Source: Pelomonas sp. BJYL3 (lineage in GTDB: Bacteria; Pseudomonadota; Gammaproteobacteria; Burkholderiales; Burkholderiaceae_C). From it: DNA of 64,000 nt. Position 1 is the first letter of the stretch. Each line of letters begins with the position of its first letter. The notes beneath the pieces were generated by a model. The model saw nothing but the letters and a program-made list of their open reading frames with translations, was not told where the DNA came from and did not search any database. The DNA lies in NCBI RefSeq assembly GCF_027257975.1, contig NZ_JANZKX010000009.1:62001-126000 (forward strand), in the 5' to 3' direction. Below, piece by piece: positions 1 to 64,000 of this stretch. The translations under genes and the position numbers were made by a program.

Positions 1-2127
1 GAGGTCGTCCGCGGCGAGCGGGCGGCTGAAGAGGAAGCCCTGCATCACGCTGCAACCCAGGCGGTGCAGCACCTCCATCTGGCGCAGGGTCTCCACGCCC
101 TCGGCGATCACGCGCAGGCCCAGCGAACGCGCCAGGGCGATGATGGCGGTGACCACGGCCGAGCTCTGCGGCGTGATGCCCAGATCGCGCACGAAGCTGC
201 GGTCGATCTTGACCTCGGAGATGGGCAGCGTGGTCAGGTAGGCCAGGGAGGAGTAGCCGGTGCCGAAGTCGTCGATGGAGATCTCCACGCCTACCTCGTT
301 GAGCCGGTGCAGCGCGGGGATCACGTTCTGCAGGTCCTTCATCAGGCCCGTCTCGGTGATCTCCAGCTGGATGGCCCGGTGCGGCACGCCGTAGGCACTG
401 ACGCACTGGTGGATGTGCTCGACCAGGTCCGAGCGCTCGAACAGCCGGTTGGGCAGGTTGACGGCGATGGCGTCCGAGAAGCCGAAGTTCAGCTGCCAGA
501 CCTTGGCCTGGCGGGCCGCCTCGCGCAGCGCCCACTCGGACAGCGGCACGATCAGGCCGGTCTCCTCGGCCAGGGGGATGAAGTCCCCCGGGGGCACGAG
601 CTTGTCGCCGCGCTGCCAGCGCATGAGGGCCTCGGCGCCCACCATGCGGGCGGCACGCACGTCGATCTTGGGCTGGTAGTGCAGCACGATCTCGTTGCGC
701 TCGATGGCCTTGTGCAGGGCGGACTCCAGCTCCAGCTTCTCGCGGCCCCGGCCGGCCAGCTGCGGGGTGTAGAGCGCCGAGGCATTGCGCCCCTGGCTCT
801 TGACCGCGTACATGGCGACGTCGGAATTGCGCAGCAGGTCGGCCGTGGTGGTGCCGTCACGCGGATAGATGGCGATGCCCACGCTGGCCGTGACGAAGCA
901 CTCCTGGCCGGCGATGAAAATGGGCTCGCGCAGGGCCTCCAGCACGCGCTGGGCCACGCGCTCGGCGTCGCGCTCGTCGGTCACCTCGGGCAGCAGGGCC
1001 ACGAATTCGTCGCCGCCCAGGCGGCCCACGGCCTCCAGGGTGCGGTGCGAACGGCCGCCCACTGATTCGAGCAGGCCTTCCATGATCTGGTCGGAGTGGC
1101 GCACGCAGGCACGCAGGCGGCGGCCCACCTCCATCAGCAGCTCGTCGCCGGCGGCATGGCCCAGGGTGTCGTTGATGACCTTGAAGCGGTCCAGGTCGAT
1201 CAGCAGCAGGCCCACCTCGTGGCCGCTGCGCCGCGCCGCCTCGATGGCGCGCTCGGCCCGCCAGATCAGCTGGCGGCGGTTGGGCAGGCCGGTGAGGGCG
1301 TCGAAATTGGCCAGCTGGCGGATCTTGTCCTCGGCCAGGCGGCGGTCGGTGACGTCCTGGATCACGCCGGTGTAGCCGCTGGCATTGCCGTGCTCGTTGA
1401 ACTCGGGCTCGGCCTCGATGTGAAGCACGCGCTGCCGGCCGTCGACCAGGGTCACGGCGACGTCGGTCACCAGCACCGAGTTGTGGGCCATGACCTCGCG
1501 CAGCAGGCGCATGAAGAGCTGCCGCTCGTCCCGGGGCACCATGCGCATGACGCCGATGAAGTCCAGCGGCTCGTTCGGGCCGTAGCCGAACACGCGCAGG
1601 GCTTCCGTGGCCAGCACGAAGCCGCCCGCGCCGCGGTGCCATTCGAAGCTGCCCATGCGTGCCAGGTCTTGCGCGCGGGCCAGGCGGGCCTTGCTGCGCT
1701 CCAGCTCGATGCGGGTGCGCGAGCTGCGCAGCAGGTAGCGCAGGCGCCCGGCCAGCAGGCTCCACTGGGTGGACTTGACGAAGAAGTCGGTGGCGCCGAC
1801 CTGGTAGGCGCGGTTGATGGAGGCCTCGTCGTCGAGGCCGGTCAGCATCAGCACGGGCGTGGACTCGAAGCCCGGCATCTCTCGCAGGCGGCTGCAGGTC
1901 TCGAAGCCGTCCAGCTCCGGCATCATGGCGTCCAGCACGATGATGTCCGGCGTCCAGCCCGACACCGTGCGCAGCGCCTCCTCGCCACTGCTGGCCTCGG
2001 TGATGTCAAAGCCCCGCTCCCGCAGGGCGATGGCGGTGAGCAGCAGATTGACTTCGTCGTCGTCCACGAGCAGCACGCGGGGCTGCTCGGGCAGGTCCTG
2101 GTCCACGGTCGGGTTGGCTGAGTTCAT
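1..2127 (-). CDS. REC-PAS-GGDEF-EAL cyclic-di-GMP signalling protein (C-terminus cut by window edge)
   Basis: A response-regulator-controlled cyclic-di-GMP enzyme. Reading from the ATG at 2127, the protein starts with a receiver domain (LLVDDDE; phosphoacceptor in VLDAMMPELDG), then a PAS-like segment, a diguanylate cyclase domain with an intact GGDEF motif (1003-1017) and a phosphodiesterase domain with an EAL motif (GAEALMRW). The frame is open to base 1, where the EAL domain is nearly complete, so only a short C-terminus is missing. The inhibitory-site motif RxxD (RHSD, 1090-1101) is present, but 24 residues separate it from GGDEF instead of the usual 5. The ATG overlaps the stop of the upstream hybrid kinase in an ATGA junction, so the two are probably co-translated and the kinase's Hpt domain probably phosphorylates this receiver. 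Both catalytic signatures are present; which activity dominates cannot be told. Confidence 0.93.
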   Translation of the reverse strand, partial: MNSANPTVDQDLPEQPRVLLVDDDEVNLLLTAIALRERGFDITEASSGEEALRTVSGWTPDIIVLDAMMPELDGFETCSRLREMPGFESTPVLMLTGLDDEASINRAYQVGATDFFVKSTQWSLLAGRLRYLLRSSRTRIELERSKARLARAQDLARMGSFEWHRGAGGFVLATEALRVFGYGPNEPLDFIGVMRMVPRDERQLFMRLLREVMAHNSVLVTDVAVTLVDGRQRVLHIEAEPEFNEHGNASGYTGVIQDVTDRRLAEDKIRQLANFDALTGLPNRRQLIWRAERAIEAARRSGHEVGLLLIDLDRFKVINDTLGHAAGDELLMEVGRRLRACVRHSDQIMEGLLESVGGRSHRTLEAVGRLGGDEFVALLPEVTDERDAERVAQRVLEALREPIFIAGQECFVTASVGIAIYPRDGTTTADLLRNSDVAMYAVKSQGRNASALYTPQLAGRGREKLELESALHKAIERNEIVLHYQPKIDVRAARMVGAEALMRWQRGDKLVPPGDFIPLAEETGLIVPLSEWALREAARQAKVWQLNFGFSDAIAVNLPNRLFERSDLVEHIHQCVSAYGVPHRAIQLEITETGLMKDLQNVIPALHRLNEVGVEISIDDFGTGYSSLAYLTTLPISEVKIDRSFVRDLGITPQSSAVVTAIIALARSLGLRVIAEGVETLRQMEVLHRLGCSVMQGFLFSRPLAADDL

Positions 2128-4565
2128 TGGGGCCCCGTCAACAAGGCTTCAAGGGCATGGCGTACCAGCCCCGCCTCATCATGCATGGCATCGATGAGCT
2201 TGTCCAAGCCTTCGGTCTGTCCGTTGCGGGCCATGGTCTCGATATCGGCACAGTGCCGCGACAGCTGGAGGGCTCCCAGGCTCGCCGAGGAGGACTTCAG
2301 TGTATGGGCCACATGCCGGATGGCCGCCAGGTCCATGCCGGCCTCCCGGGCGCGCTGGAGGTCGGGCAGGAGCTTGTCCAGGGACTTGACGAAGGCGTTG
2401 ATCACCCGGGGCAGCAGCTGGTTGCTGCCGCTGGGGTCCAGGTCGCGCAGGCGTTGCAGCGAGGCCTCATCCAGGCAGCCGGCGCTGCGCTCGGGCGAGG
2501 TGGGCGGGGTGGCAGACGGCATGGTCTCTCCAGGAGGAAGGTGGGCCGATTCGGCAGGCGCGGGGGCGGTCTCGGGGCCGGACAGGGCGGCCTGGCCCAG
2601 CTGGCGCTGCAGCACGGCCTGCAGTTCACCGCTGCGGATGGGCTTGGGCAGGTAGTCGTCGAAACCATAGGCCAGCAGCTTGCCGCGGTCGCCTGACAGG
2701 GCGTTTGCGGTCACGGCGATCACTGGCAGGCGTCCCGGATTGACGAAACGGAAGCGGCCGTCGCCGCCTCGACGGAAGATCTGCAGGGCCTGGATGCCAT
2801 CCATGCCGGGCATGTGGATGTCCATCATGACCAGGTCGAAGGTCGATTCGCCCAGGGCGAGCAGGCCTTCTTCGCCGCCGTTTGTGAGCTGCACGGTGCA
2901 GCCCAGCTGCAGCAGCATCTGCTGGATGACTTCCTGGTTCACCGGGTTGTCCTCGACGACGAGGATGCGCCATGCCGGTGGCGTTGCGGGCCCGGCCACG
3001 GCCGGCGCCTGAGCCGCTGAGCCGCCGGCTGCCGTCAGGGGCAGCGCCAGGCTGAAGATGCTGCCGCCCTCGGGCCGCGCGGCAGCTTCCAGGCGCGCGC
3101 CCATCTGCTGGGCCAGCTGCTGAGCCACCGCCAGGCCCAGGCCCGCGCCACCGTAGCGGCGCGCGAGGCTGGCATTGCCCTGGGTGAAGGGCATGAACAG
3201 GCGTTGCAGCTTCTCCGCCGGGATGCCGATGCCGGTGTCCACCACCTGCAGCAGCAGGCCGTCCGGCGAGCTGCCGGTGGGCTGGCGCAGGGCCCTCAGG
3301 CGGACCTCGCCCTGTTCGGTGAACTTGAGGGCGTTGTCCAGCAGCTTGCCCAGCAATCGGCGCAGCGCGCCGGCGGACACCGGCACCGAGGCCGGCAGGT
3401 CCTCCGGCAGCTCCAACGTCAGACGCAGGCCGCGCGACTCGGCCTGCGGACGGTACTGGGCGGTCAGCGTCTCCAGCAGCGGCCGCAGCGGGCAGTCGCC
3501 CCCGCGGAGCTCGGCGGCCTCGCCTTCCAGATGGGCGAGGTCCAGCATGTCGTCCAGCAGGTGCTGCAGGTCTTCGGCGCTGGCCTGGACCTGGCGCGCG
3601 TAGTGCTGCTGCCGCTGGTCCAGCGGGGTGTTGAGCAGGAGCTGGGTCATGCCCAGGATGCCGTTCATGGGGGTGCGGAACTCATGGCTCATGTTCGCCA
3701 TCAGCAGGCTCTTGGCCTGGCTGGCGGACTCGGCCTTGTCCCGTGCGGCCTGCAGCTCGCGGTGGCGCTGCTGCTCCTCGGTCACGTCGGCCAGGATGCC
3801 GTAGACCAGGGGCGCCCCGCCCGCGTGCACCTGGACCCGCGTGCGCAGACGCACCCAGCGCAGCCCGCGGCCGGGGTGCTGGATGCGCAGCACCATGTCC
3901 GAGGACTCGCCGGCGGCCTGGGCCAGCAGCCGGCGCTGGTAGAGCACGCGGTCCTCGGGGTGGATGCGCTCCTCGAACAGGCGGGGGCCGTGGCGCAGGT
4001 CCATGGGGCTCAGCCCCAGGGTGTCCAGCAACAGGGGCGAGCTGAAATGCAGGCGGTCCCACTCGGCATTGGTGACGAAGAGGCACTCGCTGACGGCGTC
4101 GGTCACTTCCCGGAAACGGGTGTCGCTTTCCTGCAGCGCGCGCTCCAGCTGGCGGCGGGCGTTGGCGTCCTGCAGGACCAGCACCGCGAGGGTGCGACGC
4201 TGTCCGGCCAGGGGCAGCAGCAGGCGCTGCACCTGCAGCCAGCGCGAGCCGAAGGGGGTCTGCACGCGCAGGTCCTCGCGAGCGCCGCGGCGGCCTTCTC
4301 GCAGCGTCTGCCACCGTGCGGGGGCGCAGAGCTCGGCCAGCGCCGGGTCCACGCCCTGGCCCAGGGGCTGGCCCAGCACGGCAGCGCCGCGCAGCGAGAG
4401 CAGGCGCTCGGCCTCGCGGTTGAGGTGCATCAGGCGGCCGTCCTGGCTGTCCATCAGCAGCAGGCCCATGGGGAGCAGGTCCAGCAGGGCCAGGGAATCG
4501 GCCGGATTCAGGGCCTGCAGGAGCTGCCGAGCCGCCTCGCCGGCCAGGGAGGAATCAGGCGTCAT
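2124..4565 (-). CDS. Hybrid sensor histidine kinase, PAS-PAS-HisKA-HATPase-REC-Hpt
   Basis: An 813-residue multi-step phosphorelay kinase with no evident membrane segment, so probably cytoplasmic. Order: PAS-like region (about 25-140), second PAS with PAC (about 145-270), HisKA with H294 in MSHEFRTP, HATPase with the G box DTGIGIP, receiver domain ([10 protein letters not shown] near 533, phospho-Asp in [11 protein letters not shown] near 581) and a C-terminal Hpt domain ([11 protein letters not shown] near 752). All parts of a His-Asp-His relay are present in one chain, so the output must be another protein. The ATGA overlap with the downstream REC-GGDEF-EAL gene makes that gene the obvious target. 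A 242-bp spacer separates it from the divergent kinase gene at 4808. The signal sensed is unknown. Confidence 0.94.
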
Positions 4566-4611
4566 GGGCGCCCTGCGGGCCAGTGGGGCGGCCGGCGCGG
4601 GCCAGGGCCCT

Positions 4612-4624
4612 CAAGACCTGACCC
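4612..4624 (-). repeat. Dispersed repeat GGGTCAGGTCTTG, copy 1
   Basis: CAAGACCTGACCC on the plus strand, the complement of GGGTCAGGTCTTG. It lies about 45 bp upstream of the hybrid kinase start. Confidence 0.6.
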
Positions 4625-4807
4625 TCGTCCCGGTGGCGGGCGGTGCCTGTCGGTGCATGTGCTGCCGCGCCCCCCGGGGCCCGGCCTGTGTCTCGTTCCT
4701 GCATGGATCGTCTCTCTGCGGTGGGCGGCGCCTCCAAGGCGGGCCCTGGACCCTCATCGCCGCATTCTCGGTGAAACGCCGCTGAACTGGGTAGAGGGAT
4801 CTTTACA

Positions 4808-6151
4808 ATGAGTTGCATGAGCAGCCTCAGCCAAGTCCCGCAGCGTGGTCGACGCCGACCCTGGTGGGGGGGCGCCCTCGTCGGACTGGGGCTCGCGCTT
4901 GCGGCGCTGGGCCTGTGGATGCTGGGCAGCATGGAATCGCAAGGCGCGCTGTGGAGCGGGCTGCTGGCCGTGGCGGCCATGCTGCTGCTGTGCGTGGCGC
5001 TGGCGCTGGGCTGGCACCTGGGCGTGCGCCTCACGCGACAGCAGCTGGGCGAGTCCCTGCGCGAGCTGCGCCAGCAACTGCACGCGCAGGCTCAGGTGCA
5101 GTCCGACTGGCAATGGCAGACCGATGCCCAGCATCACCTGGTGCGCTGGCAGGCCCCCTGGGGCCAGCCCGGCTCCAGCTGGGTGGGCCTGGCCGCGACG
5201 CAGTCCCTGGCCGAGCGCCTGCAGCTGGAGGCGCCCCTGGCGCTGCAGCTGCACGAAGCCCTGACGGCCCAGCGCCCCATCCAACAGCTGAGCCTGCCCG
5301 GGGCCTCCGCCTGCGCGAAGCCGCAGGCCGGCAGCTGGTCCCTGCAGGCCGTGCCCCTGCTGGACGGCAGCGGGCGTTTCTGTGGCTTCCTGGGCAGCGC
5401 GCGTTTCATCGCGGCGCCGGAGGCCGCAGCGCCCGCCCAGGGCGCCGTCAGCACGCTGCAGCAGGCCGACAGCGAAGGCCTGCGCGCCGAGCAGGCCGCC
5501 TTCGCCTACACCGTCTCGCATGACCTGCGCGCACCGCTGCGTGTGGTCGAGGGCTTTGCCCGCATCCTGCGGGAGGACTACGGCCGTCTGCTGGACCGCG
5601 TGGGCAATGACCACCTGGACCGCATCTCCGGCGCGGCCCAGCGCATGAATCAGATGATCGATGCCCTGCTGGCCCTGAGCCGGCTTTCGGTCCAGGCGCT
5701 GGAGTGCCGGCCGGTGGACCTCAGCGTGCTCGCCGGCCTCGTGGTCGAGGAGCTGCGCCGTGACGCCCCGCAACGCCAGGTGGAGGTCCGCATCCAGCCC
5801 GGCCTGGTGGCCCAGGGCGATCCCACCCTGCTGCGCGTGGTGCTGGAGAACCTGCTGGGCAATGCCTGGAAGTACAGCAGCAAGTGCGAGCTGGCACACA
5901 TCACCTTCGAAGCCAAGGACACGCCGCAGGGCCGGGTCTTCGTGGTGAGCGACGACGGCGCGGGCTTCGACATGCGCTTTGCCGACCGGCTCTTCGCTGC
6001 CTTTCAGCGCCTGCACAGCGCCAGCGATTTCCCCGGCACGGGCGTGGGTCTGGCGTCGGTGCGGCGCATCGTCAGGCGCCATGGGGGCGAGATCTGGGCC
6101 GAGTCGGCCGTGGGGCAGGGCGCCCGCTTCAACTTCACGCTGCCGGGCTGA
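4808..6151 (+). CDS. Membrane sensor histidine kinase of the phytochrome-type HisKA class
   Basis: A 447-residue kinase. Two hydrophobic helices near the N-terminus (about 21-41 and 50-70) anchor it, with almost no periplasmic loop between them. A variable PAS-sized region follows, then a HisKA domain with YTVSHDLRAPLRVVEGFA, the form common in cyanobacterial and bacteriophytochrome-type kinases, and an HATPase domain with VSDDGAGFDM and a GTGVGLASVRRIV G2 box. There is no receiver domain and no adjacent regulator on its strand, so it is an orphan in this window. The short loop argues against sensing a periplasmic ligand. I chose the ATG at 4808, with a GAGGG-type ribosome site about 8 bp upstream; an ATG at 4823 is also possible. 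Confidence 0.88.
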   Translation: MSCMSSLSQVPQRGRRRPWWGGALVGLGLALAALGLWMLGSMESQGALWSGLLAVAAMLLLCVALALGWHLGVRLTRQQLGESLRELRQQLHAQAQVQSDWQWQTDAQHHLVRWQAPWGQPGSSWVGLAATQSLAERLQLEAPLALQLHEALTAQRPIQQLSLPGASACAKPQAGSWSLQAVPLLDGSGRFCGFLGSARFIAAPEAAAPAQGAVSTLQQADSEGLRAEQAAFAYTVSHDLRAPLRVVEGFARILREDYGRLLDRVGNDHLDRISGAAQRMNQMIDALLALSRLSVQALECRPVDLSVLAGLVVEELRRDAPQRQVEVRIQPGLVAQGDPTLLRVVLENLLGNAWKYSSKCELAHITFEAKDTPQGRVFVVSDDGAGFDMRFADRLFAAFQRLHSASDFPGTGVGLASVRRIVRRHGGEIWAESAVGQGARFNFTLPG

Positions 6152-6181
6152 ACGCCGCGCGCAGGGCGGCGCACTGCCGCC

Positions 6182-6793
6182 TCAGGCCTGGTCCGTCGCG
6201 GGCAGGGCCAGCAGTTCCACGGCTTCAAGCAGGCGCGCGGCCTGATCCGGGAGGGAGCGGCCTTCCGCAGCCGCCATGCGGCGCAGGCGCGTCAGGGCAT
6301 CGCGGCGGGAGAGGGAATAGCGGTGCATCAGCACGCCCACGGCCATGGCCTCGGTCTGGCCGAGCACTTCGTCGCCGCCCTGGGCGCGCGGCGGCTCGGT
6401 CGGGGTGCTGCCGCCGATCCTTGCCCGCAGGTTGGCAAAGGCCGCTTCCACCGCCGGCACGATCTGGTGGATGTCCAGGGGCTTGACCAGATAGGCCACG
6501 GCGCCCAGTTCCTTGACCTTGGCCACGGTGTCTTCGTCGGCGAAGGCCGAGAGGAACATGAAGGGCGTCTGCAGGGCCTCGCGCAGATAGGCGGCGACGT
6601 CGAAGCCGCTCATGCCCTCCATGCGGATGTCCAGCAGGGCGAGTTCCGGGCGGTGCTCGCGCGCCAGCAGGATGGCATCGTCGCCGTTGTCGGCGTCAAT
6701 GACCTCGTAGCCGGCCTGGACCAGGCCGTGGGTGAGCGTCGCCAGGACCAGCCTGTCGTCGTCGACCACCAGAATCTTGCCTTTGCTCGTCAC
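6182..6793 (-). CDS. Response regulator with RNA-binding ANTAR output domain
   Basis: A 203-residue regulator: an N-terminal receiver domain (ILVVDDDRLVLATL, phospho-Asp in LALLDIRMEGM, conserved Lys in YLVKPL), a coiled linker, and a C-terminal three-helix ANTAR domain (GVLMHRYSLSRRDALTRLRR and following). ANTAR proteins bind paired hexaloop hairpins in leader RNAs and prevent transcription termination. I chose the GTG at 6793 because GGGAG (6804-6808) lies 10 bases upstream and homology to receivers starts directly after it. An in-frame ATG at 6904 would add 37 residues of low-complexity, non-domain sequence. The kinase gene 7018-10842 lies 225 bp upstream on the same strand and is of the HisKA_2 class, which pairs with ANTAR regulators in the EutW/EutV system. 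Confidence 0.85.
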   Translation of the reverse strand: MTSKGKILVVDDDRLVLATLTHGLVQAGYEVIDADNGDDAILLAREHRPELALLDIRMEGMSGFDVAAYLREALQTPFMFLSAFADEDTVAKVKELGAVAYLVKPLDIHQIVPAVEAAFANLRARIGGSTPTEPPRAQGGDEVLGQTEAMAVGVLMHRYSLSRRDALTRLRRMAAAEGRSLPDQAARLLEAVELLALPATDQA

Positions 6794-7017
6794 TGCCTGC
6801 GTTCTCCCACCCAAGGTGGCCGGATTCGCCCGGCCTGGCCACGCTTTCGGCCCCGGGGTGGAGCGGCGTGATCTGGGCCGCTCCTGGTCATTCCGGGCGG
6901 CCAAAAGCGGTCATTGTCGCTGAATTGCCGCCTTGCCTGCCTTCACGATTGCCCTAGTCAGGCACAGAGCGGGGCGCAGGGCGACCGTGTCGCTCATGGG
7001 CAAGCCCGGGGCCCGGT

Positions 7018-10000
7018 TCAGCCGGCGGCCAGCCAGGTGATGCTGGGCGGCTGCAGCTCCATGGTGCAGCACACCAGCAGGCCCTGCTGCTCCAGGCTCA
7101 GCGTGGCGCTGCGTCGGGGCAGCAGCGCACGCACCAGGCCCAGGCCCGAGACGCTGCCGGGCACGCCGGCCAGGCTGAAGCCCGGTGGCAGCTGGCCCGG
7201 GTTGACGATCTGGATCGAGACCCGGTCGGTCTCGCAGCGCAGGTGGCAGTGGATGGGCGCGTCCACGCTGTGCTTGATCGCGTTGGTGAGCAGCTCGTTG
7301 AGCGTCAGCGCAATGGGGATGGATTCGGCCTCCGGCAGGGCCCAGCGCGCCGCCTCGGCCGCCATGCCGCCCTCGATATGGCAATGGATGGGCCGGCCGA
7401 ACATGCGCTGCACGGAGCCGGTGATGGCCTCCACCACCTTGGGCACGCGCAGTGGCCCGGCGCCGCCCACCTGCAGGCCGTAGACCTGGGCGATGGCCTG
7501 CACCTGGCCCACGGCCTCGGAGATCACGCCCTTGATCTCCGGGCGGCGCGCGGCGATCTGCTGCAGCAGGCCCGCCACGCCTTGAAGGTTGTTCTTGATG
7601 CGGTGGTGCACTTCCTTCACCAGCAGCTCGCGCTGGGCGATGGCGGCCTCCAGGCGCGCAGCCTCGGCGGCGCGCTGCTCGGTGACGTCGCTGGCCACCA
7701 TCAGCAGCTGCTCGGGCTCGCTGGCGCCGTCGGGGCGGCTGACGTCGCTGAGGTGCAGGTAGCGGGTGTCCCAGATGCGGGTCTCGCCGCCCATGCGCAA
7801 GGGGTACTCGCGCTGGGTGACGGCGTCGGTCTGCAGCGCGGCCTCCATGTCCAGGCGGATGGCGCTGCCCTGCTCGGCGCCGAAGAGCTCTTCCGGCGTC
7901 GCGCCCAGCAGGGCCTGCTCGGGGCGGCCGGCCAGTCGGGCTGCCACCTGGTTGATCTTCTCCAGGCGCAGGCTGCGGGCATCCAGCAGGCTGATGGCCA
8001 GGGGCGCGGCCTCGATGATGCGGCGCAGGGAAGCCTGGGCCTGCTGGGTCTGTGCCTCGGCCTGGCGGCGGCGTTCGATGTCCAGCAGGGCGTAGGTGAG
8101 CTGGCGGCCATGCTCGGCAAGACCTGTCACCACGGCGTTGCCCACCACCCAGAACTCGCGGCCGTCGCGGGCCATCAGCCGGCATTCGAAGGTCTCGGCC
8201 TGGCCTTCGGTGAGCTCGTCGAGGTAGTGCGTCTGGCGGAAGGGATGCTCGGGCTCGGGCGTGGCCACGATGCTCATGGGCTGGCCCAGGAACTCGACCA
8301 GGTCGCCGCCGAACATGCGTCGCGCCGAGCGGTTCATCCACTCGATGCCGCCGCGGCCCACCGTGACGATGCCCACCAGCACCGAGTCCAGCACCGCGCG
8401 CTCGCGCTCGGCCTGCAGCAGCAGCGACTGCTGGGCGCGCCAGCGGTCGTCCACGTTGACGTAGGTGGCGATCAGGGCTTCGTCGGCCAGGCCCTGGCGC
8501 ATCAGGCGCTTGCTGACCTGCATCCACAGCAGGCTGCCGTCGCGCCGGCGCACGCGGCGCTCGCCGCGCCACAGGCCGCTGTCCTGCAGGGCCATCTGGG
8601 TGAGGCGGCCGATGTGCTCGTACTCGTGCTGCGATTCGTAGAGGGCCTGCAGGGGCAGGCCCACCAGTTCTTCGATGCGGTAGCCCGTCAGCTGCGCCAG
8701 GGCCTCGTTGGCGCGCTCGATGCGGCCGTTGCGCAGGATGGCAATGCCCACGTCGGACAGGCTGAACATCAGCTCGCGGTCCTGCACCAGGGTCTCCAGC
8801 TGCGCCTGCTGGCTCTTGAGGCGGCTGATGTCGCTGATCACCGCGATGGCCTCGGGCTCCATCGACTGCCCGGCCGGCACGGCCTTGAGGCTCAGGGACA
8901 GCCAGCGCGCCTGGGCCTGGTTCGGGCCGACCTGCTGGAACTCGGCCTCGAAAGGCTGCTGCGGATCCAGGGCCTGCAGGGCATCCAGCACCTGCCGGGC
9001 CAGCTCGGGCAGAGCCTGGAACAGCCGGGCGATGCCGGTGCCGGCCTCCGGCTGCGTGGCATGGCCCAGCATGCGGGCGAAGCCGGGATTGCAGCGCACC
9101 AGGCGCTGGCCGCGCAGATAGGCCAGGCCCAGGCCGGCGCCGTCCATGGTGGTGGTGAGCTCGTGCAGCAGTTGCTCGCTGCGGGCCTGGGCCTGCTGCT
9201 GCGCGGTCATGTCCAGGGTCACGACGGAGGTGGTGCGCTGTCCCGATCCCAGCTGCCCGGGCTCGACCCGCGTGAGCAGCCAGCGCCGGCCCAGCTCGGG
9301 GTGGCGCACGGCGTAGCGGACCTCGGCCTTCTCACCGGTCTTGAGCGCCCGCTGCAGGCGCTCGAACTCAGGCAGGGATTCGGGCTCGACGATGTCCCGC
9401 CCCACGCCCTGCAGGCCGGCCAGGGGGCCGGAAGGCGCGGCGCCACCCTTGCCCGGGCGGGGCCGCAGCCAGCCGGCGTCCTGCTGGAACGTGGCCAGGC
9501 CGACGCCGGCGGTGTCCATCAGGGCGTCCAGCTGCTGGTGCGCCAGGTCGCGCTCCTGTTCCAGGCTGCGGTCCTCCAGCAGGGCCATCACCCGGCGCTG
9601 GCCTGCATGCTCGGGCAGGAGGCGGGCCTTGGCCTGCCACCAGCGGGTGCGGCCCTGCGGGTCCAGCAGGCTGGCCTGGGTCAGCAGCAGGCCCTGCCCC
9701 TCCAGCAGCAGGGGATGCAGCCCCTGCGGCGTCCAGCCCAGCAGGGACTGCAGGGCGGGCTCAGCCTCGTGCAGCGTGGCGGGGACCTGCAGGCACAGGG
9801 CGGCAAAGGCGCTGTTGTGGCGCAGCAGCAGGCCCTGGGCGTCGAAGAGCACCATGGGCAGCGGGCTGAGGTCCAACCACTGGGCCGTTTCCAGCTGCAC
9901 GCGGTCGGCCTGCTCGCGGGCCAGCATCTCGGCGCTGCAGTCCTGCAGCAGAACCAGGGTCAGCGTGGGCGACTGGGGTTCGTGGAGCCGATGGCTGCTC

Positions 10001-10842
10001 AGGCGCACCCAGCGTTCGGGCCCGCCGGGCTCGCGCAGGCGCAGGGGGCGCGCGGCGGTGTCGGCCCGCACCAGGCTGCGCGCCAGGGCCCGGCTGTGCG
10101 GGCGCTCACGCCACTGGGCGCGGTCCTCGGGCGCCAGCCACTGCGCGAAGTCCTGGCCCTGCAGGGCCTCCAGGGGCCTGCCCAGCAGCGTGAGCAGGGC
10201 CTCGTTGGCCGACTGCAGCCGGTGCTGCCCGTCCTCGACAAAGGCCGGAAAGGGGGAGTGCCAGAGCAGTTGCAGCAGGTCCTGGGCCGCGCCTGGGGCC
10301 GCAGGCGCCAGGGGTGCCGGTGGGTGCGCTGGCAGATTCGATGGCGAATGCGATGGCGGGGGCAGATGGGGCGCCACGCCGACATCGCTCGCCGGGTGGC
10401 GACCCAGCACGCTGCGCCCTGCGCGGGCGGGGCGCGCCGTTTCGGGGGAGGACTCGACGCGGGCATGCAGCATCCAGCAGGCCGCGTCCTGGGTGTCGGG
10501 TGTCAGCCCGATGAGATGGAGCTGGGCGCGCAGGGCTTCGCTGAGGGCCCAGGTCGGGGCCACCGGCGCCCGTCGGCCTTCGGCCAGCGCCTGGGTGGCC
10601 AGCTTGAGCCAGTCGAAGACCTTGGTGCCAGCGGCGGTGCGCAAGCCTTGCAGGCTGCCTCCCGGCTGCAGGTCCAGGGCCTGGGCCGCGGGGTTGGCTT
10701 CGAGGATCTCCAGACGCCGGCCGAGCAGGACGACGGGATCGCTGAGCTCATGCATGAGCCCGCGCACTGCGGTCAGGTCCTGGGCGAGCAGAGAGAGCTG
10801 GGATGGCACGAAGCGCAGTGTAGGACAAGCGCCAGGCCCCAA
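7018..10842 (-). CDS. Very large multi-PAS HisKA_2 sensor histidine kinase
   Basis: A 1274-residue soluble-looking kinase. The first roughly 1060 residues are a chain of about six or seven PAS/PAC-like modules (for example LSDVGIAILRNGRIERANEALAQL-type starts and ERRVRRRDGSLLWMQVSKR PAC segments), with no clear transmembrane helix. The C-terminus has a HisKA_2 dimerisation/phosphoacceptor motif (EVHHRIKNNLQGVAGLL, near residues 1070-1088) and an HATPase with LNELLTNAIKHS. The signals read by the PAS domains are not evident. The ATG at 10842 is used; a GTG at 10809 (VPSQLSLLAQ) is a credible alternative because the preceding residues look unstructured. The most likely partner is the adjacent ANTAR regulator. 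Confidence 0.9.
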   Translation of the reverse strand: MGPGACPTLRFVPSQLSLLAQDLTAVRGLMHELSDPVVLLGRRLEILEANPAAQALDLQPGGSLQGLRTAAGTKVFDWLKLATQALAEGRRAPVAPTWALSEALRAQLHLIGLTPDTQDAACWMLHARVESSPETARPARAGRSVLGRHPASDVGVAPHLPPPSHSPSNLPAHPPAPLAPAAPGAAQDLLQLLWHSPFPAFVEDGQHRLQSANEALLTLLGRPLEALQGQDFAQWLAPEDRAQWRERPHSRALARSLVRADTAARPLRLREPGGPERWVRLSSHRLHEPQSPTLTLVLLQDCSAEMLAREQADRVQLETAQWLDLSPLPMVLFDAQGLLLRHNSAFAALCLQVPATLHEAEPALQSLLGWTPQGLHPLLLEGQGLLLTQASLLDPQGRTRWWQAKARLLPEHAGQRRVMALLEDRSLEQERDLAHQQLDALMDTAGVGLATFQQDAGWLRPRPGKGGAAPSGPLAGLQGVGRDIVEPESLPEFERLQRALKTGEKAEVRYAVRHPELGRRWLLTRVEPGQLGSGQRTTSVVTLDMTAQQQAQARSEQLLHELTTTMDGAGLGLAYLRGQRLVRCNPGFARMLGHATQPEAGTGIARLFQALPELARQVLDALQALDPQQPFEAEFQQVGPNQAQARWLSLSLKAVPAGQSMEPEAIAVISDISRLKSQQAQLETLVQDRELMFSLSDVGIAILRNGRIERANEALAQLTGYRIEELVGLPLQALYESQHEYEHIGRLTQMALQDSGLWRGERRVRRRDGSLLWMQVSKRLMRQGLADEALIATYVNVDDRWRAQQSLLLQAERERAVLDSVLVGIVTVGRGGIEWMNRSARRMFGGDLVEFLGQPMSIVATPEPEHPFRQTHYLDELTEGQAETFECRLMARDGREFWVVGNAVVTGLAEHGRQLTYALLDIERRRQAEAQTQQAQASLRRIIEAAPLAISLLDARSLRLEKINQVAARLAGRPEQALLGATPEELFGAEQGSAIRLDMEAALQTDAVTQREYPLRMGGETRIWDTRYLHLSDVSRPDGASEPEQLLMVASDVTEQRAAEAARLEAAIAQRELLVKEVHHRIKNNLQGVAGLLQQIAARRPEIKGVISEAVGQVQAIAQVYGLQVGGAGPLRVPKVVEAITGSVQRMFGRPIHCHIEGGMAAEAARWALPEAESIPIALTLNELLTNAIKHSVDAPIHCHLRCETDRVSIQIVNPGQLPPGFSLAGVPGSVSGLGLVRALLPRRSATLSLEQQGLLVCCTMELQPPSITWLAAG

Positions 10843-10866
10843 TCCCGAGCGGGACTTGCCGCCGGC

Positions 10867-12054
10867 CTACTCCAGCTGCGCGGCCTTGCCCAGGGCACGG
10901 ACCACGGCCAGATTGACTTCCTCGATGCCCAGCATCAGGGCGTCCGTGCTGGCGCGGAAGTCGAAGGCTGACTCGTTCTCGACGGCATGGACCAGGTCGA
11001 GATAGGGCTTGTACGGCCCGGTCTGCTCGACCAGCGCCTGGCGCACGCGCTCGGGCACGGGGATGGACTGCAGCAGCTTGTCGAAGGGCTGCTTGAGCAT
11101 GTGGTCCAGCAGGGAGAACAGGCCGCAGATGAACATCTCGTCCCGCATCTCGGACTCGCTCATGCCCTTGGCCAGCTCCTCCATCAGCAGGCCGCGGCGC
11201 AGCGCGGCGTACATGATGGGACGCATGGCGTGGTCCTTGCTGGCGGTAGCCAGCAGCAGGGCCAGCCAGCGCTTCAGCCGGGCATAGCCCAGCAGCATGA
11301 TGGCGTGACGGAAGGAGCTGACCTCCACCGGCAGGCCGAAGGCGGCCGAGTTCATGTAGCGCAGCAGCTTGAAGGCCAGGCTGGGATCGCGCTTGAGGGT
11401 CTGCTCCAGGCGCTCGACGTCATCGCCCTGGTCCAGGCGGGACATCAGCTCCACGATGACCTGCAGGTCGGCCTGGATCTCCTGCTTGCCGGCGCCCGGA
11501 GGGGGCTCGTAGGCCTCGACCGCGGGGCTCCCGGCAACCAGGGCCGCGCCCAGCTTGAAGGCTTCATCGATCTCGGCGGTGCCGCGGGCATTGCCCACCA
11601 GGACGTTCTTGCCCTGCAGCGCGGCCAGGCCCAGGCGACGGGCGTCGTCCAGGTCCAGCTGGACGCGGCCGAAGGCACCGCGCAGCTCGGGCGCCAGCGG
11701 GTTGGCACTGAGCCCCTTGAGCAGCAGGCCGGTGCCGTTCTTGCGGGCGGCCTGGATGGCTTGCGCAGCCTCGGGGCTGGCGCCCATGAAGGCCGGCCAT
11801 TCCAGCTGGGTCTGCGGAGGCAGGGGCAGGGCGGCCAGGCCCTGGAGGCCGGCTTCGCTCATCAGGTTGAGCTGCAGGGGCTTGGGCGGTTCGCTGAAGG
11901 CCGGCTGCAGCGCGGCCAGCAGGGCGCTTCCATCCAGCGGGGCATCTGGGCGCAGGGGCAGGATGCTCAGGCGCGTGGCGGTGACCGTGCGCTGGGCGTC
12001 GATGACGGGCGCATAGCCCAGGGCCAATTGGCCCAGGATGGGATGTTCACTCAT
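10867..12054 (-). CDS. EAL-like/HDOD domain signalling protein (YuxH class)
   Basis: A 395-residue protein. The N-terminal half resembles an EAL fold (GYAPVIDAQRTVTATRLSILPLR) but lacks the catalytic EAL signature, so phosphodiesterase activity is unlikely. The C-terminal half is an HDOD domain, recognisable from LKRDPSLAFKLLRYMNSAAFG and SSFRHAIMLLGYARLKRWLALLL. HDOD proteins of this architecture act in signal output and motility control without known catalysis. It sits 19 bp downstream of flgL on the same strand (flgL starts at 13285 and ends at 12074), so it is probably transcribed with the end of the flagellar operon, and it links that operon to the neighbouring signalling genes. Confidence 0.85.
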   Translation of the reverse strand: MSEHPILGQLALGYAPVIDAQRTVTATRLSILPLRPDAPLDGSALLAALQPAFSEPPKPLQLNLMSEAGLQGLAALPLPPQTQLEWPAFMGASPEAAQAIQAARKNGTGLLLKGLSANPLAPELRGAFGRVQLDLDDARRLGLAALQGKNVLVGNARGTAEIDEAFKLGAALVAGSPAVEAYEPPPGAGKQEIQADLQVIVELMSRLDQGDDVERLEQTLKRDPSLAFKLLRYMNSAAFGLPVEVSSFRHAIMLLGYARLKRWLALLLATASKDHAMRPIMYAALRRGLLMEELAKGMSESEMRDEMFICGLFSLLDHMLKQPFDKLLQSIPVPERVRQALVEQTGPYKPYLDLVHAVENESAFDFRASTDALMLGIEEVNLAVVRALGKAAQLE

Positions 12055-12073
12055 GCAGGCGCTTCGCTTGGGT

Positions 12074-13285
12074 TCAGTTGTTCAGGTAGTTGAAGAGGGA
12101 CATGCGCTGCACGGTGGCATAGGCCTTGAGGGCGGCTTCGTAGCCTGTCTGCTGGTTCTGGAAATCGGAGATCGCCCGGGTCATGTCAAGGTCTTCCGCG
12201 GCCGATTTCTCGGCTTCGTTGTACTGCTTCAGCGCGGCCAGGCGGGTTTCGGTGCCGTCCAGATTGTTCAGGCGTTCCCCGACCTGGCTTCGCACATTCT
12301 GCAGGTTGGCCATGGAGGCGTCCAGATCTCGCAGCGCCAGGACGTTGCTTTGCACGATCTCGGTGCCCGTACGGTTGGTCTTGCGCAGGTCGGCCACCGC
12401 GCCGTCGAGTACATCAAAGACCTTCAGCGTGTTCGTCGCAGGCTGGACCTGGAACTCGTCGCCATCGGCGGCCACGCCCTGCAGTGTCATGGACATGCCA
12501 TCGAAGTCCAGGGTCTTGCCTGGCACATAGGTGCCGGATTTCACGACACCACCGCTTGTCGTGTCCGTCACGGTGTAAGTGGCTGTAGGTCCTGTACCAC
12601 TGATGGAAATCTTGTAACTATCTCCAGTCAAGGCCGCCGGATCGATGACGCGGCCGGAGTCGATCCAGGACTTGGCCGGCCCGCCCGTGATGCTGTTGGG
12701 CAAGGCCGAGGTCACGAAGCTGCCATTGCCGCTGCGGGCCTGTTCCCAGGTCTGGCGGCCATCGACGGTGAGGGGGAAGTTGTCAAGGTTGCCGGTCTGG
12801 ATCTGGCCGGAGGAACCGCTGTAGACCACGCCGGTGGCCGTGTCCAGGAAGGGCGGGTTGCCCGCGCCCTGGCCGGAGAAGAGGTAGCCGCCGCTGCCGT
12901 CAGCCCGGTTGGCGATGGACAGCAGCTGGGCGCGCAGGCCCTCGATCTTGTTGGCCAGGCCGTTGCGCTCCGAATCGCTGTAGGTGCCGTTGCCGGCGGA
13001 GACCAGGGTCTCGCGGATCTGCTGGAGAATCTCGTTGGCGTCACCCAGGGCACCTTCGGCCAGCGTCATGCCGTTGCGGCTGGCTTCCAGCGCGCGCTGG
13101 TTGGCGTCGACGCGGCCGATGGCCGAGAGGGCGCGCTCGGCGCGTGCCGCACCGGTCGGGTCGTCGCTGGCCATCTCGACCCGCTTGCCGGAAGTCAGCC
13201 GCTGCTGCGCTTCCTGCATGCGCTGCTGGCGGGCCTGCAGCTCGGTGATGCCGGCGTCGAAGACGGTGATGGTGGCGAGTCTCAT
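12074..13285 (-). CDS. flgL: Flagellar hook-associated protein 3 (hook-filament junction)
   Basis: FlgL joins the hook to the filament outside the cell and is secreted by the flagellar type III apparatus. The 403-residue protein has the flagellin-like N-terminus (MRLATITVFDAGITELQARQ, then QRLTSGKR near residue 30) and the matching C-terminal helix (RAISDFQNQQTGYEAALKAYATVQRMSLFNYL), which form the coiled-coil core. The variable central domain is where hook-associated proteins normally differ. It follows flgK by 36 bp in the usual flgK-flgL order. Start ATG 13285 is clear, with a GAAGGAT ribosome site just upstream. Confidence 0.96.
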   Translation of the reverse strand: MRLATITVFDAGITELQARQQRMQEAQQRLTSGKRVEMASDDPTGAARAERALSAIGRVDANQRALEASRNGMTLAEGALGDANEILQQIRETLVSAGNGTYSDSERNGLANKIEGLRAQLLSIANRADGSGGYLFSGQGAGNPPFLDTATGVVYSGSSGQIQTGNLDNFPLTVDGRQTWEQARSGNGSFVTSALPNSITGGPAKSWIDSGRVIDPAALTGDSYKISISGTGPTATYTVTDTTSGGVVKSGTYVPGKTLDFDGMSMTLQGVAADGDEFQVQPATNTLKVFDVLDGAVADLRKTNRTGTEIVQSNVLALRDLDASMANLQNVRSQVGERLNNLDGTETRLAALKQYNEAEKSAAEDLDMTRAISDFQNQQTGYEAALKAYATVQRMSLFNYLNN

Positions 13286-13321
13286 GGCGGAAATCCTTCA
13301 GCGGCGCGTGAGGGCCGGGGT

Positions 13322-15322
13322 TCAGCGCTGAGCCAGCGTGAGCAGCTCGGCAAAGACGGTCTGGGCGGTCTGCAGCACCTTGGCGGCGGCCTGGTAGCCC
13401 TGCTGGTACTGCATGAGCCGGGCGGCTTCCTCGTCGAGGTTGACGCCGGCCTGGCTGGCACGGCTGGTCTCGGCGTCGGCCGCCACCGCGGCGGACACAT
13501 TGCTCAGGTACTGGGCACCCTGCACCCGTGCGCCGATCTCGGACATGGCGGCCGCATAGGCGTCGTTGATGGTCGAGCCCGCGGCCAGGCTGCCGTCGGG
13601 CAGCAGGCGCTGGCCCACGAAGGCTTCCTTCTGGATGTTCAGAAAGGCCTTGGCATTGCCGTTGTTGCTGGCCGGGAACTTGGTGGTGGTGATGTCGACC
13701 GCGTCGTCCTTCTTGGGCACGCCCACCAGGCGCAGCTCGAAGCCCAGGTCGATGGGCGGCGAGGCCGCGGGGTCGTTGCCGATGGGCGAGCCGGGCGTCC
13801 AGGTGCCGGTCAGCGTGCTGCCGTCCGACAGGGTGATGGTGTAGTCCACGCCATTGGGCACCAGCGGATTGGGGTCACCGAAGACCAGGCGGGCCGGCGT
13901 CAGGCTGAGGTCCAGCTTGTTGTTGACCGCGTACATGGCGTCCACGCTGACGGTGCCCTTGTTGTTGACGTCGGTGGTGGCGCTGACGGGCGAGGCGGCG
14001 GCGATGCCGGTGGTCTGGTCCAGCACGCGGCGCATGTCGACCGAGGCCTGGGCCACGGGCTCCAGCAGCATGCTGTCGGTGCTGGCCAGCGGCGCGCCGA
14101 CGATCTTGACGGTGAAGCCGTCGACCGTGTCGCCGTCCGAGATGGTGCGCTCCAGGCCGTCGGACAGGCGCGTCAGCTTGTACTGGCCGGGCGAGGTGGC
14201 ATCGGGCTGCAGCTTGTAGGAGCTGGCCTGCAGCAGCTTGGCGTCGCTGATGGTGAGGTCCACCTTGCTGGCGAAGGTGCCGTCGGGATTGCGCACATTG
14301 GTCTCGGCCGGCAGGGCCCGCGGGGGCGCCAGGGAGAAGATGGGATTGCCCGAGCCGGGCGGGTTGGTGAGGGTCCAGCCCAGGGCCTGCTGGTCGTTGA
14401 CGCGGGTGGCCAGCGCGGTGGCCATCTGGCCGATCAGGTTGCGGGCGTCCTGGATGTCCTTGTTCTGGTAGCGCAGCAGTGCGCTCAAGGAGCCGCCGGT
14501 CAGGATGGACTCGTCCAGCTTGCGGGCGCCGCTGACGTCGATGATGCTCAGCGAGGCGCGGGCCGGATCGTAGGGGTCGGCCGTCACCTGCAGGGCCTGG
14601 GCGTCGGCGCCCAGCACCAGACGCTGGCCGCCGCCGATGAAGACGCCCAGCGTGCCGTCATCCTGGGCCAGCGTGGTCACCTGCACGTACTGGCTCAGCT
14701 GCGAGATCAGCTGGTCGCGCTTGTCCAGCAGGTCGTTGGGCGTGTGGCCGTTGCCATTGGAGCGGGCGACCTGGTCATTGGCCGCGGCAATCTGCTTGGA
14801 GAGCTGGTTGATCACGTCCACATTGGCCCGCAGATCGCTCACCACGCCCGCCTGCAGCTGCTGCAGCTGCTCGCCGGCATTGGAGAAGCGCGCGGCCAGC
14901 TCCTGCGCACGGCCCAGCACCACCTGGCGGGCGGAGGGGTCGTTGGGCCGGCTGGTCACGTCGACCATGGCGTTGAGGAACTGGCTGGCCGCGTAGCCCA
15001 GGCCCTGGGTCCCGGGCGGGAAGAGCTTCTCCAGCTGGGACAGCTGCTCCAGGCTGGTCTGGTCCATGAAGGCCGTGGACTTGGTGCTGGCCGCGTTGTT
15101 GGTCAGGAAGGCGTTGTAGGAGCGGGTGACGGTCTCGATCACCACGCCCTTGCCGAAGTAGCCGGCGCCGGTGTACTGGCCGTCCGGCGTGGTGAGCTGC
15201 AGGCTCTGGCGCGAGTAGCCCGGCGTGTTGGCATTCGAGATGTTCTGGCCGATGACCTGCAGCGCCGCCTGATTGGCGAACATGGCCCGCATGCCCAGTG
15301 ACATCAGTGCGGAGTTGCCCAT
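13322..15322 (-). CDS. flgK: Flagellar hook-associated protein 1
   Basis: FlgK is the first hook-filament junction protein. The 666-residue chain begins with a rod/hook-type motif (ALQVIGQNISNANTPGYSRQSLQL near residues 20-42) and ends with a matching helical segment (NLDEEAARLMQYQQGYQAAAKVLQTAQTVFAELLTLAQ), the typical pairing for flagellar axial proteins. The long central region is variable and repetitive in aspartate and glycine, as usual. It lies 42 bp downstream of flgJ and 36 bp upstream of flgL, all in one direction, consistent with a single late part of the flg transcript. Confidence 0.96.
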   Translation of the reverse strand: MGNSALMSLGMRAMFANQAALQVIGQNISNANTPGYSRQSLQLTTPDGQYTGAGYFGKGVVIETVTRSYNAFLTNNAASTKSTAFMDQTSLEQLSQLEKLFPPGTQGLGYAASQFLNAMVDVTSRPNDPSARQVVLGRAQELAARFSNAGEQLQQLQAGVVSDLRANVDVINQLSKQIAAANDQVARSNGNGHTPNDLLDKRDQLISQLSQYVQVTTLAQDDGTLGVFIGGGQRLVLGADAQALQVTADPYDPARASLSIIDVSGARKLDESILTGGSLSALLRYQNKDIQDARNLIGQMATALATRVNDQQALGWTLTNPPGSGNPIFSLAPPRALPAETNVRNPDGTFASKVDLTISDAKLLQASSYKLQPDATSPGQYKLTRLSDGLERTISDGDTVDGFTVKIVGAPLASTDSMLLEPVAQASVDMRRVLDQTTGIAAASPVSATTDVNNKGTVSVDAMYAVNNKLDLSLTPARLVFGDPNPLVPNGVDYTITLSDGSTLTGTWTPGSPIGNDPAASPPIDLGFELRLVGVPKKDDAVDITTTKFPASNNGNAKAFLNIQKEAFVGQRLLPDGSLAAGSTINDAYAAAMSEIGARVQGAQYLSNVSAAVAADAETSRASQAGVNLDEEAARLMQYQQGYQAAAKVLQTAQTVFAELLTLAQR

Positions 15323-15364
15323 GGTTCTGTCCTCGATTGGGTCCGGTGCTCAGGCGCCGGGCGC

Positions 15365-16225
15365 TCAGGCCATGGCGCGCTGCACGCGCACCGTGGTGTT
15401 GATGGTCTTCGCCAGCTTGACGGCGTAGTCCGGGTCGGTGGCATAGCCGGCCTTCTGAAGGCCCTGGGCGAAGGTCTCTGCGTTGCCCTTGCCGGCCTTG
15501 GCCACCACGTCCTTGTAGCGGTCATTGCTGCTCAGCAGCTTGGCATAGTCCTTGAACGCGTCGGCGTAGCTGTCATAGGCGCGGAACTTCGCAGTGACCT
15601 TCTGCAGGCGGCCGTCGATGTACTCGGTGGTCTGGACCTCGGTGGTCTTGCCAGTCCAGCCGGCGGTGGCCTTGATGCCGAAGATGTTGTGCGAGCTGCT
15701 GCCGTCCTTGTTCATGATCTCGCGCTTGCCCCAGCCCGACTCGTGCGCGGCCTGGGCGATCATGAAGGAGGCCGGGATGCCGGTGCTGGCCTGTGCCTCC
15801 TTGGCGGCGCCGTCGTGCTTGAGGATGAAGTCCTGCACATGCGGGGCCACGTTCTTCTTGGCCAGCTGGGGCAGGGCTTGGGGCGCGGCGGGCTTGTCGG
15901 CATCACCGCTGATGCCCATCTGGCGCTGCAGCTGGCGTGTGATGGCGTCCGAAAGCCCGCCGGGCAGGCCCGTCATCTTGGTGGCGAACTGCTGGTCCAG
16001 CATCTCGGTGCCCATCTGCGAGCCGGCGTTGTCCAGCATGCCGGAGGACAGCGTGGCGGCGCGCATGCTCTTCATCACCTCCTGCATGAAGAGGGACTCG
16101 AACTGCTTGGCCGTCTCACGGATCTGGCTCTTGGGGTCGCGCGCGGCGGAGGCGCGCAGGGCGTCCAGCGAGCGCGTGTCGGTGCTGAGGCTGTTGCCGC
16201 TGAGGGTCGGTGGATTGAATCGCAT
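15365..16225 (-). CDS. flgJ: Flagellar rod-cap protein with peptidoglycan hydrolase domain
   Basis: FlgJ caps rod assembly and opens the peptidoglycan layer for the growing rod. The 286-residue protein has an N-terminal rod-cap domain (AKQFESLFMQEVMKSMRAAT) and a C-terminal beta-N-acetylglucosaminidase domain with the catalytic-glutamate segment AQAAHESGWGKREI near residue 160. The ATG at 16225 is chosen because GAGGAGA lies 7-8 bp upstream. A longer in-frame opening reaches 16288, but the extra residues do not match the family. The upstream spacer to flgI is unusually long for this operon (138 bp) and holds three perfect hairpins. Confidence 0.94.
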   Translation of the reverse strand: MRFNPPTLSGNSLSTDTRSLDALRASAARDPKSQIRETAKQFESLFMQEVMKSMRAATLSSGMLDNAGSQMGTEMLDQQFATKMTGLPGGLSDAITRQLQRQMGISGDADKPAAPQALPQLAKKNVAPHVQDFILKHDGAAKEAQASTGIPASFMIAQAAHESGWGKREIMNKDGSSSHNIFGIKATAGWTGKTTEVQTTEYIDGRLQKVTAKFRAYDSYADAFKDYAKLLSSNDRYKDVVAKAGKGNAETFAQGLQKAGYATDPDYAVKLAKTINTTVRVQRAMA

Positions 16226-16296
16226 GTCAGGTCTCCTCGGCAGCGTCCGGCACCGTCGATGCAGGACGCCATTCGAGCCGAGCGGCATCCGAGGAT

Positions 16297-16349
16297 CCGG
16301 CTTTGCCGGTCCTGCGGATGCGCCCCCTCGAGGGGGCTGGCGAAGCCAG
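16297..16349. repeat. Three consecutive perfect stem-loops between flgI and flgJ
   Basis: Three perfect palindromes lie side by side: CCGGCTTTGCCGG (16297-16309), CCCCCTCGAGGGGG (16323-16336) and CTGGCGAAGCCAG (16337-16349). Together they fill most of the flgI-flgJ spacer in an operon whose other gaps are 18-43 bp. No T-run follows on either strand, so this is not a standard terminator. An extragenic repeat or an mRNA-processing/stability element is more likely. Confidence 0.75.
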
Positions 16350-16363
16350 TAGGGGGTGGGCCA

Positions 16364-17470
16364 TCAAATCACTTCCAGCTCAGCATTGAGCGCGCCGGCA
16401 GTTTTCATCGCCTGCAGGATCGCCAGCAGATCCTGCGGGGTGGCGCCAAGTGCGCTGAGCGCCTTGACCACGTCCGAGAGCTTGGCGCTTGCGGGCAGCT
16501 GGATCAAGGGGCCAGCCTCCTGGCGGATCGCGATATCGGTCTTTTCTGTCACCACGGTCTGCCCGCCGCTGAGCGCGCCGGGCTGGCTGACCTGCGGGGT
16601 GCTGGTGATGGTGACGGAGAGGTTGCCATGCGCCACGGCGCAGTTGCCGATGCTCACGGCCTGGTTCATCACCACCGAACCTGTGCGGGCGTTGATCACC
16701 ACCCGGGCTGCCGGGGCTGCCATCTCGATGGGCAACTCTTCCAGGTCGGCGAGGAAGGCCACGCGCTCATCGCTGTCGGTGGGGGCCTTGACCCGCACCA
16801 CGCGGCCGTCCACGGCCTGGGCCACGCCCGTGCCCTTGGCCTTGTTGATGGCGCGGGCCACGGCGCGGGCGGTGGCGAAGTCGGCGGAATTCAGGTCCAG
16901 CTGGATGGCCTCGCCCAGGGCCAGGGGCGTGGGCACTGAGCGCTCCACGGTGGCTCCGGCGGGAATGCGGCCGGCGCTGAGGTGGTTGATCTGCACCTTG
17001 GCGCCACCGGCCGAGGCCCCGGCGCCGCCCACCACCAGGTTGCCCTGGGCCATGGCGTAGACCTGGCCGTCGGCGCCGCGCAGGGGCGTGGCGATCAGCG
17101 TGCCGCCGCGCAGGCTCTTGGCATTGCCGATGGAGGACACGGCGATGTCCAGGGTCTGGCCCGGCTGGGCGAAGGGGGGGAGCTGGGCCGTCACCATCAC
17201 CGCGGCGATGTTGCGCGGCTGCATGGTCACGCCCTGGGGCAGGATGACGCCAAACTGCTGCAGCATGGCCTGCAGGCTCTGGCCGGTGAAGGGGGCTTGG
17301 GTGGTCTGGTCGCCGGTGCCGTCCAGCCCCACGACCAGGCCATAGCCCGTGAGGGCATTGGTGCGCACGCCCTGGACGGCGGCGACTTCCTTGAGGCGCA
17401 CCGCTTCGGCAGTGCCTGCCGCGAACAGCAGGGCGGCGAGCAGGAGACGGAGAACGGTGGTGGTGGACAT
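16364..17470 (-). CDS. flgI: Flagellar P-ring protein
   Basis: FlgI forms the periplasmic P ring around the rod. The 368-residue precursor has a cleavable signal peptide (LRLLLAALLFAAGTAEA, about residues 6-23) and the conserved mature start VRLKEVAAVQGVRTNALTGYGLVVGLDGTGDQT. The conserved C-terminus (KLSDVVKALSALGATPQDLLAILQAMKTAGALNAELEVI) is complete. It follows flgH by 42 bp. The length is that of the family and nothing in it is unusual. Confidence 0.96.
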   Translation of the reverse strand: MSTTTVLRLLLAALLFAAGTAEAVRLKEVAAVQGVRTNALTGYGLVVGLDGTGDQTTQAPFTGQSLQAMLQQFGVILPQGVTMQPRNIAAVMVTAQLPPFAQPGQTLDIAVSSIGNAKSLRGGTLIATPLRGADGQVYAMAQGNLVVGGAGASAGGAKVQINHLSAGRIPAGATVERSVPTPLALGEAIQLDLNSADFATARAVARAINKAKGTGVAQAVDGRVVRVKAPTDSDERVAFLADLEELPIEMAAPAARVVINARTGSVVMNQAVSIGNCAVAHGNLSVTITSTPQVSQPGALSGGQTVVTEKTDIAIRQEAGPLIQLPASAKLSDVVKALSALGATPQDLLAILQAMKTAGALNAELEVI

Positions 17471-17512
17471 GATGGTCGCAGGGGTAGCCTTGCGACCAAT
17501 TTTGCGAAAACT

Positions 17513-18202
17513 TTAGACCGGCGAAAGACTCAAAAAGAAGCGCGACAGCCAGCCTATTCCATGGGCCTCGGCCGGCGCGCCGCGACCGCGCTGCTCGATG
17601 CGCACGTTCGCGATGGCCGTGGAGGGGATGGCATTGCCCTGCTGGATGGCGCGCGGGTCCACCTGGCCCGAGAAGCGCAGCACGTCGACGTTCTGGTTCA
17701 CACCGATCTGCTTCTCCGCAATGATCAGCAGGTGCCCGTTGGGCAGCACCGCGGTCACGACAGCGGTGACGGTGCCCGTGAACTCGTTGGTGTTCTGGTT
17801 CGCGCCCTTGCCCGCCGCCTTGTTGGAGGAGCTGCCCGCCACCGAGGCCCGGCCGAAGCTGTTGCTCGCGATGCCGGGCAGGGCGGTGAGGCTGCCGCTG
17901 AGGTCCCCGCTCTTGGCCAGCTCGCTGGTGGAGGACTGGCTGGCGCTGACCTTCTCGGCGATCTGTACCGTCAGCGTGTCGCCCACCAGGCGGGCCCGGT
18001 GGTCCTCGAAGAGCGGGCGATAGCTGGCAGCCTGGTAGATGGCGCCGTTGAGGGCTGTCTGCGGTGGCACGGCCGGCATCTGCACCACGGGCGTGTTCTG
18101 CATCTCGACCTGGGGCATCTTCATCGAGCTGGCACAACCGGCCAGCAGCGTGACGGCAGCCAGGGCGGCCAGGGCGGGCGGGGCAATGTGGCGGGAACGC
18201 AT
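17513..18202 (-). CDS. flgH: Flagellar L-ring lipoprotein
   Basis: FlgH forms the outer-membrane L ring. The 229-residue precursor has a lipoprotein signal with lipobox LAGC, the lipidated cysteine being residue 23. Family motifs follow: SYRPLFEDHRARLVGDTLTVQI and the C-terminal SGQVDPRAIQQGNAIPSTAIANVRIEQRG. Its place between flgG and flgI is canonical. The signal peptide, lipobox and length all match an intact protein. Confidence 0.96.
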   Translation of the reverse strand: MRSRHIAPPALAALAAVTLLAGCASSMKMPQVEMQNTPVVQMPAVPPQTALNGAIYQAASYRPLFEDHRARLVGDTLTVQIAEKVSASQSSTSELAKSGDLSGSLTALPGIASNSFGRASVAGSSSNKAAGKGANQNTNEFTGTVTAVVTAVLPNGHLLIIAEKQIGVNQNVDVLRFSGQVDPRAIQQGNAIPSTAIANVRIEQRGRGAPAEAHGIGWLSRFFLSLSPV

Positions 18203-18244
18203 GGGGAACCTCTCAATCAGCAGGCGTGAGACTCAGGAGCGCGA

Positions 18245-19027
18245 TCAGATCTGCGAGAGCTTCTGCAGCATCTGGTCCGAGGTCTGCACGGCCTTGGAGT
18301 TCAGCTCGTAGGCGCGCTGGGTCTGGATCATCTGCACCAGCTCCTCGACCACGTTGACGTTGGACGTCTCCACGAAGCCCTGCTGGATGGCGCCCATGCC
18401 GTTGGCATTGGGGGCGCCGGCATTGGGCGTGCCGGAGGCGGCGGTCTCGGTGAAGAGGTTCTGGCCCTTGGGCTCCAGGCCGGCCGGATTGACGAAATTG
18501 GCCAGCTGGATCTGCCCCAGGGTCTGGGGCTGGGTCTGGCCCGGCACCATCACGCTCACCGTGCCGTCCTGGCCGATGGTGACGCTCTGGGCATTGGCCG
18601 GCACGGTGATGCCGGGCATCACCGTGTAGCCGTTGTTGGTCACGACCTGGCCGTTGGCGTCCAGCTGGAAGCTGCCGTCGCGGGTGTAGGCCGTGGTGCC
18701 GTCGGGCATCTGGATCTGGAAGAAGCCGCTGCCCTTGATCGCCAGGTCGAAGTTGCCCGTGGTCTGCTGCAGGCTGCCCTGGCTGAAGTTGCGCGAGGTG
18801 GCCACGGTGCGCACGCCCAGGCCCAGCTGCAGGCCGGTGGGCAGCTGCGTCTGCTCGGTGGTGTTGGCACCGCTCTGGCGCAGGTTCTGGTAGATCAGGT
18901 CCTCGAACACCGCATGGCTGCGCTTGAAGCCGTTGGTGCCCACATTGGCCAGGTTGTGCGAGATGTTGTCCAGCTGCGTCTGCTGGGCTTCCATGCCGGT
19001 CTTGGCGATCCAGAGCGAGCGAATCAT
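18245..19027 (-). CDS. flgG: Flagellar distal rod protein
   Basis: FlgG builds the distal rod that runs through the P and L rings. The 260-residue protein has the axial-protein N-terminus [35 protein letters not shown] (motif seen in two parts) and the C-terminal pairing helix ([32 protein letters not shown]). The gene lies between flgF (33 bp upstream) and flgH (42 bp downstream) as in other Burkholderiales. It is complete and of normal length. Confidence 0.97.
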
Positions 19028-19060
19028 GGCGGGGTCCTTCTCGAAGCCTTGCCCTCAGGC

Positions 19061-19795
19061 TCAGCTGTTGCTGGACAGCAGCTTGGCGCTGGTCTGTCCC
19101 TGGGTCTGGGCAATCTGCAGCAGCTTCATCTGCTGCTCGAACTGGCGGGCGGCGGCGATCATGCTGACCATGGTCTCGACGGCACTGACGTTGGAGCCCT
19201 CCAGCGCGCCGTCCTGCAGCCGTGCGGCCTGGTCTGCGGGCAGGTCGCCATTGGCGGCTCGGAACAGACCGTCGGTGCCTCGGGTCAGCGGGGTCTCGGC
19301 GGTGGGCGTGACCAGCTTCAGCCGGCCGATCGCCGTCGGGCGGCCCGTGGCCCCCTTGGCGGTGATCGTGCCGTCATTGCCGATGCTCAGCTCGCTGTTG
19401 GGCGGCACGTTGATGGGGCCGCCATCGCCCAGCACCTGCAGGCCGTTGCGCAGCACCAGCAGCCCTTCGCTGCTGACGTCCAGGGAGCCTGCACGCGTGT
19501 AGGCCTCGGTGCCGTCCAGCCCCTGCACGGCCAGCCAGGCGTCGCCGCGCATGGCCACGTCCAGGTTGCGGCCCGTGGCGCTGATCACGCCGGGATCCGG
19601 GTTGTAGCCGATGGTCGTCTCCAGCGCGTAGGCCCGTGTGCTGGCGCCATCGCCGCGCACAGGCACCGCGCGAAAGGCGGCCAGCTCGGCCCGGAAGCCG
19701 TTGGTGGAGACGTTGGCGAGGTTGTTGGCCAGCACGTCCTGGCGCTGCATGGCCGCCTTCGCGCCCGCCATCGACAGATAGATCATGCGGTCCAT
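19061..19795 (-). CDS. flgF: Flagellar proximal rod protein
   Basis: FlgF is a minor proximal rod subunit. The 244-residue protein begins MDRMIYLSMAGAKAAMQRQDVLANNLANVSTNGFR, the FlgF form of the axial motif, and ends with SNVSAVETMVSMIAAARQFEQQMKLLQ, the family's C-terminal helix. It sits between flgE and flgG with short spacers (23 and 33 bp). The start is fixed by the conserved first residues. Confidence 0.96.
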   Translation of the reverse strand: MDRMIYLSMAGAKAAMQRQDVLANNLANVSTNGFRAELAAFRAVPVRGDGASTRAYALETTIGYNPDPGVISATGRNLDVAMRGDAWLAVQGLDGTEAYTRAGSLDVSSEGLLVLRNGLQVLGDGGPINVPPNSELSIGNDGTITAKGATGRPTAIGRLKLVTPTAETPLTRGTDGLFRAANGDLPADQAARLQDGALEGSNVSAVETMVSMIAAARQFEQQMKLLQIAQTQGQTSAKLLSSNS

Positions 19796-19818
19796 GACAG
19801 TCCTCCAGGGTCAGCGCA

Positions 19819-21150
19819 TCAACGGAGGTTGACGAGGGTCTGCAGCACCTGGTCCAGCGTCTTGATGGTCTGGGCATTGGCCTGGTAGACGCGCTGGGCC
19901 GTGACCATGTTGACCAGCTCGGCCGTCATGTCCACGTTGGATTCCTCCAGCGCGCCGGACTGCAGCACGCCCATGTTGCCGTCACCGGCCACGCCGACCA
20001 CCGCATCGCCCGAGGCGTAGGTCCGCGCCCAGACGTTGCCGCCCAGCGGCTGCAGGCCCTGCGTGTTGCGGAAGGTGGCGAGCTCGACCTGGCCGGCCGG
20101 CTTGGACTGGCCGTTGGAGTAGCGGGCCATGATGATGCCGGACTTGTCGATCTGGATGCCCGCCAGCTGGCCCGGCGCGTAGCCGTTCTGCTTCACGTCG
20201 GTGACGGCGAAGCTGGAGCCGCCTTCGGTGGTCTTCAGGATGTCCAGCTTGATGCCGTTGATGGGCAGGGTGACGGCACCAGCCGAGTTGGTGGACACGG
20301 GGATGTCCATGTTGATCTTGTCGGTCGGGCTCACCGGCTTGGAGCCGTCGTAGGCCGAGAAGACCAGGGTGGTGTAGGGCAGGGTGGGGTTGCCGTCGGC
20401 ATCGACCGGCGTCGCACCGCCCAGGGCGTCGACCTCCAGCGGCTTGCCGTTGGCCGTGGCGTAGATGTTCCAGGTCGTGGTCGAGCTGGGATCGGGCGGC
20501 GCCGGGGTGGGGTCGCTCTTCTGGAAGTAGAAGGTCAGCGCCACGCTCTGGCCCTTGGCGTCGTAGACGGTCATGGAGGTGGCGTTGTTGTAGGTGGCCG
20601 GGTCGTTGAGCTGCATGCCCGTGCCGATGCCGCCGGGCGCCGTACTCTTGGCCCGCGAGTCCAGGTTGAACTCCATGGACATCTCGCTGGTGACCTGCGG
20701 CGTGATGCCGGCGGTGGGCAGCTGCAGGGCCTGGGCCAGGCCCGGCTGGATCACGCCGGTGCCGTCGGCCGGATAGCCCAGCAGCTTGAGCCCGGCGTTG
20801 TTGACGATGTAGCCGTCGCGGCTGACCTTGAACTGGCCGTTGCGCGAGTACATGACCGGGTTCTTCTCGTCACTGAGCTGGAAGAAGCCCGAGCCGTTGA
20901 TGGCCATGTCCATCGGGTTCTCGGTGGTGCTGATATTGCCCTGAGTGAACTGCTGCGAGACCGCGGACAGACTGGTGCCGATGCCTACCGGGTTCTGCCC
21001 CGCGCCATTGAGCGCGCTGGCATAGACGTCGGCAAACTCGGCCCGCGAGGACTTGCCGCCGTAGGTGTTGGCGTTGGCGATGTTGTTGCCGATGACCTCG
21101 AGGTTCTTGCTGGCGGCATTGAGACCGGAGAGACCTTGCTGGAAGCCCAT
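19819..21150 (-). CDS. flgE: Flagellar hook protein
   Basis: FlgE polymerises into the hook, the flexible joint of the flagellum. The 443-residue protein has the N-terminal MGFQQGLSGLNAASKNLEVIGNNIANANTYGGK-type motif and the C-terminal ESNVDMTAELVNMVTAQRVYQANAQTIKTLDQVLQTLVNLR motif. Between them lie the hook domains, with the conserved SGFFQLSD segment. It follows flgD by 32 bp; secretion-switch control through the hook cap and ruler proteins is known for the family. Confidence 0.97.
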   Translation of the reverse strand: MGFQQGLSGLNAASKNLEVIGNNIANANTYGGKSSRAEFADVYASALNGAGQNPVGIGTSLSAVSQQFTQGNISTTENPMDMAINGSGFFQLSDEKNPVMYSRNGQFKVSRDGYIVNNAGLKLLGYPADGTGVIQPGLAQALQLPTAGITPQVTSEMSMEFNLDSRAKSTAPGGIGTGMQLNDPATYNNATSMTVYDAKGQSVALTFYFQKSDPTPAPPDPSSTTTWNIYATANGKPLEVDALGGATPVDADGNPTLPYTTLVFSAYDGSKPVSPTDKINMDIPVSTNSAGAVTLPINGIKLDILKTTEGGSSFAVTDVKQNGYAPGQLAGIQIDKSGIIMARYSNGQSKPAGQVELATFRNTQGLQPLGGNVWARTYASGDAVVGVAGDGNMGVLQSGALEESNVDMTAELVNMVTAQRVYQANAQTIKTLDQVLQTLVNLR

Positions 21151-21182
21151 GATGTGTCCTTCGAAAGAAAGTGCTCGAGGGG

Positions 21183-21848
21183 TCAGTCGACCCGTTTGAC
21201 GCTGCTGTAATCGACGAGGCCGACGGTCTGCAGCTGCAGTTGCAGCTTGCCGCCCGCGGTGTTGACGGCCATGACCCGGTCGTGGGCATAGCTGGTGCTG
21301 CCCAGGACGCTGGCGCCCTTGCTGGCAGTGATGCGGAAGCTGTAGCCGCCGGACTTCGCATCGAACTTGTCCGAGCTCCAGTCGAAGTCGTGCACGCCGG
21401 CGCCCTGGGCGCCCAGCTGCACGGTATCGACCACGGCGCCGGACGGCGCCAGCACCTCCAGCTTGACGGCATCGGCGGGGCTGCTGATCTCGAAGGAGCC
21501 CTGGGCCTTGGCCGTCTCCTCGTTCCAGCTGAGCTTGTTGCCGGGCACCAGCACCTCGCGACCGACCAGGCTGACGCTTTGCAGAGCCTGCATCTGGCCG
21601 AACTGGGAGCCCAATGCCTTGATGTTGTCGTTGAGGTTGCTGATGCCGGTGACGGTCTGGATCTGCGCCATCTGCGAAGTCACCTGGGCGTTGTCCATGG
21701 GGTTCATGGGGTCCTGGTTCTTCATCTGGGCGACCAGCATCTTGAGGAAACGGTCCTGGGTGTCCTGGGCCTGCTGGGCGGCGCTGGGCGTGGTGTTGGC
21801 GCTGCTGCCGGTCACCTTGCTGTTGCCGATCACGGTGCTGTAGTCCAT
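21183..21848 (-). CDS. flgD: Flagellar hook-cap (scaffolding) protein
   Basis: FlgD caps the growing hook and is needed for FlgE assembly. The 221-residue protein has the family's conserved N-terminal segment (DRFLKMLVAQMKNQDPMNPMDNAQVTSQMAQIQTVTGISNLN) followed by Tudor/Ig-like domains with the FSWDG-type region replaced by VHDFDWSSDKFDAK. It lies 17 bp after flgC and 32 bp before flgE, as expected for translational coupling in the rod/hook operon. Confidence 0.95.
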   Translation of the reverse strand: MDYSTVIGNSKVTGSSANTTPSAAQQAQDTQDRFLKMLVAQMKNQDPMNPMDNAQVTSQMAQIQTVTGISNLNDNIKALGSQFGQMQALQSVSLVGREVLVPGNKLSWNEETAKAQGSFEISSPADAVKLEVLAPSGAVVDTVQLGAQGAGVHDFDWSSDKFDAKSGGYSFRITASKGASVLGSTSYAHDRVMAVNTAGGKLQLQLQTVGLVDYSSVKRVD

Positions 21849-21865
21849 GGTTTACCTCGTCAGGC

Positions 21866-22282
21866 TCAGGATTGGCCCAGCTGCAGGGTCTTGAGCAGCA
21901 GGCTCTTGGCCGTGGTCATGACCTCGATGTTGTTCTGGTAGGAACGGGAGGCGGAGATCATGTTGACCATCTCCTCCACGCTGTTGACGTTGCTGTAGGT
22001 CACATAGCCCTCGGCGTCGGCCTGCGGGTGCTTGGGGTCGTGCACGCGCCGGCCCTGGGTCTGGTCCTCGGTGATCTGGGCCACGCGCACGCCGGCCGCG
22101 CCGGGGTCCTGGCCGGCGCCCATCAGCTGGGTCTGGAAGGTCACCTGGCGCGCCTTGTAGGCCTGGCCGTCGGGGCCGGCCACGGTGTCGGCGTTGGCCA
22201 GGTTGCTGGCCACCACATTCAGCCGCTGGCTCTGCGCGCTGACCGCGCTGCCGGAGACATTGAAGATCTGGAACATGGACAT
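21866..22282 (-). CDS. flgC: Flagellar proximal rod protein
   Basis: FlgC is a proximal rod subunit in the periplasm. The 138-residue protein carries the N-terminal [30 protein letters not shown] and the conserved C-terminal [45 protein letters not shown] region, both diagnostic. A mid-protein [11 protein letters not shown] stretch matches the family's conserved PGHPDAD-type segment. It follows flgB by 35 bp. Confidence 0.96.
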
Positions 22283-22317
22283 GGTGCTCTCCTGCCTGGT
22301 GCTTCAGCTCAGCCGGC

Positions 22318-22731
22318 TCAGGCGGCGTTGTGCGACTTCATCGCGTCCAGCTGCGTCCGCACGCTGCTGTTGATGAAGCGCAGGGTGGCCTCGTACTTCA
22401 CCGAGTTGTCCGCGAAGCTGGCCCGCTCGCGGTCCATGTCCACCGAGTTGCTGTCCAGGTTGGTCTGGGCCGCCATGGCGAACTCGCGACCCGTGGGGCT
22501 CAGTGCGCCGGCCAGCGGGGCGAGGTGGCGGCCCTGCGTGGTCTGCAGGGCGCCCGGGGTGCCGATCTCGCCGGTGGCTTCCTTCAGGGCGCGGCTGAAG
22601 TCGAAGTCGCGCGCCTGGTAGCCCGGCGTGTCTGCATTGGCGATGTTGCTGGCCAGCTGCTGCTGACGCTCCGCCCGCAGCACCAGGGCCTGGGTCTGGA
22701 AGTTCAGCGAATCGGTGAGGCGGTTGATCAT
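22318..22731 (-). CDS. flgB: Flagellar proximal rod protein, first gene of the operon
   Basis: FlgB is a proximal rod subunit. The 137-residue protein begins MINRLTDSLNFQTQALVLRAERQQQLASNIANADTPGYQARDFDF, a typical FlgB start, and ends in the conserved SNSVDMDRERASFADNSVKYEATLRFINSSV region (both seen in segments). The ATG at 22731 is chosen because AAGGAG lies 8 bp upstream; the frame stays open further upstream but without family similarity. It leads the eleven-gene minus-strand flg block and diverges from flgA across 204 bp. Confidence 0.95.
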   Translation of the reverse strand: MINRLTDSLNFQTQALVLRAERQQQLASNIANADTPGYQARDFDFSRALKEATGEIGTPGALQTTQGRHLAPLAGALSPTGREFAMAAQTNLDSNSVDMDRERASFADNSVKYEATLRFINSSVRTQLDAMKSHNAA

Positions 22732-22781
22732 GGAAGCACTCCTTGCCGGGGCCGGGTATCGAGGGGCTGGGCGGCCTGTCC

Positions 22782-22797
22782 TGCAGGCCTCTTGCCA
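22782..22797 (-). promoter_or_regulatory. Possible sigma-54 promoter of the flgB operon
   Basis: On the minus strand the sequence TGGCAAGAGGCCTGCA has GG and GC elements exactly 10 bases apart and keeps most of the TGGCAC-N5-TTGCA consensus. It lies about 50 bp upstream of the flgB ATG. Polar flagellates often use sigma-54 here, but FlhDC-controlled Burkholderiales do not, and no activator gene is in the window, so this is tentative. Confidence 0.35.
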
Positions 22798-22833
22798 GCC
22801 GCTTTGCGACGCCATGGCACGGGATATGGGCAT

Positions 22834-22857
22834 TGTTGGGCGGCGGTCCGCCAAACA
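22834..22857. promoter_or_regulatory. Inverted repeat in the flgB-flgA divergent region
   Basis: TGTTGGGCGG and CCGCCAAACA form two 10-bp arms with one mismatch around a 4-bp centre. The element sits about 100 bp from flgB and 80 bp from flgA, roughly central between them, where an operator for a flagellar regulator could lie. No known consensus was matched. Confidence 0.4.
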
Positions 22858-22935
22858 TGAGCGGGAAAAGAGCGCGCTTTGCTGCTCATTTCGAAGCTAA
22901 GGCGCGGCAGGCGGAGGCCTACAGTCCATCCCATC

Positions 22936-23685
22936 ATGTTCAATCGGCCTCAATCCCTGCAGCGCACCGCCCGATGGCTGGCGGCGCTGCTGCTTGGCCT
23001 GTGCTGTGGGCCGTGGGCGCAGGCGCAGGTTCAAGCGCAGGGGCAGGGGCTGGAACCCTGGCGCCAGGTCCTGCAGCAGACCGCCCAGCAGGCCGCCAGC
23101 CAGCTGAACAGGGAGTTCGGCGCCGCCGCGCGCGTGGTGGTGGAGCTGGGGCAGGCCGATCCGCGCCTGCGTCTGGCGCCCTGCCAGCGGGCCGAGCCCT
23201 ATCTGCTGCCCGGCATGAAGCTCTGGGGACGCTCGCGCATCGGCCTGCGCTGTGTGGAGGGTGCCAGCCGCTGGAACGTCTCCCTGCCGCTGACCGTGCA
23301 TGTCTTTGCGCCAGCCCTGGTGGCCGTGGGCCCGCTGGACGCCGGCACCGCGCTGTCTGCAGAGCAGCTGCGCCTGGCGGAGGTGGACATCGCCGCCGAA
23401 CCGGGCGCCGTGTTCACCGACGCCGCCGCGCTGCTGGGCCGCAGCCTCGGCCGGCCGGTACAGGCGGGCGAGGCGCTGCGCTCGGGCAGCCTCAAGCAGC
23501 GCCAGTGGTTTGCCGCGGGCACGCAGGTCAAGGTGACGGCCCGCGGGGCAGGTTTTGCCATTGCCGGCGAGGGCCAGGCCCTCAACCAGGGCCTGGACGG
23601 TCAGGATGTCCGTGTTCGCTTCGAGAACGGCCGCACCGTGACCGGTCGGGCCGTCGGGGAGCGGGAAGTGGAGGTCCTGTTGTGA
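22936..23685 (+). CDS. flgA: P-ring assembly chaperone
   Basis: FlgA is a periplasmic chaperone for FlgI polymerisation into the P ring. The 249-residue precursor has a signal peptide (RWLAALLLGLCCGPWAQAQ, about residues 13-31) and the C-terminal SAF-like domain with RPVQAGEALRSGSLKQRQWFAAGTQVKVTARG and GQDVRVRFENGRTVTGRAVGEREVEV. The ATG at 22936 is chosen because it directly precedes the signal peptide; an upstream in-frame start would put charged residues before it. It diverges from flgB and is followed by flgM after 145 bp. Confidence 0.94.
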   Translation: MFNRPQSLQRTARWLAALLLGLCCGPWAQAQVQAQGQGLEPWRQVLQQTAQQAASQLNREFGAAARVVVELGQADPRLRLAPCQRAEPYLLPGMKLWGRSRIGLRCVEGASRWNVSLPLTVHVFAPALVAVGPLDAGTALSAEQLRLAEVDIAAEPGAVFTDAAALLGRSLGRPVQAGEALRSGSLKQRQWFAAGTQVKVTARGAGFAIAGEGQALNQGLDGQDVRVRFENGRTVTGRAVGEREVEVLL

Positions 23686-23755
23686 ACGATGCACCCTCTA
23701 GACCCCCGCCCCCCCTGTCTTCGGGGCTCTCAGCTGGTATCGTTGAGGAAATGGC

Positions 23756-23782
23756 TCAAGTCCGCCTGGACGCGGCCGATAC
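23756..23782 (+). promoter_or_regulatory. Sigma-28 (FliA) promoter upstream of flgM
   Basis: TCAAGTCC, an 11-base spacer and GCCGATAC match the flagellar sigma-28 consensus TAAAGTTT-N11-GCCGATAA in spacing, in 7 of 8 bases of the -10 and in the core of the -35. It lies about 50 bp upstream of the flgM start. It fits the known late-class transcription of flgM, which feeds back on FliA. Confidence 0.78.
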
Positions 23783-23830
23783 ACCGTCCAACAGGCTGGG
23801 CGGTTTCAAGCTCAGTCCTTGGAGAACATC

Positions 23831-24163
23831 ATGAAAATCGGTCAAAACGCTGACAAGCTCGCTGCCACTGGCCTCGGCCAGGGCGTCGAGCGTCCGGCGA
23901 CGGCGGAAGCCGGCCGCAGCAAGGGTGCTTCCGAGGCAGGCAGTGTGAAAAATGCCCCGGAAGCCAGTGCCAAGATCGCGCTGTCCAGCACCGCAAGCAC
24001 TATGTTGCAGGGTGTGCCTGACGATGGCAGCTTCGACGCCGAAAAGGTGCAGCGCATCTCCCAGGCCATCAGCGAAGGCAAGTTCAGCATCAATGCCGAT
24101 GCCATTGCCGACAAGCTGATCGCCAATGCCCGGGAAATGGTCGGCCGCGTTGGTGCCCACTGA
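23831..24163 (+). CDS. flgM: Anti-sigma-28 factor
   Basis: FlgM binds FliA and holds back late flagellar genes until the hook is complete, when it is exported. The 110-residue protein begins MKIGQNADKLAAT and contains the sigma-binding C-terminal half with DGSFDAEKVQRISQAISEGKFSINADAIADKLIANARE. The N-terminal half is low in hydrophobic residues, as expected for an unfolded export substrate. ATG 23831 follows GGAG by 6 bp. A sigma-28 promoter is visible upstream and flgN begins 16 bp downstream. Confidence 0.95.
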   Translation: MKIGQNADKLAATGLGQGVERPATAEAGRSKGASEAGSVKNAPEASAKIALSSTASTMLQGVPDDGSFDAEKVQRISQAISEGKFSINADAIADKLIANAREMVGRVGAH

Positions 24164-24179
24164 AGGGACGGGTCTCCTC

Positions 24180-24581
24180 ATGCAAACCTTGCCGCCCACC
24201 GAGAACACCGAAGCGCTGAGCCAGGATCTGGAGCGGCCGCTGATCGAAGTCGAGAACTGCCTGAACCTGCTGGGCGAAGCGCTGGTGCGCCGTGACAGCC
24301 AGGCCATCGAGACCCATGCCGCGGCCCTGCACCAGGCCTTGGCCCATGCCATGAACAGCTTCATGGAAGCCGCCCGCAATGGCAAGGTGCCGCCCCAGCT
24401 GCGCAACCGTCTGGTCCAGGCCGGTGGCCGCGTGGCGGCGCAGCGCGAGTCCCTGAACCGTGCCAATGCGGCCCTGGATCGCGCCATCGATGTGCTGATC
24501 CCGCCCGAGCCGGGTGGCGTCTACGGCGCCAGCGGCAAGAACGAGCGCAAGAGCAGCCTGGGCGGATCCATCCAGGCCTGA
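24180..24581 (+). CDS. flgN: Flagellar export chaperone for FlgK and FlgL
   Basis: FlgN is the cytoplasmic chaperone that delivers FlgK and FlgL to the export gate. The 133-residue, largely helical protein (LIEVENCLNLLGEALVRRDSQAIETHAAALHQAL near the N-terminus) has the size and heptad character of the family but weak sequence identity, as is normal. The position directly after flgM, with a 16-bp gap, is the main support. The ATG at 24180 is used; a longer frame overlapping flgM is rejected. A strong terminator follows. Confidence 0.85.
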   Translation: MQTLPPTENTEALSQDLERPLIEVENCLNLLGEALVRRDSQAIETHAAALHQALAHAMNSFMEAARNGKVPPQLRNRLVQAGGRVAAQRESLNRANAALDRAIDVLIPPEPGGVYGASGKNERKSSLGGSIQA

Positions 24582-24595
24582 GCCGGCCCCTGACG

Positions 24596-24625
24596 AAAAA
24601 AGCCACGCACCGCGTGGCTTTTTTG
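24596..24625. terminator. Intrinsic terminator between flgN and the DUF1841 gene
   Basis: AAAAAGCCACG and CGTGGCTTTTTT form a strong stem around a short loop, with T-runs on both strands. It can end flgA/M/N transcription from the left and the minus-strand DUF1841 gene from the right. Confidence 0.92.
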
Positions 24626-24647
24626 CTTTTCCGGCCGCCTGGCAGGC

Positions 24648-25079
24648 CTACTGCGTGGCCTTGTGCCGCAGCGCCTCGAGGTAGGCGTGGCCATCCGGCG
24701 GCCGCCCGCTGCGCTGCGACTCCCAGATCATGGTGCCCAGGCAGTCCATGGCCACATGCTGGGCCTCGTGCAGGGACTGCCGGCGCGCGGTCAGCAGGTC
24801 CAGGGCCTGACGCACGCCACGCGGCTGGTCGATGGAGTGCTGCTCGCTGATGCTCAGGTGCATCGACAGATGCAGGAAGGGATTGGTGCGGCCCTCCTCG
24901 ACGGTGTAGACGGCCTGGACGGCCTGCTCTTCGTCCGCCAGCTCGGCGTGGTACTCGGGGTGTTCCTCGATCCACTGCGCCGCCAGGGTCTCCATGGGCG
25001 TCAGGGGCAGGCGGTCCCGCCACTTGGCGTAGGTGCTGCAGAAGAACCGGCGGACTTCGATCTGGGACGGGGCAAACAT
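24648..25079 (-). CDS. DUF1841 family protein
   Basis: A 143-residue soluble protein of unknown function with the DUF1841 signature: N-terminal RRFFCSTYAKWRDRLPLTPMETLAAQWIEEHPEYHAEL and a histidine-rich central segment (NPFLHLSMHLSISEQHSIDQPRGVR). The family is found mainly in Beta- and Gammaproteobacteria. The conserved histidines suggest metal binding, but no function is established. The gene is convergent with flgN across a shared terminator and lies 42 bp from the Kef pair on the same strand. Confidence 0.85.
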   Translation of the reverse strand: MFAPSQIEVRRFFCSTYAKWRDRLPLTPMETLAAQWIEEHPEYHAELADEEQAVQAVYTVEEGRTNPFLHLSMHLSISEQHSIDQPRGVRQALDLLTARRQSLHEAQHVAMDCLGTMIWESQRSGRPPDGHAYLEALRHKATQ

Positions 25080-25121
25080 GCCCGCATTGTCGCCGCAAGG
25101 CCGCCGCCCTGCCGCGATGGG

Positions 25122-26966
25122 TCAATCCGGCCGGGCGTCCTCGGCCTCACCGGGGTTCCAGCCCTGGCGATGGCGCACCTGCGCCCGGGCCTCGCGCTCC
25201 TGGGCCATCAGGGTCTCCAGCTGCTGGCGGCCCTGCTTGACCATGGCGATGAGCTGGTCCTCGTCATCGCGGTGGCGGGCCATCAGGCGCAGCTGGGCCG
25301 CGTTGTGCTGCCGGAAGCGCCAGGCCTGGCGGCGCGCCATGGCGGGCTCCACGCCCAGCAGCTCCAGCACGCTGCGGCCGCTGAGCAGGGCGGATTCAAA
25401 GGTCTCGCGTTCGACGTGCTGGACCCCCAGCTCCTGCAGGCGGTAGAAATGCTGGACGTTGCGGGCCCGGGCCACGATCTGCAGCTGCGGAAAGTGCTCG
25501 CGGGCCAGCTCGGCGATGGCCAGGCTCTGCGCCACGTCGTCCACCGCGATCACCAGGATGGCAGCGGTCTCCGCGCCGGCCGTGCGGAGCAGGTCCAGGC
25601 GGGTGGCGTCACCGTAGAAGACGCGCCAGTCGAAGCGCCGCAGGCCTTCGACGGTGTGGGCGTCGTGCTCCAGCACCGTGGCCTCATGCCCGTTGGCATA
25701 GAGCAGGCGGCCGACGATCTGCCCATAGCGGCCGAAGCCCGCGATGATCACCGGCGCCTGCTGCGGCTCCTTCAGCTCTTCCATCGCCGGCCCGCCGCGC
25801 AGGGCCAGGCGGGGCTGCAGCCAGCGGTCGGCGGCCGCCAGCAGGGCCGGCGTGCAGCCCAGGGACAGGGCCACCGCGGCCACCAGGGCCGAGGCCTGGG
25901 CGTCGCTCAGCAGCCCGGCCTGCTGGCCCAGCTGGAAGACCACGAAGCCGAACTCGCCGCCCTGTGCCAGCAGGATCACGAAGACCGGCCGCTCCAGCAG
26001 GGGCAGACCCATGACCCGGCCCATGCCCAGCAGCAGGGCACCCTTGAGCAGCAGCAGGCCGGCCAGCAGGGCCGCGACCAGGCCGGGCTGCTGCAGCAGC
26101 ACCTGCAGGTCCAGGCCCATGCCCACGGCGATGAAGAAGAGGCCCAGAAGCAGGCCCTTGAAGGGCTCCAGATCGGTCTCCAGCTCGTGCCGGTACTCGC
26201 TTTCGGCCAGCAGCACGCCCGCCAGGAAGGCGCCCAGCGCCATCGACAGCCCCACGGCCTGCATCAGCGCCGCCGTGGCCAGCACCAGGAGCAGGGCGGC
26301 AGCGGTGAAGATCTCGGGCGTGGCGCTGCCGGCGATCCAGCGCAGCGCTGGCCTCAGGGCCAGGCGCCCGCCCAGGATGAGCACGGCAATGGCGCCCAGG
26401 GCCTTCAGCGCCTGCCAGTGGCCCTCCGAGCCGCTGCCATCCGCCCCCGCGAGAGCCGGCACCAGGGCCAGGATGGGGATGGCGGCGATGTCCTGCAGCA
26501 GCGCCACGCTGAGGATGCTCTGGCCGGCGGCCGTGCCACCCAGGTTGCGTTCGCCCAGCACGGCCATGGCCACCGCGGTGGAGGACATGGCCAGGCCCAG
26601 GCTGCCCACCAGGGCCAGGCGCCAGGGCAGGCCGCACAGAAGGGCCAGGGCCATCAGCAGGGCCGTCGATCCCAGCAGTTGCACCGAGCCCCAGCCGAAG
26701 ATGGGCCGGCGCAGCTGCCACAGCCGCCGCGGTTCCAGCTCCAGGCCGACCAGGAACATCATCAGCACCACGCCGATCTCGGCCACCTCCAGGATGGTCT
26801 CGGGTGCAGACACCAGGCCCAGCACTTGCGGCCCGATCAGCACCCCGGCGACCAGATAGCCCAGGATGGAGCCCAGCCGTGCCCAGCGGGCCAGGGGCAC
26901 GGCCAGCACGGCGGCACCCAGGAAGACGAGCGGCAGGTGCAGCAGGTCGTGCGAGGGCGCGCTCAT
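25122..26966 (-). CDS. Glutathione-regulated-type K+/H+ antiporter (KefB/KefC class)
   Basis: A 614-residue CPA2-family antiporter that releases potassium and acidifies the cytoplasm under electrophile stress. The first roughly 385 residues form about 12 membrane helices (start HLPLVFLGAAVLAVPLARWARLGSILGYLVAGVLIGP). A C-terminal RCK/TrkA-N domain follows with the Rossmann motif VIIAGFGRYGQIVGRLL near residue 410. A charged tail (MARRQAWRFRQHNAAQLRLMARHRDDEDQL) ends it. The ATG at 26966 overlaps the stop of the upstream oxidoreductase gene (ATGA). That partner is of the KefF/KefG type, which supports the Kef assignment over a general Na+/H+ exchanger. KefB and KefC cannot be told apart here. 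Confidence 0.92.
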   Translation of the reverse strand: MSAPSHDLLHLPLVFLGAAVLAVPLARWARLGSILGYLVAGVLIGPQVLGLVSAPETILEVAEIGVVLMMFLVGLELEPRRLWQLRRPIFGWGSVQLLGSTALLMALALLCGLPWRLALVGSLGLAMSSTAVAMAVLGERNLGGTAAGQSILSVALLQDIAAIPILALVPALAGADGSGSEGHWQALKALGAIAVLILGGRLALRPALRWIAGSATPEIFTAAALLLVLATAALMQAVGLSMALGAFLAGVLLAESEYRHELETDLEPFKGLLLGLFFIAVGMGLDLQVLLQQPGLVAALLAGLLLLKGALLLGMGRVMGLPLLERPVFVILLAQGGEFGFVVFQLGQQAGLLSDAQASALVAAVALSLGCTPALLAAADRWLQPRLALRGGPAMEELKEPQQAPVIIAGFGRYGQIVGRLLYANGHEATVLEHDAHTVEGLRRFDWRVFYGDATRLDLLRTAGAETAAILVIAVDDVAQSLAIAELAREHFPQLQIVARARNVQHFYRLQELGVQHVERETFESALLSGRSVLELLGVEPAMARRQAWRFRQHNAAQLRLMARHRDDEDQLIAMVKQGRQQLETLMAQEREARAQVRHRQGWNPGEAEDARPD

Positions 26967-27574
26967 GCCTGCGCCTCCACCGGGCGTTCGCCCGCCGGCA
27001 GCTCTTCCTGCTCGGCCCGCTGGGAGCCGCACCAGTGGGGATAGTTCAGCAGGTGCTGCAAGGCCTTGCGCACATGCTGGGCAATGGTCTCGTCGTCGGC
27101 CCGGTGGGCGCCGTGCAGCACCTGGGGTGGCAGCAGGCGCAGGCCGCACAGGCGCGCCGTCTGTTCGTAGGGCAGCAGGAAGTCCTGGAAGGCGTGGCGG
27201 TGGTGGCCCTGGGGGCTGTAGGCCGCCTCGGCGCCGCCCGTGGACAGCAGCAGCCACAGGTCCTTGCCCTGCAGCGCATGGCCGCCCGGCCCGTAGGCCC
27301 AGCCATAGCTGAAGACCTCGTCCAGCCACAGCTTCATCAGGGCCGGCATGCCGTACCAGTGGATGGGGTGCAGCCAGATGACGAGCCGGGCCTGCGCGAG
27401 CGCCTGCTGTTCGGCCTCGATGTCGATGGCGTAGTCGGGATAGAGGCGGTAGAGGTCCCGCAGTTCCAGCTTGCCTGGAGGGAAGGGCGTGCTGGCCAGC
27501 GCGTCCATCAGGCGGGCGCTGACACGGGAATGGGCGCGGTCCGGATGGGCGCAAAGACACAGGATTTCAGCCAT
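26963..27574 (-). CDS. NAD(P)H oxidoreductase, Kef ancillary subunit
   Basis: A 203-residue flavodoxin-fold quinone reductase of the KefF/KefG type. It has ILCLCAHPDRAHSRVSARL at the N-terminus, the flavin-site segment IWLHPIHWYGMPALMKLWLDEVFSYGWAYG, and GGAEAAYSPQGHHRHAFQDFLLPYEQTA. In E. coli such subunits bind the cytoplasmic face of KefC or KefB and are needed for full activity. The four-base overlap with the antiporter gene implies stoichiometric co-translation here. KefF and KefG are not distinguished by sequence alone. Confidence 0.9.
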   Translation of the reverse strand: MAEILCLCAHPDRAHSRVSARLMDALASTPFPPGKLELRDLYRLYPDYAIDIEAEQQALAQARLVIWLHPIHWYGMPALMKLWLDEVFSYGWAYGPGGHALQGKDLWLLLSTGGAEAAYSPQGHHRHAFQDFLLPYEQTARLCGLRLLPPQVLHGAHRADDETIAQHVRKALQHLLNYPHWCGSQRAEQEELPAGERPVEAQA

Positions 27575-27681
27575 GGCGAAGGGTAGCAGCGTCTGCTGGC
27601 CACGACTTCCGGCCTTGTCAGCATTGCCGTGGCCGGAAAGTCGCCGCTAACATCCCCAGCAGCGCCGTCAAGGGAGATGCC

Positions 27682-28311
27682 ATGCCCGTGATCCTGGTTG
27701 CCAACCCCAAGGGCGGGGCCGGCAAGAGCACCCTCGCCACCAACATCGCCGGCTTTCTTGCCTGGCAGGGCCATGCGGTGGCCCTGGGCGACGCCGACGT
27801 CCAGCAGTCCAGCCGGCAGTGGCTGGCCCAGCGGCCGACGCAGCTGCCGCCTATCCTTCCCCTGGACATCGATGACAGGCAGGTGGCCCGCGTGCCCAAG
27901 GGCGTCAGCCACGTGGTGCTGGACACGCCGGCGGGCCTGCACGGCAAGCGCCTGGAGCGGCTGCATGGGCTGGCCGACCGCATCCTCGTCCCTCTGCAGC
28001 CCAGCCTCTTCGACATGCAGGCCTGCCATGCCTTCGTGCTGCGCCTGAAGGAGCTGGCCGCCGAGCAGCGCCATCGGCCGCGGCTGGGGCTGCTGGGCAT
28101 GCGCGTGCGGCAGGGGACGCTGTCCCAGCAGCAGTTGCAGCAGTTCCGTCTCAGCCTTGGCGAGGGCCTGGACTGGCTGGGCGAGCTGCGCGACACCCAG
28201 CACTATGTGCAGCTGGCGGCCCGCGGTCTCAGCCTTTGGGACATTTCACCCGGTCAGGTGGAGAAGGATTTGCAGCAATGGCAAGCCCTGTGCGGGTGGC
28301 TCAAATCATGA
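27682..28311 (+). CDS. ParA/MinD-like ATPase (orphan)
   Basis: A 209-residue P-loop ATPase with the deviant Walker A motif KGGAGKS (residues 10-16), a DADVQQS switch region and a Walker B-like VVLDTPAG. It is shorter than chromosomal ParA (about 260) and has no N-terminal DNA-binding domain. There is no parB-like gene beside it, so plasmid or chromosome partition is not supported. Small ParA proteins can position chemotaxis arrays, pili or other cargo, and the next gene is a response regulator. AAGGGAG lies 5 bp before the ATG. The substrate to be positioned is unknown. Confidence 0.88.
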   Translation: MPVILVANPKGGAGKSTLATNIAGFLAWQGHAVALGDADVQQSSRQWLAQRPTQLPPILPLDIDDRQVARVPKGVSHVVLDTPAGLHGKRLERLHGLADRILVPLQPSLFDMQACHAFVLRLKELAAEQRHRPRLGLLGMRVRQGTLSQQQLQQFRLSLGEGLDWLGELRDTQHYVQLAARGLSLWDISPGQVEKDLQQWQALCGWLKS

Positions 28312-28459
28312 TCGTCATTCATATTGATGATACGAATGGCGAACCCAGTCTGCGAATCGCCCACCCGGAAGGGGTATGCCCTCGCCCAGGGCCCGCCACT
28401 ATGATTCGACGCCCCCGACACGCGGGGTGCGTTGATACAGAACTAGCGAGGAGACTGGC

Positions 28460-29200
28460 ATGAAGGTGCTGCTCATTGACGACCATCCCCTGATTCTTTC
28501 GGCCCTGCAGACGGTGATCTCGGGCCTGGACGATGGCGTGGAAATGGTCGGGGTGGAGACCGCCGCCGCCGCCCGCCAGCGCCTCAAGGACGAGGACGAT
28601 TTCGACCTGGTCCTGCTGGACCTGCAGCTGGGCGATGCCAGCGGCTTCGACGTGCTGGAGGAGTTCCGCTCCGTCTACCCGGCCCTGCCCGTGGTGGTGA
28701 TCTCGGCCTCGGACCGCGCCAGCGACGTCATCCGCTCCATCGACATGGGCGCCATGGGCTTCGTCCCCAAGCGCAGCAGCACCGAGGTGTTGTCCCAGGC
28801 CCTGCGCCTGGTGATGTCGGGCGGCATCTACGTGCCGCCGATGAGCCTGGGCACCGAGGCCCCCGCGCCGGCCGCTCCCGAGGTCAACAGCCAGGCGGCC
28901 CGCCTGCAGCAGATCTCCCAGCTGGCCACGGCCTCCGAGTACCAGATGCAGGCCGGGCTGGAGAACCTCTCCCTGACCCCGCGCCAGACCGATGTGCTGG
29001 CCCTGCTGCTGCAGGGAAAGCCCAACAAGATCATCGCCCGCGAGCTTGGTGTCTCGGTGGAGACGGTCAAGGACCATGTGGCCGCGGTGCTCAAGGCCCT
29101 GGGAGTCAACTCGCGCACCCAGGCCGTGCTGGCGGTCAGCCAGATGGTGCAGCGCACGCCGGAGCAGAGCTTCAGCACCTTCCGCCAGCCGGCGCACTGA
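28460..29200 (+). CDS. NarL/FixJ-type response regulator
   Basis: A 246-residue two-domain DNA-binding regulator. The receiver domain has LLIDDHPLIL, the phosphoacceptor in LVLLDLQLGDASG and the conserved Lys in GFVPKRSS. A long linker (about residues 130-170, rich in Pro, Ala and Gln) leads to a LuxR-type helix-turn-helix (LTPRQTDVLALLLQGKPNKIIARELGVSVETVKDHVAAVLKALGV, read in segments). GAGGAG lies 7 bp upstream of the ATG. No kinase is adjacent; the kinase gene on this strand nearest in type is far away. Targets are unknown. Confidence 0.93.
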   Translation: MKVLLIDDHPLILSALQTVISGLDDGVEMVGVETAAAARQRLKDEDDFDLVLLDLQLGDASGFDVLEEFRSVYPALPVVVISASDRASDVIRSIDMGAMGFVPKRSSTEVLSQALRLVMSGGIYVPPMSLGTEAPAPAAPEVNSQAARLQQISQLATASEYQMQAGLENLSLTPRQTDVLALLLQGKPNKIIARELGVSVETVKDHVAAVLKALGVNSRTQAVLAVSQMVQRTPEQSFSTFRQPAH

Positions 29201-29222
29201 ACGCCACCGCTGCACCATGAAG

Positions 29223-29246
29223 AAAGCCCGCCTCCTGGCGGGCTTT
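29223..29246. terminator. Bidirectional terminator between the NarL-type regulator and scpA
   Basis: AAAGCCCGCC and GGCGGGCTTT form a perfect 10-bp stem around TCCT in the 64-bp gap between two convergent genes. The A and T ends let it work on both strands, though the T-runs are short. Confidence 0.85.
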
Positions 29247-29264
29247 GTCATTCAGGGGGGAGGG

Positions 29265-30134
29265 TCAGCTCGGTTCGTAGGCCAGGCGCACGTAGATGGG
29301 GGCGAAGGCCTCGGCCTGGGTGATCTCCAGCAGGCGTTCGCGGGCCAGCTCCAGCATGGCGATGAAGGTCACCACCAGGACCTGGGGACCGCGGCTGGTG
29401 TCGAAGAGGTGCTCGAATTCGACGAAGCGCTGGCCCTGCAGGCGGCGCAGCACCATGCTCATGTGCTCGCGCACCGAGAGCTCCTCGCGGCTGATCTTGT
29501 GGTGCTGCTTCAGCTGCGCCTTCTTGAGCAGGCCCAGCCAGGCCTCGCGCAGGTCGACCAGCTCCACGTCCGGGAAGCGCGGCGTCAGGGACTGCTCGAT
29601 GTGGACCTGGGCGCGCAGGAAGTCGCGGCCGATCACGGGCAGGGCGTCCAGCCGTGCGGCAGCCAGCTTCATCTGCTCGTACTCCAGCAGGCGCCGCACC
29701 AGCTCGGCCCGCGGATCCTCGGGCTCGCCGCCGTCGTCCGTCTTCTTGGGCGGCAGCAGCATGCGGGACTTGATCTCGATGAGCATGGCCGCCATCAGCA
29801 GGTACTCGCTGGCCAGCTCCAGGTTCTGCTTGCGGATCTGGTCGACGTAGCTGAGGTACTGCCGGGTGACATCCGCCAACGGGATGTCCAGGATGTTGAA
29901 GTTCTGGCGCCGGATCAGGTACAGCAGCAGGTCCAGCGGCCCTTCAAAGGCCTCCAGGAAGACCTCCAGCGCATCGGGCGGGATGTAGAGGTCCTGGGGC
30001 AGGGCGAAGAGCGGCTCGCCGTACAGGCGGGCCACGGCCACGCCGTCCACGGTCTGCAGCACGGGGCTGGGCTCGGCCTCCGTGAGCGGCTCGGGCAGCT
30101 CGACGGGATCGGGCGGGGTGCTGGGGCCGCTCAA
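29265..30134 (-). CDS. scpA: Segregation and condensation protein A
   Basis: ScpA is the kleisin that links the SMC ATPase heads with ScpB in chromosome condensation. The 289-residue protein has the hallmark N-terminal FEGPLDLLLYLIRRQNFNILDIPLADVTRQYLSYVD and the C-terminal winged-helix kleisin segment (VVTFIAMLELARERLLEITQAEAFAPIYVRLA). The first roughly 45 residues are a proline/glutamate-rich extension. scpB is not in the window. A DUF3460 gene precedes it by 41 bp on the same strand, an arrangement I recall from other Burkholderiales. Confidence 0.95.
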   Translation of the reverse strand: MSGPSTPPDPVELPEPLTEAEPSPVLQTVDGVAVARLYGEPLFALPQDLYIPPDALEVFLEAFEGPLDLLLYLIRRQNFNILDIPLADVTRQYLSYVDQIRKQNLELASEYLLMAAMLIEIKSRMLLPPKKTDDGGEPEDPRAELVRRLLEYEQMKLAAARLDALPVIGRDFLRAQVHIEQSLTPRFPDVELVDLREAWLGLLKKAQLKQHHKISREELSVREHMSMVLRRLQGQRFVEFEHLFDTSRGPQVLVVTFIAMLELARERLLEITQAEAFAPIYVRLAYEPS

Positions 30135-30175
30135 GAGAAGGCTCGCCGGTCAGCGCAGGTGAACGGCGGCGCGCT

Positions 30176-30379
30176 TCAGTGGGACTTGGTCTGGTAGACG
30201 TAGGCCTGCTGGGCCACGCGGGCAGCGCGGTAGTCGGCCTGGGCGGCGCGGTCCACGGGCTTGTCCCACAGCAGGGCGCGGCCGTCGCGCTGTTCCTGTT
30301 CCAGCGTCGGCTTCTTGGCCTTCAGCTCGTCGATGAACTGGGTGACTTCGGACTTGTAGGGCTTCCAGAACAAAGGCAT
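30176..30379 (-). CDS. DUF3460 family small protein
   Basis: A 67-residue protein (MPLFWKPYKSEVTQFIDELK at the start, RALLWDKPVDRAAQADYRAA and AYVYQTKSH later) that matches DUF3460, a short family restricted mainly to Betaproteobacteria and usually found next to scpA or panC. No function is known. It is hydrophilic with no signal or membrane segment. Its 41-bp spacing to scpA suggests one transcript. Confidence 0.85.
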   Translation of the reverse strand: MPLFWKPYKSEVTQFIDELKAKKPTLEQEQRDGRALLWDKPVDRAAQADYRAARVAQQAYVYQTKSH

Positions 30380-30445
30380 GGCGCTTGGGCAATGAAGGTT
30401 GATGCAGGGCAGCCGGTGCGGGCGCCCTGGCGGGAAACCGGCATT

Positions 30446-32155
30446 TTAGCTGCCCCGGGGCGGCGCAGGCGTGGCCTGCGGCACGGCTTCGAAGAAAGTC
30501 GCCTGCAGTGTGGCCAGGTCCGGCAACAGTCCCTGCTCGCCCAGCAGCGCTCCCAGGCCTCCGCGCTCGACCAGGGAGGCCGGCTGCGCATTGAGGCCCA
30601 GCAGCACCAGTCGCCGGCCCTGGCGCTCCAGGCTCTGGTGCAGCTGGACCAGAGCATCCAGGCCGGTGCTGTCCATGGAGACCAGCAGGTGCATGTCCAG
30701 GGCCAGCACGCGGGCGTCGGGCGGCAGGCGCTCGGCCAGGGCCTCGACCTTGGCCACCGCGCCGAAGAACAGCGAGCCATAGACCCGCAGCAGATGCACA
30801 CCCGGCGGCAGCGCCGTACCGGGTGGCGCCTCCGAGACGCTGAACAGCTCGCTCATGCGATAGATGAAGAAGCCGCAGGCCAGCATCAGGCCGGCCTCCA
30901 CCGCCACCGTGAGGTCGAAGATCACCGTCAGCAAAAAGGTGCCCAGCAGGGTGGCGCGGTAGGGCAGCTTGAAATGGCGCAGGCGAGCGAACTCATGCCA
31001 CTCGCCCATGTTCCAGGCCACGACCAGCAGCAGGCCGGCCAGTGCTGCCAGCGGCACCTGCGCGGCCAGCGGCGCCGCGACCAGCACCACGACCAGCAGG
31101 CTCAATGCATGCACCATGCCCGCGACGGGGCTGCTGGCCCCCGCCTTCACATTGGTGACGGTGCGGGCAATGGTGCCTGTGGCCGGGATGCCGCCGAACA
31201 GGGGGGCGACCATATTGGCGATGCCCTGGGCCATCAGCTCCTGGTTGGGGTCGTGGCGGCGCTCGCCGCTGAGCCGGTCGGCCACGCGGGCGCAGAGCAG
31301 GGACTCGATCGAGCCCAGCAGCGCGATGGTCAGCGCGGGGATCAGCAGCTGCTTGGCCTCCTCGAAGCTGAGGCCGGGCCACTCCGGCCGGGGCAGGGCC
31401 TGTGGAATGTCGCCGAAGCGGCTGCCGATGGTGTCCAGGGGCAGCTGCAGCAGGCTCGTCGCCAGCGTTGCGAGCACCAGCGCCACCAGGGTGCCGGGCA
31501 CATGGGCGGCCAGGCGATGCAGGCGCTCGCGGGGGCTGCGTGCATGCGACGCCATCGTGTAGCTCTTGGGCCAGATCAACACCAGCAGGCTGCAGCTCGC
31601 GCCCACCAGCGGTGCGTAGGGGTTGAGGCTGGACCGATGGGTCCACAGGGCCTGCAGCTGGGCAAAGAAGTCGGCCGGCATGCGCGGGATCTGCAGGCCC
31701 AGGAAGTCCTTCAGCTGCGAGAGGGCCACCAGCACCGCGATGCCGTTGGTGAAGCCGATCACGATGGACACGGGGATGTAGCGCACCAGCACTCCCAGGC
31801 GCAGCGCGCCCAGCACTAGCATCATCAGGCCACCCAGCATGGTGGCGATCAGCAGGTTGTGCAGCCCGTAGCGCTGCACGATGCCGTAGACGATGACGAT
31901 GAAGGCGCCGGCCGGCCCGCCGATCTGCACGCTGGAGCCGCCCAGCAGCGAGATCAGGAAGCCCGCGACGATGGCCGTGACCAGCCCCTGTTCCGGTTTG
32001 ACGCCCGAGGCGATGGCGAAGGCCAGGGCCAGCGGCAGGGCGACGATGCCCACGGTCAGCCCGGCGCCGACGTCGCGGACCAGGCGCTGGCGCTCATAGC
32101 CGCGCAGGCTCTCCAGCAGGCGCGGGCGAAAGGGATGCAGACGAGGCAGGGACAT
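30446..32155 (-). CDS. SulP family anion transporter with STAS domain
   Basis: A 569-residue inner-membrane transporter of the SulP (SLC26) family, whose members carry sulfate, bicarbonate or other anions. Residues about 25-430 contain the membrane core, including the conserved VGIVALPLALAFAIASGVKPEQGLVTAIVAGF (read in parts) and the QIGGPAGAFIVIVYGI loop. The C-terminal STAS domain has ALDMHLLVSMDSTGLDAL and LVLLGLNAQP. No carbonic-anhydrase or sulfur-assimilation gene is beside it, so substrate is undetermined. Complete, normal length. Confidence 0.92.
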   Translation of the reverse strand: MSLPRLHPFRPRLLESLRGYERQRLVRDVGAGLTVGIVALPLALAFAIASGVKPEQGLVTAIVAGFLISLLGGSSVQIGGPAGAFIVIVYGIVQRYGLHNLLIATMLGGLMMLVLGALRLGVLVRYIPVSIVIGFTNGIAVLVALSQLKDFLGLQIPRMPADFFAQLQALWTHRSSLNPYAPLVGASCSLLVLIWPKSYTMASHARSPRERLHRLAAHVPGTLVALVLATLATSLLQLPLDTIGSRFGDIPQALPRPEWPGLSFEEAKQLLIPALTIALLGSIESLLCARVADRLSGERRHDPNQELMAQGIANMVAPLFGGIPATGTIARTVTNVKAGASSPVAGMVHALSLLVVVLVAAPLAAQVPLAALAGLLLVVAWNMGEWHEFARLRHFKLPYRATLLGTFLLTVIFDLTVAVEAGLMLACGFFIYRMSELFSVSEAPPGTALPPGVHLLRVYGSLFFGAVAKVEALAERLPPDARVLALDMHLLVSMDSTGLDALVQLHQSLERQGRRLVLLGLNAQPASLVERGGLGALLGEQGLLPDLATLQATFFEAVPQATPAPPRGS

Positions 32156-32321
32156 GAACGCTCCGGTGGTGGCGGGAGGGGGGCTTGTTCATGGCCAGAG
32201 GCGGCCCGCAGTGATGCAGCCGCGCGATGAAGCGCCGGCGCCGGCTCGGCGCGGCCAATCGCAGCAGGCGGATGCGTTGGGGGTCCACGCCCCGATTGTG
32301 GGGCCGCCTTGCGCGGCCAGC

Positions 32322-32347
32322 AAAAAGGGCTGCCGAAGCAGCCCCTT
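32322..32347 (-). terminator. Intrinsic terminator of metG
   Basis: On the minus strand GGGCTGC, a TTCG tetraloop and GCAGCCC are followed by TTTTTG. The element lies 20 bp past the metG stop codon. The UUCG loop and U-run make this a strong rho-independent terminator. Confidence 0.92.
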
Positions 32348-32366
32348 GGCGGCGAAGCCCGCGGGC

Positions 32367-34412
32367 TCAGCGCACCCGCATGCCCGGTTGTGCGCCGGGG
32401 AAGGGCTCCAGCACGAAGATGCCGGGATTCGCCTTCTCATCGGCATGGCTGGCGGCCAGCACCATGCCCTCGCTCACGCCGAACTTCATCTTGCGCGGGG
32501 CCAGGTTGGCCACCATGACGGTCAGCTTGCCTTCGAGGTCCTCGGGCTTGTAGGCACTGCGGATGCCGCTGAAGACATTGCGCAGGCGGCCTTCGCCGGC
32601 GTCCAGGGTCAGGCGCAGCAGCTTGTCCGAGCCCTCGACCAGCTCCGCCTTGACGATCTTCGCGATGCGCAGATCGACCTTGCTGAAGTCGTCGATCTTG
32701 ATCTCGGGGGCCAGGTCTTCACCGCCGGGCACGACCTTCGGTGCCGCAGGGGGCTCGAACAGGGCCTCCAGCAGCTTGGGGTCGACGCGCTGCATCAGGT
32801 GCTCGTAGTTGCCGATCTGGTGGGCGCCCAGAGCGCGCTGGGCGTCGGCAAACTGCATGGGCTCGACCTTCAGGAAGGTCTCGACCTTGGCCACCAGGGC
32901 CGGCAGCACCGGCTTCAGGTAGACCGACAGCAGGCGGAAGGCCTCGATGCAGACGCTGCAGACGTCCTGCAGCACCTGGTCCTGGCCCTCCTGCTTGGCC
33001 AGCTCCCAGGGCTTGTTCTGGTCCACGTACTCGTTGACGCGATCGGCCAGCAGCATGATCTCGCGCAGGGCCTTGCCGAACTCGCGGGTCTCGTAGAGCT
33101 CGGCGATGGTGCCGGCATGCGCGCGCAGGCCGTCCAGCAGGGCGCGGCCCTCCACGCCCACATCGGCCGAGAGGCGGCCGTCAAAGCGCTTGGACAGGAA
33201 GCCGGCCGCGCGCGACGCGATGTTGATGTACTTGCCGACGAGGTCGGAGTTGACGCGGGCGACGAAGTCCTCGGGATTGAAGTCCAGATCCTCCACCTTG
33301 CTGTTGAGCTTGGCGGCCAGGTAGTAGCGCAGCCACTCGGCGTTCAGCCCCAAGCTCAGGTACTTGAGCGGATCCAGGCCGGTGCCGCGGCTCTTGCTCA
33401 TCTTCTCGCCGCCGTTGACGGTCAGGAAGCCGTGCACGTGCACGTGGTTGGGCGTCTTGCGGCCGCTGAAGTGCAGCATCGCCGGCCAGAACAGGGTGTG
33501 GAAATAGGTGATGTCCTTGCCGATGAAGTGGATCTGCTCCACCGCCTCGTCGGCCATGAAGGCGTCGAAGTCGCGGCCCAGCTTGCCGAAGTAGTTCTTC
33601 AGCGAGGCCAGGTAGCCGATGGGGGCGTCCAGCCAGACGTAGAAGTACTTGCCCGGCGCATCGGGGATCTCTATGCCGAAGTAGGGCGCGTCGCGGCTGA
33701 TGTCCCAGTCACCCAGGCCGCCGTTGCCGTTCTCGTCCTTGGCGAACCACTCGCGGATCTTGTTGAGCACCTCGGTCTGCAGGCGGCCGGGGGTCTGCGT
33801 CCACTGCTCGAGGAACTCCACGCAGCGCGGGTCCGAGAGCTTGAAGAAGTAGTGGTCCGAACTCTTCATCACCGGCGTGGCGCCGGTCAGCACGGAGAAG
33901 GGATTCTTCAGCTCGGTGGGCGTATAGACGGCGCCGCAGACCTCGCAGGAATCGCCGTACTGGTCCTTGGCGCCGCACTTGGGGCACTCGCCCTTGATGA
34001 AGCGGTCCGGCAGGAACATGGCCTTCTGCGGGTCGAAGAACTGCTCGATGGTCTTCACCGCGATCAGGTCCTTGGCACGCAGGGCCTTGTAGATGGACTG
34101 GGAGAGCTCGTGGTTCTCGGCACCGTCGGTCGAGTGCCAGTTGTCGAAGCTGATGTGGAAGCCGTCCAGGTACTGCTTGCGGCCTGCGGCGATGCCGGCC
34201 ACGAAGTCCTGCGGCGTCTTGCCGGCCTTCTCGGCGGCGATCATGATCGGCGCGCCATGGGCATCGTCGGCACAGACGAAATGCACCTCCTGGCCCATCA
34301 TGCGCTGGAAGCGGACCCAGATGTCGGCCTGGGTGTACTCCATGATGTGGCCAATGTGGAAGTTCGCATTGGCGTAGGGCAGGGCAGTGGTGACGAAGAG
34401 CTTGCGAGTCAT
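32367..34412 (-). CDS. metG: Methionyl-tRNA synthetase
   Basis: Charges tRNA-Met and initiator tRNA with methionine. The 681-residue class I synthetase has the HIGH motif ([15 protein letters not shown]), the zinc knuckle [19 protein letters not shown], the KMSKS motif ([12 protein letters not shown]) and a C-terminal tRNA-binding domain ([31 protein letters not shown]) that dimerises the enzyme. The ATG at 34412 starts the conserved [22 protein letters not shown]; the upstream extension is rejected. It is followed by a strong terminator. Confidence 0.98.
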
Positions 34413-34497
34413 GGCGTGCAGGGTAGCTGCGCGGCGCAAAGGGGCCACGCAAGAGGCGGGATTTTAGGGCCTCGGCGCCGGATTGCCGGCGCCTGGC

Positions 34498-34683
34498 TCA
34501 GGCCTCCTGGGACGGGGCCTGGCCGGCCTCGGGACTGGCCGGGCCGGCGTCGTCGCCGTGCGAGGTCTCGTCGCCGCGGCCCTGGGCCTTGCGGGCCTTC
34601 TTTTCAGCGGCTTTTTCTTCGGCCTTGCGCTTCTTGGCCAACTCGCGCTGGCGTTTTTCGTAGGAGTAATTTGGAGTTGCCAA
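34498..34683 (-). CDS. Small basic coiled protein, TTG start
   Basis: A 61-residue protein reading ATPNYSYEKRQRELAKKRKAEEKAAEKKARK after its first codon, then an acidic, glycine/proline-rich tail. The N-terminal half is a single charged helix, strongly basic, of the kind that could bind nucleic acid. I recall similar short proteins next to metG or apbC in Burkholderiales, without a known role. TTG 34683 is chosen because AAGGA lies 7 bp upstream and the conserved-looking sequence begins there. It lies 85 bp upstream of metG on the same strand and borders the DnaA-box region. Confidence 0.65.
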   Translation of the reverse strand: MATPNYSYEKRQRELAKKRKAEEKAAEKKARKAQGRGDETSHGDDAGPASPEAGQAPSQEA

Positions 34684-34790
34684 GGTCCGGTCCTTCGGTC
34701 GCGACGGCAAGTCACCGTCAGACTCGACTGTAGCGCCTCGCCGCCCGACAGGGCCATGAGGGCCTCCGGGCCATGTGCCAAGCCGCTTCA

Positions 34791-34806
34791 GCTTGCGCGC
34801 GCAAGC
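34791..34806. repeat. 16-bp perfect palindrome beside the DnaA-box region
   Basis: GCTTGCGCGCGCAAGC is self-complementary. It lies 35 bp from the first exact DnaA box and is followed by a further partial GCTTGCC copy. Confidence 0.6.
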
Positions 34807-34840
34807 GCTTGCCAGCACAGGGAAAAATGAGGTCCAGGCT

Positions 34841-34849
34841 TGTGGATAA
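34841..34849 (-). other. DnaA box 1 (exact)
   Basis: TGTGGATAA on the plus strand is the complement of the strong DnaA box TTATCCACA. It is extended by GTTTGTGGG. It is the first of three exact boxes. Confidence 0.75.
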
Positions 34850-35016
34850 GTTTGTGGGAAAAAGGCGGGAAAAGAAGCCCTGAATGCCATTGACCAAGCC
34901 GCCGTCCGGCCTGCATTTGCCCGGGATGTCAAAAAAATCCATATGGATCAATGGCTTGCGAAGGCTCTGGAGTGGCCGCTGCGGCGCGCTCGCGCAGAAG
35001 GCCAGATGCCCGCCAT

Positions 35017-35025
35017 TGGGGATAA
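35017..35025 (-). other. DnaA-like box (one mismatch)
   Basis: TGGGGATAA is the complement of TTATCCCCA, one base from the DnaA consensus. It lies 176 bp from box 1, and the same variant recurs at 35409. Confidence 0.45.
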
Positions 35026-35208
35026 GCCCGACGGCGCTTCGAGCGCTGTGTCAATTGGCGGCAGCCATGGCGCCGAACGGCGGGGCTCTTTGAGCCCCTG
35101 CGCCGGAGGGGCTGGTCACAGAACTTGGCGCATTGAGCTCAAGTATCTTGGAGGGATGGTGTCCAAGTCATTGATTAAACAGGACTAATGAAAGCTGTCC
35201 ACCGATGC

Positions 35209-35217
35209 TGTGGATAA
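35209..35217 (-). other. DnaA box 2 (exact)
   Basis: TGTGGATAA followed by GTTTGTGGA, almost identical to box 1 and 368 bp from it in the same orientation. Confidence 0.75.
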
Positions 35218-35408
35218 GTTTGTGGAGAAGCTGGGTCCCCGAGCCCTAAATGCTTGATTCATCGACGGCGGAGCTGGGTTGCCTCAAATTTTTGCACTTC
35301 GATGACGGTCATATGAATCAATGACTTGCACGCGCTTTGGGCCAGGCGCGGCCTCTGCCCTGCCAATGGCGGTGTCTTGTTTCTTTCTGGAACGCCGCCC
35401 TGGGACAG

Positions 35409-35417
35409 TGGGGATAA
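35409..35417 (-). other. DnaA-like box (one mismatch)
   Basis: A second TGGGGATAA followed by G, in the same relative place within the second repeat unit as the copy at 35017 in the first. Confidence 0.45.
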
Positions 35418-35563
35418 GTCAAGCCCGCCGCAGCCTGGGTGTGCGCAGATCAAGGCCGGGCGTGTGCTCCAAATGGGGGACATACAGGACGCAGGCAGGC
35501 CGCCCGGTGGCCTAGCGGGCCGCCGCTGATGGCGCCATGGACTGGGCAGACATCCCCAGCGGC

Positions 35564-35572
35564 TGTGGATAA
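35564..35572 (-). other. DnaA box 3 (exact)
   Basis: TGTGGATAA followed by ATTTGTGAG, 355 bp from box 2 and about 180 bp upstream of minC. Confidence 0.72.
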
Positions 35573-35730
35573 ATTTGTGAGTCCGCTGGAGAAAGCCGCG
35601 CTAAGTCCTTGATGTCATTGCAGATGTCTTGCGCTGCTCAAGATTTGAGCAGGTTCGGCATGGCGCCAGCGGCTGGTGCTCGCGCCCTGGCATGCGGGGG
35701 AACGCCGAGGGGCGGACCTGAACTGGCGGC

Positions 35731-35736
35731 TAAAAT
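35731..35736 (+). promoter_or_regulatory. Candidate -10 element of minC
   Basis: TAAAAT followed by CGC lies 18 bp before the minC ATG. The same GCTAAAATCGC context appears upstream of yebC. No good -35 is visible, and the implied leader would be about 10 nt. Confidence 0.35.
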
Positions 35737-35753
35737 CGCGCGATTTGCAGCCA

Positions 35754-36638
35754 ATGGCCGTATTCATGGGGCAGGGAACCGTTTCGCAGCAATCCGCACA
35801 GCAGTCGCCAGACCGGCCGGGACGATCCGCTCAAGGCAGGGACTCGGCCGCCGTTGAGGTGTTCGAGCTCCGCAGCGCATCCATCGCCGCCTTCAGCCTG
35901 GTGCTGCGCAGCCCGGACCTGCAGCAGCTGGCGCAGGCCCTGCAGGAGCGCCTGGGTGACACGCCCGAGGTCTTCAACCAGGATCCGGTGGTGCTCGACC
36001 TCAGCCAGCTGCCCGCCCCGCCCCAGGCGGCCGACGACGGCCAGCTGAGCCTGGAGTCCGCCGCCGTCCAGCTGGATTTCCCCGCCCTGGTGGCCCTGCT
36101 GCGGCGCTTCCGCATGCAGGCGGTGGCCGTCAGCGGCGCCACGGTCGAGCAGCTGGCTGCTGCGCAGGCCGCCGGCCTGGCGGAGGCCGATGTCCCCGCG
36201 CAGCGTGCCGAGGCGCCGCGGGTGGAGACCGTGGTCAAGGAGGTGGTGCGCGAGGTGATCGTCGAGCGTGAGGTGCCTGTGCCTGCCGCGCCGGCCGAGC
36301 CCAGCCGCACCGTCATCGTCGACAAGCCGCTGCGCTCCGGCCAGCAGATCTATGCCAAGGGCGCCGACCTGGTGGTGATGGCGCTGGTGAACCATGGCGC
36401 CGAGGTCATCGCCGACGGCAACATCCATGTCTACGCGCCCCTGCGTGGCAAGGCGATTGCCGGGGCCCGTGGCAATACCGAAGCCCGCATCTTTGCAGCC
36501 AGCCTGGAGGCTGAGCTGATCGCCATTGCCGGCATCTACCGCACCACCGAGAACCCTCTGCCCGCCGAGGTGCTGGGCAAGCCGGCGCAGGTCCGGCTGG
36601 AGGGCGAGAAGCTGGTGATGGAAGCCTTGAAACTCTGA
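35754..36638 (+). CDS. minC: Septum-site determining protein, FtsZ inhibitor
   Basis: MinC blocks FtsZ ring formation away from midcell and is recruited to the membrane by MinD. The 294-residue protein has an N-terminal FtsZ-binding domain (FELRSASIAAFSLVLRSPDLQQLAQALQERLG), a proline/valine linker with a VVKEVVREVIVEREVPVPAAP stretch, and the C-terminal beta-helix domain (RSGQQIYAKGADLVVMALVNHGAEVIADGNIHVYAPLRGKAIAGARGN). The ATG at 35754 is chosen from similarity; 35766 is an alternative, and neither has a clear ribosome site. It heads minC-minD-minE and lies directly right of the DnaA-box region. Confidence 0.95.
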   Translation: MAVFMGQGTVSQQSAQQSPDRPGRSAQGRDSAAVEVFELRSASIAAFSLVLRSPDLQQLAQALQERLGDTPEVFNQDPVVLDLSQLPAPPQAADDGQLSLESAAVQLDFPALVALLRRFRMQAVAVSGATVEQLAAAQAAGLAEADVPAQRAEAPRVETVVKEVVREVIVEREVPVPAAPAEPSRTVIVDKPLRSGQQIYAKGADLVVMALVNHGAEVIADGNIHVYAPLRGKAIAGARGNTEARIFAASLEAELIAIAGIYRTTENPLPAEVLGKPAQVRLEGEKLVMEALKL

Positions 36639-36693
36639 GCCGCCCGAAGTCCGGACGGCCGAACAACGCATTTTTGAAGAAGGAAGGCAATCG

Positions 36694-37509
<816 letters not shown>

Positions 37510-37522
37510 AGGAGCGGCCACA

Positions 37523-37783
37523 ATGGGATTCCTCTCGTTTTTCATTGGTGAGAAGAAGAGCACGGCCAGCGTCGCCAAGGAGCGCCTGCAGCTGATCCTC
37601 GCGCACGAGCGCAATGGCCGCAGCGCCAGCCCCGACTACCTGCCCCAGCTGCAGAAGGAGCTGGTGGCGGTGATCTCCAAGTACGTCTCCATCAACCCGG
37701 ACGACATCAAGGTCCACATGGAGCGCCAGGACAACCTGGAGGTGCTGGAGGTCAAGATCGAGCTGCCCGAGCCGGGTCGCTGA
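37523..37783 (+). CDS. minE: Cell division topological specificity factor
   Basis: MinE stimulates MinD ATPase and drives pole-to-pole oscillation. The 86-residue protein begins [30 protein letters not shown], combining the membrane-targeting N-terminus with the anti-MinCD helix, and ends with the dimerisation domain ([30 protein letters not shown]). AAGGAG lies 8 bp upstream of the ATG at 37523. A strong terminator lies 25 bp downstream, closing the min operon. Confidence 0.97.
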
Positions 37784-37807
37784 GCCCACACGGGCCTCGC
37801 AAATGCG

Positions 37808-37838
37808 AAGGGCCAGTCCTTGCGGGCTGGCCCTTTTT
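37808..37838. terminator. Terminator after minE
   Basis: AAGGGCCAG and CTGGCCCTTTTT form the stem, with a T-run on the plus strand. It is shared by the convergent minus-strand acyltransferase gene, whose stop is at 37858. Confidence 0.9.
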
Positions 37839-37857
37839 GCTGCCTGGCTTCGGCGGC

Positions 37858-38448
37858 TCAGGCGTGGTCGAACTGGGAGGCGTTCTTGCCCTTGAAGGGG
37901 GCGTAGAAGGCCTTGATCTTGGCCATGTCGGCCTCGATGTCGCCGGTGGGCACGAAGACCGGGCCCAGGCCGCTGAGCTTGCGGCTGTAGTCCATGTAGG
38001 CCATCACGATGGGCACCTCGGCGGTGACGGCGATCCAGTAGAAGCCGGTCTTCCAGTAGCGCGTCTTGCTGCGCGTGCCCTCGGGCGGCACGACCAGCTG
38101 CAGCGGGCCGTCGGCGGCCTTGATGGCCTCGGCCGAGGCGGCGACGAGGTTGTTGCTCTTGTCGCGTTGCACGGCAATGCCGCCCAGCCAGCGCATCACC
38201 GGCCCGAAGGGGAAGCGGAAGATCTGCGCCTTGCCCATCCAGTAGATGTTCAGGCGCAGTGCGAAGGCCACCATGAGCGTGTAGGGCAGGTCCCAGTTGC
38301 TGGTGTGCGGGGCGGCGATCAGCACGCATTTGTCCTGGCCGGCCGGCAGGGCGCCGTCCAGCTTCCAGCCCGTCAGGCGCAGGAACCCCACCGAGAAGGC
38401 CCGCAGCAAGGTGTTGACGACGGGCGTGGTGAAGATCGTGCGGTGCAT
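37858..38448 (-). CDS. Lysophospholipid acyltransferase family protein (first of two paralogs)
   Basis: A 196-residue PlsC-like acyltransferase, probably transferring acyl chains to lysophosphatidic acid or a related lipid at the inner membrane. The HX4D catalytic motif is HTSNWD (H48, D53) and the glycerolipid-binding motif is PEGTRSK (about 122-128). A central FGPVMRWLGGIAVQRDKSNN matches the family's third block. The protein is shorter than PlsC, lacking long flanking regions. A paralog with the same HTSNWD motif is encoded at 54452-55132. It is convergent with minE. Confidence 0.85.
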   Translation of the reverse strand: MHRTIFTTPVVNTLLRAFSVGFLRLTGWKLDGALPAGQDKCVLIAAPHTSNWDLPYTLMVAFALRLNIYWMGKAQIFRFPFGPVMRWLGGIAVQRDKSNNLVAASAEAIKAADGPLQLVVPPEGTRSKTRYWKTGFYWIAVTAEVPIVMAYMDYSRKLSGLGPVFVPTGDIEADMAKIKAFYAPFKGKNASQFDHA

Positions 38449-38627
38449 GCGGACGGGGCTTGGGCTGACAAACCGTCGATTATCTCGTCTGCCACTCCGA
38501 GATCCCTGCCTGTTTTTAGAGCAGGGCAACAAAGTCCGTGAAGAAACAAGCACTTGCCGCATTGCTGCAGAGGCCGTGCACGGACTTGTCCACAGGCGCT
38601 GTGGATGCCTGGGCTCTGCCGGCGGCC
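38449..38627. other. 179-bp spacer with a degenerate inverted DnaA-like pair
   Basis: TTGTCCACA (38586-38594) and TGTGGATGC (38600-38608) face each other across 5 bp; each is close to the DnaA consensus. No gene or terminator is evident in the spacer. Confidence 0.35.
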
Positions 38628-38933
38628 TCAGTCGCCCGCTTCGGTGCCGGGCAGGGCCTCGATCACCAGGTCCGAGCAGGGCCGGGCCACGCAGGGCAGG
38701 AACCAGCCCTGCGCCTTCTCCTCGGCGCTGAGCCCGGGCCATTCGACGATGTACTCGATCTGCCCCGAGACGAGGCGCCGCATGCAGGCCCGGCAGGTGC
38801 CGGCGCGGCAGGAGCTCAGCAGCCCGCCGCCCTCGCGCAGGCTGGCGCGCAGCACGGTGAGCTCGGCCGGCGCCTCGAAGCAGTCCCCGGGCTCGCCGGG
38901 CTGGAAGCGGATGCGGTAGGACTGTGGTGACAT
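38628..38933 (-). CDS. 2Fe-2S ferredoxin
   Basis: A 101-residue plant-type ferredoxin domain carrying one 2Fe-2S cluster for electron transfer. The cluster ligands are C42, C47, C50 (CRAGTCRAC) and C81 (FLPCVARP), the standard CX4CX2C...C pattern. There is no reductase domain and none is encoded nearby, so its partner is unknown. The ATG at 38933 is used; the frame extends upstream without ferredoxin similarity. It diverges from the CheX-like gene with about 100 bp between them. Confidence 0.88.
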   Translation of the reverse strand: MSPQSYRIRFQPGEPGDCFEAPAELTVLRASLREGGGLLSSCRAGTCRACMRRLVSGQIEYIVEWPGLSAEEKAQGWFLPCVARPCSDLVIEALPGTEAGD

Positions 38934-39036
38934 CGGCACATGATGCCAGCGAGCCCCGGGCTTTCGTGAAATGCGAGACGGGCGGCGGGCGCCCGTGGCT
39001 GGCATCTGCCTGCGCCGGGGCACACACTGCATCCAC

Positions 39037-39564
39037 ATGGACGCAGCGCGCCCTCATCCCGAACTGGAGTCGACCCTGGCCAGCGCCTGGTTCTCGCTGG
39101 CGGGGGAACGCTGCGCCTTCACGAGCCTGGACGGCATGCCCGAGCTCGACCCCGAGGCCGCCTGCTTCCAGCTGCCTGTGCTGAGTGCCGACGGGCGCGA
39201 GGCCGGCCGCGTACTGCTGGCCCTGAGCGACGAGGATGCCCAGCAGCTGGGTGTCTCCATGTTCGGCATGCCGCTGGACGAGCTGGGCCAGGAGGAGCTG
39301 GATGACGCCAATGCGGAGCTCTGCAACATCTTCGGCAGCTGCCTGGTGAAGGCCCTGGACGACAGCCACCAGCTGGAGATGGGCCTGCCGCGCCGCGCCC
39401 GCATCGAGGCCTTCGAGGCCCTCAGCCGCCGTCGCATGCCGGCCCTGACGCTGGCAGCCACGCTGGGCCCCCGGCACATCGTCGTGGCCTATTTCGCAAG
39501 TGCCCGTGATGTCGACGTCGCATCGCCTGCGCCCCCGTCCACCAAGGATCCGCGCCATGGTTGA
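39037..39564 (+). CDS. CheX/CheC-like chemotaxis phosphatase-fold protein
   Basis: A 175-residue protein whose central segment (DELGQEELDDANAELCNIFGSCLVKAL) carries the ExxN signature of CheC/CheX/FliY phosphatases, E94 and N97. In those proteins the pair positions water to dephosphorylate CheY-P. Only one such motif is present, as in CheX. The C-terminus (PALTLAATLGPRHIVVAYFA) fits the last strands of the fold. The gene overlaps the following CheY-like gene by 8 bp, which suggests that protein is its substrate. Overall similarity is weak, so the family call is moderate. Confidence 0.65.
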   Translation: MDAARPHPELESTLASAWFSLAGERCAFTSLDGMPELDPEAACFQLPVLSADGREAGRVLLALSDEDAQQLGVSMFGMPLDELGQEELDDANAELCNIFGSCLVKALDDSHQLEMGLPRRARIEAFEALSRRRMPALTLAATLGPRHIVVAYFASARDVDVASPAPPSTKDPRHG

Positions 39565-40483
39565 TTCGAACCCCAAACCCCTGCGCGTGCTGGTCGTGGA
39601 CGACAGCCGCGCCATCCAGGCCATCATCACCCGCGTCCTGCAGAACGCCGGCCTGGGCCCCATGGTGGTCGAGACCGCCGGCAACGGCGAGCAGGCGCTG
39701 CGCATGGTCACCGCCCATCCGCCTGACCTGGTGATCTCTGACTGGCACATGCCCGTCGTCAGCGGCATCGAGATGCTGCAGACGCTGCGCCAGCTGGGCG
39801 GCGGCATGGTCAAGGTGGGCTTCGTGACCACCGAGACGGCCGAGCGCCACCTCGACCAGGCGCGCAGCAATGGCGCGGTCTTCGTGATCAACAAGCCCTT
39901 CAAGGACGAGGAGCTGCTGCAGGAGGTGCAGAAGGCACTGGCCGCACGCGTCGAGCAGCTGAAGGCGCCGCCCCCGCCACCGCCGCCGCCCCTTGCGCCG
40001 CCAGCGATGAGCTCCGAGGGGGCGCTGCATGCCCTGGTCAAACAGCAGCTGGGGCAGATTCCCTTCCGCCTGGTCGAGGCGCCGGGCCAGAGCCTGGACG
40101 ACCTGAAGCTGCCGCACGACCTGGCCATGTATGCGCTGGACGGGCAGAAGACGCCCTTCGCGCTGGGCATCCTCGACGTCAACGCCTGCTGCATCCTGGG
40201 CGGCGGCGGCGCGCGCCTGCAGCCGCCGCCGGTGCGCCAGGCCATGCAGGCGGCCAGGCCCACGCCGGAGATGATGCAGTTCGCCGACCACTTCCTGCGC
40301 TCGGCCGCGGGCATCCTGGCGCGCGGGGAGGGCGGTGGCGCGCCGGCGCTGCGCATCGTCAACCTCACGCCCAAGCCTTTCGACAAGCTGCAGGGCCTGC
40401 TGTTGCGCAACCGCGGGCGCAGCGACTACCGGATCGCCGTCCCAGGCTACGGCGAGGGTAGATTGGCATTCATTCGTTGCTGA
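39557..40483 (+). CDS. CheY-like response regulator with proline hinge and unassigned C-terminal domain
   Basis: A 308-residue protein. Residues about 8-130 form a receiver domain with VLVVDDSRAIQ, phosphoacceptor D62 in ISDWHMPVVSG and the conserved Lys in VINKPFKDEELL. A polyproline hinge (APPPPPPPPLAPPA, about residues 137-150) leads to a roughly 155-residue C-terminal domain of uncertain type. Its central FALGILDVNACCILGGGGARL and MMQFADHFLRSAAGILARG segments hint at a degenerate CheX/CheC fold without the catalytic ExxN. It begins within the end of the CheX-like gene and precedes a membrane coiled-coil gene by 61 bp. Confidence 0.8.
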   Translation: MVDSNPKPLRVLVVDDSRAIQAIITRVLQNAGLGPMVVETAGNGEQALRMVTAHPPDLVISDWHMPVVSGIEMLQTLRQLGGGMVKVGFVTTETAERHLDQARSNGAVFVINKPFKDEELLQEVQKALAARVEQLKAPPPPPPPPLAPPAMSSEGALHALVKQQLGQIPFRLVEAPGQSLDDLKLPHDLAMYALDGQKTPFALGILDVNACCILGGGGARLQPPPVRQAMQAARPTPEMMQFADHFLRSAAGILARGEGGGAPALRIVNLTPKPFDKLQGLLLRNRGRSDYRIAVPGYGEGRLAFIRC

Positions 40484-40487
40484 TGCT

Positions 40488-40495
40488 GCCGATAA
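40488..40495 (+). promoter_or_regulatory. Possible sigma-28 -10 element before the coiled-coil gene
   Basis: GCCGATAA matches the flagellar sigma-28 -10 consensus exactly and lies 50 bp upstream of the ATG at 40545. The expected -35 position holds only a weak match (TTCATTCG), so the call is doubtful. Confidence 0.3.
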
Positions 40496-40544
40496 GTCCC
40501 TTGGGCGCGCCTTCGCGCTGCAACAGGAACAGGTCGCTCTGATC

Positions 40545-41642
40545 ATGGCGCTGGAGTTTTCGCTCGACAGCCTTGCGGTGGTCGCCGTCTTCGTGGCCAA
40601 TGCCGCGGTGATGGTGATCACCATTGGCACCTACTGGCGCATGACGCGCTATGAGCAGAGCAACCACATCCACATCGTCAACGCCCTGCGCGAGACCCGC
40701 GACGCCGGGCGCGAGATGAAGATCGCCGCCCATGAGCTCATCCGCATTGCCGAGCGCGGCGGCGTGGGCGGCGGCGGGGGCCTTGGCAGCGCGGAGCTGG
40801 GCCAGCTGGATGAGCTGATGAAGCTGGTGCGTGGCCTGCTCGACGCCTATGGCGGGCAAGACGAGGAGGCCGAGGCAGGCGATGAGCCCGAGGTGCGCTG
40901 GCCCGATACCGCCCATGAAATGAGCAGCGAGCTGATGGAGCAGCTGCGCCGCAGCCATCGCAACGAGGTGGACCGCCTGGTGGCACAGCGCCGCCGCATG
41001 CAGGTGGAGCTGGGCCTGACGCGGGAGCGGCTGGACGATGCGCTCAAGCAGCTCAGCGCCTCGCGGCACCGCGGCGGCGGTGGCGGCTCTGCCGGCGGCG
41101 GCCCCGAGCTGCAGGTGCTGCGCCAGCAGCTGGACGGCGTTCGCTCCCAGCTGCAGCAGGCCCAGGACCGCCAGTACCTGGCCGAGACCCGGGCCGAGAA
41201 GGCCGAGCGCATGGCCACCAAGCTGCAGAAGGAACTGGAGGAGATGGCCCTGGCGCCTAAGCCCGCCGCCCAGAACAACCAGGCGCCCGAGATGATGAAG
41301 CTGCTGGAGCGCGAGGCCCTGATGCTGCGCGAGCAGCTGGCCGAGGCCGAGCGCACCATCCAGAAGCTGCGGGCCGAGCTGGCCGCGCTGGCGGCCAACC
41401 CGCCCGAGCACGCCGACGCGCAGGCGGTGGACGAGATCCGCGAGCGCCTGGAGCGCGAACTGGAGCAGCTGCGCGGCAAGATCGACGACCTGCAGGACGC
41501 GCTCAAGCGCAACCAGGTCGAGAAGGAGTTCATCGAGGAGCACTACCTCAAGGAAGCCCAGAAGAACGAGGAAGCGCGCCTGGAGGCCGAGGCCACCGCC
41601 GCCGCCATGGAGTTCGTGGGCAAGACGCCGGGCGGGCGCTGA
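40545..41642 (+). CDS. Membrane-anchored coiled-coil protein of unknown function
   Basis: A 365-residue protein with one N-terminal membrane helix (DSLAVVAVFVANAAVMVITIGTYW, about 7-30) and a long cytoplasmic part dominated by coiled coil. Heptad-rich stretches run from about 125 to 340 (LMEQLRRSHRNEVDRLVAQRRRM; LEELRGKIDDLQDALKRNQVEKEF-type repeats), broken by glycine-rich linkers (GGVGGGGGLG and GGGGGSAGGG). No enzymatic domain is visible. The layout resembles polar scaffolds or tethers. Location after the CheX-like and CheY-like genes suggests it is the output or localisation partner of that pair. Confidence 0.75.
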   Translation: MALEFSLDSLAVVAVFVANAAVMVITIGTYWRMTRYEQSNHIHIVNALRETRDAGREMKIAAHELIRIAERGGVGGGGGLGSAELGQLDELMKLVRGLLDAYGGQDEEAEAGDEPEVRWPDTAHEMSSELMEQLRRSHRNEVDRLVAQRRRMQVELGLTRERLDDALKQLSASRHRGGGGGSAGGGPELQVLRQQLDGVRSQLQQAQDRQYLAETRAEKAERMATKLQKELEEMALAPKPAAQNNQAPEMMKLLEREALMLREQLAEAERTIQKLRAELAALAANPPEHADAQAVDEIRERLERELEQLRGKIDDLQDALKRNQVEKEFIEEHYLKEAQKNEEARLEAEATAAAMEFVGKTPGGR

Positions 41643-41658
41643 GCGTCCCCGGGCTGCA

Positions 41659-41695
41659 GGGCCGGGTCTTGCCTCGCCGTGGGGCCAGGTCTTGC
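41659..41695 (+). repeat. Dispersed repeat, two tandem copies
   Basis: GGGCCGGGTCTTGC (41659-41672) and GGGCCAGGTCTTGC (41682-41695), each with one or two differences from GGGTCAGGTCTTGC. They lie just after the coiled-coil gene's stop, before the YgjP-type gene. Confidence 0.65.
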
Positions 41696-41772
41696 CTTGC
41701 CGGCTGAGGGACAATCGCGGGTTTCCTTGCGTCCGGGCCCGGCCCGGATTCCTCCCGTCGCAGTTCCTGACC

Positions 41773-42285
41773 ATGCTCAAGTACCTGGCCGGCTATCCGG
41801 CAGCCCTGCAGGACCAGGTCCGGCAGATGATCGATGCCGGCCGCCTGGGCGACTACCTGACTGCCCGCTACGCCGAGCCGCACACGGTGCAGAGCGACCG
41901 CGCCCTGTTCGACTACACGCAGGCGCTCAAGCAGCGCCACCTGCGCAATGCCGCGCCGCTGGACAAGGTCTGCTATGACAGCAAGCTCAAGGTGATCCAG
42001 CACGCCCTGGGCACGCACACCCGCAGCACGCGCGTGCAGGGCAGCCAGCTCAAGAGCCGGCGCGAGATCCGCATCGCCAGCCTCTTCCGCGAGGCGCCGG
42101 CCGACTTTCTGAAGATGATCGTGGTGCACGAGCTGGCCCACCTCAAGGAGCTGGAGCACAACAAGGCCTTCTACCAGCTGTGCCAGCACATGGAGCCGCG
42201 CTACGGTCAGCTGGAGCTGGACCTGCGCCTGTACCTCACCTGGCGCGAGCTGCCGGCGGTGACCGCGATGGAGGCCGTCTCGTGA
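41773..42285 (+). CDS. YgjP-type metal-dependent hydrolase-like protein
   Basis: A 170-residue protein with a zinc metalloprotease-like motif VVHELAHLKELEHNKAFYQL, giving HExxH plus a downstream histidine (ExHN) as in the YgjP/SprT-like DUF45 family. The substrate is unknown; the family has been linked to nucleotide-sugar or protein processing only loosely. The ATG at 41773 gives a start with family-like sequence. It overlaps the following dihydrouridine synthase start (GTGA) by 4 bp, so the two are probably co-translated. Two copies of a dispersed repeat lie upstream. Confidence 0.82.
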   Translation: MLKYLAGYPAALQDQVRQMIDAGRLGDYLTARYAEPHTVQSDRALFDYTQALKQRHLRNAAPLDKVCYDSKLKVIQHALGTHTRSTRVQGSQLKSRREIRIASLFREAPADFLKMIVVHELAHLKELEHNKAFYQLCQHMEPRYGQLELDLRLYLTWRELPAVTAMEAVS

Positions 42286-43262
42286 TCCTGCTCGCGCCCA
42301 TGGAAGGCCTGCTTGACCACATGCTGCGCGACGTGCTGACCCGCGTGGGCGGCATCGACCGCTGCGTCAGCGAGTTCATCCGCATCACTGACATGCTGCT
42401 GCCCCGGCGCGTGTTCACCCGCATCGTGCCCGAGCTGCTGCAGGGCGGTCGCACGCCGGCGGGGGTGCCGGTGCGCGCGCAGCTGCTGGGCTCGGACCCG
42501 ACCTGCATGGCCGAGAACGCCGCGCGTCTGGCCGAGTTGAACCCTGCGGGCATCGACCTCAACTTCGGCTGCCCCGCCAAGTGCGTCAACCGCCATCGCG
42601 GTGGGGCCGTGCTGCTGGACGAGCCCGAGCTGATCGCCGAGATCGTGGGTGCCGTGCGGCGCGCCATCCCGGCGGACATGCCGCTGTCAGCCAAGATGCG
42701 CCTGGGCTTCATGGACCAGTCGCGCACCCTGGAGTGCGCGCTGGCCATGGCCGAGTCGGGCGCCGAGGAGCTGGTGATCCATGCCCGCACCAAGGCCGAT
42801 GGCTACAAGCCGCCGGCCTACTGGGACCGCATCGCCCACGTGCGCGAGGCGCTCGCCCCCGCGGTGGGCGTGGTGGCCAATGGCGAGGTGTGGACGGTGG
42901 AGGATGCGCGGCGCTGCCTGCAGGAGTCCGGCTGCGACGCGCTGATGCTGGGCCGGGGCATGGTGGCGAACCCGGGCCTGGCGCTGGCCGTGCGCGGCCT
43001 GGACATAGGGCAGGGCGCAGGGCAGGGCGCAGGGCAGGGCGCAGGGCAGGGGCTGGACTGGAACGCCCTGCAGCCCCTGATGCTGCAGTTCTGGCGCGAG
43101 GTCCAGGCGCATGTGCAGCCCAAGCACCAGGCCGGCCGGCTCAAGCAGTGGCTGCACTACCTGCGCCGCCACTACCCTGAGGCGGGCGAGGCCTACCAGC
43201 GCGTGCGCACGATCAACGCGCCGGCCGAGCTGGAGCGGGCGTACTTCACGCAGGCCGCCTGA
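42282..43262 (+). CDS. dusC: tRNA-dihydrouridine synthase (DusC class)
   Basis: A 326-residue flavin enzyme that reduces uridine to dihydrouridine in tRNA. Signature segments: LAPMEGLLDHMLRDVLT (FMN-binding start), NFGCPAKCVNRHRGGAVLL with the catalytic cysteine, KMRLG, VIHARTKADGYKPPAYWD and ANGEVWTVEDA. The catalytic Cys is in GCPAKCVN. Translation starts at GTG 42282, overlapping the previous stop. Three and a half copies of a 12-bp repeat encode GQGA units in a surface loop near residue 245. DusC modifies U16 in E. coli; the subclass here rests on the sequence pattern. Confidence 0.9.
   Translation: MILLAPMEGLLDHMLRDVLTRVGGIDRCVSEFIRITDMLLPRRVFTRIVPELLQGGRTPAGVPVRAQLLGSDPTCMAENAARLAELNPAGIDLNFGCPAKCVNRHRGGAVLLDEPELIAEIVGAVRRAIPADMPLSAKMRLGFMDQSRTLECALAMAESGAEELVIHARTKADGYKPPAYWDRIAHVREALAPAVGVVANGEVWTVEDARRCLQESGCDALMLGRGMVANPGLALAVRGLDIGQGAGQGAGQGAGQGLDWNALQPLMLQFWREVQAHVQPKHQAGRLKQWLHYLRRHYPEAGEAYQRVRTINAPAELERAYFTQAA
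43008..43052 (+). repeat. 12-bp tandem repeat inside the dus gene
   Basis: GGGCAGGGCGCA is repeated three times exactly (43008, 43020, 43032), plus a partial copy. It is in frame and encodes GQGA units. Unit length 12 keeps the frame whatever the copy number. Confidence 0.9.
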
Positions 43263-43365
43263 GCAGGCGTGATGCGGGCGCGGCTCGCACGAAGCTCGTC
43301 ACGCAGGCCCACGCCCCGGTGCAAGCCCGGAGGCCGCGAAGGGAAGGCAGCGCGTAGCATCCCGC

Positions 43366-45642
43366 ATGCTTCAAATATCCCGCCTTCTCCTTTCCCTGCT
43401 GCCCCTGCTGGCAGCCTGGCCGCAAGCGCAGGCCGCGGCCGCGCCTGAGGCCCTGGATCCCGCGCTGACGCTGGAGCGCATCCACGGCGACCCGCCCCTG
43501 ATGGGCCGCGCCGGCCTGGGCGGCGTGCTCTCGCCGGGCGGGCAGTGGCTCACCTATCTGCGGCCCTCCGAGGCGAACCCTGATGTCAACGAGCTGTGGG
43601 GCACGCCCGTGGCCGGCGGCGATGCCCGCCGCCTGGTGGCCGCGAGCGACCTCATCGGCCAGCGCGAGGCCGTGCTGACCGAGGCCGAGCGCATGGCCCT
43701 GGAGCGGCGCCGCCAGCGCGGTGCAGGCATCACCGGCTACCAGTGGTGCGGCAAGGACGACCGCCAGCTGATCCTGCCCCTGTCGGGTGACCTCTACAGC
43801 GTCGAGCTGGCGCATTCACAGGACGGCGCGCCCAAGGTTCGCCGTCTCACCCACGACGAGCAGGAGCCCGAGCGCGATCCGCAATGCGATGCCGCAGGCC
43901 GGCAGCTGGCCTATGTGAAGCAGAACGACCTCTGGATCCAGGGCCTGGACGGCAGCCCCGCGCGCCGCCTCACCCACACGGGCAGCGAGACGCGCTCCAC
44001 CGGCCTGGCCGAGTTCATCGCCGAAGAGGAACTGCACCGCCACCGCGGCTTCTGGTGGTCGCCCGACGGCACCCGGCTGCTGGCGCTCGAGGTGGACGAG
44101 TCCGGTGTGCCCCTGCGCCGCCGCGCGCAGATCGGTGGCGATGGCACGCGCCTGGTGGAGCAGCGCTACCCGGCCGCCGGCAGCCCCAATGCCAAGGTCC
44201 AGGCGCTCGTGCTGGACCTGAGCGGCAAGGCGGAGGCCCAGCGCCTGCCCCTGCCCGCCGAGGCCGAGTACATCGCCCGCGCCGGCTGGTTCGCCGATGG
44301 CAGTCCCTGGCTGCAGTGGCTGACGCGCGACCAGAAGCGCCTGCAGCTGCTGGAGTTCAACGCCCAGGCTCAGCCCCATGTGGTGCTGGACGAGCGCGAT
44401 GCCGCCTGGGTCGAGGTGCATGACGACCTGCGCGAGCTGCCCGGGCTCAAGCGCTCGGGCAAGCCGGCCCTGCTGTGGAGCAGCGAGCGCAGCGGGCGCC
44501 GCCAGCTCTACCTGGTCGACCGCGTCAGTGGTGCCGTGCAGGCCCTCACGCATCAGCCCGAGCCCGTGGCCCAGCTGGTGTGCCTGGGCGAGCAGCACCT
44601 GGTCTTTGCCGGCGCCACCGAGCGCGGCCGCGGCCGCGAGCTGTTCCAGGCCGACTTCAAGGGCCAGGTCCGCCAGCTCCAGCCCGGCGAGGCCCGCCGC
44701 TGGCGCGATGCGCGCGGTGATGCCGCCTGCACGCGGCTGCTGATCACGCAGTCCTCCTGGCAGCAGGCGCCGCGCACCGAGCTGCTCCTGCTGGACGGCA
44801 GGACGGCACCACGCCTCATCGAGCAGGCCCGGCCCGATCCGCTGGTGCTGGACCTCGCCGCCAAGCTGCAGCCCCAGTTCCCCGCGCTGCTGGCCGCCGA
44901 CGGCAAGACCCCGCTCAACGCCATCTTCCTGCCGCCCACGCGGCCCAGCCTCAGCGGCAACTACCCCGTCGTGGTGCGGGCCTATGGCGGCCCGGGCACG
45001 GCCACGGTGAACTGGCGCTGGCAGGGCGACCTGCCCACCCTGGCGCTCTACCAGCAGCAGGGCTTCGGCGTGCTGATGCTGGACACCCGCGGCATGGCCT
45101 TCCGCGACCGCGACTTCACCCGCGCCCATGACCACGCCTTCGGCAAGACCGAGGTGGCAGACCTCTTCGGCGCGGTGCGCCAGCTGGTGCAGCAGTATCC
45201 CGCGGTGGACGCCGGCCGCATCGGCTTCATGGGCTGGTCCTATGGCGGCTTCCTGGCCCTGCGGGCGCTGCTGGACGCCGACACGCCCTTTGCCGCCGCC
45301 ATCGCCGGTGCCTCGCCCACCGACTGGACGCTCTACGACACGGCCTACACCGAGCGCTACCTCGGCCTGCCCGAGGGTGGCAAGGCGCCGGCCTACCAGC
45401 AGGCCCAGCTGGTCTCGCGTGCGGCCCTGCTGAGCAAGCCGCTGATGATCATCCACGGTACCGCCGACGACAACGTGCTCTTCGACAACTCGCTGCGCAT
45501 GATCCAGGCGCTGCAGAACGAGGGCAAGCTCTTCGAGACCGTCATCTACCCGGGCCATGCGCACGGCGTGGCCGGCCGCAAGGCTCGCTACCACCTGGCG
45601 CGCACGCAGCTGGATTTCTTCCAGCGGCAGCTGCGTCCCTGA
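43366..45642 (+). CDS. Dipeptidyl-peptidase IV-like S9 serine peptidase
   Basis: A 758-residue exported prolyl-oligopeptidase-family enzyme, DPP IV (S9B) class. A signal peptide (RLLLSLLPLLAAWPQAQA, about 6-23) is followed by an eight-bladed propeller with the EEELHRHRGFWWSPDG segment that holds the substrate-binding Glu pair in DPP IV. The alpha/beta hydrolase domain has the triad S625 (GWSYGG), D701 (TADDN) and H733 (GHAHGV). All three residues are present. It probably cleaves X-Pro or X-Ala dipeptides in the periplasm. It stands alone, with 103 bp before it and no close partner. Confidence 0.94.
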   Translation: MLQISRLLLSLLPLLAAWPQAQAAAAPEALDPALTLERIHGDPPLMGRAGLGGVLSPGGQWLTYLRPSEANPDVNELWGTPVAGGDARRLVAASDLIGQREAVLTEAERMALERRRQRGAGITGYQWCGKDDRQLILPLSGDLYSVELAHSQDGAPKVRRLTHDEQEPERDPQCDAAGRQLAYVKQNDLWIQGLDGSPARRLTHTGSETRSTGLAEFIAEEELHRHRGFWWSPDGTRLLALEVDESGVPLRRRAQIGGDGTRLVEQRYPAAGSPNAKVQALVLDLSGKAEAQRLPLPAEAEYIARAGWFADGSPWLQWLTRDQKRLQLLEFNAQAQPHVVLDERDAAWVEVHDDLRELPGLKRSGKPALLWSSERSGRRQLYLVDRVSGAVQALTHQPEPVAQLVCLGEQHLVFAGATERGRGRELFQADFKGQVRQLQPGEARRWRDARGDAACTRLLITQSSWQQAPRTELLLLDGRTAPRLIEQARPDPLVLDLAAKLQPQFPALLAADGKTPLNAIFLPPTRPSLSGNYPVVVRAYGGPGTATVNWRWQGDLPTLALYQQQGFGVLMLDTRGMAFRDRDFTRAHDHAFGKTEVADLFGAVRQLVQQYPAVDAGRIGFMGWSYGGFLALRALLDADTPFAAAIAGASPTDWTLYDTAYTERYLGLPEGGKAPAYQQAQLVSRAALLSKPLMIIHGTADDNVLFDNSLRMIQALQNEGKLFETVIYPGHAHGVAGRKARYHLARTQLDFFQRQLRP

Positions 45643-45842
45643 GTCCACCCCTGAGCCGGAACCCGGGGTGGATGGGCATGTGGATTGCCTGTCGTGAATA
45701 AATCATGTCAGTGCATTTCCTAGTCCACCCATCTCGAGGATCCGACGTTGAATCGAGACCTTTGCACATGGTGGCCCCCGCGATTGAGGCCTAGTCTTGG
45801 ATCAAGCCCACAGCAAAGATGAGGGCGTCGTTGGAGAAGATC

Positions 45843-46073
45843 ATGAACATCCTGGAAAGCACCGCTCCGCGCGTGGCGGGGCCGTTCGAAAGCAGCTTCG
45901 AGCTGAGGTTCCAATCCCTGTTCCACAGCGGCAAGGCCCTGGCCTTTCCCTGCGACGCACGGGGCGAGGTGAGCCTGGATGCGCTGAGCGAGCGGGCACG
46001 CGAGAACTACCTCTTCGCAAGGGCCGTGGTGGGGCATGAGTACGCCGCACCGGTGGTCACCAGCCGCGGCTGA
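45843..46073 (+). CDS. Small conserved-looking protein of unknown function
   Basis: A 76-residue soluble protein (start MNILESTAPRVAGPFESSFE; later FHSGKALAFPCDARGEVSLDALSERARENYLFARAVVG). I recall similar short proteins in Burkholderiales, but I cannot name a family. GGAG lies 8 bp before the ATG, and the composition and frame are convincing for a real gene. It is flanked by the S9 peptidase (200 bp upstream) and, convergently, glnS. No domain, signal peptide or membrane segment is visible. Confidence 0.7.
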   Translation: MNILESTAPRVAGPFESSFELRFQSLFHSGKALAFPCDARGEVSLDALSERARENYLFARAVVGHEYAAPVVTSRG

Positions 46074-46172
46074 GACCTGCGCCCGTGCGGCCCCTGCTGA
46101 GCCGGTGTTCCTGAACGCCGGCCTTCAGAGGCGGCCTGTGCGCTGATCAGCGCCCTCGCTGGCGCCATGAAA

Positions 46173-46194
46173 AAGACCGCCCTCGGGCGGTCTT
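46173..46194. terminator. Terminator between the 76-residue gene and glnS
   Basis: AAGACCGCCC and GGGCGGTCTT form a 9-10-bp stem. On the minus strand it continues into TTTTTC, making a good glnS terminator; on the plus strand it may also end the small gene. Confidence 0.88.
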
Positions 46195-46223
46195 GTCATT
46201 GCGGGAGGCCGCGGCCTCGTCGA

Positions 46224-48029
46224 TCACTTGCCCCAGCCGTCGCGCAGGCCGGTGATCTTGTTGAAGACGGGCGTGTCGGCACGGTGGTCCACGCGGTCGG
46301 CCACGAAGTAGCCGTGACGCTCGAACTGCACCTTGGTGTCGGCCACGGCCGCGGCCAGGGAGGGTTCGAGGTAGCCCGTCACCACGCGCTTGCTGCCGGG
46401 GTTGATGACTTCCAGGAAGTCGCGGCCGCCGGCGTCCGGCTGGGCCTCGGTGAAGAGGCGGTCATAGAGGCGCAGCTCGGCCTGCACGGCCTCGTGCACG
46501 GCCACCCAGGTGATCACGCCCTTGACCTTGACGGCGTCGGCGCCCGGCGTGCCGCTCTTGGTGTCCGGCACCAGGGTGGCGAGCACGGCGGTGATCTCGC
46601 CGGCCTCGTTCTTCTCGCAGCCCGTGCACTCGACCACATAGCCGGCCTTGAGGCGCGCCTTGTTGCCGGGATAGAGGCGGTGGTAGCCCTTGCTCGGCAC
46701 CTCCATGAAGTCCTCGCGCTCGATCCACAGCTCGGGGCCCAGGCTGAAGGCGCGCTGGCCCAGCTCGGGCAGGTGCGGGTGGACCGGGGCGCTGCAGGGC
46801 TCGCGGTGCTCGAGGCTGCCGAAGATCTCGGCGAAGTTCGTGAGCTTGAGCTTGACCGGGTCGATCACGGCCATGGCGCGCGCGGCCTTGCCTTCGAGGT
46901 CGGCACGCAGGCAGCCGTCCAGCACGCTGTAGTCGATCCAGGCGTTCTGCTTGGTCACGCCGGTGGACTCGACCATGTTGCGGATGCTCTCCGGCGTGTA
47001 GCCGCGGCGGCGCATGCCCACGAGCGTCGGCATGCGGGGGTCGTCCCAGCCGCTCACATGGCCTTCCTCGACCAGCTGGCGCAGCTTGCGCTTGCTGGTG
47101 ACCACGTAGCTCAGGTTCAGTCGACCGAACTCGTACTGATGGGGCAGGGGGCGTGCCAGCAGGCCGCCCTGGGCCAGGTGCTCCAGCAGCCAGTCGTAGA
47201 AGGGGCGCTGGTCCTCGAACTCCAGGGTGCAGATGGAGTGGGTGATGCGCTCCAGCGCGTCCTCGATCGGGTGCGCGAAGGTGTACATCGGGTATATGCA
47301 CCACTTGTCGCCCGTGTTGTGGTGGGTCGCGCGGCGGATGCGGTACAGGGCCGGGTCGCGCATGTTGATGTTGGGCGAGGCCATGTCGATCTTGGCGCGC
47401 AGCACCATGGCGCCGTCCGGGTGGACGCCGTCGCGCATCTCGCGCAGGCGGGCCAGGTTCTCGGCCGGCGTGCGGTCGCGGAAGGGGCTGTTGGTGCCGG
47501 GCGTGCCGAAGTCGCCGCGGTTGGCGCGCATCTCCTCGGGCGTCTGCTCGTCCACATAGGCCAGGCCCTGCTCGACCAGGTACTCGGCGGCGCGGTACAT
47601 GAAGTCGAAGTAGTTGCTGGCGTAGTAGAGGTTGCTGCGCTCGCCGTGCGAGGCCGGAGCCTGCCAGGACCAGCCCAGCCAGGCCACCATCTCCTTGATG
47701 GCGTCGACGTACTCCTGCTCTTCCTTCTCAGGATTGGTGTCGTCGAAGCGCAGATGGCATTCGCCGCCATAGTCGCGCGCCAGGCCGAAGTTCAGGCAGA
47801 TGCTCTTGGCGTGGCCGATGTGCAGGTAACCGTTGGGCTCCGGCGGGAAGCGGGTGCGGACGCGGGCGGGGTCCAGCGGTCCGGCGGCATGGTGGGGCGC
47901 GTCACCCGGGCCGCTGCCGAAGCGGCGCTCGGCGCCGTAGCCCTGCTCCAGGTCGCGCTCGATGATGGCTCGCAGGAAGTTGTTGGGCTTGAGGGCCTCG
48001 GCGTCAGGGGCGTTCTTGGGCTCGGACAT
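46224..48029 (-). CDS. glnS: Glutaminyl-tRNA synthetase
   Basis: Charges tRNA-Gln directly. The 601-residue class Ib enzyme has the HIGH motif (RFPPEPNGYLHIGHAKSICLNFGLA), the discriminating RFDDTNPEKEEQEYVDAI segment, and a KMSKS-equivalent at VTSKRKLRQLV. The C-terminal anticodon-binding beta-barrels (FMEVPSKGYHRLYPGNKARLKAGYVVECTG region) are complete. About 30 extra N-terminal residues, including SGPGDAPHHAAG, precede the HIGH region. Presence of GlnRS means the organism need not use the transamidation route for Gln-tRNA. Confidence 0.97.
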   Translation of the reverse strand: MSEPKNAPDAEALKPNNFLRAIIERDLEQGYGAERRFGSGPGDAPHHAAGPLDPARVRTRFPPEPNGYLHIGHAKSICLNFGLARDYGGECHLRFDDTNPEKEEQEYVDAIKEMVAWLGWSWQAPASHGERSNLYYASNYFDFMYRAAEYLVEQGLAYVDEQTPEEMRANRGDFGTPGTNSPFRDRTPAENLARLREMRDGVHPDGAMVLRAKIDMASPNINMRDPALYRIRRATHHNTGDKWCIYPMYTFAHPIEDALERITHSICTLEFEDQRPFYDWLLEHLAQGGLLARPLPHQYEFGRLNLSYVVTSKRKLRQLVEEGHVSGWDDPRMPTLVGMRRRGYTPESIRNMVESTGVTKQNAWIDYSVLDGCLRADLEGKAARAMAVIDPVKLKLTNFAEIFGSLEHREPCSAPVHPHLPELGQRAFSLGPELWIEREDFMEVPSKGYHRLYPGNKARLKAGYVVECTGCEKNEAGEITAVLATLVPDTKSGTPGADAVKVKGVITWVAVHEAVQAELRLYDRLFTEAQPDAGGRDFLEVINPGSKRVVTGYLEPSLAAAVADTKVQFERHGYFVADRVDHRADTPVFNKITGLRDGWGK

Positions 48030-48119
48030 CGGCGTTTCGGGAGCCGCCGGATGTGCCGCGGCCCCCTCGTTGGAATGGGAAGGGGCGGATTTTATCGGTG
48101 CTGCGCGACGGTCTGCCGC

Positions 48120-48935
48120 TCACAGCCCCCGGAAAAGGTGCGCATAGAGCCGGCTGACGCCCAGCTTCTCGGCGTGATCGCGCAGATGCAGGGTCAGTTT
48201 GCCCTGTTCATCGCGCACGGCGCGGTCGATGGCCGTGGCGCGCACCACGGTGCCGCGGTGCACCTGCCAGAACAGCTCGGCGTCCAGCTGGGGCAGCAGT
48301 TCGCGCAGGGAGAGCCGCATCAGGTGCTCCTTGCCGGCGGTGACCACGCGCACGTATTTGTCAGCCGCTTCGAAGAACAGCACCTCCTCGATGGGCACCA
48401 TCTGGATGCTGGAGCCCTGGCTGACCTGGAGCAGACGCAGGCGGGGCACGGCCGGGGCCGAGGCCGGGGCAAGGGCCTGTGCGGGCGCCAGCAGCTGGCG
48501 CAGCTGGTCCAGCGTGGCGTCCAGCGCCTGCGGGCCTTGGCGCTGGGCCAGGGCCTGCTTCAGCCGGGCGACGGTCTGGGCCAGGCGCTCGCGCTGCACG
48601 GGCTTCAGCACATAGTCCACGGCCGCGTGCTCGAAGGCCTGCAGCGCGTACTGGTCATAGGCGGTCACGAAGACCAGCAAGGGGAAGGGCGCGCCCTCGG
48701 GCCAGTCCTCGGCCAGGGCCGCGGCGGCTTCCAGGCCGCTGAGGCCGGGCATGCGGATGTCCAGGAAGCACAGGCTGGGGCGCCGCGCCAGAGCCAGGTC
48801 CACCGCCGCCTGGCCATGCGGGGCGATGGGCAGCAGCTCCAGCTCCGGCCACAGCAGCTGCAGCTCGGACTTGAGGTGTTCGGCGAGCAGGGCTTCGTCT
48901 TCGGCAATGAGGGCGGTGAGGGCGGTGGGGCTCAT
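48120..48935 (-). CDS. LytTR-family response regulator
   Basis: A 271-residue regulator with an N-terminal receiver domain (ALIAEDEALLAEHL, phosphoacceptor in LCFLDIRMPGLSG, Lys in YVLKPVQRERL) and a C-terminal LytTR DNA-binding domain (EEVLFFEAADKYVRVVTAGKEHLMRLSLRELL, FWQVHRGTVV). It is of the AlgR/LytR type. Its ATG overlaps the stop of the kinase gene (ATGA), so the two form a co-translated two-component system. Targets are unknown. Confidence 0.93.
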   Translation of the reverse strand: MSPTALTALIAEDEALLAEHLKSELQLLWPELELLPIAPHGQAAVDLALARRPSLCFLDIRMPGLSGLEAAAALAEDWPEGAPFPLLVFVTAYDQYALQAFEHAAVDYVLKPVQRERLAQTVARLKQALAQRQGPQALDATLDQLRQLLAPAQALAPASAPAVPRLRLLQVSQGSSIQMVPIEEVLFFEAADKYVRVVTAGKEHLMRLSLRELLPQLDAELFWQVHRGTVVRATAIDRAVRDEQGKLTLHLRDHAEKLGVSRLYAHLFRGL

Positions 48936-50068
48936 GGGGCAGCGGCGGGGGCGGGGGCCGTCATCAGGCGGCGGGGGATGTGGATCTCGATGCGGCAGCC
49001 GCCGTCAGGCGGGTAGCTCAGGCTGAGGCCGGCGGCCTCGCCGTAGCGCGCCTGCAGGCGGTCGCGGACCTGCTGCAGGCCGAAGCCGGTGCCCGCGGTG
49101 TCGGCGGCCGGGAAGTGGCCGCGGCCGCTGTCGCTGACCACCAGCAGGCAGTCCTCGCCCTGCATCCGGGCCTGGACGCTCAGCGTGCCGCCCTCGATCT
49201 TGGGCTCCAGGCCATGCTTGATGGCGTTCTCCACCAGCGGCTGCAGCAGCAGGGCCGGCAGCTGCAGCGAGGCGAGCTCCTCCGGCAGATCGAAGCGGGA
49301 CTGCAGGCGCTCGCCCATGCGCACCTGCATGAGGCTGAGGTAGTCCCGCAGCCGGGCGAACTCGTCGCGCAGGGCATGGTGGCCGACGCGGGAGGCCTCC
49401 AGCGTGGCGCGCAGGAAGGCGATCAGCTGGTCCAGCATCGCCTGGGCGCGGGCGGTATCCAGGCCGATCAGCACGCGCAGATTGGCCAGGGTGTTGAACA
49501 GCATGTGCGGCTCCAGCTGGGCCTGCAGCAGCAGGAGCTGGGTCTCGGCCGCCACGCGGCGTGCGTGCTCGGCCTCGACCTGGGCCGCGGCCATGCGGTG
49601 GCGGGTGTAGAAGAAGGCCGTGGCAACGAGGGAGGCCACGCCTGTCACCGTCAGCATGGCGGCCGCGTGGCTCCATTGCGCGGACCACAGGCTGCGGGTG
49701 TGCAGGCCGGAGATCAGGTCGCCCAGCTGCTGGCCGATCGAGAAGCCGCCCACCGATCCGAAGATCACGGCCACGGCGATCCAGGGCAGGCCGGGCCATT
49801 GCTGCTCGCCGCCTTCCGGGCACGGGCGGCCCTTGCGCATCGCGTAGGCCAGGCCGCGGAAGCTGGCGTCGATGAGGGCCCAGCAGCTCATGCCGATGCA
49901 CACGGAGTAGAGGATGTTGTGCCAGAAGTCCCGCCAGCCGCTCACCCCTGCCAGCACCAGGCCGATCAGAAGGCACCACAGAAAGGCCGCGCCGGCACCG
50001 TGGAGCCATTGGCGCAGCCCCTGTCTGCGGGGCCAGAGGGAGCGGAAGGGGCGGGAGGCCTGGGTCAT
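48932..50068 (-). CDS. LytS/AlgZ-type sensor histidine kinase
   Basis: A 378-residue membrane kinase of the His_kinase (LytS/YehU) class. Four hydrophobic helices span about residues 25-50, 52-72, 98-118 and 130-155. The phosphoacceptor region is LLQAQLEPHMLFNTLANLRVLIGLD and the ATPase N box is LLLQPLVENAIKHGLEPKIEGG, followed by DSGRG and FGLQQVRDRLQARYG. It lacks a periplasmic sensor domain. It overlaps the LytTR regulator gene by 4 bp. The AlgZ/AlgR-like arrangement is clear; its stimulus is not. Confidence 0.93.
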   Translation of the reverse strand: MTQASRPFRSLWPRRQGLRQWLHGAGAAFLWCLLIGLVLAGVSGWRDFWHNILYSVCIGMSCWALIDASFRGLAYAMRKGRPCPEGGEQQWPGLPWIAVAVIFGSVGGFSIGQQLGDLISGLHTRSLWSAQWSHAAAMLTVTGVASLVATAFFYTRHRMAAAQVEAEHARRVAAETQLLLLQAQLEPHMLFNTLANLRVLIGLDTARAQAMLDQLIAFLRATLEASRVGHHALRDEFARLRDYLSLMQVRMGERLQSRFDLPEELASLQLPALLLQPLVENAIKHGLEPKIEGGTLSVQARMQGEDCLLVVSDSGRGHFPAADTAGTGFGLQQVRDRLQARYGEAAGLSLSYPPDGGCRIEIHIPRRLMTAPAPAAAP

Positions 50069-50092
50069 GGCGGGCGATTGTGCAGCAGGGGC

Positions 50093-50599
50093 TCAGGCCG
50101 CCGGCGCGCAGCGGGCCATCAGGTTGCGGGACCGGGCCAGGAAGAGCGAACCGAGGGCGCCATTGAGTGCGCTCGCGCCCAGCACCACGCCGGCCTGCTG
50201 CGCCAGCTGCGGGCTCATGGCCAGGGTCATGCCCATCAGGAACTTGAGCGCGAAGATGCCCATCATCACCGCCAGGGGCGCCCAGCTGCCGGGCACGAAG
50301 TAGGCGTCACGCGCCGCATCGTGGCGCGCAGCGCCGGGCCAGCCGCTGGCCATGACCAGCTGGCGCGTGGCCGAGAGCCCCGCCAGGAATCCCAGCACCG
50401 TCAAGGCCTGCCAGCCGAAGGCACCCACCGTGCTCCAGGCCGAGAAGGCGAGGAAGGCCAGGGGCATGCGGCGCAGGCGCGCGGCGCTGACCCAGCGGTC
50501 ACGGGCCTGGCTCAGGCCGAGGACGATGAGGGCCAGCAGCAGGCCCCAGACCCAGGTCGGGACTTGATTGAGAATCATGGGGAGGGTCGTGCTGCTCAT
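50093..50599 (-). CDS. Integral membrane protein of unknown function
   Basis: A 168-residue protein with about four membrane helices (TWVWGLLLALIVLGLS; STVGAFGWQALTVLGFLAGLSA; WAPLAVMMGIFALKFLMGMTLAM; VVLGASALNGALGSLFLA). It resembles the small DUF6622-type membrane proteins I recall from Burkholderiales, but I am not certain. It lies 24 bp upstream of the LytS-type kinase gene on the same strand, so it may be transcribed with that system. No catalytic motif is visible. Confidence 0.7.
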   Translation of the reverse strand: MSSTTLPMILNQVPTWVWGLLLALIVLGLSQARDRWVSAARLRRMPLAFLAFSAWSTVGAFGWQALTVLGFLAGLSATRQLVMASGWPGAARHDAARDAYFVPGSWAPLAVMMGIFALKFLMGMTLAMSPQLAQQAGVVLGASALNGALGSLFLARSRNLMARCAPAA

Positions 50600-50727
50600 C
50601 GCGGGCTCCTGGTTGAGGTGTCGATGACTGCACTGTGCCGGGGGCGCCGGCTGGCGTCCCCCGGGGCGCGACGAGGCGCAGGGCGGCGTCGCGAAATGCC
50701 TTCAGTCGTCGTGAAGCGCATGAGCGC

Positions 50728-52305
50728 TCAGCGGCGCCGGCTGCCCCCGCCACCCAGGATGCTGCCCAGCACGCCGCGCACGATCTCGCGGCCCAGGGAG
50801 CTGCCCATGCTGCGCAGGGCGGACTTGGCCGCGGCCTCGGCCAGGCCCTCGTGGCGGCCGCCGCGCGGGCCGGTCGTGCCGAAGAGCACGTCCTTGAGCC
50901 CGTCCATCAGGCCGCCTCCGGCATCCGGCGTGGGCGCCGGGGCCGGCGTGGCGGGACCGCGCTGCAGGGCCTGCCGCGCTTCGTCTGCCAGCGAGCCGCC
51001 GGACGGGGCCGGCGCAGGCGCGCGGGCCGCTGCCGGGGCGCCCTTGAGCCGCTCGTAGGCGGATTCCCGGTCCAGCAGGCGCTCATAGACGCCAGCCACC
51101 AGCGAGCTCTGCAGCAGGCCCTGGCGCTGCTCCGGCGTGATCGGGCCGATGCGGCTGCCCGGCGGCAGGATGAAGACCCGCTCGGTGATGCTGGGCCGGC
51201 CCTTCTCATCCAGCAGGCTCACCAGCGCCTCGCCCACGCCCAGCTCGCTGATGGCGCTGGCGATGTCCAGCCCCGGCTTGGCCCGCATGGTTTCGGCCGC
51301 GGCCTTGACGGCCTTCTGGTCGCGCGGGGTGAAGGCGCGCAGCGCGTGCTGCACCCGGTTGCCCAGCTGGCCCAGCACGGTGTCGGGGATGTCCAGCGGG
51401 TTCTGGGTGACGAAGTAGACGCCCACGCCCTTGGAGCGCACGAGGCGCACGACCAGCTCGATGCGCTCCACCAGCGCATCCGGCGCGTCCTTGAACAGCA
51501 GGTGGGCTTCGTCGAAGAAGAAAACGAGCTTGGGCTTGTCCAGGTCGCCCACCTCGGGGAGCGTCTCGAAGAGCTCGGACAGCAGCCACAGCAGGAAGGT
51601 GGCGTACAGGCGCGGCGCGGCCATGAGCTTGTCGGCCGCGAGGATGTTGATCACGCCCTTCCCGCCGTCGGCCTGCATGAAATCGGCGATGTTGAGCATG
51701 GGCTCGCCGAAGAACTTGTCGCCGCCCTGGGCCTCGATCTGCAGCAGCCCGCGCTGGATGGCGCCGATGGAGGCGGCCGAGACATTGCCGTATTGCGTCG
51801 TGAACTCGCTGGCATGCTCGCCCACGTGCTGCAGCATGGCGCGCAGGTCCTTGAGGTCCAGCAGCAGCAGGCCCTGGTCGTCGGCGATCTTGAAGACCAG
51901 CTGCAGCACGCCGGTCTGGGTCTCGTTGAGGGCCAGCATGCGGGCGATGAGCAGCGGGCCCATGTCCGAGATGGTGGCGCGCACGGGGTGGCCCTGCTCG
52001 CCGAAGACGTCCCACAGCGTGGTGGGGCAGGCCACGGGCTCGGGCGCCTCCAGCGCGCGCTCCTTGAGCACGGCCAGCAGCTTTTCCGAGGCCTGGCCGG
52101 GCTGGGAGATGCCGGTGAGGTCGCCCTTGATGTCGGCCATGAAGACGGGCACGCCCTGCAGGCTGAAACTCTCGGCGAGCTTCTGCAGGCTGATGGTCTT
52201 GCCGGTGCCGGTGGCGCCCGTGATCAGGCCGTGGCGGTTGGCCAGGGCGGGCAGTAGGTGGCACTCGATCTCGCCTTGGCGGGCGAGCAGGATGGGGTCG
52301 GCCAT
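50728..52305 (-). CDS. HerA-like DUF853 ATPase (YjgR class)
   Basis: A 525-residue P-loop ATPase. The Walker A motif is [18 protein letters not shown] (near residue 35), the Walker B motif is [14 protein letters not shown], and the conserved [35 protein letters not shown] segment is that of the YjgR/DUF853 family, related to HerA-FtsK DNA translocases. A proline/alanine-rich linker (around residues 415-450) precedes a C-terminal part ending in GGGGSRRR. Its cellular role is not established. It diverges from yebC. Confidence 0.88.
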
Positions 52306-52338
52306 GCGGGGCTCCGGGGAAGAGGTGGTGGCGAAAGC

Positions 52339-52344
52339 TAAAAT
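52339..52344 (+). promoter_or_regulatory. Candidate -10 element upstream of yebC
   Basis: TAAAAT in the context AAAGCTAAAATCGCAG, matching the context before minC. It lies 95 bp before the yebC start, with no convincing -35. Confidence 0.35.
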
Positions 52345-52438
52345 CGCAGTCTATCCAACACCATCACGGCTGGAGCGCACGGAATTCCACAGGGGAATCA
52401 CGGCAGGCGCCAAGCGGCCGACCCGGAGAACAAGACAT

Positions 52439-53164
52439 ATGGCAGGGCATTCCAAATGGGCCAATATTCAGCACCGCAAGGGCCGTCAGGACGAGAAGCG
52501 GGGCAAGGTCTGGACCCGTCTGACCCGTGAAATCATCGTGGCCGCCCGCTCGGGCGGCGGCGACATTGCCATGAACCCGCGCCTGCGCCTGGCCATCGAG
52601 AAGGCCAAGGCCGCCAACATGCCGGCCGACAACATCAAGCGCAATGTCGACAAGGCCACCGGCAACCTCGACGGCGTGACCTACGAGGAAATCCGCTACG
52701 AGGGCTACGGCATCGGCGGCGCGGCCATCATCGTGGACTGCATGACCGACAACCGCGTGCGCACCGTGGCCGAGGTGCGCCACGCCTTCAGCAAGCACGG
52801 CGGCAACCTGGGCACCGAAGGCTCGGTGGCCTTCCAGTTCAAGCACTGCGGCCAGCTGGTCTTCGCCCCCGGCACCTCGGAAGACAAGGTCATGGAGGTG
52901 GCCCTGGAAGCCGGCGCCGAGGACGTGATCAGCGGTGACGACGGTTCCATCGAAGTCCTGACCCCCCCGGGCGACTTCGAGGCCGTGAAGAACGCGCTGG
53001 AGGCAGCGGGCCTGAAGCCCGAGATCGCCGAAGTCACCATGCGTGCAGAGAACACCATCGACCTCGCCGGCGACGACGCCGCCCGCATGCAGAAGCTGCT
53101 GGACGTGATCGAGGACCTGGACGACGTCCAGGAGGTCTATCACAACGCGAGCATCGAGCAATGA
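52439..53164 (+). CDS. yebC: YebC/PmpR-family protein
   Basis: A 241-residue member of the TACO1/YebC family, which acts on translation of proline-rich stretches and has also been described as a DNA-binding regulator. The signature [23 protein letters not shown] begins at the ATG at 52439, with GGAG 10 bp upstream. [17 protein letters not shown] and [15 protein letters not shown] follow. Its stop overlaps the start of purD (ATGA), which places it at the head of the long housekeeping run. Confidence 0.97.
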
Positions 53165-54441
53165 AGGTTCTCGTCCTCGGCAACGGCGGCCGCGAACACG
53201 CCCTGGCCTGGAAACTCTCGCAGAGCGAGCGCGTGAGCCAGGTCTACGTGGCCCCCGGCAACGGCGGCACTGCGCAGGATCCGCGCCTGCAGAACGTCAA
53301 CCTCAGCGACGTCAAGCCCCTGGCCGACTTCGCCCAGGCCGAGAAGATCACGCTGACGGTCGTGGGCCCCGAGGCCTTCCTGGCCGCCGGCGTGGTCGAC
53401 GAATTCCGTTCGCGCGGCCTGCGCATCTTCGGGGCCACCAAGGCCGCCGCGCAGCTGGAATCCAGCAAGGCCTTCGCCAAGGACTTCATGAAGCGCCATG
53501 GCATTCCCACGGCCGCCTACGAGACCTTCAGCGACGCCGCCGCCGCCCATGCGTATGTGGATGCGCAGGGCGCGCCCATCGTGATCAAGGCCGACGGCCT
53601 GGCCGCGGGCAAGGGTGTGGTGGTGGCCATGACGCTGCCCGAGGCGCATGAGGCCATCGACTGGATCCTCGAGGACAACAAGCTGGGCGTCGTGCACAAC
53701 GAGGGCGGCGCGCGCGTCGTCATCGAGCAGTTCCTGCAGGGCGAGGAAGCCAGCTTCATCGTGCTGTGCGATGGCCGCAACGTCGTGCCCCTGGCCACGA
53801 GCCAGGACCACAAGCGCCTGCTGGACAAGGACGAAGGCCCCAACACCGGCGGCATGGGCGCCTACTCGCCCGCGCCGGTGGTGACGCCCAATGTCCATGC
53901 CAAGGCCATGCACGAGATCATCATGCCCACCATCCAGGGCATGGCGCGCGACGGCGTCCCCTTCACCGGCTTCCTCTATGCCGGCTTGATGATCGACGAG
54001 CACGGCCAGCCGCGCACCGTCGAGTTCAACACCCGCATGGGCGACCCCGAGACCCAGCCCATCATGATGCGGCTCAAGAGCGATCTCTTCGAGGTGCTGA
54101 TGCATGCCACCGAAGGCACGCTGGACCAGGTCGAGCTGCAGTGGGACCGCCGCGTGGCGCTGGGCGTGGTGATGGCCGCCGAGGGCTATCCGCTGAACCC
54201 GCGCAAGGGCGACGTGATCACCGGCCTGCCGGCCGAGACCGAGGACGCCATGGTCTTCCAGGCCGGCACGGTCGAGAAGGATGGCCAGCTGCAGACCAAC
54301 GGCGGCCGCGTGCTGTGCGTGACGGCGCTGGGCGAATCGGTGCGCACCGCGCAGCAGCGGGCTTACCAGGCGCTCACCGGCATCCAGTTCGCTGGCATGC
54401 AGTACCGCCAGGACATCGGCTACCGCGCCATCAAGCGCTGA
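53161..54441 (+). CDS. purD: Phosphoribosylamine-glycine ligase
   Basis: GAR synthetase catalyses the second step of purine synthesis, joining glycine to phosphoribosylamine with ATP. The 426-residue protein has the N-terminal [21 protein letters not shown], the ATP-grasp domain ([58 protein letters not shown]) and a C-terminal domain. It is complete. Its start overlaps yebC; it precedes the second acyltransferase gene by 10 bp. Confidence 0.98.
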
Positions 54442-54451
54442 AGCCGCCGCC

Positions 54452-55132
54452 ATGAGCCGTTCCCTTCCCATGTCCGCCTGCGTGCCCAGCGCGGTCGACG
54501 GCCAGCCCGGCATGCCCCGCGTCATCGAGGGCGGCCCGCGCCTGCGTCCGCGGGGCAGCCGCCTGGCGCGCGGCCTGCTGCGCCTCTTCGGCTGGCGCCT
54601 GGAGTTCAGCGGCCTGCCCGCGCTGCAGGGGGTGATCATGGTCTACCCCCATACCTCCAACTGGGATTTCGTCATCGGCGTCCTGGCCAAGTGGGGCCTG
54701 GGCCTGGAGCTGAAGTTCTGGGGCAAGGACTCGCTGTTCAAGCTGCCCCTGTTCGGCGCCTGGGTGCGCTGGATCGGCGGCATCGCGGTGGAGCGCTCCA
54801 GTGCCCACGGCGTGGTGGCGGACACCGTGGCGCAGGTGCGCGCCGCGCAGCAGCGCCAGCAGTCCTTCTGGCTGGCCCTGGCGCCCGAGGGCACGCGCTC
54901 GCTGGCCCCGGGCTGGCGCTCCGGTGCCTATCACGTGGCGGTGCAGGCCGGCATTCCCGTGGGCCTGGCCTACTTCGACTTCCAGCGCAAGGTGGTCGAC
55001 CTCAGCCACTTCGTGCAGCTGTGCGGCCAGCCCGAGCGGGACTTCGCCCACTTCGCGCACTACCTGGCCCCGGTGAAGGGCAAGCGGCCCGAGCTGGCCA
55101 GCCCCATCACCCTGAAAGGTTCCAAGCGATGA
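54452..55132 (+). CDS. Lysophospholipid acyltransferase family protein (second paralog)
   Basis: A 226-residue PlsC-like acyltransferase with the motif HTSNWD (H67, D72), [10 protein letters not shown] (residues 141-150) and [20 protein letters not shown]. It shares with the protein at 37858-38448 the same short HTSNWD/EGTRS layout and the RWIGG/RWLGG block, so the two form a paralog pair. It lies between purD and hemF and overlaps hemF by 4 bp. A role in membrane lipid or hopanoid remodelling is possible; the acceptor is unknown. Confidence 0.85.
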
Positions 55133-56064
55133 ACACACAGCTGGTGCGCGACTACCTGCTGGGCCTGCAGCAGCGCATCATCAGCGGGCTCGAGCAGCTC
55201 GACGGCCAGCCCTTCCTCAGCGACGGCTGGCAGCGCGAGCCCGGCGGGCGCCTGGAGGGCGACGGCCTGACGCGCCTGATCGAGAACGGCGGGCTCTTCG
55301 AGCGCGGCGGCTGCAACTTCTCGCATGTGCGGGGTCGGGTCTTGCCCCCGTCGGCCACCCAGCACCGCCCGGAGCTGGCCGGTGCGCCCTTCGAGGCCAT
55401 GGGCGTGTCCCTGGTCCTGCATCCTCACAACCCCTTCGTGCCCACGGTCCACATGAACGTGCGCATGTTCGCGGCCCTGCCGGCGGGCGCCGAGCCCGTG
55501 GTCTGGTTCGGCGGCGGCATGGACCTCACGCCCTACTACGGCTTCGAGCGCGACGCCCAGCACTTCCACCGCACCTGCCAGGCTGCGCTGGAGCCGCATG
55601 GCGCGCAGCACTACCCGCGCTTCAAGCAGTGGTGCGACGACTACTTCTTCCTGAAGCACCGCAACGAGCCGCGCGGCATCGGCGGCATCTTCTTCGACGA
55701 CCACGCGGAAGGCGGCTTCGATGCGGCCTTCGGCCTGATGCAGTCGGTGGGCGATGCCTTCCTGCCGGCCTACGCGCCCATCGTCGAGCGCCGCCAGGGC
55801 CTGGCCTATGGCGAGCGCGAGCGCGACTTCCAGGCCTACCGCCGCGGCCGCTACGTGGAGTTCAACCTGGTCTTCGACCGCGGCACGCTGTTCGGGCTGC
55901 AGTCGGGCGGGCGCACCGAGTCCATCCTGATGTCCATGCCGCCGCTGGTGAAGTGGCGCTATGACTGGCATCCGGAGGAGGGCACCCCCGAGGCGCGCCT
56001 GTACACCGACTTCCTGCGGCCCCGCGACTGGGCGGGCGAGAAAGCCACGCACCTATGGCTGTGA
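55129..56064 (+). CDS. hemF: Oxygen-dependent coproporphyrinogen III oxidase
   Basis: HemF converts coproporphyrinogen III to protoporphyrinogen IX with oxygen, in haem synthesis. The 311-residue protein has the family's [86 protein letters not shown] and [30 protein letters not shown] segments. The ATG at 55129 overlaps the acyltransferase stop. Residues around 68-73 (RGRVLPP) are encoded by a copy of a dispersed repeat and differ from the usual GD/E-A-M/L-P. It overlaps nadD by 10 bp. Confidence 0.97.
55332..55345 (+). repeat. Dispersed repeat copy inside hemF
   Basis: GGGTCGGGTCTTGC lies in frame in hemF and encodes part of RGRVLPP. It differs from the copy at 58597 in one base. Confidence 0.6.
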
Positions 56065-56690
56065 GCCCGGACGACGCCACGGGCACCGGCCTCGCCGGCC
56101 CCGTGGGGCTGTTCGGTGGCTCTTTCGACCCGCCGCACCTCGCCCATCTCAGCCTGGCGCGCACGGCCCTGCAGCAGCTGGGCCTGGCCGAGCTGCGCTG
56201 GCTGCCCGTGGGCCAGCCCTGGCAGAAGGCGGGGCGCCAGCTGGCGGCGCCGGCGCACCGCCTGGCCATGGTGCAGGCCCTGGTGGCGGGCGAGCCGCGC
56301 TTCGTGGTGGACACCACCGAGCTGGAGCGCGCGGGCCCCAGCTACATGATCGACACCGTGGAGGCGCTGCAGTCGCGCTTTCCACAGCGGCGCGAGTGGT
56401 TCCTGGTCATCGGCCAGGATCAGTACGCGCGCCTGTCCAGCTGGCATCGCTGGCAGGATCTGTTGAAGCGACTCACCCTGGCCGTCGCGGCCCGGGCGGG
56501 TCAGGCGGTGAGCGCGGCGCCCGAGGTGGCGGCGGTGGCTCATCGTGTGGTCCGGCTGGACATGCCGGCCCTGGAGATTTCCTCCACCCTCCTGCGCGGG
56601 CAATGCCTGCGTGGCGAGGACATCACGCCCATGGTGGGCGACGGGGTTGCGCGCTATATTGCCCAGCACCGTCTTTACAGCGAGCACTGA
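56055..56690 (+). CDS. nadD: Nicotinate-nucleotide adenylyltransferase
   Basis: NadD adenylates nicotinate mononucleotide to deamido-NAD. The 211-residue nucleotidyltransferase has [19 protein letters not shown] (the GFDPPH-type HxGH motif), [12 protein letters not shown], and the C-terminal ISSTLLRGQ motif. Ten or more residues precede the core. It begins within the end of hemF and is followed immediately by rsfS, the usual nadD-rsfS-rlmH order. Confidence 0.96.
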
Positions 56691-57473
56691 ATGGACATTC
56701 GTAAACTGCAGCGTGCCATCGTCGATGGTTTGGAAGACGTCAAGGCGCAAGACATCGTCGTGTTCAACACGGAGCACCTCTCGCCCCTGTTCGAGCGCGT
56801 GATCATCGCCTCTGGCACCAGCAACCGTCAGACCAAGGCCCTGGCGTCCAGCGTGCGCGAGACCGTCAAGGGTCGCGGCATGGAAGTGATGCGCACCGAG
56901 GGTGAGGACAACGGCGAATGGATCATCGTGGACTGCGGCGCCGCCGTCGTGCACGTGATGCAGCCCGCCATCCGCGAGTACTACCACCTCGAGGAGATTT
57001 GGGGCGAGAAGCCCGTCAAGCTCAAGGTCGCCAGCGGCGAGACCAAGCTGGTGAAGGCCTCGGAAGACGCCAGCGAGGCCAAGCCGGCCAAGAAGGCCGC
57101 GAAGAAGCCCGCCGCCAAGGCCGTCAGCGAGGAAACCGAAGGCATGAAGGCCGCGGTGAAGAAGCCGGCTGCCAAGAAGGCGGCCACCAAGACCGCGGTG
57201 GCGAAGAAGGCCGCCACCAAGACCACGGGCACCAAGGCCGCGGCCACCAAGACCGCCGCCAAGGCACCCGCCAAGCGCCGCAGCACCGAGCTGAGCCCGC
57301 GCACCAAGGAAGCCGTGACGGTCAAGGTCGGCACCAAGAAGCCGGCGGCCAAGAAGGCACCGGTGAAGGCGGCGGCCAAGCCGGCTGCCAAGCGCGCCCC
57401 GGTCAAGCCCGCAGCCAAGCCCGCCGCCAAGCCGGCCGCCAAGAAGCCGGCCGCCAAGAAGTCTGCCAAGTAA
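56691..57473 (+). CDS. rsfS: Ribosomal silencing factor with long Lys/Ala/Pro-rich tail
   Basis: RsfS binds ribosomal protein L14 and blocks subunit joining in starvation. The core (about residues 1-111) has DIRKLQRAIVDGLEDVKAQDIVVFNTEHL, RQTKALASSVRE and EWIIVDCGAAVVHVMQPAIREYYHLEEIW. The family is usually 105-130 residues; here a tail of about 150 residues follows, built of AAKKPAAKKA and ATKT units like histone H1 or PhaF. The tail is basic and disordered. It directly abuts nadD and precedes rlmH by 3 bp. Confidence 0.96.
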   Translation: MDIRKLQRAIVDGLEDVKAQDIVVFNTEHLSPLFERVIIASGTSNRQTKALASSVRETVKGRGMEVMRTEGEDNGEWIIVDCGAAVVHVMQPAIREYYHLEEIWGEKPVKLKVASGETKLVKASEDASEAKPAKKAAKKPAAKAVSEETEGMKAAVKKPAAKKAATKTAVAKKAATKTTGTKAAATKTAAKAPAKRRSTELSPRTKEAVTVKVGTKKPAAKKAPVKAAAKPAAKRAPVKPAAKPAAKPAAKKPAAKKSAK

Positions 57474-57476
57474 GGC

Positions 57477-57944
57477 ATGCGCCTCCTGCTGATGGCCGTG
57501 GGCCAGCGCCAGCCCGGCTGGGCGGACGAGGCCTACGAAGACTTCGCCAAGCGTTTCCCCCCGGAAATGCGCCTGGAGCTCAAGGCCGTCAAGGCCGAGC
57601 CCAGGGGCGGCAAGAGCACCGAGCAGCTGATGGCCGCCGAAGGGCAGCGCCTGGAAGCGGCCCTGCCCAAGAGCGTGCGGCGCATCGTGCTCGATGAGCG
57701 CGGAGATCGCGTCACCACCAAGCAGCTGGCCGAACGCCTGGAACGCTGGAAGGGCGATGGCCGCGACGTGGCCATCTTCATCGGCGGCCCGGACGGCCTG
57801 CATCCCGATCTCAAGGGCAAGGCCGACGAGCTGCTGCGCCTCTCCGACCTCACGCTGCCGCACGCCTTCGTGCGCGTGCTGCTGGCCGAGGCCCTGTACC
57901 GGGCCTGGTCCGTGATGGAGGGGCATCCCTATCACCGCGAGTAA
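57477..57944 (+). CDS. rlmH: 23S rRNA pseudouridine-1915 N3-methyltransferase
   Basis: RlmH methylates pseudouridine 1915 in helix 69 of 23S rRNA in whole 70S ribosomes. The 155-residue SPOUT enzyme has [26 protein letters not shown] at the start and the signature [51 protein letters not shown]. The conserved HxxxR and C-terminal YHRE are intact. It is placed between rsfS and maf. Confidence 0.97.
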
Positions 57945-57951
57945 GGCCGGC

Positions 57952-58554
57952 ATGGCTGACTTCATCTACCTGGCCTCCCAGAGCCCGCGCCGCCGCCAGC
58001 TGCTGGAACAGATCGGCGTGCGGCACGAGCTGCTGCTGCCCGGCGCCGACGAGGACGCCGAGGCGCTGGAGGCCGAGCGCGAGGGCGAGAGCCCGGACGC
58101 CTACGTCCAGCGCGTGACCCTGGCCAAGCTGGACGCGGCCCTCACGCGCCTGCAGCGCCGCGGTCTGCCCGCCGCACCGGTGCTGTGCTCGGACACCACG
58201 GTGGCCCTGGGCGCGCGCATCCTGGGCAAGCCCGCCGACGCGGCCGACGCCCTGGCCACGCTGCGCCTGCTCAGTGGCCAGGAGCACCGCGTGCTGACGG
58301 CCGTGGCCGTGGGCGAGGGCGCGCGGCGCCTGCTGCGCCTGAATGTCTCGACGGTGCGCTTCGCCCCGGTCGATGACGCCGCGCTGCGCCGCTACGCCGA
58401 CAGCGGCGAGCCCATGGGCAAGGCCGGCGCCTATGCCATCCAGAGCCAGGCCGCCGCCTGGATTTCCCACATCAGCGGCAGCTATTCAGGCATCATGGGC
58501 CTGCCCCTGTACGAGACCGCCGAGCTGCTGGCGGACTTCGGCATCACGGCCTGA
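57952..58554 (+). CDS. maf: Maf-family nucleotide pyrophosphatase
   Basis: Maf proteins hydrolyse non-canonical or modified nucleoside triphosphates (dTTP/UTP for the YhdE class) and affect cell division. The 200-residue protein has [37 protein letters not shown] and the ITPGD-like [32 protein letters not shown] region. It begins 7 bp after rlmH and ends 139 bp before rng. Confidence 0.95.
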
Positions 58555-58596
58555 CGGAGACCCGCGGAAGCAGGCCCGCGGGGCCTGGCATGATGG

Positions 58597-58610
58597 GGGT
58601 CAGGTCTTGC
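58597..58610 (+). repeat. Dispersed repeat copy upstream of rng
   Basis: GGGTCAGGTCTTGC in the maf-rng gap, preceded by extra G bases. It serves as reference for the other copies. Confidence 0.65.
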
Positions 58611-58693
58611 GTCGCCCGATGCCAGCCCTGCCGCCTCGAACGCTGGCGCCAACGGTGGGACTCACCGCTGGCGCGAGCGCTGGAGCCCAAGCT

Positions 58694-60175
58694 ATGGAAG
58701 ATATCCTCATCAACTGGTCTCCCCAGGAGACCCGCGTCGCCGTGGTCGAGAACGGCGCCGTGCAGGAGCTGCACGTCGAGCGGACCCTGGAACGCGGCCT
58801 GGTCGGCAACGTCTATTCGGGCCGTGTGGCGCGCGTGCTGCCGGGCATGCAGTCCGCCTTCATCGACATCGGTCTGGAGCGCGCCGCCTTCCTGCACGTG
58901 GCCGACCTCCACATCGCCGGCCAGGCCGGTCGCGGTCACCATGCCGAGAACGGCACGCCCACGCCCATCGAGCGCCTGGTCTTCGAGGGTCAGGCCTTGA
59001 CGGTGCAGGTGATCAAGGACCCCATCGGCACCAAGGGCGCGCGGCTGTCCACGCAGATCTCCATCGCCGGCCGCATGCTGGTGCACCTGCCGCAGGACGA
59101 GCACATCGGCATCTCCCAGAAGATCGGCTCGCCCGAGGCCCGCGAGCAGCTGCGCCAGCGCATGCAGGCCCTGGTGGGCAAGGCGGAGGAGGGCGGCGGT
59201 GGCGGCTTCATCCTGCGCACCAATGCCGAGGACGCCAGCGACGAGGAGCTGGGCTCGGACATCGCCTACCTGCGCAAGACCTGGGCGACCATCCGCGAGC
59301 GCAGCTTCCGCTCACCGCCCGGCACCCTGCTGCACCAGGACCTGAGCCTGGTCGAGCGCGTGCTGCGCGACCTGGTCAGCGAGCGCACCGGCTCCATCCG
59401 CATCGACTCCCGCATGCAGTACGAGGTGCTGCACGGCTTCGGCGAGACCTACATGCCCGCCGCCGTGGCCAAGCTGGAGCACTACCGCGGCGAGCGCCCC
59501 ATCTTCGACCTCTACAACATCGACGGCGAGATCGACCGCGCCCTGGCGCGCCGCGTGGACCTGAAGTCCGGCGGCTACCTGATCATCGACCAGACCGAGG
59601 CGATGACGACCATCGACGTCAACACCGGCGGCTTCGTCGGCGCGCGCAACTTCGACGACACCATCTTCAAGACCAATCTGGAGGCGGCCGGCGCCATCGC
59701 ACGCCAGCTGCGCCTGCGCAACCTGGGCGGCATCATCATCGTCGACTTCATCGACATGAGCCGCGAGGAGCACCGCGCCTCCGTGCTGTCGGAGTTCCGC
59801 AAGCAGCTGGCCAAGGACCGCACCAAGGTCACCGTGGGCGGCTTCACCCAGCTGGGCCTGGTGGAGATGACCCGCAAGCGCACCCGCGAGTCCCTGGCCC
59901 GCATGCTCTGCGAGCCCTGCCCGACCTGCGAGGGCCGCGGGCAGGTCAAGACCGCGCGCTCGGTCTGCTACGACATCATGCGCGAGATCCTGCGCGAGGC
60001 CCGCCAGTTCTCGCCCAAGGAGTTCCGCGTGGTGGCCGCGGCCAATGTGGTCGAGATGCTGCTGGACGAGGAGAGCCAGCACCTGGCCGGCCTGTCCGAC
60101 TTCATCGGCAAGCCCATCTCCCTGACCGCCGAGCCCACCAACCAGACCGAGCACTACGACATCGTGCTGCTGTGA
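58694..60175 (+). CDS. rng: Ribonuclease G
   Basis: RNase G, an endoribonuclease related to RNase E that trims 16S rRNA 5' ends and degrades mRNAs. The 493-residue protein has the N-terminal MEDILINWSPQETRVAVVENG, an S1 domain (GNVYSGRVARVLPGMQSAFIDIGLERAAFLHVADL), catalytic aspartates in TTIDVNTGGFVG and IIIVDFIDM, and the zinc-link CEPCPTCEGRG. It lacks the long RNase E C-terminal scaffold. The ATG at 58694 starts the conserved sequence. A repeat copy lies in the upstream gap. Confidence 0.96.
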   Translation: MEDILINWSPQETRVAVVENGAVQELHVERTLERGLVGNVYSGRVARVLPGMQSAFIDIGLERAAFLHVADLHIAGQAGRGHHAENGTPTPIERLVFEGQALTVQVIKDPIGTKGARLSTQISIAGRMLVHLPQDEHIGISQKIGSPEAREQLRQRMQALVGKAEEGGGGGFILRTNAEDASDEELGSDIAYLRKTWATIRERSFRSPPGTLLHQDLSLVERVLRDLVSERTGSIRIDSRMQYEVLHGFGETYMPAAVAKLEHYRGERPIFDLYNIDGEIDRALARRVDLKSGGYLIIDQTEAMTTIDVNTGGFVGARNFDDTIFKTNLEAAGAIARQLRLRNLGGIIIVDFIDMSREEHRASVLSEFRKQLAKDRTKVTVGGFTQLGLVEMTRKRTRESLARMLCEPCPTCEGRGQVKTARSVCYDIMREILREARQFSPKEFRVVAAANVVEMLLDEESQHLAGLSDFIGKPISLTAEPTNQTEHYDIVLL

Positions 60176-60257
60176 TCATCGGCAGGGTCTTTGCCCTGCG
60201 GCACAATCGGCGGGCCGCCAGCCGGGCGGCCTGTCTTGATTGAACGCCGAATCGCCG

Positions 60258-61574
60258 ATGAATCGCCTCACCACGCCCGCCCAGCCCCTGAGCAATCCGC
60301 TGCGCCGCAGCCTGCTGGTCTCTTCCGCGGCCTCCGCGGCGGCGGCCTTCAGCTTCCCGGCCCTGGCGCAGTTCCGCGTCGAGATCTCCGGTGTGGGCGG
60401 CACGCAGCTGCCCATCGCCATTGCCGATTTCCGTGACGAGGCCATGGCCGGTCAGTCGGTGGCCGGCATCGTGCGGGCCGACCTGGAGCGCAGCGGCCAG
60501 TTCCGCATGATCGCGGCGCCGGCTGGCCTCTCCGAAACCATCAGCCCCAATTTCAACGAGTGGCGCGGCAAGCAGGCCGATGCCCTGGCCGCCGGCTCCG
60601 TGGCCCGCCTGGCCGACGGCCGCCTGGACGTGCGCTACAAGCTCTGGGACGTGGTCCGCGGCCAGGACCAGGGCGGCGAGGCGCAGGCCGTGCATGCCGA
60701 TGACGTGCGCCTGGCCGCGCACCGCATCGCCGACAGCATCTACCAGAAGCTCACCGGCGACCGCGGCGTCTTCGCCACCCGCATGGCCTACGTCACCAAG
60801 ACCGGTCCGCGCTACCAGCTGCGCATCACCGATGCCGACGGCGAGGGCGGGCAGGTCGCGCTCAACAGCCCCGAGCCCATCATCTCGCCGGCCTGGTCGC
60901 CGGAAGGGCGCGAGATCGCTTATGTGTCTTTCGAGTCCCGCAAGGCCGTCGTCTGGCTGCAGGACCTCTCCACCGGCCGCCGCCGCGTGCTGGCGGACTT
61001 CCGCGGCTCCAACAGCGCGCCGGCCTTCTCGCCCGACGGGCAACGACTGGCCCTCACCCTGTCCCTGGCCGGCGGCTCGCAGCTCTTCACCATCAGCCGC
61101 AATGGCGGTGATCCCAAGCGCCTCAGCCAGACCCGCGCCATCGACACCGAGCCGGTCTACAGCCCCGACGGCGCGCAGATCTACTTCGTCAGCGACCGCG
61201 GCGGCGCGCCGCAGATCTACCGCATGCCCGCCAATGGCGGCGAGGCCGAGCGCGTCACCTTCAGCGGCAGCTACAACATCAGCCCCGCCATCAGCCCGGA
61301 CGGCAAGACCCTGGCCTTCATCACCCGCGAGGGCGGCTCCACCTTCCGCCTGTGCGTGATGGACCTCGTGACCGGGCAGTCGCAGAAGATCACCGACTCC
61401 ACCGAGGACGAAAGCCCCAGCTTCGCGCCCAATGGCAAGCTCATCGTCTACGCCACCCGCGCCGGCGGCCGGGACGTGCTCATGACGACCACGCTGGATG
61501 GCCGCATCAAGGCCAAGCTGGTGGCCAGCACGGCCGATGTGCGCGAGCCCACCTGGGGCCCCTTCGGGCGCTGA
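60258..61574 (+). CDS. tolB: Tol-Pal system beta-propeller protein
   Basis: TolB is the periplasmic propeller protein that links TolA to Pal for outer-membrane constriction. The 438-residue precursor has a signal peptide ([23 protein letters not shown], about 15-37) with a twin arginine before the hydrophobic stretch. A TolB N domain and a propeller of WSPEGREIAY, FSPDGQRLAL, YSPDGAQIYF and ISPDGKTLAF repeats follow. ATG 60258 is used; a TTG at 60240 is possible. tolQ, tolR and tolA are not upstream; rng is. Confidence 0.95.
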   Translation: MNRLTTPAQPLSNPLRRSLLVSSAASAAAAFSFPALAQFRVEISGVGGTQLPIAIADFRDEAMAGQSVAGIVRADLERSGQFRMIAAPAGLSETISPNFNEWRGKQADALAAGSVARLADGRLDVRYKLWDVVRGQDQGGEAQAVHADDVRLAAHRIADSIYQKLTGDRGVFATRMAYVTKTGPRYQLRITDADGEGGQVALNSPEPIISPAWSPEGREIAYVSFESRKAVVWLQDLSTGRRRVLADFRGSNSAPAFSPDGQRLALTLSLAGGSQLFTISRNGGDPKRLSQTRAIDTEPVYSPDGAQIYFVSDRGGAPQIYRMPANGGEAERVTFSGSYNISPAISPDGKTLAFITREGGSTFRLCVMDLVTGQSQKITDSTEDESPSFAPNGKLIVYATRAGGRDVLMTTTLDGRIKAKLVASTADVREPTWGPFGR

Positions 61575-61784
61575 GCAAGCAAAGCAGGGGCGCTGGCCAG
61601 GTGAAAAACCGCCATTCATGCCTTGCTGACAGCATTTGGTTCCATTCGAGCCCTGCCAGTGCCCGAAGTCATGCCGAACTTGAGCCAAAATACCGGCCGA
61701 GCCGGGTGAGTCGGCCTGCCGCATGCTTTCAGACCAAACCGCATTCGGACCTAACGTACGGACATTGAGGATCCAAGGAGAGAA

Positions 61785-62312
61785 ATGATGCAAATGCAAA
61801 AGTTGGCACTGGTGGTGCTCATGGCTGCCGGTCTGGCCGCCTGCTCGTCGACCAAGCTGGAAGAGCCGGCAAAGGTCGAGACCAAGGTCGAGCCGCCCAA
61901 GGTCGAGCAGAAGGTGGAGCAGAAGGCCGAGAGCCGTGTCCAGCCCGTGGATATCGATTCCGAGCTGCTGAAGGCCGCCAACGCCAAGGGCCGCACCGTC
62001 TACTTCGACTTCGACAGCTTCGTCGTCAAGAGCGACTACACCCCCCTGATCGAAGCCCACGCCAAGCGCCTGAAGAACAACGGCAAGGTCAAGATGAGCC
62101 TGGAAGGCCACGCTGACGAGCGCGGCGGCCGCGAATACAACCTGGCCCTGGGCCAGAAGCGTGCCGAGGCCGTGGCTCAGTCCATGAGCCTGCTGGGCGC
62201 CGGCAGCGCGCAGGTCGAGCCGGTGAGCTTCGGCAAGGAGCGTCCCGCTGTGGAAGGCCACAACGAGGAAGCCTGGTCCAAGAACCGTCGCGTCGAACTG
62301 AAGGACAAGTGA
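61785..62312 (+). CDS. pal: Peptidoglycan-associated lipoprotein
   Basis: Pal anchors the outer membrane to peptidoglycan through the Tol-Pal system. The 175-residue precursor has the lipobox LAAC (lipidated C20), then a charged stretch with repeats of VEQK/VEPPK (residues 27-45), then the OmpA-like domain: TVYFDFDSFVVKSDYTPLIEAHAKRL, MSLEGHADERGGREYNLALGQKRAEAV and NRRVELK. The ATG at 61785 has GGAG only 4 bp away, while the ATG at 61788 gives a 7-bp spacer and may be the real start. tolB lies 210 bp upstream and cpoB starts 1 bp downstream. Confidence 0.97.
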   Translation: MMQMQKLALVVLMAAGLAACSSTKLEEPAKVETKVEPPKVEQKVEQKAESRVQPVDIDSELLKAANAKGRTVYFDFDSFVVKSDYTPLIEAHAKRLKNNGKVKMSLEGHADERGGREYNLALGQKRAEAVAQSMSLLGAGSAQVEPVSFGKERPAVEGHNEEAWSKNRRVELKDK

Positions 62313-62313
62313 G

Positions 62314-63102
62314 ATGCCGGCCTTGCGACCCCGTCTGAGTGCCCTGGCCCTGGTCGTCGCGACCCTGGCCCTGAGCCAACCGGCCCGTGCCGGCCTGTTC
62401 GAGGATGACGAGGCCCGCAAGGCCATCCTGGACCTGCGGGCCAAGCTGCAGCAGGTGGAGGACGCCCAGCGTTCCCGCCTGGAGCAGCTGGCCACGCAAG
62501 CGCAGGACCAGCAGTCGGCCCAGAGCCGCAGCCTGCTGGACCTGAGCGCCCAGATTGAAGCCCTGCGCGCCGAGATCGCGAAGCTGCGCGGGCAGAACGA
62601 GCAGCTGGCGCGCGACCTGGCCGAGACCCAGCGCCGTGTCAGCGACCAGGCCCAGAACCTGGACTCCCGCCTCAAGCCGCTGGAGCCGCAGAAGGTCAGC
62701 CTGGACGGCAAGGAGTTCAACGTCGAGCCCGAGGAACGCCGCCAGTACGAGGCCGCCATCGGCGCCGTGCGCAAGGGCGACTTCGCCGAGGCCGTGGGCG
62801 GCTTCAACGCCTTCCTGAAGCGCTACCCCGGCAGCGGCTATGCCGACTCCGCCCGCTTCTGGCTGGGCAACGCCCAGTACGGCAAGCGCGACTACAAGGA
62901 CGCCATCGCCAGCTTCAAGTCGCTGATCGTGGCCAATCCCGAGCACCCGCGCGCGGCCGAGGCCCTGCTGGCCCTGGCCAACTGCCAGATCGAGCTCAAG
63001 GACCTGAAGGCCGCCAAGCGCAGCCTGGAGGACCTGGTCAAGGCCTACCCCGGCACCGAGGCCGCGCAGGCCGCCAAGGAGCGGCTCAAGGCCCTCAAGT
63101 AA
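62314..63102 (+). CDS. cpoB: Cell division coordinator of the Tol-Pal system
   Basis: CpoB (YbgF) coordinates peptidoglycan synthesis with outer-membrane constriction at the septum. The 262-residue precursor has a signal peptide (ALALVVATLALSQPARA, about residues 9-25). An N-terminal trimerising coiled coil (LDLRAKLQQVEDAQRSRLEQL; IEALRAEIAKLRGQNEQLARDL) and three C-terminal TPR units (YEAAIGAVRKGDFAEAVGGFNAFLKRYPGSGYADSARFWLGNAQY) follow. It sits directly after pal. A terminator lies 43 bp downstream. Confidence 0.95.
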   Translation: MPALRPRLSALALVVATLALSQPARAGLFEDDEARKAILDLRAKLQQVEDAQRSRLEQLATQAQDQQSAQSRSLLDLSAQIEALRAEIAKLRGQNEQLARDLAETQRRVSDQAQNLDSRLKPLEPQKVSLDGKEFNVEPEERRQYEAAIGAVRKGDFAEAVGGFNAFLKRYPGSGYADSARFWLGNAQYGKRDYKDAIASFKSLIVANPEHPRAAEALLALANCQIELKDLKAAKRSLEDLVKAYPGTEAAQAAKERLKALK

Positions 63103-63119
63103 GCCGGAGCCGGACCGAG

Positions 63120-63133
63120 GCAAGACCTGCCCC
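63120..63133 (-). repeat. Dispersed repeat copy downstream of cpoB
   Basis: GCAAGACCTGCCCC on the plus strand, the complement of GGGGCAGGTCTTGC, one base from the reference copy. It lies between cpoB and its terminator. Confidence 0.6.
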
Positions 63134-63144
63134 CCGACCCTTCG

Positions 63145-63177
63145 AACCCCGCCCGGATCCGTCGCCGGCGGGGTTTT
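63145..63177 (+). terminator. Terminator after cpoB
   Basis: AACCCCGCC and GGCGGGGTT form a 9-bp stem followed by TTG, at the end of the tolB-pal-cpoB block and 20 bp before tcdA. Confidence 0.8.
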
Positions 63178-63196
63178 GCATTTCTGATGTGCCACC

Positions 63197-64000
63197 ATGA
63201 GCGACATGACCCCGCCCCCTCCCAGCGCCCCCGACCATGACAGCGATCGCCGCTTCGGCGGCCTGCGACGCCTCTATGGCGAGCGCGACTACCAGCGCCT
63301 GCGCGGCGCGCGCTTCGCGGTGGTGGGCGTGGGCGGCGTGGGCTCCTGGGCGGTCGAGGCGCTGGCGCGCAGCGGCGTGGCCGAGCTGGTGCTGATCGAC
63401 CTGGACCAGGTGGCCGAGTCCAATATCAACCGCCAGATCCAGGCCCTGGGCAGCACGCTGGGCATGGCCAAGATTGACGCCCTGCGCGAACGCATCCGCG
63501 ACATCCACCCCGACTGCCAGGTGCATGGCATCGAGGAATTCGTCGAACCCGGCAACTGGCCGGACCTGCTGCGGGGCCGGGCCATCGACGGCCTGATCGA
63601 CGCCTGCGACCAGGTCCGCGCCAAGGCCGCGCTGGCCGCCTGGGCGCGGCAGACGGGGCATTGCTTCGTGACCGTCGGCGCGGCCGGCGGCAAGCGGGCC
63701 TCGCATCTGCTGGAGGTGCAAGACCTGGCCCTCACCACCCATGACCCGCTGCTGGCCAGCCTGCGGCAGCGCCTGCGCAAGGAGTACGGCCTGGCGCGTC
63801 AGGGCAAGATGGGGGTGCGCTGCGTGTTCTCGCGCGAGGCCGTGCAGCGGCCCGAGGCGGCCTGCGCGGTCGACGGTCAGGTGGACGGGAGTCTCAACTG
63901 CGCGGGCTACGGCTCCAGCGTGATGGTCACCGCGGCCTTCGGCATGACGGCCGCGGCCGAACTGGTGAAAGAATTTTTGCAAACCGCTTGCGCTGACTGA
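63197..64000 (+). CDS. tcdA: tRNA threonylcarbamoyladenosine dehydratase
   Basis: TcdA (CsdL) converts t6A to cyclic ct6A at position 37 of tRNAs with ATP. The 267-residue E1-like enzyme has RFGGLRRLYGERDYQRL, the nucleotide-binding motif GVGGVGSW (residues 44-51), LIDLDQVAESNINRQIQALGSTLGMAKIDALRERI, the DACDQVRAKAAL adenylation region and SRE...PEAACAVDG. The stop codon is the last three bases of the window, so the gene is complete. It has its own start after a terminator. Confidence 0.96.
   Translation: MSDMTPPPPSAPDHDSDRRFGGLRRLYGERDYQRLRGARFAVVGVGGVGSWAVEALARSGVAELVLIDLDQVAESNINRQIQALGSTLGMAKIDALRERIRDIHPDCQVHGIEEFVEPGNWPDLLRGRAIDGLIDACDQVRAKAALAAWARQTGHCFVTVGAAGGKRASHLLEVQDLALTTHDPLLASLRQRLRKEYGLARQGKMGVRCVFSREAVQRPEAACAVDGQVDGSLNCAGYGSSVMVTAAFGMTAAAELVKEFLQTACAD

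Follow-up and report, generated by a model that had tools for sequence, protein, structure and literature searches.

An array of boxes for DnaA, the initiator of chromosome replication, lies in the gene-free stretch between metG and minC of Pelomonas sp. BJYL3. What is such an array for? The first-pass annotation had left two answers standing, a displaced chromosomal origin or a locus of the datA or DARS kind. Our analysis of the window (the whole 64-kb stretch of DNA), of the strain's genome and of related genomes favors the DARS part of the second answer, based on the three-box geometry of Escherichia coli DARS1 and DARS2, on IHF sites and on conservation in relatives. Judged by sequence, the metG-minC region is probably a DnaA-reactivating locus of the DARS type whose double core resembles that of DARS2, a reading to which we assign a probability of roughly 0.78.

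Boxes, cores and IHF sites between metG and minC

By ORF reading, the region that holds the array, from metG to minC (about 34690-35765), is indeed free of genes. Pfam analysis identifies its neighbors as metG (PF09334) and minC (PF03775, PF05209), the latter followed by a MinD-type ATPase, in line with the genes named before. A short Lys-rich ORF without Pfam match is found between metG and the array (34501-34686, - strand).

Five TTATCC[AC]CA sites are packed into 0.73 kb of the window, all of them on the - strand. Three are exact TTATCCACA boxes, representing box II of units 1, 2 and 3 (34841-34849, 35209-35217 and 35564-35572), and two are exact TTATCCCCA boxes, representing box IV of units 1 and 2 (35017-35025 and 35409-35417). 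No other TTATCC hexamer occurs on either strand of the whole window, in which 0.10 TTATCCMCA sites are expected per 64 kb; the number five was reached in none of 100 dinucleotide shuffles. The positions and the spacings of 176, 192, 200 and 155 bp agree with the first-pass annotation. The 16-bp palindrome it mentioned is GCTTGCGCGCGCAAGC at 34791-34806, and its AT-rich islands have GC contents of 0.50-0.52 (34800-34949, 35100-35349 and 35550-35649) compared with 0.69 overall. Its statement that all boxes share one orientation has to be corrected, as a weak box I at 35195-35203 is reversed (+ strand). This box had been missed together with box III at 35221-35229 and three exact IHF sites.

Unit 2 contains the intact core, in which the weak DARS-type box I (CTGTCCACC, +) is opposed to box II and to box III (TTCTCCACA, -). 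Written out around 35209, the core consists of CTGTCCACC, 5 bp, TGTGGATAA (box II on the - strand), 3 bp and TGTGGAGAA (box III on the - strand), which we searched for as the core pattern TCCACN6TGTGGATAAN3TGTG. Excerpts of PMC5742627 describe the DARS core as three boxes with a spacing common to DARS1 and DARS2 and with box I reversed; the corresponding 5-bp and 3-bp spacers are present at 35198, where the pattern is exact. The other matches in the window have one mismatch (35553) and two mismatches (38579, -), while 0.00 matches with up to three mismatches are expected. In the whole genome the pattern is exact twice, at 35198 and between exbB and xseA.

The IHF consensus WATCAANNNNTTR, as quoted in an excerpt of PMC4585315, is matched exactly at three positions in the window, with 0.08 expected, and all three lie in a 165-bp part of unit 2. 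These are a left site (35164-35176, -), a middle site (35247-35259, -) and a right site (35316-35328, +). By sequence, unit 2 therefore has predicted IHF sites near its core as DARS2 does, and the genome encodes IHF-β with a score above the family cut-off. Box IV follows at 200 bp from box II.

The neighboring units are less complete. Unit 1 has a box III-like TTTCCCACA (34853-34861) and an IHF-like site with one mismatch (34946-34958, +) between its boxes II and IV but no recognizable box I, and it looks decayed. Unit 3 comprises a second core (35553-35579, +), which is separated from the first by 355 bp and deviates from the core pattern at one position, and an IHF-like site with one mismatch (35602-35614, -). 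A further, weak DARS-type core with two mismatches and TTGTCCACA as box II (38579-38605, -) is situated downstream of minCDE, flanked by one ORF with a PF01553 domain and one with a PF00111 domain. Similar cores in relatives (L223-L230) have two mismatches in seven of eight cases and four in one; this core, orientated opposite to the main array, seems to be conserved.

Conservation before minC and related elements elsewhere

The closest named MinC matches come from Mitsuaria sp. WAJ17 (94% identity) and Roseateles subflavus (87%), which suggests a Roseateles-like genome of the order Burkholderiales. Among the 18 closest MinC loci (L010-L027, MinC identity 48-94%), 16 keep the boxes before minC; they are absent before minC in L023 and L026, and also in L028 and L029. 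Of the MinC loci up to L053, the scan for boxes covered L010-L029. In the 16 loci with the element the first core is exact in 14 and has one mismatch in 2. All but L014 (15 of 16) also have another core 254-358 bp further on, oriented the same way and with no more than two mismatches. The first-pass annotation had proposed a search of related genomes for the box spacing: box IV is located 189-210 bp from box II in all 16 relatives that have the element. The element is intergenic, away from the origin and conserved in position among relatives, as expected of a DARS. At least two matches to R1, a sequence-only profile built without E. coli sequence and giving rough E-values, fall within 1 kb at metG-minC in 12 of 16 genomes with the metG-minC element. 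We took G028, G067, G111 and G077 to be the genomes of L010, L012, L014 and L018, and the counts overlap accordingly; L164 and L212 are one G007 locus.

We aligned 16 sequences, namely 15 metG-minC units and the strain's own priA-hemE unit. Box II is without mismatch in all 16, and the right IHF site is exact in all 16. The left IHF site is exact in eight and has one mismatch in eight, and the middle site is exact in only six. Box I deviates from TTWTNCACA by two to three mismatches in the 15 sequences that could be scored. Invariant columns amount to 36 of 66 within the sites vs. 10 of 104 elsewhere, with the sites chosen after viewing the alignment. The earlier description of otherwise diverged units is accurate: constraint is seen at the boxes and IHF sites and in the distances separating them. 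Of the 20 loci in which the length from box II to box IV could be measured, 19 have 188-192 bp, and the strain's own genome has 199 bp (10 of 30 loci had no match to the strict motif). A Rayleigh value for helical phasing of boxes II and IV merely mirrors these near-equal lengths, and we drew no inference from it.

The exact box TTATCCACA occurs ten times in the whole 5.24-Mb assembly (28 contigs): three times at metG-minC, once just before dnaA, once at priA-hemE, once at exbB-xseA, once before a gene we take to be mnmG-like and three times at other places. R1 detects eight places in the genome at E ≤ 0.001 and ten at E ≤ 10. Its weak matches at G000:C1:1000918-1001022, C1:1024514-1024618, C2:2310-2425 and C25:395618-395723 have TTGTCCACA instead of TTATCCACA as box II, and those on C2 and C25 are near-copies of a single sequence. 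Across the family, 147 of 150 genomes, the strain's own included, have an R1 match somewhere.

These matches recur next to the same genes. Flanking genes were assigned using six of the strain's own proteins for the fetched loci and, for its own paralogues, named from Pfam. Loci L074-L102 (29 in total) comprise 16 at metG-minC (one by MinC only) and 13 at priA-hemE (one by PriA only), and L133-L157 (25 in total) comprise 18 at priA-hemE (two by PriA only), 6 at exbB-xseA and 1 at neither. Of a further 20 loci, 13 are at exbB-xseA (one, from G026, by XseA only), 3 at priA-hemE and 4 at none of the three. The core at the 23 distinct exbB-xseA loci is exact in 11 and has one mismatch in 9, two in 2 and three in 1; these paralogues possess the core without an aligned box IV. 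In a second genome group (L137-L152), the box IV position of the priA-hemE element reads TGTGCATAA (TTATGCACA) instead of TGGGGATAA, altered yet still near a DnaA box. Of 369 genomes sampled from the class, 192 contain the exact core pattern, counted per genome irrespective of gene neighbors; the reversed-pattern control gave 0 among the matches listed.

A mobile repeat is disfavored by the location of the copies at orthologous gene pairs. A structured RNA was rejected, the consensus fold having a covariation of -0.05 and a single pair with a double change; Rfam returned nothing at gathering level and one chance-like match (18.9 bits vs. a cut-off of 50).

Proposed reactivation of DnaA and the rival readings

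The analysis establishes sites, geometry, conservation and map position at metG-minC, and we infer that DnaA and IHF bind there, that ADP is released and that the timing of initiation is affected. In the intact core (35195-35229), ADP-DnaA would occupy box III and the head-to-head pair of boxes I and II, with the second core (35553-35579) assisting this binding. By bending the DNA at 35164-35328, IHF would give the DnaA oligomer a shape from which ADP leaves. The apo-DnaA could then take up ATP, allowing the next round to start at the dnaA-linked origin.

It is unlikely, in our judgment, that the locus is instead datA-like or a plain titration site, where the same-orientation boxes II and IV with IHF between them would bind ATP-DnaA after duplication and thereby lower its activity. 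Boxes II and IV do flank IHF sites, at the distance conserved in all 16 relatives, just as in E. coli datA an exact IHF site is flanked by two same-orientation boxes at a distance of about 162 bp, and three of the genome's ten exact boxes make up a sizeable share for titration. Yet a DARS-type core is present here as well, and excerpts of PMC5742627 describe the head-to-head pair of boxes I and II as the DARS feature. On three stretches of E. coli MG1655, whose sites we read from the genome record, R1 scored 18.5 bits for DARS1 (E 1.5e-5), 15.9 and 13.3 bits for the DARS2 cores and 14.1 bits for datA, hence the profile alone cannot part DARS from datA. The core pattern does: it is exact in DARS1, has two and three mismatches in the two DARS2 cores (rppH-mutH) and five in datA, which is without a three-box head-to-head core. 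Box IV is not datA-specific, since DARS1 too has TTATCCCCA 209 bp from box II, and the core of the exbB-xseA paralogues has no aligned box IV. Against a DARS speak the weak box I, the middle IHF site that is exact in few aligned sequences, the datA score between both DARS2 scores, the missing box I of unit 1 and the four MinC loci that lack the boxes (L023, L026, L028 and L029).

Less probable still is a DnaA-controlled promoter region for metG, minCDE or both that links division with replication. The array does lie between divergent metG and minC, its paralogues precede priA or occupy the space between the divergent genes exbB and xseA, and E. coli DARS1 and DARS2 are placed within the uvrB and mutH promoter regions in excerpts of PMC5835720. 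However, the same element precedes unrelated genes, and what its copies have in common is the three-box and IHF layout rather than a promoter. An extra regulatory role alongside DARS may be compatible with this. DARS-type cores tend to precede repair or replication genes (uvrB, mutH, priA, xseA), metG-minC being an exception.

DnaA boxes, AT-richer stretches and IHF sites do occur together here, but a displaced chromosomal origin is highly improbable because the sampled skew of the complete relative G007 reverses close to dnaA and again close to the antipode but not at metG-minC, and because metG-minC lies far from dnaA, at 0.70, 0.71 and 0.92 of the way to the antipode in three complete genomes. 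In G007 (5.32 Mb), dnaA is at 1.52 Mb and metG-minC at 3.38 Mb. Its weak GC skew was sampled in 20 windows of 20 kb each. Most values as far as 1.34 Mb are negative, those between 1.87 and 4.27 Mb are positive, and those at 4.61 and 5.01 Mb are negative again; the two dnaA windows have small opposite values and the window at 0.28 Mb is off-sign. Sign changes thus occur near dnaA and between 4.27 and 4.61 Mb. Within our window the skew is positive throughout the region around 35 kb, with no switch and no skew minimum marking a replication start at the array. The first of the two earlier answers is therefore not supported.

The same scale, the fraction of the path from dnaA to its antipode in complete or near-complete genomes (six chromosome lengths rounded), places priA-hemE elements at 0.03-0.37 (median 0.19, n=18) and exbB-xseA elements at 0.05-0.98 (median 0.74, n=17 without G120, which was dropped from 18 candidates as its match L178 had neither flanking gene). 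Returning to the DARS reading, one can tentatively picture, though we consider it doubtful, that Burkholderiales hold an IHF-bracketed DARS set at fixed addresses, close to the origin at priA-hemE and in the direction of the terminus at exbB-xseA. The core would have been duplicated in one clade to the terminus-side metG-minC and amplified there, with box I disappearing from the priA-hemE copy; this would amount to a natural shift of DnaA reactivation along the chromosome. As box IV forms a datA-like pair around IHF, one locus might even switch between reactivating and inactivating DnaA.

Box I (TCCAC) at priA-hemE has on average 3.19 of 5 mismatches in 16 genomes with the metG-minC element vs. 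1.42 in 31 others, a group whose members were not each confirmed to be without that element (Mann-Whitney p 8e-4, ignoring phylogeny). Zero or one mismatch is seen in 20 of the 31 others vs. 1 of the 16. The 16 comprise the strain's own and 15 further genomes; 16 with the metG-minC element had been searched, of which G149 had no priA-hemE match at E ≤ 0.01. In G007, ATCCACA at priA-hemE is one base out of register. Since a clade effect remains and distant others are decayed too, with 5 of 5 box I mismatches in G004, G120, G128 and G018, the loss of box I is a lead only.

Work on DnaA reactivation has so far dealt with two sites in E. coli; related sites are found again and again at the same gene addresses in a large bacterial family whose members are mostly environmental. 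If our reading is true, a major bacterial group has an orderly set of IHF-bracketed sites, conserved in place and lying on both sides of the replication cycle, and the effects of site number and map position on initiation timing could be compared across many genomes. Clades with a gained metG-minC array and a decayed priA-hemE core would offer a natural test of position effects.

Relation to known sites in E. coli and Vibrio cholerae

We found no paper on DARS in Burkholderiales in the open-access literature searched, and the text of PMC4948915 on Burkholderia cenocepacia replication does not mention DARS (term count 0). Excerpts of PMC10380432 state that DARS1- and DARS2-like sequences are conserved in many proteobacterial species. 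Parts of PMC5742627 place DARS2 in beta- or gamma-proteobacteria near E. coli, whereas parts of PMC4245941 restrict the DARS2 core to E. coli-related gamma-proteobacteria. The kind of element is therefore already known; what appears to be new in the literature searched is its loci, its bracketing by IHF sites and the double core at metG-minC.

A further comparison is a site on V. cholerae chromosome I, presumably crtS. It differs in acting on RctB and in having no DnaA-box core. It resembles the proposed locus in that it lies outside the origin and promotes initiation; an excerpt of PMC3937223 calls it the chrI site and likens it to DARS.

E. coli DARS1 (bioD-uvrB) consists of TTATCCACT, 5 bp, TGTGGATAA, 3 bp and TGTGTATTA and has exactly the core pattern of the window. 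The two also share a TTATCCCCA in the same orientation as box II, which near DARS1 (L158:1331-1339 vs. 1122-1130) corresponds to box IV of the window; to our knowledge no role has been assigned to it. In contrast to the window, DARS1 has a single core, and bioD-uvrB contains no IHF site within one mismatch.

DARS2 of E. coli needs Fis sites. Its locus, rppH-mutH, has two same-orientation cores 316 bp apart, compared with 355 bp in the window, and IHF-like sites lie between the cores in both. Those of rppH-mutH are 3 bp apart, which agrees with the 3-bp gap between IBS1 and IBS2 given in parts of PMC4245941. The window element differs from DARS2 in that it adjoins other genes, has box IV and cores closer to the consensus, and displays three IHF sites, two of which form an inverted pair around the core.
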